Shown here piece by piece: positions 1 to 36,162 of a stretch of 36,162 bases of DNA. This DNA comes from an uncultured Bacteroidales bacterium (GTDB lineage: Bacteria; Bacteroidota; Bacteroidia; Bacteroidales; Bacteroidaceae). The position numbers and the translations under genes were made by a program. Within the stretch, counting starts at the first letter, position 1. Every line of letters begins with the position of its first letter. The stretch is from NCBI GenBank assembly GCA_902775385.1, contig CACYMI010000004.1:1-36162 (forward strand), given 5' to 3'. Below the pieces are notes generated by a model. That model did not search any database. It saw only the letters and a program-made list of their open reading frames with translations, and was not told the DNA's origin.

Positions 1-66
1 CCATCCTTGCTGCGAGCAATATTCTCTGTGTTCAGGTATGAAACGTTCATGTTATCAGTAATATAA

Positions 67-101
67 AAATCCCCTGTAAATGCATTATTTACAAGGGATT
101 T
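67..101 (-). terminator. Hairpin terminator of tRNA-Leu
   Basis: A near-perfect 15-bp stem (67-81 with 87-101, one C/A mismatch at 74/94, 5-nt loop) lies just downstream of the minus-strand tRNA. Read on the minus strand it is followed by a T-rich stretch. The stem is A/T-flanked on both sides, so it may also end a plus-strand gene entering from before the window. All three plus frames are open from base 1 but stop by base 66, and I could not assign a protein to them. Confidence 0.8.
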
Positions 102-116
102 TGGTTTTAAGCCTAG

Positions 117-198
117 TACCCAGAGCCGGGGTCGAACCGGCACGGGTTGCCCCACTGGTGTTTGAGACCAGCGCGTCTACCGATTCCGCCATCTGGGC
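117..198 (-). tRNA. tRNA-Leu (anticodon CAA)
   Basis: The reverse complement folds as a long-variable-arm tRNA. A 7-bp acceptor stem pairs 192-198 with 118-124 (closing G-T pair). The D-arm contains the GCGGAATCGGTAGACGC core, the anticodon stem CTGGT/ACCAG encloses the loop CTCAAAC with anticodon CAA, and the T-arm reads GGTTCGACCC. The variable arm and the GCCnnnn start fit tRNA-Leu. The discriminator base is A at 117, and the 3' CCA is not encoded (CTA follows), so it must be added after transcription. It decodes UUG. Confidence 0.95.
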
Positions 199-278
199 TT
201 TTGACTTTGTCTTCCTTATTCGCACCTCGGCAATTGAAACAAGTTTCATTGCTCTCGGTTTGTCTTCGGTTGCGGTTG

Positions 279-309
279 CAAAGGTACGCTATTTATATGA
301 AACCGCAAA
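279..309 (-). promoter_or_regulatory. Bacteroidetes-type promoter of tRNA-Leu
   Basis: On the minus strand a TTTG (-33 element, 306-309) is followed after exactly 19 nt by TACCTTTG (-7 element, 279-286), matching the consensus of the Bacteroidetes primary sigma factor. Transcription would start near 272, about 70 nt upstream of the mature tRNA 5' end. Confidence 0.8.
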
Positions 310-393
310 ACTTTTTGTTCGTTTTTTCATTCCCGGCCGGGATACAGAGGATAAAAAATCTTAAAATCTGATACTTTTTCTACATCGAAGTAT

Positions 394-422
394 TTTGTTT
401 TTGCCGTCTTTTGCTATCTTTG
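394..422 (+). promoter_or_regulatory. Promoter of the phosphoesterase gene
   Basis: TATCTTTG at 415-422 is a good -7 element and TTTG at 394-397 a possible -33 element, with a 17-nt spacer that is slightly short. The start codon at 451 lies about 20 nt after the predicted start of transcription. Confidence 0.6.
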
Positions 423-450
423 TGCGGAAAATTCAAAAAAACAAGATAAA

Positions 451-2877
451 ATGAACAGAAGAGAATTCCTGCAGCGTTCATCAGCCCTGGCGGGTGCAGC
501 CTACCTGAACGCCCCTGCTTTTGCGGAAGCCCTCCGAACCCTGGGCAACCCCAACCTGGTAATAGGTATAGTCAGCGATATCCACATTCGCGGCACAGAG
601 ACTGCCGTAACCTTTAAACATACCCTCGAATACTTCCGCAGCCTTAAGGTGGACGGAGTTATCATTGCCGGTGATATGGCAGATCAGGGATTGGAACCCC
701 AATTGAAGGTGGTAGCTGATACTTGGTACAGCGTATTCCCCAATGACGAGGGACTGGACGGCAAGCATACCGAGCGCCTCTTTATCTATGGTAATCATGA
801 TATGGAAGGCTACTCGTGGAGTAGCGTTATCAATGCCGTTGGCAGCGAGACGGCCCAGGCACAGGGCATTGGCAAGCGTCCTGCTGAGGTATGGAAGAAA
901 TACTTCGGGGAGGACTATACACCCATCTGGTTTAAGACCATCAAGGGGTATCACTTCATAGGTGCACATTGGCATACCAATAATATCCCTGGGTTGACAG
1001 AACTGATGCAGGAACATGCTGCAGACCTGAATACTGAGCAGCCCTTCTTCTATATTCAGCATCCGCACCTAAAGAACACCTGTAACGGTCCATGGGCATG
1101 GGGGCAGGATGACGGTACAGTTACAAGGCTGATGAGTCGTTATCCCAATGCCGTTGCCTTCTCGGGGCATTCCCATTCCCCCCTGACGGATGACCGCGAC
1201 TTGTGGCAGGGAGCTTTCACCAGCATTGGTACGGCATCATTACAATATCTATATCCTATGCCCGCGCGTGAGAACACCTATCAGGACGACAGTAACCTGC
1301 GCCCCGTCTATCAGATGCCCAATATGGATTGCTCGAAAGGTCGTCAGGGTATGATTATGCGTGTTTATGACAGCGCCATTACTTTGGAGCGTCGCGAGTT
1401 TGTCTATGACCAACAGTTGGATGAGAACTGGTTGCTTCCCTGGCCTATTTCCCAGACAGAGCCCCTCAGTTTCGAGAACCGCAGCAAGACGGCACCTATT
1501 CCTCAGTTCGAGGAAGGTGCTATCGCCACTGTTACCCAGGCTAAGGGAAAAAACCGTAATGGAGCAGAAACAGAACAGGTAACGGTACATTTCCCTAATG
1601 TACTGAAGAAGCGTACAGGTGTGCGTGCTTTTGACTTCGAGGTTCAGGTGGAATGGGAATGGTTGGACTGCCACTTTATTTCAGCCACCAAACGTGTGTT
1701 TTCGCCCATGAGCCTCTTCGGCGAGGCACAGGATGAAGGCGAGGTGACTTGTGTGTTTGCCCTGAGCGAACTACCCAAGGACCGCGACTACCGTTTCATT
1801 GTCCGTCCCTGTAACTGTTACAGCGGTAAGGGAGAACCCATCTATACCGATTGGATTAGGGATGGCAAGATCCCCAGCAGCCTAACTGCTACATTGACGA
1901 TGGAAAAGCAGTTCTATAAGACAAATACTGATATAGCTATTGCCTTCAATAATGCACCCGTAGGAACGGAGGCGTGGATAGGTATCTATCAGGCAGGCAA
2001 AACACCTGGTAGTAGTGATAAAGCCTATACCTATCAATACACAGACGCAAAAGACGGCTCCCTCAACTTTAAGGTGTCTGCTGCCGGAGAATACTATGCT
2101 GTGCTCTTCAAGGACGGCGGTTACAGCGAATGCTCTGAGCGTATTCCTTTCTTTGTGCTGACAAAGGATTATGACCCGACGGCCTTCAAGATGACCCCAG
2201 ATAAAACGGTTTACAACGTAGGTAATCCCATCCGCCTTACCCTTGCCAGTGCCCCTGCGATGAGTAAAGACTGGATTGGAATCTATGAGGATGGCATTGT
2301 GCCCAAGGATGCTAAGTGTCCATGTTATCTGTACAACAGCAAGACATCGGGAACCGTTACTCTGAACGTTAGTGGTAACAACAACTGGACGTCTGCCCTC
2401 AGTACCGGTGTGTACTTTATTGGTTACTTCATGGCCGATGGATACTCGGAACCCTTTGACCGTCAGTATGTAGTGGTGGGCAAGCCTGCGTCCTTGCGAA
2501 GCAGCAAAACAGAGTACACGGAAGCGGATGCCGTTGTACTCTCTTACAGTTCGCTGCCTACCCGATTTGCCTGTCAGCTCTGCTATCTGGCAGAGGGGGA
2601 TACTACATGGACTCCGGTGCAGGCACTTACGGGAGAGAGCGGAACCATAGAGTTGGGTACTCTGCAGCCCGGCACACACAAGTATGCGTTATGTATAGAC
2701 GGGACTCCGATTTCCCCGACACTGACCTTGAGTGTGAAGGAGGATGAGGAAACGTCCAATGCCGCAATTCCCGCCGCCATGGGGACCGGTGCTGTATTCG
2801 ACCTTTCGGGCAGGGCATTAAATAAGGTGCCGAATCATGGAGTGTTTATCCGAAATGGGATAAAGACACTAAAGTAA
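451..2877 (+). CDS. Secreted calcineurin-like metallophosphoesterase with Ig-like repeats and a C-terminal tail
   Basis: An 808-aa exported phosphoesterase; substrate unknown. The N-terminus has a twin-arginine-like motif (RREFLQ, residues 3-8) and a hydrophobic segment ending AFA, so export by Tat or Sec is likely. The metal-binding motifs of the calcineurin-like superfamily are complete: D-I-H at 43-45, GD at 74-75, GNHD at 114-117, HPH at 204-206 and GHSH at 239-242. After the catalytic domain come about three Ig-like segments (roughly 475-570, 575-675, 675-765); the first two share a W-I-G-I-Y core. The last 27 residues form a tail (F-D-L-S-G-R ... G-V-F-I-R-N-G) also seen in the 978-aa protein at 13515. 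The gene is monocistronic, between its own promoter and the hairpin at 2881. Family assignment is firm. Nucleotidase, sphingomyelinase-like and phosphodiesterase activities are all possible. Confidence 0.88.
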   Translation: MNRREFLQRSSALAGAAYLNAPAFAEALRTLGNPNLVIGIVSDIHIRGTETAVTFKHTLEYFRSLKVDGVIIAGDMADQGLEPQLKVVADTWYSVFPNDEGLDGKHTERLFIYGNHDMEGYSWSSVINAVGSETAQAQGIGKRPAEVWKKYFGEDYTPIWFKTIKGYHFIGAHWHTNNIPGLTELMQEHAADLNTEQPFFYIQHPHLKNTCNGPWAWGQDDGTVTRLMSRYPNAVAFSGHSHSPLTDDRDLWQGAFTSIGTASLQYLYPMPARENTYQDDSNLRPVYQMPNMDCSKGRQGMIMRVYDSAITLERREFVYDQQLDENWLLPWPISQTEPLSFENRSKTAPIPQFEEGAIATVTQAKGKNRNGAETEQVTVHFPNVLKKRTGVRAFDFEVQVEWEWLDCHFISATKRVFSPMSLFGEAQDEGEVTCVFALSELPKDRDYRFIVRPCNCYSGKGEPIYTDWIRDGKIPSSLTATLTMEKQFYKTNTDIAIAFNNAPVGTEAWIGIYQAGKTPGSSDKAYTYQYTDAKDGSLNFKVSAAGEYYAVLFKDGGYSECSERIPFFVLTKDYDPTAFKMTPDKTVYNVGNPIRLTLASAPAMSKDWIGIYEDGIVPKDAKCPCYLYNSKTSGTVTLNVSGNNNWTSALSTGVYFIGYFMADGYSEPFDRQYVVVGKPASLRSSKTEYTEADAVVLSYSSLPTRFACQLCYLAEGDTTWTPVQALTGESGTIELGTLQPGTHKYALCIDGTPISPTLTLSVKEDEETSNAAIPAAMGTGAVFDLSGRALNKVPNHGVFIRNGIKTLK

Positions 2878-2880
2878 AAT

Positions 2881-2918
2881 AATAAGAGAGCGCAGGATAT
2901 TTCTTACGCTCTCTTATT
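2881..2918. terminator. Bidirectional terminator between convergent genes
   Basis: A perfect 12-bp stem (2881-2892 with 2907-2918) with a 14-nt loop lies 3 nt after the phosphoesterase stop and 19 nt after the minus-strand aqpZ stop. A/T-rich flanks on both sides suit termination from either direction. Confidence 0.85.
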
Positions 2919-2937
2919 GGTATGCAGATTTCTCGTT

Positions 2938-3603
2938 TTATTCCTTTGTCTCAATGAGTTTCCATAGGCCTGCAGCGATGAATGAACCGATGAATGGGCC
3001 TACAATGAAGATCCAAACGTTGGTCAGGTACTCGCCGCCAGCGAAGATGGCGGGACCGATAGAACGCGCGGGGTTTACACTGGTACCGGTAAAGTGAATA
3101 CCCACCAGATGGATGAGAATCAGGGACAGACCGATAGCCAAACCTGCGAATTTCCCTGTGTCGCCATTGGTCTTGTGTGTTGCACCTAATACCACAAGTA
3201 CAAACAGGGCGGTGAGGATTGCCTCAACGATGAGAGCTGTTACGGCGCTTCCGTTACAACCGGCTCCAATACCATTGCTGCCAATGCCGGTTCCTGCTCC
3301 ATAGATGTAAGCCAGACAGGCACCTGCAATGACAGCACCTGCAACCTGACCGAGAATGTAGCCTATACTGTCCTTGCAGCTGATACGGCCTGTGATAAGG
3401 CAGCCCAGTGTAATGGCAGGATTAATGTGGCAACCAGAGATACCACCGATGGTATAGGCCATCGCTACTACGGCGAGGCCGAAAGCAATGGCTGTTCCTA
3501 CTACAGATGCGGCATCAGTTCCGCAACTCAGGCTCACGGCTGCACCGCAACCGAGGAATGTCAGTACAAATGTACCGATACATTCAGCAATGTACTTTTT
3601 CAT
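2938..3603 (-). CDS. aqpZ: Aquaporin Z (water channel)
   Basis: A 221-aa member of the MIP family with six membrane segments, forming an inner-membrane water pore. Both pore signatures are present: N-P-A at 61-63 and N-P-A-R at 177-180. By alignment with E. coli AqpZ, the selectivity filter would be F41, H165, T174 and R180, the water-selective rather than glycerol-type set. The length matches the family. It is the last gene of a minus-strand operon after nfeD-like and flotillin genes, 51 nt downstream of the flotillin stop. The short gap holds an 8-bp tandem array reaching its start codon, so it is probably co-transcribed; no separate promoter was seen. Confidence 0.95.
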   Translation of the reverse strand: MKKYIAECIGTFVLTFLGCGAAVSLSCGTDAASVVGTAIAFGLAVVAMAYTIGGISGCHINPAITLGCLITGRISCKDSIGYILGQVAGAVIAGACLAYIYGAGTGIGSNGIGAGCNGSAVTALIVEAILTALFVLVVLGATHKTNGDTGKFAGLAIGLSLILIHLVGIHFTGTSVNPARSIGPAIFAGGEYLTNVWIFIVGPFIGSFIAAGLWKLIETKE

Positions 3604-3604
3604 G

Positions 3605-3633
3605 TTTTGTTAGTTTGTGAGTTTGATGGTTTG
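3605..3633 (-). repeat. Octanucleotide array upstream of aqpZ
   Basis: On the plus strand TTTTG/GTTTG occurs at 3605, 3613, 3621 and 3629, an exact 8-bp period over four units. On the minus strand this reads as four CAAAC/CAAAA units ending immediately before the aqpZ start codon. It belongs with the other 7/8-bp arrays in this window. Confidence 0.75.
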
Positions 3634-3654
3634 TTATCTATTTTCTCCATTATC

Positions 3655-3712
3655 CTATTCAAGGGGGAGCTCGCTCCCTTCGCCTTCAGGAGAGGGGGTA
3701 GGGGTGGGATCG
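3655..3712 (-). repeat. G-rich repeat-like element forming the flotillin 3' end
   Basis: The plus strand shows a G-rich run (3694-3712) next to overlapping inverted repeats: GGGAGC 3665-3670 against GCTCCC 3673-3678, and CTCC against GGAG flanking the CTTCGCCTTC stretch. Composition and layout resemble dispersed REP-like hairpins that I know from Bacteroidetes genomes. Here it supplies the last codons and stop of the flotillin gene. Copy number elsewhere in the genome cannot be judged from this window. Confidence 0.5.
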
Positions 3713-5061
3713 TCATCCTTTTTCTTTCCTAGGTATTCGGGCAGAGACATGCCGGCCTGCTCGAAGAGCTCGCTCAGTGGGGGAACGCTCTTCATGAGGC
3801 CTGACAGGAAGTTGGCTGTAGAACCCTTGCCGTCTGCGTTGCCACCATTGTCCCAAACGGTTACCTTATCGATATTGATGCCCTTAATAGCCTCAACCTG
3901 AGTCTTCACCAGTTCTGGCAGTTTCTCTAGCAGCAGCAGGGTGTAAGCCTTGGTGGCATCACCGCCGGCAGCCTGAATCATCTTGTCATAACCCTCGGCC
4001 TGCTTGGTCAGAATCTGGAACAGACCCTTAGCCTCGGCTTCCATCTTGGCATAGATGGCGTCAGCCTCACCCTTGGCATTTACACGCTTCTGTTCGGCAG
4101 CAGCCTCGGCTTCGATAACCAGACGCTTCTTCTCAATCTCTTGCTTTACAATGATATTGGCCTGCTGTGTGGCTCGTTCACGTGAGGCACGGGCCTCCTC
4201 GGCCTTCTGCTCGGCAGCATAGGATTCCTCCAATGCATGAGCTTGGGCCACATTCTCGGCCGCTGTGGCACGACGCAATGCTTCTGCCTCGTTCTCACGG
4301 CGGACGGCATCAGAGTTGGCAATGTTAATCTTAGCCTCGTTCTCACCCTTTACCGCCTCGGCATTGGCAGCAGCTGTACGGATACGGGTTTCACGGATAG
4401 CCTCAGCCTTACCAATCTCACCAATTTTTTCCTGCTCGGCTACACGAACCTTGGCCTCGTTGATTGCTTTGGCGGCAGCCTCCTGACCGAGTGCCTCGAT
4501 GTAACCGCTCTCGTCCTTGATATCGGTAACGTTCACGTTGATGAGCTTCAGGCCAATCTTCTTTAACTCCACCTCCACATTGGCAGTGATAGCCTCCAGG
4601 AACTTGTCGCGGTCAGAGTTCAGTTCCTCTATACTCATGGTAGCGATAACCAGACGGAGCTGGCCGAACAGGATATCCCTTGCCATTTCCTGTATCTGGT
4701 TGGCAGTCTGACCTAACAGACGTTCTGCCGCAGCATTCATATACTCTGGATCGGTGCTGATACCTACGGTAAAACGGCATGGTACGTCCACACGGATGTT
4801 CTGGCGTGACAACGCATTGGTCAGGTTGGCATCTATACCGATGGGAGTCAGGCTCATGTAGGCATAGTCCTGAATAACGGGCCAGACAAAGGCACCGCCG
4901 CCATGTACACAGTTGGCTGATTTCTTGGCACCATTGCCACTACCGTAGATAACCAGAATCTTGTCGGCAGGACACTTTCTGTAACGATTGGCCAGAAAGG
5001 CCACAATTGCCACCACCAGGATGGCGCTTACAATAATTAGGGTTAATGGATCTTGTAACAT
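3655..5061 (-). CDS. Flotillin-like SPFH-domain protein
   Basis: A 468-aa membrane scaffold protein of the flotillin (FloT/YuaG, YqiK) group, thought to organise membrane microdomains. Residues about 6-25 form one N-terminal membrane segment. An SPFH/band-7 domain (about 30-190) follows, then a long Ala/Glu-rich coiled coil (about 190-360) with repeated EAEA-type stretches, then a short conserved tail around 410-445. The last roughly 17 residues (T-P-T-P-S-P-E-G-E-G-S...) are low-complexity and come from the repeat-like element at 3655-3712, so the original C-terminus may have been replaced. It lies 78 nt after an NfeD-like gene, the usual partner of flotillins (yuaF-floT arrangement). The gap holds two heptameric arrays. 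Confidence 0.92.
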   Translation of the reverse strand: MLQDPLTLIIVSAILVVAIVAFLANRYRKCPADKILVIYGSGNGAKKSANCVHGGGAFVWPVIQDYAYMSLTPIGIDANLTNALSRQNIRVDVPCRFTVGISTDPEYMNAAAERLLGQTANQIQEMARDILFGQLRLVIATMSIEELNSDRDKFLEAITANVEVELKKIGLKLINVNVTDIKDESGYIEALGQEAAAKAINEAKVRVAEQEKIGEIGKAEAIRETRIRTAAANAEAVKGENEAKINIANSDAVRRENEAEALRRATAAENVAQAHALEESYAAEQKAEEARASRERATQQANIIVKQEIEKKRLVIEAEAAAEQKRVNAKGEADAIYAKMEAEAKGLFQILTKQAEGYDKMIQAAGGDATKAYTLLLLEKLPELVKTQVEAIKGINIDKVTVWDNGGNADGKGSTANFLSGLMKSVPPLSELFEQAGMSLPEYLGKKKDDDPTPTPSPEGEGSELPLE

Positions 5062-5071
5062 GATTTATTTA

Positions 5072-5099
5072 TAGTTTACTGTTTATGGTTTACGTTTTT
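5072..5099 (+). repeat. Heptanucleotide array 1 in the nfeD-flotillin gap
   Basis: Four 7-bp units in tandem (TAGTTTA, CTGTTTA, TGGTTTA, CGTTTTT), diverging mainly in the first two bases. It lies just upstream of the flotillin start (minus strand). A looser fifth unit may precede it at 5065. Confidence 0.7.
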
Positions 5100-5106
5100 T
5101 TGTGTG

Positions 5107-5134
5107 TTATGAATTATACATGTTGAATTATGGA
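5107..5134 (+). repeat. Heptanucleotide array 2 in the nfeD-flotillin gap
   Basis: Four 7-bp units (TTATGAA, TTATACA, TGTTGAA, TTATGGA) of a different sequence family from the array 8 nt away. Together they fill most of the 78-nt gap between the two minus-strand genes. Confidence 0.7.
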
Positions 5135-5139
5135 TACCC

Positions 5140-5730
5140 CTAAGCCTTTTCCACTTCCAGTACCTTCTTATCTATTACGCGTAACACGCGCACCTTGGTG
5201 CCGGACGGAAGGGGCTGGCCCTGGGTACGTGCATCCAGTTCCTGCACTGAACCGTTGAAACTTATCTGCACCTTTCCCTGACCTTGATTCTGGCCGGGTA
5301 TGCGCAGGTACACATCGCATAGCTTTCCTACGGCATCGTTCACGTTGAAGGCGCCGTTGCTTTGCAGTTTCATCATCTGGCGGAACAGGAAGATGAAGAC
5401 TGCCACAAACAGACATCCTACCAGTACGGCCGCTGCGGTCAGGACAATGGTGTCGGGGATGGTGTTCCATAGGCTGATACCTGCCCAGCCGAATCCTAAA
5501 AGGAAATAGAAGATATTGCGAATAGAAAGCAAGTGCATGCTTCCCGCATCATCCAGACTATCAGTGTCGGTACTGAAATCCACATCTGCGTCACCGGAAT
5601 CTATATCTCCCATGCCCGCAAAGGACATTGTCATCTGGATGATTACTACAATGGATGAGAAAATAGCAATACCCCAAAAAATGCGTAGGGTAGGGTCAAG
5701 CTGGTTGAACCAATCAGAGAAAAATGTCAT
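5140..5730 (-). CDS. NfeD/YuaF-like membrane protein with OB-fold domain
   Basis: A 196-aa inner-membrane protein. Hydrophobic segments lie at about 18-38, 70-86 and 94-114. An acidic Asp-rich loop (about 42-62) sits between the first and second. The C-terminal part (about 122-194) is a small beta-rich domain (V-G-K-L ... G-K-V-Q-I-S-F-N-G ... V-R-V-L) of the type seen in NfeD/YuaF/YqiJ. In this family the OB-fold part is known as a companion of flotillin, and the next gene downstream is a flotillin. It is first in the minus-strand operon and diverges from the Nudix gene. No protease domain is present, so this is a short NfeD form. Confidence 0.8.
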   Translation of the reverse strand: MTFFSDWFNQLDPTLRIFWGIAIFSSIVVIIQMTMSFAGMGDIDSGDADVDFSTDTDSLDDAGSMHLLSIRNIFYFLLGFGWAGISLWNTIPDTIVLTAAAVLVGCLFVAVFIFLFRQMMKLQSNGAFNVNDAVGKLCDVYLRIPGQNQGQGKVQISFNGSVQELDARTQGQPLPSGTKVRVLRVIDKKVLEVEKA

Positions 5731-5796
5731 AAGTCTGTAATTTTTTTGTTGTTTGTTTTAATTGTTAAATGTGTATTCAGGATCTTTTCTCTGATA

Positions 5797-5804
5797 CAAA
5801 GATA
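5797..5804 (-). promoter_or_regulatory. -7 element of the nfeD-flotillin-aqpZ operon
   Basis: The minus strand reads TATCTTTG here, a good -7 element about 66 nt before the first start codon. A TTTG at 5828-5831 would be 23 nt away, longer than usual, so the -33 element is uncertain. Confidence 0.5.
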
Positions 5805-5868
5805 CTTTTTTTTAAGTTATGTGGTCACAAAAATAGAGTTTAATGTTGTTAATTCTGTCACTTTTTTA

Positions 5869-5876
5869 TAAGTTTG
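5869..5876 (+). promoter_or_regulatory. -7 element of the Nudix gene
   Basis: TAAGTTTG matches TAnnTTTG and lies 30 nt before the Nudix start codon. No good TTTG is present at the expected distance upstream. It is divergent from the nfeD-like promoter region. Confidence 0.5.
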
Positions 5877-5906
5877 CAACTCTAAAATTACAAAAAGCAG
5901 ACAGAT

Positions 5907-6443
5907 ATGGCCCATCATCCGTTGGAAAAATTCAGGTTCTGTCCCCTGTGCGGGTCAGACAGGTTTGTTGAGAACAACAATAAGAGCAAACGTTGTCAGG
6001 CATGCGGATTTGTGTACTACTTCAACCCTAGCGCCTCTACCGTGGCAGTAATTGTGAATGAGAAGAATGAACTGCTGGTGGTACGCAGGGCTAAGGAACC
6101 GGCAATGGGAACACTGGACTTGCCCGGAGGTTTCAGTGATTGCTATGAAACCAGCGAAGAGGGGGTGGTGCGTGAGGTGAAGGAAGAGACCGGCCTCTGC
6201 GTAGATAAGCTAATGTTTCTTTTCTCTGTCCCCAATATCTATCCGTTCGGCGGTTTGGATGTCCATACCATAGACATGTTCTACCTGTGCCATGTAAACA
6301 GCGCGAAAAATGCCATTGCGGCAGATGATGCGGCTGAAATCATGTGGATTCCCTGGGATGAGGTCCGGCCGGAAACCTTTGGTTTAACCTCAATCCGTGA
6401 TGGTGTGCAACAACTTTTAGCAAAAAAAATCCCTAATATATAA
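5907..6443 (+). CDS. Nudix hydrolase with N-terminal zinc ribbon
   Basis: A 178-aa cytoplasmic pyrophosphohydrolase. Residues 12-33 carry a C-x2-C ... C-x2-C zinc ribbon (F-C-P-L-C-G and C-Q-A-C-G), and the rest is a Nudix fold. The Nudix box is complete: G-x5-E-x7-R-E-V-x-E-E-x-G-L at about residues 72-94. The zinc ribbon recalls NudC-type NADH pyrophosphatases, but the protein is shorter and lacks a clear NudC substrate motif, so the nucleotide substrate is open. The reading frame ends 56 nt before topA, which has its own -7 element. Confidence 0.88.
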   Translation: MAHHPLEKFRFCPLCGSDRFVENNNKSKRCQACGFVYYFNPSASTVAVIVNEKNELLVVRRAKEPAMGTLDLPGGFSDCYETSEEGVVREVKEETGLCVDKLMFLFSVPNIYPFGGLDVHTIDMFYLCHVNSAKNAIAADDAAEIMWIPWDEVRPETFGLTSIRDGVQQLLAKKIPNI

Positions 6444-6465
6444 GGTGAAGAATAAAAAAATGCCG

Positions 6466-6473
6466 TACCTTTG
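6466..6473 (+). promoter_or_regulatory. -7 element of the topA operon
   Basis: TACCTTTG lies 26 nt before the topA start and is a perfect TAnnTTTG. No TTTG was found at 19-21 nt upstream, so the -33 element is weak. Confidence 0.6.
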
Positions 6474-6499
6474 CCGCCGCAATTATAAAAAACGAAAGA

Positions 6500-8815
6500 A
6501 TGATGAAGGATAATCTGGTAATAGTGGAGAGCCCGGCAAAGGCAAAGACTATAGAAAAATTCCTGGGAGATGACTATAGGGTTGTATCAAGTTACGGCCA
6601 TATCCGTGACCTGAAGAAAAGAACCTTCAGCGTAGATGTTAATACGTTTGCCCCGCAATATGAAGTGCCAAGCGACAAGAAGAGCGTAGTTGAGAACCTG
6701 AAGAAACTGGCCGCTGAGGCCAAGACCGTATGGCTGGCATCCGATGAGGACCGCGAGGGAGAAGCCATCAGCTGGCATCTATATGAAGTATTAGGCCTGA
6801 GACCCGATAATACACGCCGTATCGTCTTTCATGAGATAACCAAGCCTGCCATCCTGGAGGCCATTGAGAATCCCCGTAAGATAGACCACAATCTGGTTAA
6901 CGCCCAGCAGGCCAGACGCGTGCTGGATCGTATAGTTGGCTTTAAGCTAAGCCCCGTATTGTGGCGTAAGGTCAAACCCGCCCTCAGTGCCGGCCGTGTA
7001 CAGAGTGTTGCCGTCCGCCTGATTGTGGAGCGCGAGCGTGAGATCCAGAACTTCAGTGGAGAGGATAACTTCCGCATAACAGCCGTCTTCACCAATGCCG
7101 ACGGCAGTGAGGTAAAGGCTGAACTGAACCAGCGCTTTGCCACCCGTGAGCAGGCCGAAGCATTCCTGCAGAAATGCAGTTCCGCTGCTTATACAGTTCA
7201 GGACATCAGCACCAAGCCCCAAAAGCGTGTTCCCGCCCCTCCCTTCACCACCAGTACCTTGCAGCAGGAAGCCGCCCATAAACTCGGCTTTACCGTAGCA
7301 CAGACCATGATGGTAGCACAGCACCTGTACGAAAGCGGACGTATCACTTACATGCGTACCGACAGTGTGAATCTGAGCAAACTCTGTCTTGGCGCCAGTA
7401 AGCAGGTGATAGCAGCGCAGATGGGTCAGGAATATGTCAAGACCCGCCAATACCAGACTAGTTCCAAGGGAGCACAGGAGGCTCATGAAGCCATACGTCC
7501 CACCTATATGGAACAGTCACAGATAGAGGGAACCCAGCAGGAGCGGCGTCTGTATGACCTGATATGGAAACGTACCATTGCCAGCCAGATGGCAGATGCC
7601 GAGATAGAGAAGACACAGGCAGTCATCAGTATTGACGGCATGAGTGAATACTTTGTCGCCAACGGTGAGGTAGTAAAGTTCGACGGATTCCTACGTGTGT
7701 ATAAGGAGACTGAGAATGACGCGGATCAGCCCGAGGGCGATGCGGCAGGCATCCTGCCTCAGCTGACTGTAGGCGAGTCACTGCATCGTAATACCATAGT
7801 CGCTACACAACGTTTTGCCCAGCGCCCCATCCGTTATAACGAAGCAAGCCTGGTCCGTAAACTGGAAGAGTTGGGAATCGGCCGCCCCAGCACCTATGCC
7901 GCCACCATAACCACAATCCAGCAGCGTGAGTATGTGACCAAGGGTGACAAAGTAGGTGAGGAACGCACCTATCAGACACTGACCCTGAAGGGTGACAAGA
8001 TAACCTGCGCTAATCATAAGACTACCATCGGAGCCGAGCGCGGCAAGCTGATTCCCACCGACACCGGTATTGTAGTAAACGATTATCTGAGCGAGAACTT
8101 CCCCAGCATCATGGACTATAACTTCACGGCAGACATCGAAAAGGAATTCGATGAGATAGCCGAGGGCAAGATGGAGTGGACCGGTGTGATACGCCAGTTC
8201 TACAATGACTTTGACCCATTGGTGGAAAGCGCCGGCAAGGCACATACCGAGCATAAGGTAGGAGAACGTCTTCTGGGTAACGACCCCAAGACCGGCGAGC
8301 CTGTTACCGTCAAAATCGGCCGCTTTGGTCCTGTGGCACAGATAGGAAGCTCGGATGCCGACTCCAAACCCCGTTTTGCCCAGCTCAAGAAGAGCCAGAC
8401 CCTGGAGAGTATCACCCTGGAGGAAGCGCTTGAATTGTTCCGTCTGCCCCGCGAACTGGGCAAGTACTTGGGAAAGACCGTGAGTGTAGGCGCCGGCAAG
8501 TATGGCCCGTACGTAGTACATAACGGCACCTATGTATCCATCCCCAAGGACACAGACCCCCTGAAGATAACCTTCGAGGAAGCCGTAATCATGATTCACA
8601 GGAAGCACATCGAGGAAGAGGAACGTCACCTGAAGAAGTTCGAGGGTACGGATATGGAAATCCTGAACGGAAGATACGGCCCATACATTGTTTATAATGG
8701 CAACAACTATCGTTTGCCCAAGAATCTGCATGACCGCGTTAAAGACCTTACGGAGGAAGAGTGCATGCAAGTGATAGAAGGTCAGGCCGAAAAAGCCGCT
8801 CGGCACAGAAAATAA
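6500..8815 (+). CDS. topA: DNA topoisomerase I (type IA)
   Basis: A 771-aa enzyme that relaxes negative supercoils by cutting one strand. The Toprim domain starts with L-V-I-V-E-S-P-A-K-A-K at 6-16 and carries acidic metal-binding residues in S-D-E-D-R-E-G-E (81-88). S-A-G-R-V-Q-S is at 163-169, and the active-site tyrosine is Y284 in R-I-T-Y-M-R-T-D-S. The C-terminus has topoisomerase-C repeats with K-Y-G-P-Y and R-Y-G-P-Y motifs (about 655-740) and no Cys4 zinc fingers. Two ATGs in a row at 6500 and 6503 leave the exact start uncertain by one residue. The stop is directly followed by the aroK ATG, so the two genes are translationally coupled. Confidence 0.97.
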   Translation: MMKDNLVIVESPAKAKTIEKFLGDDYRVVSSYGHIRDLKKRTFSVDVNTFAPQYEVPSDKKSVVENLKKLAAEAKTVWLASDEDREGEAISWHLYEVLGLRPDNTRRIVFHEITKPAILEAIENPRKIDHNLVNAQQARRVLDRIVGFKLSPVLWRKVKPALSAGRVQSVAVRLIVEREREIQNFSGEDNFRITAVFTNADGSEVKAELNQRFATREQAEAFLQKCSSAAYTVQDISTKPQKRVPAPPFTTSTLQQEAAHKLGFTVAQTMMVAQHLYESGRITYMRTDSVNLSKLCLGASKQVIAAQMGQEYVKTRQYQTSSKGAQEAHEAIRPTYMEQSQIEGTQQERRLYDLIWKRTIASQMADAEIEKTQAVISIDGMSEYFVANGEVVKFDGFLRVYKETENDADQPEGDAAGILPQLTVGESLHRNTIVATQRFAQRPIRYNEASLVRKLEELGIGRPSTYAATITTIQQREYVTKGDKVGEERTYQTLTLKGDKITCANHKTTIGAERGKLIPTDTGIVVNDYLSENFPSIMDYNFTADIEKEFDEIAEGKMEWTGVIRQFYNDFDPLVESAGKAHTEHKVGERLLGNDPKTGEPVTVKIGRFGPVAQIGSSDADSKPRFAQLKKSQTLESITLEEALELFRLPRELGKYLGKTVSVGAGKYGPYVVHNGTYVSIPKDTDPLKITFEEAVIMIHRKHIEEEERHLKKFEGTDMEILNGRYGPYIVYNGNNYRLPKNLHDRVKDLTEEECMQVIEGQAEKAARHRK

Positions 8816-9352
8816 ATGAAGAGCATCATTCTGATAGGTTATATGGGGTCGGGAAAGACCACCGTAGGACGCCAACTGGCATTATCCCTGGGGGTAACGT
8901 TCTATGACCTCGACTGGTATATAGAGATGCGTTACCATCGTACCGTAGCACAGATCTTTGCCGAGAAGGGTGAGAGCGGTTTTCGCGAAATAGAACGCAA
9001 CATGCTGCACGAGGCCGCCGAGTTCCAGGACATTGTCCTCTCCTGCGGCGGTGGAACCCCCTGTTTCTTCGACAATATGGAGTACATGAACTCGCTGGCC
9101 GAAACCGTTTACCTGAAGGCCTCGCCCGAGGTCCTGGCCATGCACCTGAAGATGGGCAAGGTGGAACGTCCCCTTATCAAGGGAAAGACCGATGAGGAAC
9201 TGTTACAGTATATCAGGGAATCCCTGCAGGTACGTGAGCCCTACTACACTCAGGCCAGGCATACGCTGGATGTAACCCTGCTGGATAATTATGACAAGAT
9301 AAAAATAAGCGTTCAGCTGCTCAGAGAACAACTAGGACTCGTTAAAGTATAA
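8816..9352 (+). CDS. aroK: Shikimate kinase
   Basis: A 178-aa kinase that phosphorylates shikimate at the 3-hydroxyl in the chorismate (aromatic amino acid) pathway, in the cytoplasm. The P-loop G-Y-M-G-S-G-K-T-T is at 8-16. D33 in D-L-D and R57 in F-R-E-I-E are the usual shikimate contacts, G-G-G-T-P is at 78-82, and the lid has E-R-P-L-I near 118-122. The ATG abuts the topA stop (zero spacing), giving strong evidence for the start and for co-transcription. Length is normal for the family. Confidence 0.96.
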   Translation: MKSIILIGYMGSGKTTVGRQLALSLGVTFYDLDWYIEMRYHRTVAQIFAEKGESGFREIERNMLHEAAEFQDIVLSCGGGTPCFFDNMEYMNSLAETVYLKASPEVLAMHLKMGKVERPLIKGKTDEELLQYIRESLQVREPYYTQARHTLDVTLLDNYDKIKISVQLLREQLGLVKV

Positions 9353-9380
9353 AGATGATGATAGCGGGATTGAAAATAAT

Positions 9381-9408
9381 ATTCAATGTTAATGTTCAAT
9401 GAAATATG
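9381..9408 (+). repeat. Heptanucleotide array before speA
   Basis: Units ATTCAAT, GTTAATG, TTCAATG and AAATATG follow each other in strict 7-bp register. The last unit contains the speA start codon at 9406. The first three are more alike than the fourth. Confidence 0.6.
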
Positions 9409-11298
9409 AAGAAGTGGCGAATTGAGGACTCAGAAGAACTCTACAACATCAAGGGTTGGGGAGTCAACTACTTTGGCATCAATGACAAAGGGCACGTTTA
9501 TGTAACACCCAAGAAGAACTCGGTCCAGATTGACCTGAAGGAAGTCGTGGACCAGTTGGCGGCCCGCCATGTAACGGCCCCTGTGCTGCTGCGTTTCCCC
9601 GATATCCTGGACAACCGGATCGAGAAGACTGACGAGTGTTTCCGAAAGGCGGAGAAGGAGTACTCCTACAATGGCGAGCATTTTATCATATTTCCTATCA
9701 AGGTGAACCAGATGCGCCCCGTAGTGGAAGAGATTATCAGCCACGGCAAACGCTACAACTTGGGTCTGGAAGCCGGTTCCAAGCCGGAACTTCACGTGGT
9801 ACTGGCCACCAACATGGATAGTGACAGCCTCATTGTCTGCAACGGGCACAAGGACCAGAACTACATTGAGTTGGCACTGCTTGCCCAGAAGATGGGCAAG
9901 CGAGTATTTCTGGTGGTAGAGAAACTCCCCGAGCTGAAAATCATTGCCGAGACAGCCGAACGTTTGGGAGTCCGTCCTAATCTGGGCATACGTATCAAAC
10001 TGGCCAGCAACGGCTCCGGCAAGTGGAGTGAAAGCGGAGGTGACGCCAGTAAGTTCGGCCTGAACAGCTCCGAGCTGCTCATGGCACTGAAGCTCCTTGA
10101 CGAAATGGGACTGCGTGACTGCCTGAAACTGATACACTTCCATATCGGTAGCCAGATAACCAAGATTCGCCGAATCAGCACCGCTCTGCGTGAGATGGCC
10201 CAATATTACGTGCAGTTGCACCAAATGGGCTTCAATATTAAGTTCGTGGACTGCGGCGGCGGTCTGGGCGTTGACTACGACGGCACCCGAAGCAGCAACA
10301 GCGAGAGCAGCGTCAACTACAGCATACAGGAGTATGTGAACGACTGTGTATATACCCTTGCCGAAGCAGCCAATCAGAATAACATCCCCCATCCCAATAT
10401 TATCACCGAGGGTGGCCGTTCCCTGGCAGCCCATCATAGCGTACTGGTAGTGGATGTGATGGAGAGTGTAACAGCCCCCCAGATGCCCGAGGATTTCGAA
10501 CCCGGCCCCGAGGATCACAAACTGGTACATGACCTTACGGAAATCTGGGATAAACTATCCTCCCGCTCCATGTTGGAGGACTGGCATGACGCCGAGGACA
10601 TCCGCGAGGAAGCACTGGACCTCTTCCGTCACGGCATTATCGACCTCAAGACCCGTGCCCAGATAGAATCCCTCTATTGGGCCATCAGTCACGAGGTAGC
10701 CGAACTGGCACACCATCAGAAGCATGTCCCCGATGAGCTTCGCAAGCTTGACAAACAGATGGCCGACAAATACTTCTGCAACTTCAGCCTCTTCCAGAGC
10801 ATGCCTGACTCCTGGGGAATTGACCAGCTCTTCCCCATCATGCCTATTGAGCGGTTAGGCGAACAGCCCAGCCGTAGTGCCACCCTGCAGGATATCACTT
10901 GCGACAGTGACGGTAAGATTTCGGCTTATGTGAATGGCGGTCAGCAGACCAACTACATCCCTCTGCATCCTGTCAAGGCTGACGAGCATTATTATATAGG
11001 TGTTTTCCTGGTAGGAGCCTATCAGGAAATCCTGGGTAATATGCATAACCTGTTCGGAGACACCAATGCCGTACACATCTCGGTAGATGAGAACGGATAC
11101 AACATAGACCAGTTCATTGACGGAGAGACCGTAGCCGATGTGCTGGAATACGTGCAGTACGACCCAAAGAAACTGGTCCGTCGCCTGGAGATATGGGTCA
11201 GCAAGGCCATCAAGGACGGCAAGATAACCGAGAGCGAAGGTAAAGAGTTTATCAGCAATTACCGTGCCGGTCTGTACGGATATACGTATTTGGAATAG
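9406..11298 (+). CDS. speA: Biosynthetic arginine decarboxylase
   Basis: A 630-aa PLP-dependent enzyme of the alanine-racemase-like fold (SpeA type), converting arginine to agmatine for polyamine synthesis. The PLP lysine is K99 in F-P-I-K-V-N-Q. Other family signatures are G-L-E-A-G-S-K-P-E-L, H-F-H-I-G-S-Q, D-C-G-G-G-L-G-V-D-Y and E-G-G-R near 336-339. The long insert and C-terminal helices are of normal length for SpeA. It lies 53 nt after aroK, and the gap is largely a heptameric array with no promoter motif seen. It is 17 nt before argB, so arginine use and arginine synthesis genes are in one transcription unit. Confidence 0.96.
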   Translation: MKKWRIEDSEELYNIKGWGVNYFGINDKGHVYVTPKKNSVQIDLKEVVDQLAARHVTAPVLLRFPDILDNRIEKTDECFRKAEKEYSYNGEHFIIFPIKVNQMRPVVEEIISHGKRYNLGLEAGSKPELHVVLATNMDSDSLIVCNGHKDQNYIELALLAQKMGKRVFLVVEKLPELKIIAETAERLGVRPNLGIRIKLASNGSGKWSESGGDASKFGLNSSELLMALKLLDEMGLRDCLKLIHFHIGSQITKIRRISTALREMAQYYVQLHQMGFNIKFVDCGGGLGVDYDGTRSSNSESSVNYSIQEYVNDCVYTLAEAANQNNIPHPNIITEGGRSLAAHHSVLVVDVMESVTAPQMPEDFEPGPEDHKLVHDLTEIWDKLSSRSMLEDWHDAEDIREEALDLFRHGIIDLKTRAQIESLYWAISHEVAELAHHQKHVPDELRKLDKQMADKYFCNFSLFQSMPDSWGIDQLFPIMPIERLGEQPSRSATLQDITCDSDGKISAYVNGGQQTNYIPLHPVKADEHYYIGVFLVGAYQEILGNMHNLFGDTNAVHISVDENGYNIDQFIDGETVADVLEYVQYDPKKLVRRLEIWVSKAIKDGKITESEGKEFISNYRAGLYGYTYLE

Positions 11299-11315
11299 GG
11301 AGGGGGCCTGATAAT

Positions 11316-12122
11316 ATGAAAGATAAAATAAACGTAATAAAGGTAGGCGGGGCTGTTGTAGAAGACGCAACGTCGCTCAATAGCCTGCTACAGCAGTTTG
11401 CCGGGATGCCCGGAAACAAAGTGCTGGTGCACGGTGGCGGTCGCAGCGCCACCAGGATAGCAGCCAGCCTGGGCATAGAAAGCCACATGGTAGGCGGCCG
11501 GCGCATCACTGATGCCCAGATGCTGCAGGTAGTGACCATGGTATATGCCGGACTGGTCAACAAGAACATTGTGGCAGGCCTTCAGGCCCGTAATGTCAAT
11601 GCCCTGGGACTGACAGGTGCCGATATGGATGTACTGCGCAGTCACAAGCGTCCGCTTAAGGCGGTGACCATGGATGACGGTACCGAGCAGCTGGTGGACT
11701 TCGGTTTCGTAGGCGACGTGGACAAGGCCAACGGCGAGATGCTGTGCAAACTTATTGCCGAAGGTGTAGTGCCCGTAATGACACCTCTTACACATGACGG
11801 AGCCGGCAATCTGCTGAACACCAATGCCGATACCATAGCCAGTAAGGTTGCTTGTGCACTGGCACCCTATTTTGATGTCACGCTCACTTTCTGTTTTGAG
11901 AAGAAAGGCGTGCTACGCAATGCCGATGATGATGATAGCGTCATCCCCGTAATCACAGAGCAGGACTTTGCCGCTCACAGAGCATCCGGGGTCATTTCAG
12001 GCGGTATGATTCCCAAACTTGAGAACGCCTTTGACGCCATCCATCAGGGCGTTCAGCGGGTAGTGATAACACGTTCTGACAATATTAACGGTGAAGGAGG
12101 AACGGTAATTAAAGAATTTTAA
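11316..12122 (+). CDS. argB: Acetylglutamate kinase (possibly N-succinylglutamate kinase)
   Basis: A 268-aa amino-acid kinase of the arginine pathway. Substrate and ATP loops are visible as K9-V-G-G (9-12) and H-G-G-G-R (39-43), and G-V-I-S-G-G-M-I-P-K-L-E-N-A near 227-240 carries the catalytic lysine. Bacteroides species are known to make arginine through N-succinyl rather than N-acetyl intermediates, so the natural acyl group may be succinyl; the sequence alone does not decide. It lies 17 nt after speA and is followed by a terminator hairpin. Confidence 0.93.
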   Translation: MKDKINVIKVGGAVVEDATSLNSLLQQFAGMPGNKVLVHGGGRSATRIAASLGIESHMVGGRRITDAQMLQVVTMVYAGLVNKNIVAGLQARNVNALGLTGADMDVLRSHKRPLKAVTMDDGTEQLVDFGFVGDVDKANGEMLCKLIAEGVVPVMTPLTHDGAGNLLNTNADTIASKVACALAPYFDVTLTFCFEKKGVLRNADDDDSVIPVITEQDFAAHRASGVISGGMIPKLENAFDAIHQGVQRVVITRSDNINGEGGTVIKEF

Positions 12123-12124
12123 CA

Positions 12125-12153
12125 CGAGGGGGCTGTAACATTTACGGCCCTCG
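12125..12153 (+). terminator. Terminator after argB
   Basis: An outer stem CGAGGG/CCCTCG (12125-12130 with 12148-12153) stacks on an inner stem CTGTAA/TTACGG (12133-12138 with 12142-12147) with a 3-nt loop and a two-G bulge. A moderately T-rich stretch follows. It lies 2 nt after the argB stop and 24 nt before the sigma factor gene, so the sigma gene needs read-through or a promoter inside argB. Confidence 0.7.
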
Positions 12154-12177
12154 TTCGTCTTCATAATAGAAAGAGAG

Positions 12178-12708
12178 ATGAGAAAGATCAGTTTCCGAGA
12201 TGATGTGCTGCCTTTGAAGAACGGACTTTACAGGCTGGCATTGCGCATCACGCTGAACGCTGCAGAGGCAGAGGATACCGTTCAGGATACGCTGATCAGG
12301 GTGTGGGAGCACCGCGAGGAATGGGAGCAGATAGAGAGCATCGAGGCATACGCTTACACCATCTGCCGCAATATCGCCCTTGATATAGCAGGAAAGGCAG
12401 GGCACGGAAATGTTCAGTTCTCAACTATAAACTTGAGTGCTGACTCTCAAATATCAAATTTCAACTCCCAACTTTTGCCTGACGAAAGTCAGGAGAAGCA
12501 GGAGCGTCTCTCTCTGGTGAGAAAGTTAATGGATACCCTGCCCGAGGTACAGCGCAGCATCATGGAACTGCGTGACATAGAAGGTAAGACGTATCAGGAA
12601 ATAGCTAACATCCTGCAGCTAAGCGAATCCCAGGTGAAGGTATATCTGCACAGAGCCAGAACCAGCATTCGCCAGCAGGCAGAAAAAATAGAGAAATATG
12701 GATTATAA
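12178..12708 (+). CDS. ECF-family RNA polymerase sigma factor
   Basis: A 176-aa sigma-70 family protein. Region 2 spans about 12-75 (L-Y-R-L-A-L-R-I-T ... A-E-D-T-V-Q-D-T-L-I-R-V-W). Region 4 spans about 115-168 (L-P-E-V-Q-R-S-I-M-E-L-R-D-I-E-G-K-T-Y-Q-E-I-A ... S-E-S-Q-V-K-V-Y-L-H-R-A-R). The linker between them (about 80-100) is encoded by eight heptameric repeat units at 12421-12476. It overlaps the next gene by 11 nt, the usual layout of a sigma factor and its anti-sigma regulator. No TAnnTTTG promoter was seen in the 55-nt gap upstream. Confidence 0.9.
   Translation: MRKISFRDDVLPLKNGLYRLALRITLNAAEAEDTVQDTLIRVWEHREEWEQIESIEAYAYTICRNIALDIAGKAGHGNVQFSTINLSADSQISNFNSQLLPDESQEKQERLSLVRKLMDTLPEVQRSIMELRDIEGKTYQEIANILQLSESQVKVYLHRARTSIRQQAEKIEKYGL
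12421..12476 (+). repeat. In-frame heptanucleotide array in the sigma factor linker
   Basis: Eight consecutive 7-bp units of a loose TCAAMTN type (for example TCAACTA, TAAACTT, then in shifted register TCTCAAA, TATCAAA, TTTCAAC, TCCCAAC). They translate to a Ser/Asn-rich linker between sigma regions 2 and 4. Because 7 is not a multiple of 3, only arrays with suitable unit numbers keep the frame. Confidence 0.65.
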
Positions 12709-13186
12709 GTACATAGAACAACTTCTGGAACGCTATTGGGCGTGTGAGACTTCTCTGCAGGAGGAGCATATTCTGCGTACTTTTTTCCAGCAGGAGGAGG
12801 TTCCTGCCCACCTGATGGCATATAAGGCCGTCTTTGCCGTTCAGCAGGAACAGGCAGAACCTGTCTTAGGCGAGGACTTTGATGAGCGTATGCTTCAGAA
12901 GGTTGAGGGTGAAACCGTTAAGGCACTCCCCTTTGGAGGAGCGGGTAGAGGGACTGCTTGGGTTTCCGGCTTCCGTCCCCTTTATCAGGCAGCCGGCCTG
13001 GTGGCGCTGGTACTCACCATCGGTATAGCTGCCCAGCGCAGTTTTGATGAGGGAAACCAGTCACAGCAGACACAGTTTGCCCAGTCTGACAGTCTCACCC
13101 GTCCTGCCGACGAGTTTGTGGTATTGCCCGAGCAGCAGGAAGCCGCAGTGGCCGCAGGTCAGGATTCCGTCAATTTAACAAGATAA
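12698..13186 (+). CDS. Putative membrane-anchored anti-sigma factor
   Basis: A 162-aa protein of unproven function. Residues 1-90 are hydrophilic and helix-rich (M-D-Y-K-Y-I-E-Q-L-L-E-R-Y), there is a single membrane segment at about 96-110 (A-A-G-L-V-A-L-V-L-T-I-G-I-A-A), and the remaining 50 residues are Gln/Ser-rich and would be periplasmic. Its start overlaps the sigma factor stop by 11 nt. Gene order and topology fit an anti-sigma protein holding the ECF factor at the membrane, but I see no ZAS zinc motif (H-x3-C-x2-C), so this is inferred from context. Confidence 0.65.
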   Translation: MDYKYIEQLLERYWACETSLQEEHILRTFFQQEEVPAHLMAYKAVFAVQQEQAEPVLGEDFDERMLQKVEGETVKALPFGGAGRGTAWVSGFRPLYQAAGLVALVLTIGIAAQRSFDEGNQSQQTQFAQSDSLTRPADEFVVLPEQQEAAVAAGQDSVNLTR

Positions 13187-13290
13187 CATTTTTATTGCTT
13201 TTTCTATATAAACAAGTTAGTGCTTACTAAAACAAACAATCACGGCTGCTGTGAAGCATCCTCAAATAAAACAAAGACATACTAACGACT

Positions 13291-13320
13291 AAAAGAGCAA
13301 CCGCGAGGGTTGCTCTTTTT
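13291..13320 (+). terminator. Terminator of the sigma/anti-sigma operon
   Basis: A 12-bp stem (13291-13302 with 13308-13319) has a 5-nt loop and ends in a run of five T. It lies 105 nt after the anti-sigma stop. Confidence 0.9.
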
Positions 13321-13351
13321 GGTATGTCCGTGTTATGTGACCTTTTTTTTG

Positions 13352-13375
13352 TCAACTCGTTAACTCATCAACTAA
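13352..13375 (+). repeat. Octanucleotide array upstream of the 978-aa gene
   Basis: Three 8-bp units (TCAACTCG, TTAACTCA, TCAACTAA) in tandem, between the terminator and the promoter of the next operon. Confidence 0.6.
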
Positions 13376-13413
13376 AGTGTTGAAGAACTGAATTTTAAAA
13401 AAATCCGTTTTTT

Positions 13414-13444
13414 TTTGCGCATATCAGTGAAATCTGTAATTTTG
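13414..13444 (+). promoter_or_regulatory. Promoter of the surface protein operon
   Basis: TTTG at 13414-13417, a 19-nt spacer and TAATTTTG at 13437-13444 match the Bacteroidetes consensus exactly. The start codon at 13515 leaves a leader of about 65 nt. Confidence 0.82.
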
Positions 13445-13514
13445 CGATGTGAATACCATTTTTTGAAAAAAAACTAATGAAATATAATTAACTCAACTAA
13501 TTCATAAAACAACC

Positions 13515-16451
13515 ATGATGAAAAAAATGTTTATGCTGAGCATGCTGTTCCTTTTTGTAGGAATAAACGGCATAAAGGCTCAGATGGATGAAAGGTTCAA
13601 CAACGGAGGGATACCATACGGATGGTATGCTGACGGTTGGACGGTAAAAGACAATGCAGCACAGAAGGGCTCTTCGTCCGAAGGCTTTAGTATGGGAACA
13701 TTAATGGGTGGAGACGACTCAGGATTCACCTACCTGATGACCCCGCCGTTGAAGGTTGTCAGTGGCGAGAACCTGGTAATCTCGGCCAAGAAAAGTGAGG
13801 GTGGAGGCATGGACTCCTTTATGGGAAGCAACGACTCTACATTCGTTGTTGAGCGTACCGTATACGGTGAGCATAAGTGGATTCAGGTGGCCGACTTTAC
13901 CACTGAGCTGGACTCTGTTTACAAGACATTCACGATTTCCGGCACAGAACCAGGTGAATATCGCTTCCGCTTCCGTTCGGGAGGTACTGTCCTGATTGAC
14001 AGCGTTGCAGGTTTTACAATTGATATGGATGCACCGGACATCCTCGTGATAGACACTCTTGACAGTTCTAAGGGTGAGGTAAAGATGATAGACTTCAGTC
14101 TTTGCATGAAAGATACCCTCAAGCAAGTGCTGGTGGTGAACACAGCAACAGGTAAACTTGTCGTTAACAACAGCATGTCGGATTCTGACAAGTTCTCCTT
14201 CAGCAAGAGCACCATGGAGATTGCTGCCGGTGACTCACTGGATGTAGATATCAATTTTGTCTTTGCATCAGGCCAGCCCGGCAAGAACGAGACATTGGCT
14301 ACAGTGAAACCTACCGATACACGTGTACAGGCTGTAGAGATCATGACCTATGCCATCATTACCGAGCCCAACGTATGGGTGGAGGACTTCAACGGTGAGG
14401 AGAAACCCAAGTCGTGGATTGAAGAAGGATGGCATATGAGCGAAGGCGTGGCAACGGTAACAGCGCCCTCAGGCGGCATGTTCGGTGGCGGCTCCGCTTT
14501 CTATCTTACTACTCCTCCTTTGACGGTGGACAGTAATACCCAGACCCTGCTGTTCTCTTTGAAAGACGGTGACAGCGGTGGCGGCATGGGTGCCATGGTG
14601 GGTGGTGGCAGCAGTAGTCCTACAGTTACGGTGGAGAAGTCGGTGTATGGCAGCAACAAATGGGAGAAGGTGAAAGTAATCTCCGAAATAGACTCCTTAT
14701 ATAGTACCAAGTGGATTTCCGGTATCGAGCCCGGAGACTATCGTTTCCGCTTTGCTTCTGCTGACAGCATCGTCATCGATTCAGTTGCAGGATTCAGAAT
14801 CAAGGAAAATGCTCCCGATTTGTTTGTCTCTCAGGCTGGCAAGGCTACGAATTACGTATTCTACGGACTCTGCAAGGAAAACGTTACGAAGACCTTCAAG
14901 GTATATAACTCAGGAACAGGTCCCCTGAAGCTGAACATCATCTCTACTGATGGCGCATTCAATGTATCGTCTGCCAGTGTAGAGGTTGGGGCTTCCGACA
15001 GTACCTTCGTTGATATAGAATTTGTTCGCGAAAACGCTCCCTATGGTGAGTGCAATGCCGTCCTGATGTTTATGCCTGAAAGTGAAATCCTGCAACCGCA
15101 GTATGTGGCTGTCAAGGCATATAAGATCAGCAGTGAGGCATGGTCGGAGAACTTCGAGACTCCCTATGTCGTGGAGGACGAGTCTAAACCCCGCGAGTTA
15201 CCTGAGGGATGGGAATCTACCGGTTGGCAGGTTACCAAGCCCAGCGGTGGCATGATGGAAATGTTTGGCGGCGGTGGTGAACCCAAGTCATGGATGGCTA
15301 CTACTGACTCAAAGGCATACGAGCTAATCACGCCACGTCTGCAAGCTGTTCAGGGCGATGTCCTGTCGTTTGACGTTGATATTGACGCGATGGGCAACAT
15401 GATGGGTATGTTCGGAGGTGACAGCGACCCTGCTGTGCTTTTCGTATATTACCGTCGTGACGTTGACAACGAGTGGACGCTCTACAATTATTACGCACAG
15501 TCGCAGACCGTTTACTTCAGGGCTCCCTATACTGGCATTTACCGTCTGAAGTTCACGGGAACCGGCTCACTCGACAACTTCCTTGGACTGGCCCTTCCCG
15601 CAGAACCGGTACAGCTGTTCGAAGGTGAGGACAATCAAAGCATCATAGCTGAATATAATGATAAGGTGGTAAATGTTGCCTACGACCGTGAGTTGTCAGC
15701 AGAACAGGCTTTGGACGGAACTTGGAAGAGCAAGGCCTTTACCGTTTGTCTGCCTTACGACTTCAATTTCGCTGCTTACTATAGCAAGGAGCAGGTGGGC
15801 GTTTATAGGCTCGACTTCGTGGATGACTTCTACAATGAGTTTATCTTTACAAAGACGGATGGCAATATGCAGGCAGGTCAGGCTTGTCTGGTGGTTGTCA
15901 ACGAGGGTAGCGTCAGTCTGAATGCCATAGAGGCACGTGTCAGCAACGAACTCAAGGGCCATGATGTATATACCTATAGCAATGAAGAGGAGCCTACCGT
16001 TGTAGGAATCTGGCAGGGTACTTTCAGCAGCATTACCAGCGAAGACGAGCAGTTGGCCAATGCCTTCGGTATGGACAATGACGGCAATTGGAAACCGATA
16101 GTAGGAGATACCCCGACATCCCTCAGTGCGTTCCGTGCCTTCATGAAGATGAACGAGCCTACTAATAAGACCAGCTTCACGCCCATGACGCGTCAGACCA
16201 TCCATGAGGCAAATGCTTCCAGAAAAGTAAAGCGCGCCAATGACATGGAGACGCACAACGGATTGAAGCGATTCCCCGCAGACCTCTATTGCGGTGACTT
16301 GAACAGTTATAGTGGCTCGACTGAAACCGGTATCATCCGTACCGTTGAGTCAGACGGCACAAGCCGCTACTTCGACCTGCAGGGTCGTCAGCTTAATGGC
16401 AAACCCGAAAAGGGTATTTATATCGTCAACGGTAAGAAATTCAGTAAGTAA
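13515..16451 (+). CDS. Large secreted three-module protein with Met/Gly-rich loops
   Basis: A 978-aa protein, function unknown. A Sec signal peptide (about 1-22, cleavage likely after K-A or A-Q) precedes three repeated modules of about 255 residues starting near 24, 287 and 542. Each begins with a jelly-roll-like half (E-x-F-N ... P-x-G-W ... G-W) as in cleaved-adhesin/choice-of-anchor domains. Modules 1 and 2 continue with an Ig-like half (D-I-L-V ... F-x-V-x-N-x-x-x-G-x-L). Unusually, the jelly-roll parts carry Met/Gly-rich insertions. Residues about 700-900 hold a domain with the W-K-S-K-A-F-T-V-C-L-P-Y-D-F motif, common in large Bacteroidales surface proteins. The tail (F-D-L-Q-G-R ... 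G-I-Y-I-V-N-G-K-K) matches that of the phosphoesterase at 451. It is first in a two-gene operon with the lipoprotein 3 nt downstream. A role in adhesion or surface binding is plausible but unproven. Confidence 0.85.
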   Translation: MMKKMFMLSMLFLFVGINGIKAQMDERFNNGGIPYGWYADGWTVKDNAAQKGSSSEGFSMGTLMGGDDSGFTYLMTPPLKVVSGENLVISAKKSEGGGMDSFMGSNDSTFVVERTVYGEHKWIQVADFTTELDSVYKTFTISGTEPGEYRFRFRSGGTVLIDSVAGFTIDMDAPDILVIDTLDSSKGEVKMIDFSLCMKDTLKQVLVVNTATGKLVVNNSMSDSDKFSFSKSTMEIAAGDSLDVDINFVFASGQPGKNETLATVKPTDTRVQAVEIMTYAIITEPNVWVEDFNGEEKPKSWIEEGWHMSEGVATVTAPSGGMFGGGSAFYLTTPPLTVDSNTQTLLFSLKDGDSGGGMGAMVGGGSSSPTVTVEKSVYGSNKWEKVKVISEIDSLYSTKWISGIEPGDYRFRFASADSIVIDSVAGFRIKENAPDLFVSQAGKATNYVFYGLCKENVTKTFKVYNSGTGPLKLNIISTDGAFNVSSASVEVGASDSTFVDIEFVRENAPYGECNAVLMFMPESEILQPQYVAVKAYKISSEAWSENFETPYVVEDESKPRELPEGWESTGWQVTKPSGGMMEMFGGGGEPKSWMATTDSKAYELITPRLQAVQGDVLSFDVDIDAMGNMMGMFGGDSDPAVLFVYYRRDVDNEWTLYNYYAQSQTVYFRAPYTGIYRLKFTGTGSLDNFLGLALPAEPVQLFEGEDNQSIIAEYNDKVVNVAYDRELSAEQALDGTWKSKAFTVCLPYDFNFAAYYSKEQVGVYRLDFVDDFYNEFIFTKTDGNMQAGQACLVVVNEGSVSLNAIEARVSNELKGHDVYTYSNEEEPTVVGIWQGTFSSITSEDEQLANAFGMDNDGNWKPIVGDTPTSLSAFRAFMKMNEPTNKTSFTPMTRQTIHEANASRKVKRANDMETHNGLKRFPADLYCGDLNSYSGSTETGIIRTVESDGTSRYFDLQGRQLNGKPEKGIYIVNGKKFSK

Positions 16452-16454
16452 GTT

Positions 16455-17708
16455 ATGAAAAGAATCATAATATGGGCTACGGCCCTTGTCCTGATATGCG
16501 GTACTGGCTTGCTGACGGCATGCTCCTCTGACGATAATCCGTTGGAGCCTTCGGAAGCTGATATAAACCGCGAGCTATTGGCACAGCACTTCAAGGATGA
16601 TGCCTCGGTGCTGAAGGAGAACCTGAACTTTGATGCTATCGATATGTCCTCACAGGCAACGGAACAGTTGCTGAGGCTGATGAACAAAAGTCGCTATTTC
16701 AAGGAAGATCTGAAAAAGATGATGACGCTCCTGACCATTCAGAATATGGCCGATAGGACAAACTCACATGGGGTACGCGTTGTCTTCGACGAGATGGGAA
16801 ACTACAAAGCGAGTCCTGCTGACGGCATGGTGTTTATCTTCCCCGCAACGATTGAAGGATACCAGAAGACGCTGTATAAGCTGTCTTTTTCCAGCAACAA
16901 AAACTGGAACGATATTCCGGAGAAGTTGACGGTTATCTTAAGTTGTATGTACAATGGCAAGGAAGTCGTACTCAGCAAGTCGGTGTCTGATATCAAGATG
17001 TACTCTGACTATCCTGGGATGGCTGCAATAACATTGGGTACATTCGGTTTTGAGAGCAAGGTAGAATATTTCCCACTTGGTGCCGATGACGGAAAAGGCA
17101 CAAGTGCCATAGACATTGTTGCATCCAGGAAGGAGGACGGAAGCCTGAACTTCAGTTTCGGATATGTACAGAACAATCTGAACATTCTGGAAATGAGTAC
17201 GAACCTCCCGCTTTCGAGGGATTATGCCGTCAATACGGTGGCTGAAATTATCGAAGGGGCTGGCAGATTTACTGTTAATGCCAGTATTCTTGATGACCTA
17301 TACCTGACAGGCAACGTTGGCAATGGTATGTCGTTCATGTCAGCCCTGAGGGATGTTGCAGAGAATAGCGGTAACAAACAACAGTTGCTGGAACAGTACA
17401 ACGAGTTTGTTGGGCTGCTCAATAAGAGTATCAGCATGCACATTTCCTGTGGCAAGGATGGAAAAGCTATTCCCATGCAGTTAGCCGGTGTGAATGATGG
17501 CAATTCTTTCTTCGTGTTACCGACATTCGACCTCGGCAACCAGTCAGAATTTACTCCGCTGGAGGAGATTGTTGACCAGGCAATATACGAAAGCATTGTG
17601 GATATCCTCAGAAAGACAGCCTTGCCTGTAGGTACGTCCTCAGCTACGTACTCGGACCTGTTGACAATAATGATGCAGGTACTCCCTATCGGGGTTTCCA
17701 ACAGTTAA
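16455..17708 (+). CDS. Surface lipoprotein of unknown function
   Basis: A 417-aa lipoprotein. The signal peptide ends in a lipobox L-T-A-C with the lipidated Cys at 23. The following S-S-D-D resembles the Bacteroidetes lipoprotein export signal (Ser/Lys then acidic residues), so display on the cell surface is likely. The mature part has an N-terminal helical stretch (about 35-90) and then beta-rich sequence; I recognise no named domain. It starts 3 nt after the 978-aa gene and shares its promoter and the strong terminator at 17713. The two products probably act together at the surface, for instance as an anchor and a large partner. Confidence 0.8.
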   Translation: MKRIIIWATALVLICGTGLLTACSSDDNPLEPSEADINRELLAQHFKDDASVLKENLNFDAIDMSSQATEQLLRLMNKSRYFKEDLKKMMTLLTIQNMADRTNSHGVRVVFDEMGNYKASPADGMVFIFPATIEGYQKTLYKLSFSSNKNWNDIPEKLTVILSCMYNGKEVVLSKSVSDIKMYSDYPGMAAITLGTFGFESKVEYFPLGADDGKGTSAIDIVASRKEDGSLNFSFGYVQNNLNILEMSTNLPLSRDYAVNTVAEIIEGAGRFTVNASILDDLYLTGNVGNGMSFMSALRDVAENSGNKQQLLEQYNEFVGLLNKSISMHISCGKDGKAIPMQLAGVNDGNSFFVLPTFDLGNQSEFTPLEEIVDQAIYESIVDILRKTALPVGTSSATYSDLLTIMMQVLPIGVSNS

Positions 17709-17712
17709 ATAT

Positions 17713-17747
17713 ACCTTCGAGCCTACTCAGGCTCGAAGGTTTTTTTT
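17713..17747 (+). terminator. Terminator of the surface protein operon
   Basis: A perfect 12-bp stem (17713-17724 with 17729-17740), 4-nt loop, then a run of T through 17747. It lies 4 nt after the lipoprotein stop. Confidence 0.95.
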
Positions 17748-17754
17748 AAATATA

Positions 17755-17786
17755 TTTGTTAAATTCCTTACTTAGTTGTACCTTTG
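17755..17786 (+). promoter_or_regulatory. Promoter of the beta-galactosidase gene
   Basis: TTTG at 17755-17758, a 20-nt spacer and TACCTTTG at 17779-17786 give a strong match. The predicted transcript start near 17793 lies downstream of the TTG codon at 17784, which excludes that codon as a start. Confidence 0.82.
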
Positions 17787-17801
17787 CGCAAACTAATGCT
17801 T

Positions 17802-20800
17802 ATGAATATGACTGCACGAATAACATTACTGTTGTTTGCTTTTGCCTCGATGACAAAGGCAGAAGGTTTGCAAGGTTTTCTTTATGGTGTAAAGGATAGT
17901 CCGGACGGAACAGAGTGGCAAAGCCCTGAGGCGTTGTCGCTGAACAAGGAGCAACCCCATGCTTATATGTTTCCTTTTGCCAATGAGGAGGAAGCGCTAA
18001 AGGTGCTGCCAGAGGGAAGTTCATATTATCAGAGTTTAGATGGGACGTGGAAGTTCCATTGGGTGCCCAGTCCTGAGAAACGCCCTGTGGACTTCTATCA
18101 GCCGGAATATAATGTGACGGCCTGGGATGATATACAGGTGCCCGGATGTTGGAATGTGCAAGGCTTGCAGAAGGACGGAAGTATGAGGTACGGTGTGCCC
18201 GTCTATGTGAACCAGCCGGTGATTTTCTACCATGAAGTGAAGGTGGATGACTGGCGCGAGGGGGTGATGCGCCAGCCGAAGGACCGGCGCTGGACGACTT
18301 ACCGTGACCGGAACGAGGTGGGTTCCTACCGCAGGACTTTCCTGATTCCGGCCAAGTGGAAGGGTAGGGAGGTTTATCTTAACTTTGACGGTGTGGACTC
18401 GTTTTTCTACCTATGGATAAACGGAAAGTATGTGGGCTTCTCGAAGAACAGCCGGAACACAGCCCGTTTCAATATAACACCTTATTTGAACCCGTCCGGT
18501 GAGAATACGGTGGCTGTGGAGGTGTACCGCAGCAGTGACGGCTCCTTCCTGGAGGCGCAGGATATGTTCCGTCTGCCCGGTATCTTTCGCAGTACTTATC
18601 TGACGGCTGTGCCCAAGGTTTCGCTTCAGGATTTAGTTATACGCACGACAACCCTCACCAGCAAGGGCATAGACAAGGCAGATGCCGAGTTTAGGATTGA
18701 GGCTCCTTTTGACATGAGTTTCATACCGTTCAAGAAGGCAATGAACCTGATTGTTGAATACAAGGTATATCCTATAGAGTTGTACACCGATAAGGTGTCC
18801 GCTAAACCTGTACTAATCTTCACCACCTCACCTGTTATCCCTGTTGTTACCGATATCCATGACGTTCGTCCTTGGAGTGCTGAGGCACCTTACCGTTATG
18901 TACTTACGGCTACGCTGAGGAATAAGAGGGGGAAGGTGCTGGATATCCGCAGTACCTACTTCGGGTTCCGGACCGTGGAGATTAAGGATACCCCTGCCAG
19001 TGAGGATGAGTTCGGGTTGGCCGGCCGTTACTTCTATGTGAACGGGAAGCCGGTGAAACTGAAGGGTGTGAACCGTCATGAGACAAATCCCGCTTCGGGT
19101 CATGCCATCACACGTGAGCAGATGCTGGAGGAGGTGATGCTGATGAAGCGGGGCAACATCAACCATGTGCGCCTGTCGCACTACTCGAATGATCCCTACT
19201 GGTACTATCTTGCTGACAAATACGGCCTTTATCTGGAGGACGAATGTAACATAGAGAGCCACGAATACTATTATGGCAAGGAATCGCTCTCGCATCCCAA
19301 GGAATGGAAGGCGGCTCATGTGGCCCGTAATATGGAAATGGTACATGCGCATGTGAACCACCCCAGCATTGTTATCTGGAGTCTGGGCAACGAGGCCGGT
19401 CCGGGTGAGAACTTCAAGGCTGCCTATGATGCGATTAAGGCGTTCGATACCAGTCGTCCTGTTCAGTATGAGCGCAACAACGATATTGTGGATATGGGCA
19501 GCAACCAGTATCCCAGCGTGGCCTGGGTACAGCAGGTAGCCAAGGGAAAATCGAATGTGAAGTACCCTTACCACATCTCGGAATATGCCCACAGCATGGG
19601 TAACTCGTTAGGTAATCTGGTGGACTACTGGCAGGCGATGGAAAGCAGTAATTTCTTCTGCGGCGCGGCCATCTGGGACTGGGTGGACCAGGCAATAGAT
19701 ACTTACACCAAGGACGGAACCAAGTATATGGGCTATGGCGGCGATCATGGCGACTGGCCCAATGACGGTATGTTCTGCATGAACGGCATCATGCTGCCAG
19801 ACCTTACCCCCAAGCCTCAGTACTACGAGGTGAAGAAGGTCTATCAGAATGTGGGTGTGACCCTGAAGGAAGTAAAGGAAGTCAATGGTGAGGAACGTGG
19901 TGTCATTTTCAAGGCAACGGCCGTTGATTATAAGATTTTCAATAAGAACTATTTTGAGCCCATTAGCTTAGACATGTATGACATTGTAGCATATCTTGTC
20001 CGTGATGGCATAAAGGAAAACGCTGAGCCCATCCTTCTGAATGAGGATATACAGCCCCGTAAAGAGGTCAGTTGCAGCCATCTTGTTGAAATGGATAAGC
20101 CTGGCGAGTATTTCCTGAACATAGAGTTCCGCCTGAAAAGGGATATGCCCTGGGCCCGGAAGGGCTATGTGCAGATGGCCGAGCAGCTGTTCCTGAAAGA
20201 CAGTTCAGGGGAGAACAGAAGCGAAGGAGTTGTGGAAGGGACGCTGAATGTGAAGGAGGAAGATACCCGAACCATTGTGGAGGGTAAGAACTGTGTTATC
20301 ACCTTTGATAATGCTACCGGCAGTCTGTGTAGCATGCAATACGGCGGCAAGACCATCCTGAGGGATTCCCCCTTGCAGCTTTCTGCCTTCCGTGCCCCGG
20401 TGGATAACGATAATTGGGCAAGGGACCAGTGGTTCCAGCAAGGGTTGTATGATTTGCAGCATAAGGCTATCGGAAAACCCAGTATAGAAAAAACTCCCGA
20501 GGGTCCTGTGTACATTACTTATACTGTGGTGAATCAGGCCAAAGGAAGGGGTAGCGTAAAATATCGTCCGGGTAAAGCAGGACAACCCTATGAGAGTGTA
20601 GCTGAAGCAACAGGCGAAGGTGAGCATGTATCGTTTACCACAACGCAGACCTACAACATCTATCCTGATGGTACCGTTGTGTTGGCAAGCAGTATTGTTT
20701 CAAGCAATCCGGATCTGGCGCTTCCCAGACTGGGTTATGAGTTGAAGCTGCCCGGCCGGTTCAACCAATATGCCTATTACGGCCGAGGACCCCTGAACAA

Positions 20801-21863
20801 CTACAATGACCGAAAGACAGGCTCGTTCATCGGCCTGTATAAAAGTACGGTTCAGCAGCAGTTTGTTAACTTCCCCAAGCCTCAGAGTATGGGTAATAGG
20901 GAGGATGTACGCTGGTGTTCTCTGAGAGATGACGAAGGCACAGGGCTGCTGTTTGTCAGCGAACTGGGCACAATGAGCACCTCCGCACTTCCCTGGAGCG
21001 CCCTGCAAATGACGCTTGCCCAGCATCCGCATGAGCTTCCGGCAAGCGACGGAACCTATTTGCATCTGGATTGCAAGGTGAACGGACTGGGAGGTAACAG
21101 TTGCGGACAAGGCGGCCCGTTGAAACAGGACAGAGTACAGGGAGCCTTGCATCAGATGAAGATTTTGATTCGTCCTCTCAATGAGGCTGACGAGGCTGGT
21201 GTTATCAGAAAACGCATACTCTGCCCTGTGGCCATTTATCGTGACAAGGCGGGCAAGGTCACCATTGCCGGCGACCCGGAGTATGGGTTGGAGGAATATC
21301 CCATCTGCTATCGTGTCGGTAAGGGAAAAACCGAGAAATATACCGGCATCTTCAATTTCCAGCAGGGTGGGACCATATATGCATGGTATGAGGGAACTGG
21401 GAAGAATCCTGTCTCGGCAACCTTCGAGAAGATAGAAACAATACCCCTTGACGTGGTTTATGTCAGCAGCGAGGAAGGACCTGGCGGAGAGGTTGCCAGG
21501 AACCTGGTGGATAACAACCCTTCTACCATCTGGCACACCATGTACAGCATTACGGTGCCTAAGTATCCGCATTGGATAGACTTTGACTGCAATGAGCAGA
21601 AGATGCTGAAAGGCTTTACCTACCTGCCCCGTCAGGACGGTAGTCCGAATGGCAATATCAAGGGTTACAAGGTGCAGGTGAGTCAGGATGGCAAAACGTG
21701 GAGCGAAGCCGTCAGCGAAGGTGAATTCGAGAACAATGCCAAGGAGAAGAAGGTGCTCTTTGCTAAGCCCGTTAAAGCCCGTTACCTGCGTTTTACGGCC
21801 CTTAGCAGTCAGAATGGAGCCGATTTTGCCAGCGGAGCGGAATTCGGGGTACTGGTAGAGTAG
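17802..21863 (+). CDS. Secreted GH2 beta-galactosidase with C-terminal F5/8-type domain
   Basis: A 1353-aa glycoside hydrolase of family 2, cleaving terminal beta-galactosides, probably of host or dietary glycans, in the periplasm or at the surface. The signal peptide spans about 1-20 (L-L-L-F-A-F-A ... K-A). The sugar-binding domain (about 60-240), immunoglobulin-like domain and TIM barrel (about 375-690) follow. The acid/base Glu is E531 in W-S-L-G-N-E and the nucleophile is E594 in I-S-E-Y-A-H-S-M-G-N. A beta-galactosidase small-chain-like domain (about 835-1130) precedes a C-terminal discoidin/F5-8 C domain (about 1218-1353, W-I-D-F-D ... K-G-Y-K-V-Q-V-S-Q-D-G-K-T-W). The ATG at 17802 was chosen because the promoter -7 element covers the upstream TTG; ATGs at 17796 and 17808 are alternatives. 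It is transcribed alone, with no SusC/SusD pair nearby. Confidence 0.93.
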   Translation: MNMTARITLLLFAFASMTKAEGLQGFLYGVKDSPDGTEWQSPEALSLNKEQPHAYMFPFANEEEALKVLPEGSSYYQSLDGTWKFHWVPSPEKRPVDFYQPEYNVTAWDDIQVPGCWNVQGLQKDGSMRYGVPVYVNQPVIFYHEVKVDDWREGVMRQPKDRRWTTYRDRNEVGSYRRTFLIPAKWKGREVYLNFDGVDSFFYLWINGKYVGFSKNSRNTARFNITPYLNPSGENTVAVEVYRSSDGSFLEAQDMFRLPGIFRSTYLTAVPKVSLQDLVIRTTTLTSKGIDKADAEFRIEAPFDMSFIPFKKAMNLIVEYKVYPIELYTDKVSAKPVLIFTTSPVIPVVTDIHDVRPWSAEAPYRYVLTATLRNKRGKVLDIRSTYFGFRTVEIKDTPASEDEFGLAGRYFYVNGKPVKLKGVNRHETNPASGHAITREQMLEEVMLMKRGNINHVRLSHYSNDPYWYYLADKYGLYLEDECNIESHEYYYGKESLSHPKEWKAAHVARNMEMVHAHVNHPSIVIWSLGNEAGPGENFKAAYDAIKAFDTSRPVQYERNNDIVDMGSNQYPSVAWVQQVAKGKSNVKYPYHISEYAHSMGNSLGNLVDYWQAMESSNFFCGAAIWDWVDQAIDTYTKDGTKYMGYGGDHGDWPNDGMFCMNGIMLPDLTPKPQYYEVKKVYQNVGVTLKEVKEVNGEERGVIFKATAVDYKIFNKNYFEPISLDMYDIVAYLVRDGIKENAEPILLNEDIQPRKEVSCSHLVEMDKPGEYFLNIEFRLKRDMPWARKGYVQMAEQLFLKDSSGENRSEGVVEGTLNVKEEDTRTIVEGKNCVITFDNATGSLCSMQYGGKTILRDSPLQLSAFRAPVDNDNWARDQWFQQGLYDLQHKAIGKPSIEKTPEGPVYITYTVVNQAKGRGSVKYRPGKAGQPYESVAEATGEGEHVSFTTTQTYNIYPDGTVVLASSIVSSNPDLALPRLGYELKLPGRFNQYAYYGRGPLNNYNDRKTGSFIGLYKSTVQQQFVNFPKPQSMGNREDVRWCSLRDDEGTGLLFVSELGTMSTSALPWSALQMTLAQHPHELPASDGTYLHLDCKVNGLGGNSCGQGGPLKQDRVQGALHQMKILIRPLNEADEAGVIRKRILCPVAIYRDKAGKVTIAGDPEYGLEEYPICYRVGKGKTEKYTGIFNFQQGGTIYAWYEGTGKNPVSATFEKIETIPLDVVYVSSEEGPGGEVARNLVDNNPSTIWHTMYSITVPKYPHWIDFDCNEQKMLKGFTYLPRQDGSPNGNIKGYKVQVSQDGKTWSEAVSEGEFENNAKEKKVLFAKPVKARYLRFTALSSQNGADFASGAEFGVLVE

Positions 21864-21934
21864 CCCCTCTTTTAAGTATTGTTAAATGTTGGGGATTCCT
21901 GCCTTGATTTCTTGGTGCTTTTGAACGCTATGTC

Positions 21935-21942
21935 TAATTTTG
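21935..21942 (+). promoter_or_regulatory. -7 element of the regulator gene
   Basis: TAATTTTG fits the -7 consensus and lies 27 nt before the start codon. A CTTG at 21911-21914 is at 20-nt distance and is one base off TTTG. Confidence 0.6.
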
Positions 21943-21969
21943 CGACTGTAAATCCTACATGAAAAGAAT

Positions 21970-22674
21970 ATGAGACAACAACAACGTGGCGCAATCGTGT
22001 TTCTGGCACTTGTCCTGTGTTCCGGCCTTACCAGTTTTACCAGCTATAGCTGTACCAGCAGACTTGTTGCCGAGGATATGGACAGGGCTCTGCTGCTTAC
22101 CATGCAGGAACAGCAAAGCGATGTGATTACCCAGGATACCATAGGCTTGTTCAACAGCCATCTGCAGATGGAGGCGCTGAGGGGCCGGGCAACCCTGGCG
22201 GTGGACACCCGGCAGAAGGACTTTACATGCTATGCCCGCTGTTCGGCAGCCACCATCTTCTCGCTGTCGGATCAGCGCCCGGCTACTGTGCTGTGGTCTG
22301 TAACTCTGCTATGGGGTATGTTCTGTCTGTATCTCCGTATGAGAAAAGGTAACGCTTTGCCGGCACAAGGCGCCCTGACGTACGGAGGTCTGACATATTC
22401 CGAGACGGAAGACAGATTCCTCAGCCGCACCGGCGAGGCCGTCAGGCTGACCCCCATGCAGCGGCAGTTGTTGAGGATGTTCTTCAGCAGTCCGTCGCAC
22501 CGGTTAAGGAAAACGGAGATCTGCGACACACTTTGGCCCCGGAAACCTGATGCCAATGACACCTTATATACCCTTGTCAAAAGGCTACGCCCCATAATAG
22601 AGGAACATTCCAGCCTGAGAATTGAGTCGGATAGGGGATGCTCTTATCAGCTGAAAGACAGAAGCTTAGAATAA
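21970..22674 (+). CDS. Membrane-anchored winged-helix (OmpR-type) regulator
   Basis: A 234-aa protein. A hydrophobic N-terminal segment (8-26), a probable periplasmic region (27-104, with Cys 28, 87 and 91) and a second membrane segment (104-121) precede a cytoplasmic OmpR/PhoB-type winged helix (about 137-228). That domain has L-T-P-M-Q-R-Q-L-L-R at 160-169, a recognition helix N-D-T-L-Y-T-L-V-K-R-L-R-P at 196-208, and a wing ending R-G-C-S-Y-Q-L. The order is the reverse of ToxR/CadC, where the DNA-binding domain is N-terminal. There is no receiver domain, so it would sense through its periplasmic part as a one-component regulator. Four TGTCAG direct repeats begin right at its stop codon, in front of the DUF2723 gene, and are a candidate binding site. 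Confidence 0.82.
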   Translation: MRQQQRGAIVFLALVLCSGLTSFTSYSCTSRLVAEDMDRALLLTMQEQQSDVITQDTIGLFNSHLQMEALRGRATLAVDTRQKDFTCYARCSAATIFSLSDQRPATVLWSVTLLWGMFCLYLRMRKGNALPAQGALTYGGLTYSETEDRFLSRTGEAVRLTPMQRQLLRMFFSSPSHRLRKTEICDTLWPRKPDANDTLYTLVKRLRPIIEEHSSLRIESDRGCSYQLKDRSLE

Positions 22675-22713
22675 TGTCAGGGAAATGTCAGATTGTTGTC
22701 AGACACTTGTCGG
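22675..22713 (+). promoter_or_regulatory. Four TGTCAG direct repeats at 11-bp spacing (candidate operator)
   Basis: TGTCAG starts at 22675, 22686 and 22697 and TGTCGG at 22708, an exact 11-bp period, one helical turn. OmpR/PhoB-type winged-helix dimers bind head-to-tail on direct repeats of this spacing, and the PhoB box half-site itself contains TGTCA. The block lies between the stop of such a regulator and the DUF2723 gene. The TTG codon at 22693 falls inside it and is therefore an unlikely start. Confidence 0.6.
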
Positions 22714-22773
22714 GCAGTTTTCTGGCACATGAATGAAACTGTTGCTTACTTTGCCGGAAAAATTGGGCAAAGT

Positions 22774-25700
22774 ATGAAGCAACAAATCAATTTTAGGAGA
22801 ATCAACGTATGTGTGGCATGGCTTGTTTTTGCCATTGCCGCTATTGTCTATGGACTGACAGTTGAGCCTACGGCCAGCCTGTGGGACTGTCCCGAGTTTA
22901 TTGCCTGCGGTTATAAATTAGAGATTGGGCATCCGCCAGGGGCACCTTTCTTTATGCTGGTGGCCAACCTGTTCGCGCAACTGGCAGGCAGTCCCTCGCA
23001 GGTAGCCCTGACGGTCAACCTGCTCTCGGCTCTCCTGAGCGCAGGCTGTATCTTCTTTCTGTTCCTGACCATTACCCATCTGGCAAGAAGGTTAGTGTGC
23101 CCAACAGGGGAGGTGACGACCTTAGACAGGATAATAGGTATAGAGGCATGCGGTGTCATAGGTGCACTGGCCTATGCTTTCAGTGATACCTTCTGGTTCT
23201 CTGCCGTTGAGGCTGAGGTATATGCCTTCTCCAGTTTTCTGACGGCACTGATGTTCTGGTTGATACTGAAATGGGAGGATGAGGCTGACACTCCCCAGAG
23301 TGACCGCTGGATTGTACTTATAGCTTACATAACGGGTCTGTCCGTGGGGGTGCATCTATTGTGCCTGTTGTGTCTGCCGGCCATGTCCTTCGTGGTTTAT
23401 TTCCGTAAGGCAAAGCGTATAACGCGATGGGGTATGCTGAAGACGTTGGGAGCTGGCATATTGTTGCTGGGCATCATTCTGTACGGTATTATCCCCGGTG
23501 TGGTGACGGCAGGCGGGTGGATGGAGCTGCTGTTTACCAATGTGCTGCTTTTTCCTTGCCATACGGGACTGGCTTGCTATGCGGTGTTGCTGACATGCGG
23601 CCTTCTCCTTGCCTATTATAAGGCGGGAAGGCGGGCTCTCAGACTTCCTCTGGCCTGCCTGATGATGATACTGGCCGGGTACAGCAGCTATGGCGTTATC
23701 CTAATCAGGGCCAATGCCAATATGCCGATGTGTGAGAATGCTCCCGGTAACATCTTTGCCCTAAAGAGTTATCTGAGCCGGGAACAGTATGGGGATGTCC
23801 CCCTCTTCTATGGCCCGTCTTACTGCAGTGAGCCCGACTATGAGCAGAAGGGCGACTACCTGGTGTGGAAACATAAAGAGGGTTCCCCCGTCTATCGTCC
23901 CTCGACCGACAAGGGAAAAACTCATTACAACCTGGTCCGTCATGATGTTAAATACCAGTACAGGGATAATATGTTCTTCCCGCGAATGCATTCGGCACGC
24001 CACGCCAGGGTATATGACCAGTGGAGAGACAGCAAGCGAAAGGGTACGGTTCCCTCTGCCGCAGAGAACCTTCGATTCTTCCTCGGTTATCAGGTGAATT
24101 TTATGTACTGGCGCTATTTCCTTTGGAACTTTGTAGGCAGGCAGAACAATATACAGGGGCATGGCGAGGTGGAGCATGGCAACTGGATAACGGGAATAGG
24201 TTGGATAGATAATTGGCTGTTAGGGTGTGATGTGTCCCAACTGCCTTCGGACCTGAAACAGAACAAGGGCCGTAATGTGTTCTATGCCCTGCCCCTGCTG
24301 TTAGGACTGGCCGGAATTGCCTGGCAATGGAGAAGAGGGAGCGAGGGTAAGCGCCAATTGCTGACAGTACTTCTACTATTCGTAATGACGGGCCTGGCTA
24401 TTGTCGTTTATCTGAATCAGACACCGATGCAACCGCGTGAACGTGACTACGCCTATGCGGGCTCATTCTACGCCTTTGCCCTCTGGATAGGCCTGGGCGT
24501 AGGGATGATATGGGAGGAGATAAAAGTGAAAAGTGAAAAGATAAAAGTCGGGAATGGGATTGCGGGGGCCGTTATGGCAGGCCTTATCGGACTTATCGTT
24601 CCCTTGCAGATGGTGAGCCAGACGTGGGATGACCATGACAGGAGCGGACGTTATACCTGTAGGGATTTCGGCGCCAACTACCTGAACAGCATGCCGCAGG
24701 AGGGTAATCCTGTCATCCTGACGAATGGTGATAACGATACCTTCCCGCTATGGTACAATCATGAGGTGGAAGGGGTGCGTACCGATACGCGTGCCTGTAA
24801 TCTGGAATATGTACAGACTGACTGGTACATTGACCAAATGAAACGTCCGGCCTATGACTCGCCTGCCCTGCCCGTCAGTTGGTCTCATGACGACTATCTG
24901 GAGGGCCGGCGTGAGGTGGTGCCCGTGCGTCCGGAGCTGAAGGAGAAGATCGAGGCATTCAGACAGGAGCGTCCCGATGAGGCTAAGCGGCTGTTGGGCG
25001 AAAACCCCTTTGAGGTGAGAAACATCTTAGACAAATGGATACTGAATCCCCAGGAGGAGATGCAGTGCATTCCCACTGACAGTATGGTCATCTGCTCGGA
25101 TGAGGGTGATATGGTCATCTCACTGAAGGGAGTCACTAAACTGTGCAAGAAAGACCTGATGGTATTGGAGATGCTGTCAAAAGCTGATTGGAAGCGGCCG
25201 ATATACACCTCGATAGGCCTGGGCTCTGACAATCTCCCTTACCTGCGTGACCATCTGGTGCTTGAGGGCCTGGCTTACCGTATCTCTCCGAAAGCTGTAG
25301 GGAAAAAGGTGGATGTGGAGCGGCTGTATGACAATATCATGCATCGTTTCCGTTATGGTGGTCTTACTGTTAAAGGGCTCTATGTGGATGAGGATGTGAA
25401 ACGGCTGGCCGATATACATCAGACGGTTATGGGCATCCTTATTGACTCGCTCTTAAAGCAGGGAGATACCAAGAGGGCGTTAGCTGTCTGCAGAAAGTGG
25501 CAGCATGAGATGCCACAGGAAAACGTGCCTTATACGGATGCTGCCTTGTCGATGGCCCGTTGCTTCTATGTGAACGGGTTACCGGAGGAGGGGGATGAGA
25601 TTGTGGGTGACCTGCTCCGGCGCTCGGATGAATGGCTGGCATGGGCAGGGACCATACGTCCTGAGCGCAGGCCGGGGTCGGCATATTCCCGCTACATCTG

Positions 25701-25815
25701 GTTTGAGACGATGGAACGGTCCCTGGCAGTAGCCGTCCGATATGACAGGAAGAAGTTTTATTATCAATATGGAAAGAGATATGAGCATTATGCGACACAG
25801 ACAGTCCGGGGATAA
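22774..25815 (+). CDS. DUF2723 (GT117-type) multi-pass membrane glycosyltransferase-like protein
   Basis: A 1013-aa inner-membrane protein of the DUF2723 family, listed to my knowledge as glycosyltransferase family 117 and resembling GT-C enzymes that use lipid-linked sugars. Family signatures are L-W-D-C-P-E-F (36-42, acidic residues D38 and E41), G-H-P-P-G-A-P (52-58) near the first periplasmic loop, and M-Q-P-R-E-R-D-Y-A-Y later. About a dozen membrane segments are followed by a large soluble C-terminal part (from about 610) with helical repeat-like sequence. A charged stretch E-E-I-K-V-K-S-E-K-I-K-V (about 581-592) is encoded by a heptameric array inside the last hydrophobic region. ATG 22774 was chosen because the protein then starts as relatives do; ATG 22729 is an alternative. 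The small DUF3098-like gene overlaps its end. Confidence 0.82.
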   Translation: MKQQINFRRINVCVAWLVFAIAAIVYGLTVEPTASLWDCPEFIACGYKLEIGHPPGAPFFMLVANLFAQLAGSPSQVALTVNLLSALLSAGCIFFLFLTITHLARRLVCPTGEVTTLDRIIGIEACGVIGALAYAFSDTFWFSAVEAEVYAFSSFLTALMFWLILKWEDEADTPQSDRWIVLIAYITGLSVGVHLLCLLCLPAMSFVVYFRKAKRITRWGMLKTLGAGILLLGIILYGIIPGVVTAGGWMELLFTNVLLFPCHTGLACYAVLLTCGLLLAYYKAGRRALRLPLACLMMILAGYSSYGVILIRANANMPMCENAPGNIFALKSYLSREQYGDVPLFYGPSYCSEPDYEQKGDYLVWKHKEGSPVYRPSTDKGKTHYNLVRHDVKYQYRDNMFFPRMHSARHARVYDQWRDSKRKGTVPSAAENLRFFLGYQVNFMYWRYFLWNFVGRQNNIQGHGEVEHGNWITGIGWIDNWLLGCDVSQLPSDLKQNKGRNVFYALPLLLGLAGIAWQWRRGSEGKRQLLTVLLLFVMTGLAIVVYLNQTPMQPRERDYAYAGSFYAFALWIGLGVGMIWEEIKVKSEKIKVGNGIAGAVMAGLIGLIVPLQMVSQTWDDHDRSGRYTCRDFGANYLNSMPQEGNPVILTNGDNDTFPLWYNHEVEGVRTDTRACNLEYVQTDWYIDQMKRPAYDSPALPVSWSHDDYLEGRREVVPVRPELKEKIEAFRQERPDEAKRLLGENPFEVRNILDKWILNPQEEMQCIPTDSMVICSDEGDMVISLKGVTKLCKKDLMVLEMLSKADWKRPIYTSIGLGSDNLPYLRDHLVLEGLAYRISPKAVGKKVDVERLYDNIMHRFRYGGLTVKGLYVDEDVKRLADIHQTVMGILIDSLLKQGDTKRALAVCRKWQHEMPQENVPYTDAALSMARCFYVNGLPEEGDEIVGDLLRRSDEWLAWAGTIRPERRPGSAYSRYIWFETMERSLAVAVRYDRKKFYYQYGKRYEHYATQTVRG
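24518..24552 (+). repeat. In-frame heptanucleotide array in the DUF2723 gene
   Basis: Units AGATAAA, AGTGAAA, AGTGAAA, AGATAAA and a decayed AGTCGGG are in strict 7-bp register. They encode a Lys/Glu-rich loop next to a membrane segment, and the unit resembles the array at 34105 read on its minus strand. Confidence 0.75.
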
Positions 25816-26026
25816 TAATCCGGGACTCATCGGGAAGAATGGCAGACTGATTATCATGGCAGCCTGTGTCCTTATTGCTGTCGGCTATCTGCTGATGGCC
25901 GGTCCGGGCAGTACGGAACAGCATTTCAGGGAGGAGATATTCTCTGCCCGCCGCATTGTTGCGGCGCCAATGTGCTGCCTGGCAGGCTACCTGTTGATTA
26001 TTGTGGGAATACTGAAGAGGGATTAG
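25781..26026 (+). CDS. Small two-helix membrane protein (DUF3098-like)
   Basis: An 81-aa protein with two hydrophobic segments (about 22-39 and 58-76) separated by a loop with E-E-I-F-S-A-R-R-I-V-A-A-P, a pattern I associate with the DUF3098 family of Bacteroidetes. Function is unknown. In-frame ATGs at 25742, 25769, 25781 and 25790 are all possible; each overlaps the end of the DUF2723 gene. I took 25781 because it leaves a short N-terminal tail before the first membrane segment. The overlap implies translational coupling to the DUF2723 gene. Confidence 0.7.
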   Translation: MSIMRHRQSGDNNPGLIGKNGRLIIMAACVLIAVGYLLMAGPGSTEQHFREEIFSARRIVAAPMCCLAGYLLIIVGILKRD

Positions 26027-26032
26027 GCAAAG

Positions 26033-26058
26033 AAAAAGCTCCGGAACGGGCCGGAGCT
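26033..26058. terminator. Terminator between convergent genes
   Basis: An 8-bp GC-rich stem (AGCTCCGG 26037-26044 with CCGGAGCT 26051-26058) has a 6-nt loop. On the minus strand it is followed by a T run, so it mainly serves the ompA-like gene, and it also lies 10 nt after the plus-strand stop. Confidence 0.8.
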
Positions 26059-26088
26059 ATTCATTCTGTCAGTATGGATGGTCTTTTC

Positions 26089-27246
26089 TTACTTTACACG
26101 ATAGCGGACTTCCTTGGTGCGGAACTTCTTCACGGTCTTCGGGTCCTTGTCGGTATAAACGCCATGGCCTGTGATGATAGAAACGCGGTTCTTGTCGTTC
26201 TCGGGGAAAGGCTGAACAGTATCGCCCTTCCATTCTACACTCTTAATCATCTTTTCATCTACACCAGCCTTGATGAGGGCATTCTTGGTGCTCTCGGCAC
26301 GCTTCTTGGAATAACCCATGTTAATCTTGGGATTACCGGTCTTCTTGTCGGCATATGAGGTAATGGTAATCTCACCGTTCTCTACGCCTTTCAGGAACTC
26401 GGCTACCTCGGTAATCTGTGCCTGAGTGGCATCTACGCCGTCCTTGCGGATGCCGAAGAAGATCTGCTTCTCGATATTGCGGTCGCGCTTGACGTCCTCA
26501 TAGATGGTCTCGTCATACCAGGTGGTATCGGTACGTGTCTCCCATACTTCGGGCTCGGGCTCGGGCTCCTTGACTACCGGTTTCTTCTTGTAGCCGAACT
26601 TGTAGGCGGCACCTAACTGCAGGGTCAACTGCCAGTCATCGTGGTGAGTCAGCTTGCTGTTGTAGCGGTCGCTGAGGCTGTTTCCGTCAATTTCCAGGTT
26701 GACGCTGAAATGCCTGGTGATGTTATAGTCCAGCATGGCACCGACACGCAGGTTGTGGCTGAAACGTGTTCCGTTGTATGCCAGGGGCAGAACATCCTTG
26801 TGGGCATAGGCGTCACCGTTCCCCCATGCGGTATTCAGGCCGATACCGCCAATCAGGTAAACGTTAAGCGGAGAGTAGTTCTTCTTGCCAATGAGGGTAA
26901 TGAGGTTGACCATCAGGTCCAGGTCTGTGGTAATGTACTTGTAGTCATACTTGAAGTCAAGGCCGTTCTGGTCATAACCTCCCTTGTTCCATGCACCGTT
27001 CACATGCAGGCGTGCACCTACTACCGGGGTGAAGAAGGCACCGAAGCTGACACTGGCTGTGGGGGTGATAAGCTTAAGGTTGTCATAGTTCTTGCTGAAC
27101 GTGGTCTGCGCACCGCCCTGCAGTCCTATGAACATGTAAGGCGCAGGCTTGAAATCCAGACCGTCGTCGGAAGTGTTTTCTGCCATAACGGGAGCACAAA
27201 GGCCGAGCGTCAGAATGGCTGCTGAAAGAGTCTTGAATTTTAACAT
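26089..27246 (-). CDS. OmpA-family outer membrane protein
   Basis: A 385-aa outer-membrane protein. The signal peptide spans 1-22 (ends V-M-A). An eight-strand beta-barrel-like part (about 30-215) has alternating aromatic strands and a final strand ending K-F-G-Y. A linker of Pro-Glu repeats (E-P-E-P-E-P-E) follows, then an OmpA-like peptidoglycan-binding domain (about 255-360, with N-x-x-L/M-G-x-S-K-K-R-A-E-S in the expected place). The protein tethers the outer membrane to the cell wall. The usual binding Asp position reads N-P-K-I-N-M-G-Y, a slight departure. It is monocistronic, with its own strong promoter and a leader of about 55 nt. Confidence 0.9.
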   Translation of the reverse strand: MLKFKTLSAAILTLGLCAPVMAENTSDDGLDFKPAPYMFIGLQGGAQTTFSKNYDNLKLITPTASVSFGAFFTPVVGARLHVNGAWNKGGYDQNGLDFKYDYKYITTDLDLMVNLITLIGKKNYSPLNVYLIGGIGLNTAWGNGDAYAHKDVLPLAYNGTRFSHNLRVGAMLDYNITRHFSVNLEIDGNSLSDRYNSKLTHHDDWQLTLQLGAAYKFGYKKKPVVKEPEPEPEVWETRTDTTWYDETIYEDVKRDRNIEKQIFFGIRKDGVDATQAQITEVAEFLKGVENGEITITSYADKKTGNPKINMGYSKKRAESTKNALIKAGVDEKMIKSVEWKGDTVQPFPENDKNRVSIITGHGVYTDKDPKTVKKFRTKEVRYRVK

Positions 27247-27309
27247 ATGGATTTAATTTTAGGTTTTATTTTTCGGCATAAGTCCTTATTTTCTGCATTT
27301 TCTGCATTG

Positions 27310-27341
27310 CAAAGTTAATTTAATTTTGAAAATTTGACAAA
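27310..27341 (-). promoter_or_regulatory. Promoter of the OmpA-family gene
   Basis: On the minus strand TTTG (27338-27341), a 20-nt spacer and TAACTTTG (27310-27317) match the consensus. The leader that follows contains two copies of the 9-mer TTTTCTGCA when read on the plus strand. Confidence 0.8.
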
Positions 27342-27422
27342 TACAAAGGCATTTTTTATTCTTTTAACTATCATTATGAGTATAAAATGATATTCGTGCG
27401 CTTTATTATCGGTATTTTTCGC

Positions 27423-27430
27423 TAACTTTG
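27423..27430 (+). promoter_or_regulatory. -7 element of the GNAT-parE operon
   Basis: TAACTTTG lies 33 nt before the GNAT-like start codon. The best upstream partner is TTTA at 27402-27405 with a 17-nt spacer. Confidence 0.6.
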
Positions 27431-27462
27431 TCCCCTAAATAAAAACAAAACAACGTTCATAG

Positions 27463-28620
27463 ATGTCAGATATCGTCATAAGTAGCGTTAAAACCCGTGG
27501 GGAAAGGCGAAAGTTTGCCAGATTCGGGTATGAGTTGTATAAGGACAGTCCGTATGCAGTACCTGATCTGCTGGAGGATACCCTGGATACCTTCGATGCC
27601 AGGAAGAATCCCGCGTTCCGCTTCTGTGATGCCGAAATGTTTGTGGCTCGCAGGGACGGAAAGATTGTGGGACGTGTGGCCGCCATCATCAATCACCGGG
27701 CCAATGAGACCTGGCATACCCGCCATGTGCGCTTCGGCTGGATAGACTTCATTGACGATATTGAGGTTACGCGCCTGCTATTGCAGACTGTGGAGGACTG
27801 GGGCAGAGAACGCGGCATGGATCATATCATAGGACCTCTCGGCTTCACGGATCTGGACCCGGAGGGAATGCTTACCGACGGATTTGACCAGCTGGGTACC
27901 GTATTCTCAATCTATAACTACCCTTATTACCCTGAGCATTTGCAACAGTTGGGCTTCAGGAAGGAACAGGGTTGGGTAGAGCGCAAGGTGATGGTTCCCA
28001 GGGATGGGCATGAGGCCAATATGCAGAAGTACTTCAAGATTGCCGAAATGGTGCAGCAGCGCTACGGATTCAGAATCCGTAAGTTCAAAAGCAAAAAGGA
28101 AATCCTGAAGGGCGGATACATCGAGAAGATACTTGGCGTGGTGAACCGCGCCTATGCCAAACTATATGAGTACAGCGAGTTGGATGAACAGCAGATGAAG
28201 GCATATGCCGACCGTTTCCTGATGGTGCTGGACAAACGTTACCTCTCGGTGGTGGAGAATGCAGAGGGCGAGGTGATAGGAATGGGCGTGTGCATAACCA
28301 GTCTGAGCCGTGCCGTTCAGAAGGCAAAGTCCAGGCTGTTCCCCTTCGGCTGGTATCATATTGCCAAGGCGCTGTGGTTCAACAGGCATCCCAGGATTCT
28401 GGACATGCTGCTGGTGGGTGTCCTGCCGGAGTATCATGACAAGGGTGCCAATGCCCTTATCTTTGCCAATGTAATCCCCGAGGCGACAAAGGACGGCTAT
28501 GAATGGGCAGAGTCACACCCGCAGCTGGAGGACAATATTGCCAGCCAGACGCAGTGGAAGAATCTGGAATGTAAAATCCACAAGCGCAGGGCTGCGTTTG
28601 GGAAAGCGATCGGGAAATAA
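27463..28620 (+). CDS. GNAT-like acyltransferase-fold protein of unknown substrate
   Basis: A 385-aa cytoplasmic protein. It matches a family widespread in Bacteroidetes that I place in the GNAT superfamily. The N-terminal half has [15 protein letters not shown] (about 61-75) and [12 protein letters not shown] (about 126-137). The C-terminal half has [14 protein letters not shown] (about 263-276) and [13 protein letters not shown] (about 320-332), the latter resembling an acetyl-CoA-binding turn. The substrate is unknown. It is the first gene of the parE-coaD operon, 14 nt before the parE ATG. Confidence 0.7.
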
Positions 28621-28634
28621 AGTTAAAGTTGAGC

Positions 28635-30662
28635 ATGGAAGACATCATACAAATACAAGATAGCGAACAGGAAAAGGTGAATTACGATGAGGAGAATATC
28701 CGTCACCTTTCGGATATGGAGCATGTAAGACTGCGTCCCGGTATGTATATCGGCCGTCTGGGTGACGGTTCCCAGGCCGAGGACGGTATCTACGTGCTGC
28801 TGAAGGAGGTCATAGACAACAGTATTGATGAGTTCAAGATGAATGCCGGCAAGCGCATCGAGGTAACGGTAGAGGAGAACCTGCGTTGCAGTATCCGCGA
28901 TTACGGCCGCGGTATCCCCTTGGGTAAACTGGTAGAGGCCGTATCGATGCTGAATACCGGAGGCAAGTATGACAGCAAGGCATTTAAGAAGAGTGTGGGT
29001 CTGAACGGTGTGGGTCTGAAGGCAGTCAATGCCTTGAGCAGCCACTTCGAGGCACACTCCTATCGTGACGGTCAGGTACGCCGGACAGTCTTCGAGAAAG
29101 GTAAGCTGGTCAGCGACGTGACCGAGAAGTCCGGGGATGAGGACGGAACATATGTGTTCTTTGAGCCCGACTCCACCCTGTTCAAGCACTACCAGTTCCG
29201 TGGCGAGCATATCGAGATCATGCTCAGGAACTACACCTACCTCAATACCGGTCTGACCATTATGTTCAACGGCAGGCGGATTCTCTCACGCGAGGGACTT
29301 TCCGACTTGCTGAAGGACCGTATGGACTATGATGCCCTGTATCCCATCATCCATCTGAAGGGCGAGGATATTGAGATTGCCTTCACGCACTGCAAGCAGA
29401 ACGGCGAGGAGTACTACTCGTTCGTAAACGGACAGCATACCACGCTGGGCGGTACCCATCAGGCCGCCTTCAAGAAATACATTGCCGAGGTTATCAAGGA
29501 CTACAGCGGCAAGAACTATGAATACGGCGATATCCGAAACGGAATGGTGGCCGCCATCAGCATCAATATACAGGAGCCTGTCTTCGAGAGTCAGACCAAG
29601 GTGAAACTGGGCTCTCTGACTACAGCCCCCGAGGGTGGTGTCAGTATCGACAAGTTCATCGGCGACTTTGTGAAGGAGCAGGTGGACAACTACCTGCATA
29701 AGAATACCGACGTGGCCGAAATCATCCTGCAGAAGATTGTAGAGAGTGAGCGGGAGCGCAAGGCAATGGCCGGTGTGGCCAAGAAAGCCAGGGAGATGAG
29801 CAAGAAGGCCAACCTGCACAACCGTAAGCTGCGTGACTGCCGCATCCATCTTTCCGATGCCAAGGGAACACAGCAGGAGGACTCCTGCATCTTCATCACC
29901 GAGGGCGACTCTGCCAGCGGCAGTATCACCAAGAGCAGGGATGTGAATACGCAGGCCGTCTTCTCGTTGCGCGGTAAGCCCCTCAACTGCTTCGGCATGA
30001 CCAAGAAGGTGGTATATGAGAATGAGGAGTTCAACCTCTTGCAGGCCGCGCTTAACATAGAGGACGGACTGGACGGGCTGCGTTACAACAAGGTGATTGT
30101 GGCTACCGATGCCGATGTGGACGGTATGCATATACGCCTGCTGATGATAACCTTCTTCCTGCAGTTCTTCCCCGACCTGATTAAGAAGGGGCATGTGTAT
30201 ATCCTGCAGACACCTCTGTTCCGTGTCCGCGGAAAGAAAACCAAGATAGGCAAGCAGAAGCTGAGGGAGATAGAGGCTGAGCTGGCAGCCCGTGAGAGCG
30301 ATACGGCCTCAGAGGAGAACAACAAGAAGCGTCCCCGCCATCTGAGCATCACGCAGGATTTCGTTACCCAGTACTGTTACACCGAGGAGGAGCGCCTGCA
30401 GGCCATCGATGACCTGGGGCCTGATCCCGAGATTACCCGTTTTAAGGGTCTGGGTGAAATCAGTCCCGACGAGTTCCGGAACTTTATCGGTCAGGATATC
30501 CGCCTGGAGCAGGTAACACTGAACAAGAGCGACCAGGTAGCCGAGATGCTGGAATACTACATGGGTAAGAATACGATGGACCGCCAGAACTTCATCATCG
30601 ACAATCTGGTGATAGAAGAGGACCTGGCAGAAGAGGAGGAGGCGCATGAGTACACAGCCTGA
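28635..30662 (+). CDS. parE: Topoisomerase IV subunit B (type IIA)
   Basis: A 675-aa ATPase subunit of topoisomerase IV, which separates linked daughter chromosomes with ParC. The GHKL ATP site has E58 and N62 ([10 protein letters not shown]), D-Y-G-R-G-I-P and [13 protein letters not shown]. The Toprim domain has E-G-D-S-A at 423-427 and D492, D494 and D496 in D-A-D-V-D-G. The sequence is closer to ParE than to GyrB, since the large GyrB insert is absent, but the split between the two is not certain from sequence alone. ATG 28635 is preferred over an upstream TTG at 28629. The last 17 nt overlap coaD. Confidence 0.9.
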
Positions 30663-31122
30663 ACGGGTTCTTTTCCCCGGGTCCTTCGACCCCTTTACCA
30701 AGGGGCATGCTAATCTGGTGGAGCGTGCCTTGCAGCTCTTTGGCCATGTGATTATCGGCATCGGTTTCAATGAGCAGAAGCCGGGTTGGATTCCCGTAGA
30801 GGAACGTGTGGAAGCCCTTAGGAATCTGTATGCCCATGAACCCAGGGTGACGGTTGACAGTTACTCGGGTCTGACTGTTGATTTCGCCCGCCAGTGCGGC
30901 GCAGCGGCAATCCTGCGCGGCATCCGCTCGGTAAAGGACTATGAGTATGAGATGCAGATGGCCGATGTGAACAGACAGCTTACAGGCATAGACACCATCC
31001 TGCTGTTTGCCGACCCCCAGTTGAGCTCGGTAAGCAGCAGTGTAGTACGTGAGCTGGTCCACTTCGGCAAGGACATCCGTCCTTTCCTGCCCGAGGGGCT
31101 GGATTACACATATAAGAAATAA
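30646..31122 (+). CDS. coaD: Phosphopantetheine adenylyltransferase
   Basis: A 158-aa nucleotidyltransferase that makes dephospho-CoA from 4'-phosphopantetheine and ATP, the fourth step of CoA synthesis. [12 protein letters not shown] at 10-21 carries the T/H-x-G-H signature with H21. R-G-I-R is at 91-94 and [10 protein letters not shown] at 128-137 is the ISSTxxR-type motif. Length is normal. Its start overlaps the end of parE by 17 nt, and its stop lies inside the heptameric array that runs into the next gene. Confidence 0.96.
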
Positions 31123-31146
31123 GAAAATAAGGAAGATAAGAAGATG
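31112..31146 (+). repeat. Heptanucleotide array spanning the coaD stop and the protease start
   Basis: Units ATAAGAA, ATAAGAA, AATAAGG, AAGATAA and GAAGATG in 7-bp register. The first two are identical. The array contains the coaD stop codon and ends in the ATG of the S41 protease gene. Confidence 0.65.
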
Positions 31147-32650
31147 AAAAGAATGATTTTGGGCATGCTGGCATTATGTGTCACACTTGCAACATCAGCC
31201 CAGTTTTTCAGTAATAGCCGTCCTACGGAAAAGCAGGCCAACGACCTGCAGCAGAATATCCAGAAGCTGGTGATGGCCAGCGTAATGATCAACAACGGTT
31301 ATGTGGACAGCGTGGATTCCAAGAAGATGGTGGAAGACGCCATCAACGGCATCCTCTCCAAGCTGGACCCCCATTCGGCCTATACCAATGCCTCTGAGAC
31401 CAAGAAGTTCACCGAGCCCCAAGGTGGGCATCATGGCCGGTGACCGTATAGTCAGTGTGGCCGATACCGCCATTGCCGGCGTGAAGATGAGCCGTGAGGA
31501 GATCATGCGCCGCCTGCGCGGCCCCAAGGGTACCGTAGCCCATCTGGGCGTGGTAAGACAGGGCGTGAAGGAGACCATGTACTTTGACGTAAAGCGCGAC
31601 AAGATACCTGTAAACTCAGTGGACGCCGCCTATATGGTTACGCCCCGGATAGGCCTGATCCGTTTCAACAACTTTGCGCAGACCACCCATCAGGAGGTGG
31701 TGGATGCCATCCGTAAACTGAAGGAACAGGGTATGAAGGACCTGATTATCGACCTCCAGCAGAACGGAGGCGGTTTCCTGCAGGCAGCCGCCGATATCGC
31801 CAGCGAGTTCCTTCCCAAGGGGGATATGATCGTCTATACCCGCGGCAGGAGTGTTCCCAGCCAGGAGTTCCGCAGTACGGGTAACGGCATCTTTACAGAG
31901 GGCAAGGTTGTCTGTCTGGTTGATGAGTACAGCGCCTCGGCAGCGGAAATCCTCTCAGGAGCCATCCAGGACCAGGACCGTGGTATCGTGGTAGGAAGGC
32001 GCACCTTCGGAAAAGGACTGGTGCAGCGCCCCATCGATTTGCCGGATGGCAGCATGATACGCCTTACGATGGCCAGGTATTATACCCCCAGCGGCCGCTG
32101 TATCCAGAAACCCTATGAGAAGGGCGACCGCCTGAGCTATGCCAAGGACGTAATCAACCGGTACAACAACGGCGAGCTGACCAATGCCGACAGCATCCAC
32201 TTCCCCGACTCGCTACGCTATCAGACGCTGCGCGAGAAGCGTACCGTTTATGGCGGCGGCGGCATCATGCCCGACTATTTCGTTCCCCTGGACACCACCA
32301 AGTACAGCAAGTATTACAGAGAGCTCTCGGCCAAGAACCTGATAGTGAACGCCAACCTGAAGTACATGGACAAGAACCGCAAGAAGCTGGCCCGGCAATA
32401 CCCCTCCTTCGAGGAGTTCAAGGCTACTTATCAGGTTCCGCAGGAGGTGATAGACGGTATCTTTGCCGAAGGCGAGAAGCAGAAGATTCTTCCCAAGGAT
32501 GACGAGGATAAGGCCAAGGCCGTTGAGAATGCCCGGCTGATTCTCAAGGGAATGGTAGCCCGCGACCTGTGGGACATGAGCGAGTACTTCAGCATCATCT
32601 ACGAGGATGATGATGTGGTGAAGAAGGCCGTGGAACTGCTGCAGAAGTGA
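31144..32650 (+). pseudogene. S41-family (CtpA-type) carboxyl-terminal protease, frameshifted by internal deletion
   Basis: An exported S41 serine protease split over two frames. The first part (31144-31443) has a signal peptide (about 1-19), the N-terminal helical domain and D-P-H-S-A-Y-T-N-A-S-E-T-K-K-F-T-E-P, then runs into a stop. From about 31420 a frame shifted by one continues with V-G-I-M-A-G-D-R-I-V (second half of the PDZ domain) to the natural stop at 32650. It retains the catalytic Ser in Y-S-A-S-A-A-E-I and Lys in G-R-R-T-F-G-K-G-L-V. Relatives have some 30 residues (N-F-E-G-I-G-V type, first part of the PDZ) between T-E-P and K-V-G-I, so roughly 90-100 nt are missing at about 31418-31424, a number not divisible by 3. 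It is either a true pseudogene or an assembly error. It lies 21 nt after coaD. Confidence 0.85.
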
Positions 32651-32679
32651 AAAATCCCCCTTTCCCCCTGTAAGCGCCT

Positions 32680-33102
32680 ATGATATTATATAATGTGGTG
32701 AATACGCAGATGCCCCCCATCCGTCAGCAACAGGTTTCTGACTGGGTGCACAGGGTGGCGGCCCTCCATCAGCGCCGTGTGGGGGACATCAGCTTCATCT
32801 TCGTGGATGACGAGGAGATACTGCGTGTGAACCGCGAGTATATAGGCCACGACTACTATACGGACCACATCGGCTTTGACTACAGTCAGGGCTCCTCCAT
32901 ATCAGGTGATATCTACATCGGGGTGGATACCGTCCGCACCAACAGCCAGAAGTACTCCCGCCCCTATCCCGAGGAGTTGCATCGTGTCATCATACACGGC
33001 GTCCTGCATCTGTGCGGCTTCAAGGACAAGACACCCCGGGAAAGGGCCCGGATGCAGAAAGCCGAGGACGAGGCTTTAGCTATTATGAATTATGAATTCT
33101 GA
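32680..33102 (+). CDS. ybeY: Endoribonuclease YbeY (rRNA maturation)
   Basis: A 140-aa metal-dependent endoribonuclease that acts in 16S rRNA 3' maturation and ribosome quality control. The signature reads H-G-V-L-H-L-C-G-F-K-D (106-116), with H106 and H110 as metal ligands. The third histidine of the E. coli H-G-x-L-H-L-x-G-Y-D-H motif is absent, and D116 stands nearby, as I recall for other Bacteroidetes. The final residues I-M-N-Y-E-F and the stop are encoded by a 7-bp tandem array, so the C-terminus has probably drifted. It is 29 nt after the protease gene and 11 nt before ruvB. Confidence 0.92.
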   Translation: MILYNVVNTQMPPIRQQQVSDWVHRVAALHQRRVGDISFIFVDDEEILRVNREYIGHDYYTDHIGFDYSQGSSISGDIYIGVDTVRTNSQKYSRPYPEELHRVIIHGVLHLCGFKDKTPRERARMQKAEDEALAIMNYEF

Positions 33103-33109
33103 ATTAGAA
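33082..33109 (+). repeat. Heptanucleotide array across the ybeY stop
   Basis: Four units, ATTATGA, ATTATGA, ATTCTGA and ATTAGAA, in exact 7-bp tandem. They encode the last YbeY residues, supply its stop codon (TGA at 33100-33102) and end 4 nt before the ruvB GTG start. Confidence 0.8.
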
Positions 33110-33113
33110 TAAG

Positions 33114-34070
33114 GTGGAAGATTTCGATATCAGACAAGAAGGACGAACCAAGGAGAAGGACTTTGAGAATGCCCTCCGTCCGCTCCGCTTCGAGGACTTC
33201 AGCGGTCAGCAGAAGGTGGTAGAGAACCTGCGCATCTTCGTAGAGGCCGCCAAGTACCGCGGAGAACCTCTGGACCATACCCTGCTGCACGGTCCTCCAG
33301 GCCTGGGCAAGACCACACTCAGCAATATCATAGCCAATGAACTGGGCGTAGGCTTTAAGCTGACCAGCGGCCCCGTCCTGGACAAACCAGCCTGGAGCCC
33401 AACGATGTGCTCTTCATTGACGAGATACACCGGCTCAGCCCCGTGGTGGAGGAGTACCTGTACAGTGCCATGGAGGACTACCGCATAGATATTATGATAG
33501 ACAAGGGTCCCAGCGCCCGCAGCATACAGATAGACCTGGCCCCGTTCACCCTGGTAGGCGCCACCACCCGCAGCGGATTGCTGACAGCCCCCCTGCGTGC
33601 CCGTTTCGGCATCAATATGCACCTGGAGTATTACGATGCTGATTGCCAAGGCAGCCGGCGAGATTGCCAGCCGCAGTCGCGGAACACCACGTATTGCTAA
33701 CGCCTTGTTGCGCCGTGTGCGTGACTTCGCCCAGGTAAAGGGTAATGGCGAGATTGACCTGAGGATAGCCCGCATCGCCCTGGAGGCGCTGAATATCGAC
33801 CGTTACGGCCTGGATGAAATTGACAATAAGATTCTGCTGACCATCATTGACAAATTCAAGGGCGGTCCTGTGGGTATCAATACCATCGCCACGGCCATCG
33901 GCGAGGACGGAGGAACCGTCGAGGAAGTCTATGAGCCTTTCCTGATCAAGGAGGGTTTCCTCAAGCGTACTCCCCGCGGACGTGAGGTAACAGAGCTGGC
34001 ATATTCGCATCTGGGAAGAAGCATGGGCAGCCGGTATGGTAATCCTCTGCAGGGCGACCTCTTTGATTAG
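33114..34070 (+). pseudogene. ruvB: ruvB (Holliday junction helicase) with two internal frame-shifting deletions
   Basis: The RuvB AAA+ motor drives branch migration with RuvA. The frame starting at GTG 33114 holds the N-terminus and Walker A (G-P-P-G-L-G-K-T-T) up to G-P-V-L-D-K-P. At about 33387-33390 the frame changes and continues with [13 protein letters not shown] (Walker B) through G-A-T-T-R-S-G to L-E-Y-Y-D-A-D. At about 33640-33650 it changes again to [14 protein letters not shown] and the winged-helix end, back in the original frame. Relatives have G-D-L-A-G-L-L-T at the first site and about 20 residues at the second. The first loss fits 25 nt between two CCAG copies and the second is near 50-60 nt. 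As read, no functional RuvB can be made. Either decay or assembly error is possible. Confidence 0.88.
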
Positions 34071-34104
34071 TGAATAGTAAATCTCACTCTTCACATAAAA
34101 ATTC

Positions 34105-34139
34105 TTCACTCTTCACTCTTCACTCTTCACTCTTCACTT
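34105..34139 (+). repeat. Heptanucleotide array between ruvB and the nucleoside-gate gene
   Basis: Four perfect TTCACTC units and a final TTCACTT form the cleanest array in the window, and a related TTCACAT sits at 34090. It fills most of the 76-nt gap and ends 7 nt before the next start codon. No terminator or promoter motif was seen in this gap. Confidence 0.9.
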
Positions 34140-34146
34140 AAAAAAT

Positions 34147-35379
34147 ATGGTACTGAATTACATTTGGGTAGGTTTCTTTCTCATTGCTTTTGTGATAGCG
34201 GTGGTGAAACTGTTGTTCTGGGGCGACTTTGAAGTCTTCCCCGCTATGATGGACGCCACATTCTCGTCTTCCAAGACAGCGTTCGAGATTTCGCTGGGTC
34301 TGACAGGCGTACTGTCATTATGGCTCGGCATCATGAAGATAGGCGAGAAGGGCGGAGTGGTAAACGCCTTGGCCCGGTTGCTGAGCCCCGTCTTCGTCAA
34401 GCTGTTCCCGGATATTCCCAAGGGTCATCCCGTAACGGGCAGCATCTTCATGAACATAGCCGCCAATATGCTGGGGCTGGACAATGCCGCCACGCCATTG
34501 GGCCTGAAAGCCATGGAGCAGCTGCAGGAACTGAACCCCAAGAAGGATACCGCCACCAATCCCATGATTATGTTCCTGGTGCTGAATACCAGCGGACTGA
34601 CACTCATACCTATATCTATTATGGTATATAGGGCTCAGATGGAGGCGGCACAGCCCACGGATATCTTCATCCCCATCCTGCTGGCCACCTTCTTCTCTAC
34701 CCTGGCAGGCATCATCATCACCAGCCTGTTCCAGAAAATCAATCTGCTGAACCGCACCATGCTGCTGACACTGGGCGGAGCCGCCGTAGCGGTAGCCGGC
34801 ATCATCTGGGGATTCGGCCGGATGGATTCCATTATGATGAACACTGTAAGCGTCAGCGCTGCCAATATCATGCTGATGCTCATCATCATAGCCTTTATCC
34901 TGGCCGGTATGCGCAAGAGAATCAATGTGTACGATGCCTTTGTGGAGGGGGCCAAGGACGGCTTCACCACGGCAGTCCGCATCATCCCCTATCTGGTAGC
35001 TGTGCTGGTAGGCATAGGCGTCTTCCGTGCCTCCGGAGCCATGGACATGCTCATTGACGGCATCAAATACGGTGTGGAGGCTTGCGGCGGCAATACCGAC
35101 TTTGTGGGAGCCTTGCCCACCGCGCTCATGAAACCCCTCTCCGGCAGCGGAGCCCGCGGCATGATGATTGATGCCATGACTACCTACGGAGCCGATTCGT
35201 TTGTGGGAAGGCTCAGTTGTATCTTCCAGGGCTCCACGGATACCACCTTCTATATCCTGGCCGTCTATTTCGGCAGTGTAGGTGTGGCCAAGACACGCCA
35301 TGCCGTAACCTGCGGTCTTCTGGCCGACCTGGCCGGTATCATAGCGGCCATCGCCATAGCATATATGTTCTTCGGATAA
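34147..35379 (+). CDS. Nucleoside-recognition (Gate) domain membrane protein, SpmA-SpmB fusion type
   Basis: A 410-aa inner-membrane protein with about ten hydrophobic segments. The N-terminal half resembles SpmA (G-L-T-G-V-L-S-L-W-L-G-I-M-K-I, then N-M-L-G-L-D-N-A-A-T-P-L-G, L-N-T-S-G-L-T-L-I-P). The C-terminal half resembles SpmB (E-G-A-K-D-G-F, R-I-I-P-Y-L-V-A-V, L-M-K-P-L-S-G-S-G-A-R-G, F-Q-G-S-T-D-T-T-F-Y). Gate-domain proteins are thought to be transporters or regulators of nucleoside-like molecules. In spore formers SpmA/B affect spore core dehydration, which cannot apply to a Bacteroidales bacterium, so the role is unknown. It is 76 nt after ruvB and 14 nt before the flippase gene. 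Confidence 0.88.
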   Translation: MVLNYIWVGFFLIAFVIAVVKLLFWGDFEVFPAMMDATFSSSKTAFEISLGLTGVLSLWLGIMKIGEKGGVVNALARLLSPVFVKLFPDIPKGHPVTGSIFMNIAANMLGLDNAATPLGLKAMEQLQELNPKKDTATNPMIMFLVLNTSGLTLIPISIMVYRAQMEAAQPTDIFIPILLATFFSTLAGIIITSLFQKINLLNRTMLLTLGGAAVAVAGIIWGFGRMDSIMMNTVSVSAANIMLMLIIIAFILAGMRKRINVYDAFVEGAKDGFTTAVRIIPYLVAVLVGIGVFRASGAMDMLIDGIKYGVEACGGNTDFVGALPTALMKPLSGSGARGMMIDAMTTYGADSFVGRLSCIFQGSTDTTFYILAVYFGSVGVAKTRHAVTCGLLADLAGIIAAIAIAYMFFG

Positions 35380-35393
35380 ATGAATTAAACCAC

Positions 35394-36162
35394 ATGGCAA
35401 ATCTCAAGTCACTTGCAAAGGATACGGCTATTTACGGCCTGAGCAGTATTGTAGGCAGATTCCTGAACTATCTGCTCGTACCCCTTTATACCCATTATAT
35501 GCCCAAGGACTCGGGCGACTACGGCATCAGTACCAACATATACGCCTATACGGCCCTTATCCTGGTGCTGCTGACCTTCGGTATGGAAACCACCCTGTTC
35601 CGTTTCGCCAATGACGACAGGTTCCGTTCTGATACCGTTTTCTCTACGGCCTTTGCAACCGTAGGCTCGCTTACCGCCGTCTTCCTGCTGCTGATATTCG
35701 GCTTCATCGGTCCTGTCAGCATAGCCCTGGGGTATGCCGCACATCCCGACTATCTGCTGATGATGGCCGTTGTGGTAGCGCTGGATGCCATTCAGGCTCT
35801 GCCCTTCAGCTATCTCAGGTATCAGAAGAGGGCGCTCCGCTTTGCCTCACTCAAGATGCTGTTCATCCTGCTGAACATAGCCATGAACGTTATTTACTTT
35901 GTCCTGCTGGGCAAGACGTCCGTGTTCTACGTCTTCCTCATCAACCTGCTCTGCACGGGTCTTATCACCCTGTTCTTCATCCCCGACCTGTTCCGTATCA
36001 GGTGGCGGTTTGACGGTAGGCTGCTCCGTCAGATGCTCAGCTATTCATGGCCCATCCTGATATTGGGCATCGCAGGCATCCTGAATCAGGTGGCCGACAA
36101 GATTATCTTTCCGCTTGTTTATCCCGATGAGGCTGATGCCAATGTGCAGTTGGGTATCTATG
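35394..36162 (+). CDS. Polysaccharide flippase (MATE/Wzx-like), 3' end beyond the window
   Basis: A partial multi-pass membrane protein of the oligosaccharide/lipid flippase group; 256 codons are visible and open to the window end. The start M-A-N-L-K-S-L-A-K-D-T-A-I-Y-G-L-S-S-I-V-G-R-F-L-N-Y-L-L-V-P-L-Y-T is typical of Wzx/polysaccharide biosynthesis proteins, and at least six hydrophobic segments follow. It probably moves an undecaprenyl-linked glycan across the inner membrane. The ATG at 35394 lies 14 nt after the preceding stop, so it shares the operon. Substrate is unknown. Confidence 0.85.
   Translation, partial: MANLKSLAKDTAIYGLSSIVGRFLNYLLVPLYTHYMPKDSGDYGISTNIYAYTALILVLLTFGMETTLFRFANDDRFRSDTVFSTAFATVGSLTAVFLLLIFGFIGPVSIALGYAAHPDYLLMMAVVVALDAIQALPFSYLRYQKRALRFASLKMLFILLNIAMNVIYFVLLGKTSVFYVFLINLLCTGLITLFFIPDLFRIRWRFDGRLLRQMLSYSWPILILGIAGILNQVADKIIFPLVYPDEADANVQLGIY

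Follow-up and report, generated by a model that had tools for sequence, protein, structure and literature searches.

The window, a stretch of 36,162 nucleotides from an uncultured Bacteroidales bacterium, contains a gene for a 234-residue winged-helix regulator of the OmpR/PhoB type (21970-22674, + strand; Pfam Trans_reg_C and structure model), a predicted operator of four head-to-tail half-sites (22675-22713, + strand) and a gene for a TMEM260-like (DUF2723) membrane glycosyltransferase (22774-25815, + strand; Pfam PF11028, 3.6e-73), which is the predicted target. A large GH2 beta-galactosidase with a C-terminal F5/8 domain is encoded directly upstream of the regulator (17784-21863). The regulator gene has a predicted promoter of its own, with a -7 box TAATTTTG (21935-21942, + strand) assigned from the sequence according to the TAnnTTTG consensus quoted in PMC7366714, and no TGTCAG array is present at this promoter. 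A second -7 box precedes the DUF2723 gene at 22746-22753. TTG 22693 and ATG 22729 were rejected as starts of this gene because both precede the -7 box, and the likely start is therefore ATG 22774, from which the protein begins with MKQQINFRRI. Elsewhere in the window, five perfect copies of TCTTCAC (34103-34138) are located just before the ATG of an ORF at 34147; this simple repeat could vary in length.

Pfam analysis of the regulator identified Trans_reg_C at residues 155-228 (2.6e-10; 40.7 bits against a cut-off of 26.2) and no other family, and thus no receiver domain. The score with the PhoB equivalog model was 19.1 bits against a cut-off of 296.2. In the structure model (pLDDT 85, pTM 0.50) two helices, at residues 2-47 and 103-126, enclose a small mixed domain (55-99) and are followed by the winged helix. 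A two-component response regulator, that is PhoB proper, was rejected on the grounds of the missing receiver, the equivalog score far below the cut-off and the long helices with the small mixed domain. Fold matches extend over residues 132-232 and display the OmpR/PhoB winged-helix fold, with the DNA-binding domains of ToxR, TcpP and CadC among them, while a profile comparison ranks E. coli PhoB bound to pho box DNA (1gxp, E 2.3e-5) first among solved chains. For the small, presumably periplasmic domain no clear fold match was obtained. The likely layout comprises an N-terminal membrane helix, a periplasmic domain (~28-104), a second membrane helix (~105-122) and the DNA-binding domain (~134-232), and hydrophobicity and flanking charges, read by eye, suggest a topology with both termini inside and the middle in the periplasm. 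The original prediction of a membrane-bound OmpR-type winged-helix protein upstream of the repeats is borne out by the Trans_reg_C match and the two long model helices, with the membrane segments assigned by reading of the sequence. No kinase gene is present directly beside the regulator.

The first base of the repeat array directly follows the TAA of the regulator gene (22672-22674). As originally described, TGTCAG occurs at 22675-22680, 22686-22691 and 22697-22702 and TGTCGG at 22708-22713, all on the + strand and at steps of exactly 11 bp. The assignment of these half-sites as an operator is based on the sequence, a repeat scan and conservation. A zero-mismatch search located the exact TGTCAG-N5-TGTCAG pair at a single place in the window. 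A de novo search for 6-mers repeated four times every 11 bp gives the array a score of 17 of 18, a value reached by none of 200 dinucleotide shuffles (maximum 15); when all periods from 8 to 30 are allowed, one of 100 shuffled windows equals its score. By itself the array is unusual, not overwhelming, and comparative evidence decides. In the genome as a whole (2.49 Mb, 80.5% complete) there is one exact three-unit TGTCA-N6 array, and allowing two mismatches adds three further weak matches, where the reversed control pattern has four. One more two-unit match, on contig C64, is without a -7 box at the proper distance. Many sites, as in a PhoB regulon, were not found, the 80.5% complete genome containing one array of at least three units, and the genome-wide PhoB-like response that had been named as the main alternative is therefore a poor fit.

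Conservation of the array was examined in the best 80 of 408 relatives, mostly metagenome-assembled genomes of Prevotella or Prevotellaceae, many with ruminant-gut titles. In 64 of these 80 loci a TGTCAG pair with 11 or 12 matching letters out of 12 is found no more than 200 nt from the regulator stop, and in 66 no more than 1 kb from it, as compared to a mean of 0.017 and a maximum of 1 locus for 60 permuted control words. In 16 of the 80 loci no pair was found within 200 nt, two of these having one within 1 kb. Exact pairs have a period of 11 in 61 of the 80 loci and of 22 in 13, seven other periods being found in none, and the median distance from stop to array in the 61 loci is 32 nt. For 25 of 138 distinct regulator domains the fetched stretch holds no exact pair. 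An unbiased scan of 134 regulator flanks for exact three-copy 6-mers returned, downstream, the TGTCAG array or its shifted frames with the exception of two loci with other words, and returned none upstream. The pair is also present at the regulator gene in five of six clear members from other genera or families of the order, located just downstream or at the gene end in four (L288, L290, L291, L292) and upstream, facing away, in L293; no pair occurs at the regulator gene of L289. The check proposed with the original prediction, a survey of orthologous loci, has thus found the repeats kept in 64 of the best 80 of 408 relatives and present where the regulator is present. On contig SUYH01000005.1 two regulator paralogs (L109 and L120) lie ~5.5 kb apart, of which only one is directly followed by a pair. 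Copies of CTGACA, which is TGTCAG on the other strand, are often seen upstream of the pair (e.g. L119, L128 and L129), resulting in two inverted pairs; they are positioned 12 bp before the first unit in 31 of 146 arrays and 24 bp before it in 29 of 146.

The regulator family is present in 61 of 139 genomes of the genus. Co-occurrence was counted in 129 of these 139 genomes, among the matches listed, where an exact TGTCAG pair accompanies the TGTCAG-class regulator in 42 of 43 genomes and is found in 3 of 12 with a sister-class regulator and 27 of 74 without a regulator. With a spacer rule chosen afterwards, the corresponding counts are 42/43, 0/12 and 12/74. Because the genomes are related to one another, p-values for such counts come out too favourable. 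In the sole miss (G028) the regulator is cut at the contig start. Six genomes without a detected regulator (G014, G070, G152, G158, G175 and G192) hold a pair with the typical ACAAA spacer, so in these the regulator has been overlooked or lost, or something else binds.

The array stands in a fixed register with the promoter of the gene that follows. The -7 box TTACTTTG of the window (22746-22753, + strand; TAGCTTTG in the nearest relative, L098) begins exactly 38 bp behind 22708, the first base of the last half-site. Among 124 arrays, 113 are followed by a strict TAnnTT(T/C/A)G box. Counted from the first base of the last unit, this box begins at 38-39 bp in 101 of the 113, and among the other 12 are several in which a spurious box comes early and a good one stands behind it at 38-39 bp. 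In a larger set, a looser rule requiring TT and G places the box at 37-39 bp in 146 of 165 arrays, where about one in five would pass by chance according to our estimate. The letters that this looser rule leaves free remain strong (0.96 for T, 0.97 for A, 0.95 for the third T and 0.97 for the C that follows). In 84 of 146 arrays the last unit is followed, 14 bp from its first base, by a -33-like word, TTTG or TTCG; the window has CTGG at this position. The passages of PMC7366714 that describe the -7/-33 consensus, with TAnnTTTG at -7, report that no -33 motif was found in Flavobacterium johnsoniae. The last half-site stops short of the -33-like word and leaves the -7 box free. A fixed upstream position of the site is typical of activation. 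Since the last half-site is fixed 38-39 bp before the -7 box and next to the -33-like word, activation of a primary-sigma promoter seems most likely.

At 13 loci, whose regulators form a clade with a recognition helix of the type DNPDDTLYTFISRMK, the pairs read TGTAAG instead of TGTCAG, and the next gene after the array is each time a member of the DUF2723 cluster. Genus-wide, the TGTAAG pair is present in 13 of 13 sister-class genomes, each time at most 0.6 kb from the regulator, and in 21 of 126 other genomes. One TGTCAG unit persists in some of the TGTAAG arrays (L186, L187, L188 and L189). An operator was assigned to 113 distinct domains, for 16 of which the pair lies elsewhere in the fetched stretch rather than immediately after the gene. 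At residue 202, all 101 domains of the TGTCAG class carry Leu and all 12 of the TGTAAG class carry Phe, and the two classes also differ at several further positions of the helix and wing. As the TGTAAG class forms one fully supported group in a quick tree, the operator split is one evolutionary event. In the alignment to 1gxp, Leu202 falls on the His of TVDVHIRRLR, and Arg205, which is invariant, on the second Arg, positions which we take to be His198 and Arg201 of PhoB. Triple or quadruple arrays of TGTCAC at 11 bp were also observed in L049, L050 and L051 (G063, G078 and G060), all in genomes with a TGTAAG-class regulator and with -7-like boxes at 38-39 bp (GATCTTTG, TATCTTTG and TACCTTTG, respectively). 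The sequence fetched around these three, at least ~1 kb to either side, shows no regulator-family ORF (E below 0.01), and a fourth TGTCAC array, L054 (G033), is without a -7-like box at 38-39 bp. The TGTCAC arrays suggest a third operator specificity.

The first genes behind boxed arrays comprise 45 outer-membrane receptor-like genes, 45 DUF2723 genes, 24 genes for DUF3098-like small membrane proteins, 17 for unknown small proteins, 4 for thioredoxin-like proteins and a few others; the loci are related, these counts are not independent, and Pfam was used to check a single member of the DUF3098 group and a single one of the thioredoxin group. In the receptor-like group, OMP_b-brl_3 matches 3 of 17 members, and Pfam returned no match for the first member. 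The three DUF3098-type loci examined (L212, L260 and L264) each continue with a DUF2723 gene of a second kind (Pfam-checked in L264), and therefore the glycosyltransferase link recurs though the paralog differs. The genome of the window holds a second PF11028 gene at a contig end (C29:17572-18105), with ~66 bases present upstream, where an array is possible. These comparisons of sequence support the view that, in other species, the circuit forms a small regulon that takes in outer-membrane receptor-like genes unlinked to the regulator. Of the local circuit of regulator, operator and glycosyltransferase that had originally been proposed, the connection of the parts is supported by conservation, co-occurrence and the matched change to TGTAAG, and the unlinked receptor-like genes elsewhere widen it beyond a purely local one. 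The TMEM260 protein O-mannosyltransferase is assigned to CAZy family GT117 in PMC11292533, and the relevant part of PMC8729774 calls the O-oligosaccharyltransferase for the Tannerella forsythia glycan unknown in 2022. One could propose the TMEM260-like glycosyltransferase as a protein O-glycosylation enzyme of the phylum.

An inverted repeat joins the -7 box to the start codon of the target gene. Its left arm TGTTGCTTACTTTGCC (22740-22755, + strand) spans the -7 box and its right arm GGGCAAAGTATGAAGCAACA (22765-22784, + strand) spans the start codon, with a predicted hairpin of -23.0 kcal/mol (z -4.2) in the window. Stem scores of at least 10 occur at 39 of 128 array promoters and at 0 of 115 control promoters of the same loci. 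RNA folding of the whole region gives a mean z of -2.63 for 123 array promoters vs +0.14 for 104 controls (Mann-Whitney p 3e-24; here and below p-values overstate, because genomes and loci are related), and control promoters behind a same-strand gene have no hairpin (32 promoters, mean z 0.03). RNA downstream of the predicted start has a mean z of -0.03 at the 123 array promoters; the left arm contains the -7 box and is absent from this mRNA, which is therefore not unusually folded. The start codon is paired upstream at 72 of 123 array promoters and 50 of 104 controls.

The hairpin varies with the position of the promoter. Mean z is -3.25 directly downstream of the regulator (80 promoters, 63 below -2), -1.63 behind another gene (30 promoters, 9 below -2) and -1.12 where no same-strand gene end is nearby (13 promoters, 3 below -2). 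In loci of the genus and order it is -2.33 beside the regulator (27) vs -1.08 elsewhere (37). Within target classes this difference is clear only for DUF3098, and the receptor-like genes of the genus have none (-1.32 beside the regulator vs -1.30 elsewhere). The strongest hairpins (-6.32) belong to three small-protein promoters away from the regulator. The arms of a promoter pair better with each other than with arms swapped in from partners of other classes in 91 of 123 cases, and in 23 of 37 after dereplication (p 0.004); in the DUF3098 class own arms are not better than swapped ones (7/15). RNAalifold detected no consensus structure.

One reading of the hairpin is that read-through mRNA from the regulator gene would hide the start codon of the target, whereas mRNA from the regulated promoter, without the left arm, would stay free. 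We put this silencing of read-through transcripts, predicted from folding and comparison of the sequences, at somewhat below an even chance. The inverted repeat might instead act as DNA, whether by binding a second factor at the palindrome or by forming a cruciform that responds to supercoiling, a reading to which we assign a serious though still doubtful probability. The presence of the -7 box in the left arm and the ordinary folding of mRNA from the promoter itself are in keeping with a role in DNA, as are equally strong hairpins at some promoters away from the regulator. However, the sequences of the arms vary between loci while their complementarity is kept, which fits base pairing rather than the site of one protein and leaves the cruciform some probability.

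As to the array, conservation, spacing, co-occurrence and the matched change of operator and helix are evident from the comparison, and it is very probable that the regulator acts through the TGTCAG array downstream of its own gene. The periplasmic domain between the two membrane helices would sense an envelope signal, the C-terminal PhoB-like winged helix would bind head to tail to TGTCAG half-sites every 11 bp, and the bound regulator would activate the primary-sigma -7/-33 promoter of the next gene. The output would be envelope-modifying enzymes or receptors, namely the TMEM260-like glycosyltransferase in the window and receptor-like genes and a few others elsewhere. The array might instead be bound by a different response regulator of the OmpR/PhoB type, such as a PhoB homolog, with the membrane protein merely a neighbour or co-regulated. 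E. coli PhoB sites also consist of TGTCA at 11-bp steps, for instance at pstS as given in PMC10294691, and the six genomes without a detected regulator keep pairs with the typical spacer. Yet the genome of the window has a single array of at least three units, arrays track the membrane regulator, also in five of six members from other families of the order, and operator letter and recognition helix change together, which makes binding by another regulator very improbable. A functionless array arisen by chance or slippage, for which the one shuffled window in 100 at periods 8-30 could be cited, is already contradicted by the conservation, the fixed promoter register and the matched change, and its probability is practically negligible.

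Given that the regulator acts through the array, activation is the probable outcome and repression, alone or together with activation, an improbable one. The sequence does not tell the direction of control, and PhoB is described as a dual regulator in PMC10294691; against repression, the last half-site occupies a fixed upstream position, before the -33-like word and clear of the -7 box. In its most general form, the activation reading would have regulators of inverted topology in Bacteroidales control protein O-glycosylation and receptor genes via a fixed-register operator and a fold-back hairpin, such that transcripts of the regulated promoter, but not read-through from the regulator gene, give rise to the target protein, and with at least two operator specificities (TGTCAG and TGTAAG) and a possible third (TGTCAC) at 38-39 bp. 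We regard this generalization as rather unlikely as it stands.

To our knowledge, few transcription circuits are known in Prevotella-like gut bacteria, and our literature search found no paper describing such a regulator-operator system. The locus offers, in these bacteria, a set of regulator, operator and target with a natural change of specificity. Tying an uncharacterised TMEM260-like glycosyltransferase to one signal-responsive regulator makes both signal and substrate testable, and the fixed register of array and promoter might be used as a genetic part. The promoter-linked hairpin, if true, would be a chromosomal case of read-through silencing.

Among known systems, the regulator resembles PhoB at the pho box (1gxp) in its DNA-binding domain, by sequence and fold, and in a similar half-site. 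Unlike PhoB, it has no receiver that we could find, is predicted to be anchored in the membrane and has no kinase gene directly beside it; unlike the pho box, the half-site runs on as TGTCAG, often with an ACAAA spacer, and is joined to a Bacteroidota -7/-33 promoter; and unlike the phosphate regulon, there is one array in the genome of the window. With ToxR, TcpP and CadC it shares the combination of periplasmic part, membrane anchor and OmpR-type domain in one protein without a receiver, the membrane segments being read from the sequence. In ToxR and CadC the DNA-binding domain is N-terminal and precedes one helix, whereas in the present regulator it is C-terminal (residues 155-228 of 234) and lies behind two membrane helices; by analogy, the regulator may work like ToxR or CadC with a reversed domain order. 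The target gene shares PF11028 with TMEM260 of GT117, and O-mannosyltransferase activity is at most predicted for its product. In the fold-back inhibition of IS10 and IS50 transposase mRNA, an inverted repeat hides the start codon only in transcripts that come from outside. The array promoters are similar in that the inverted repeat spans promoter and start codon and the read-through RNA, not the RNA from the promoter itself, is predicted to be unusually stable; unlike those of IS10 and IS50, they belong to chromosomal envelope genes beside a regulator, where silencing is a possible function.
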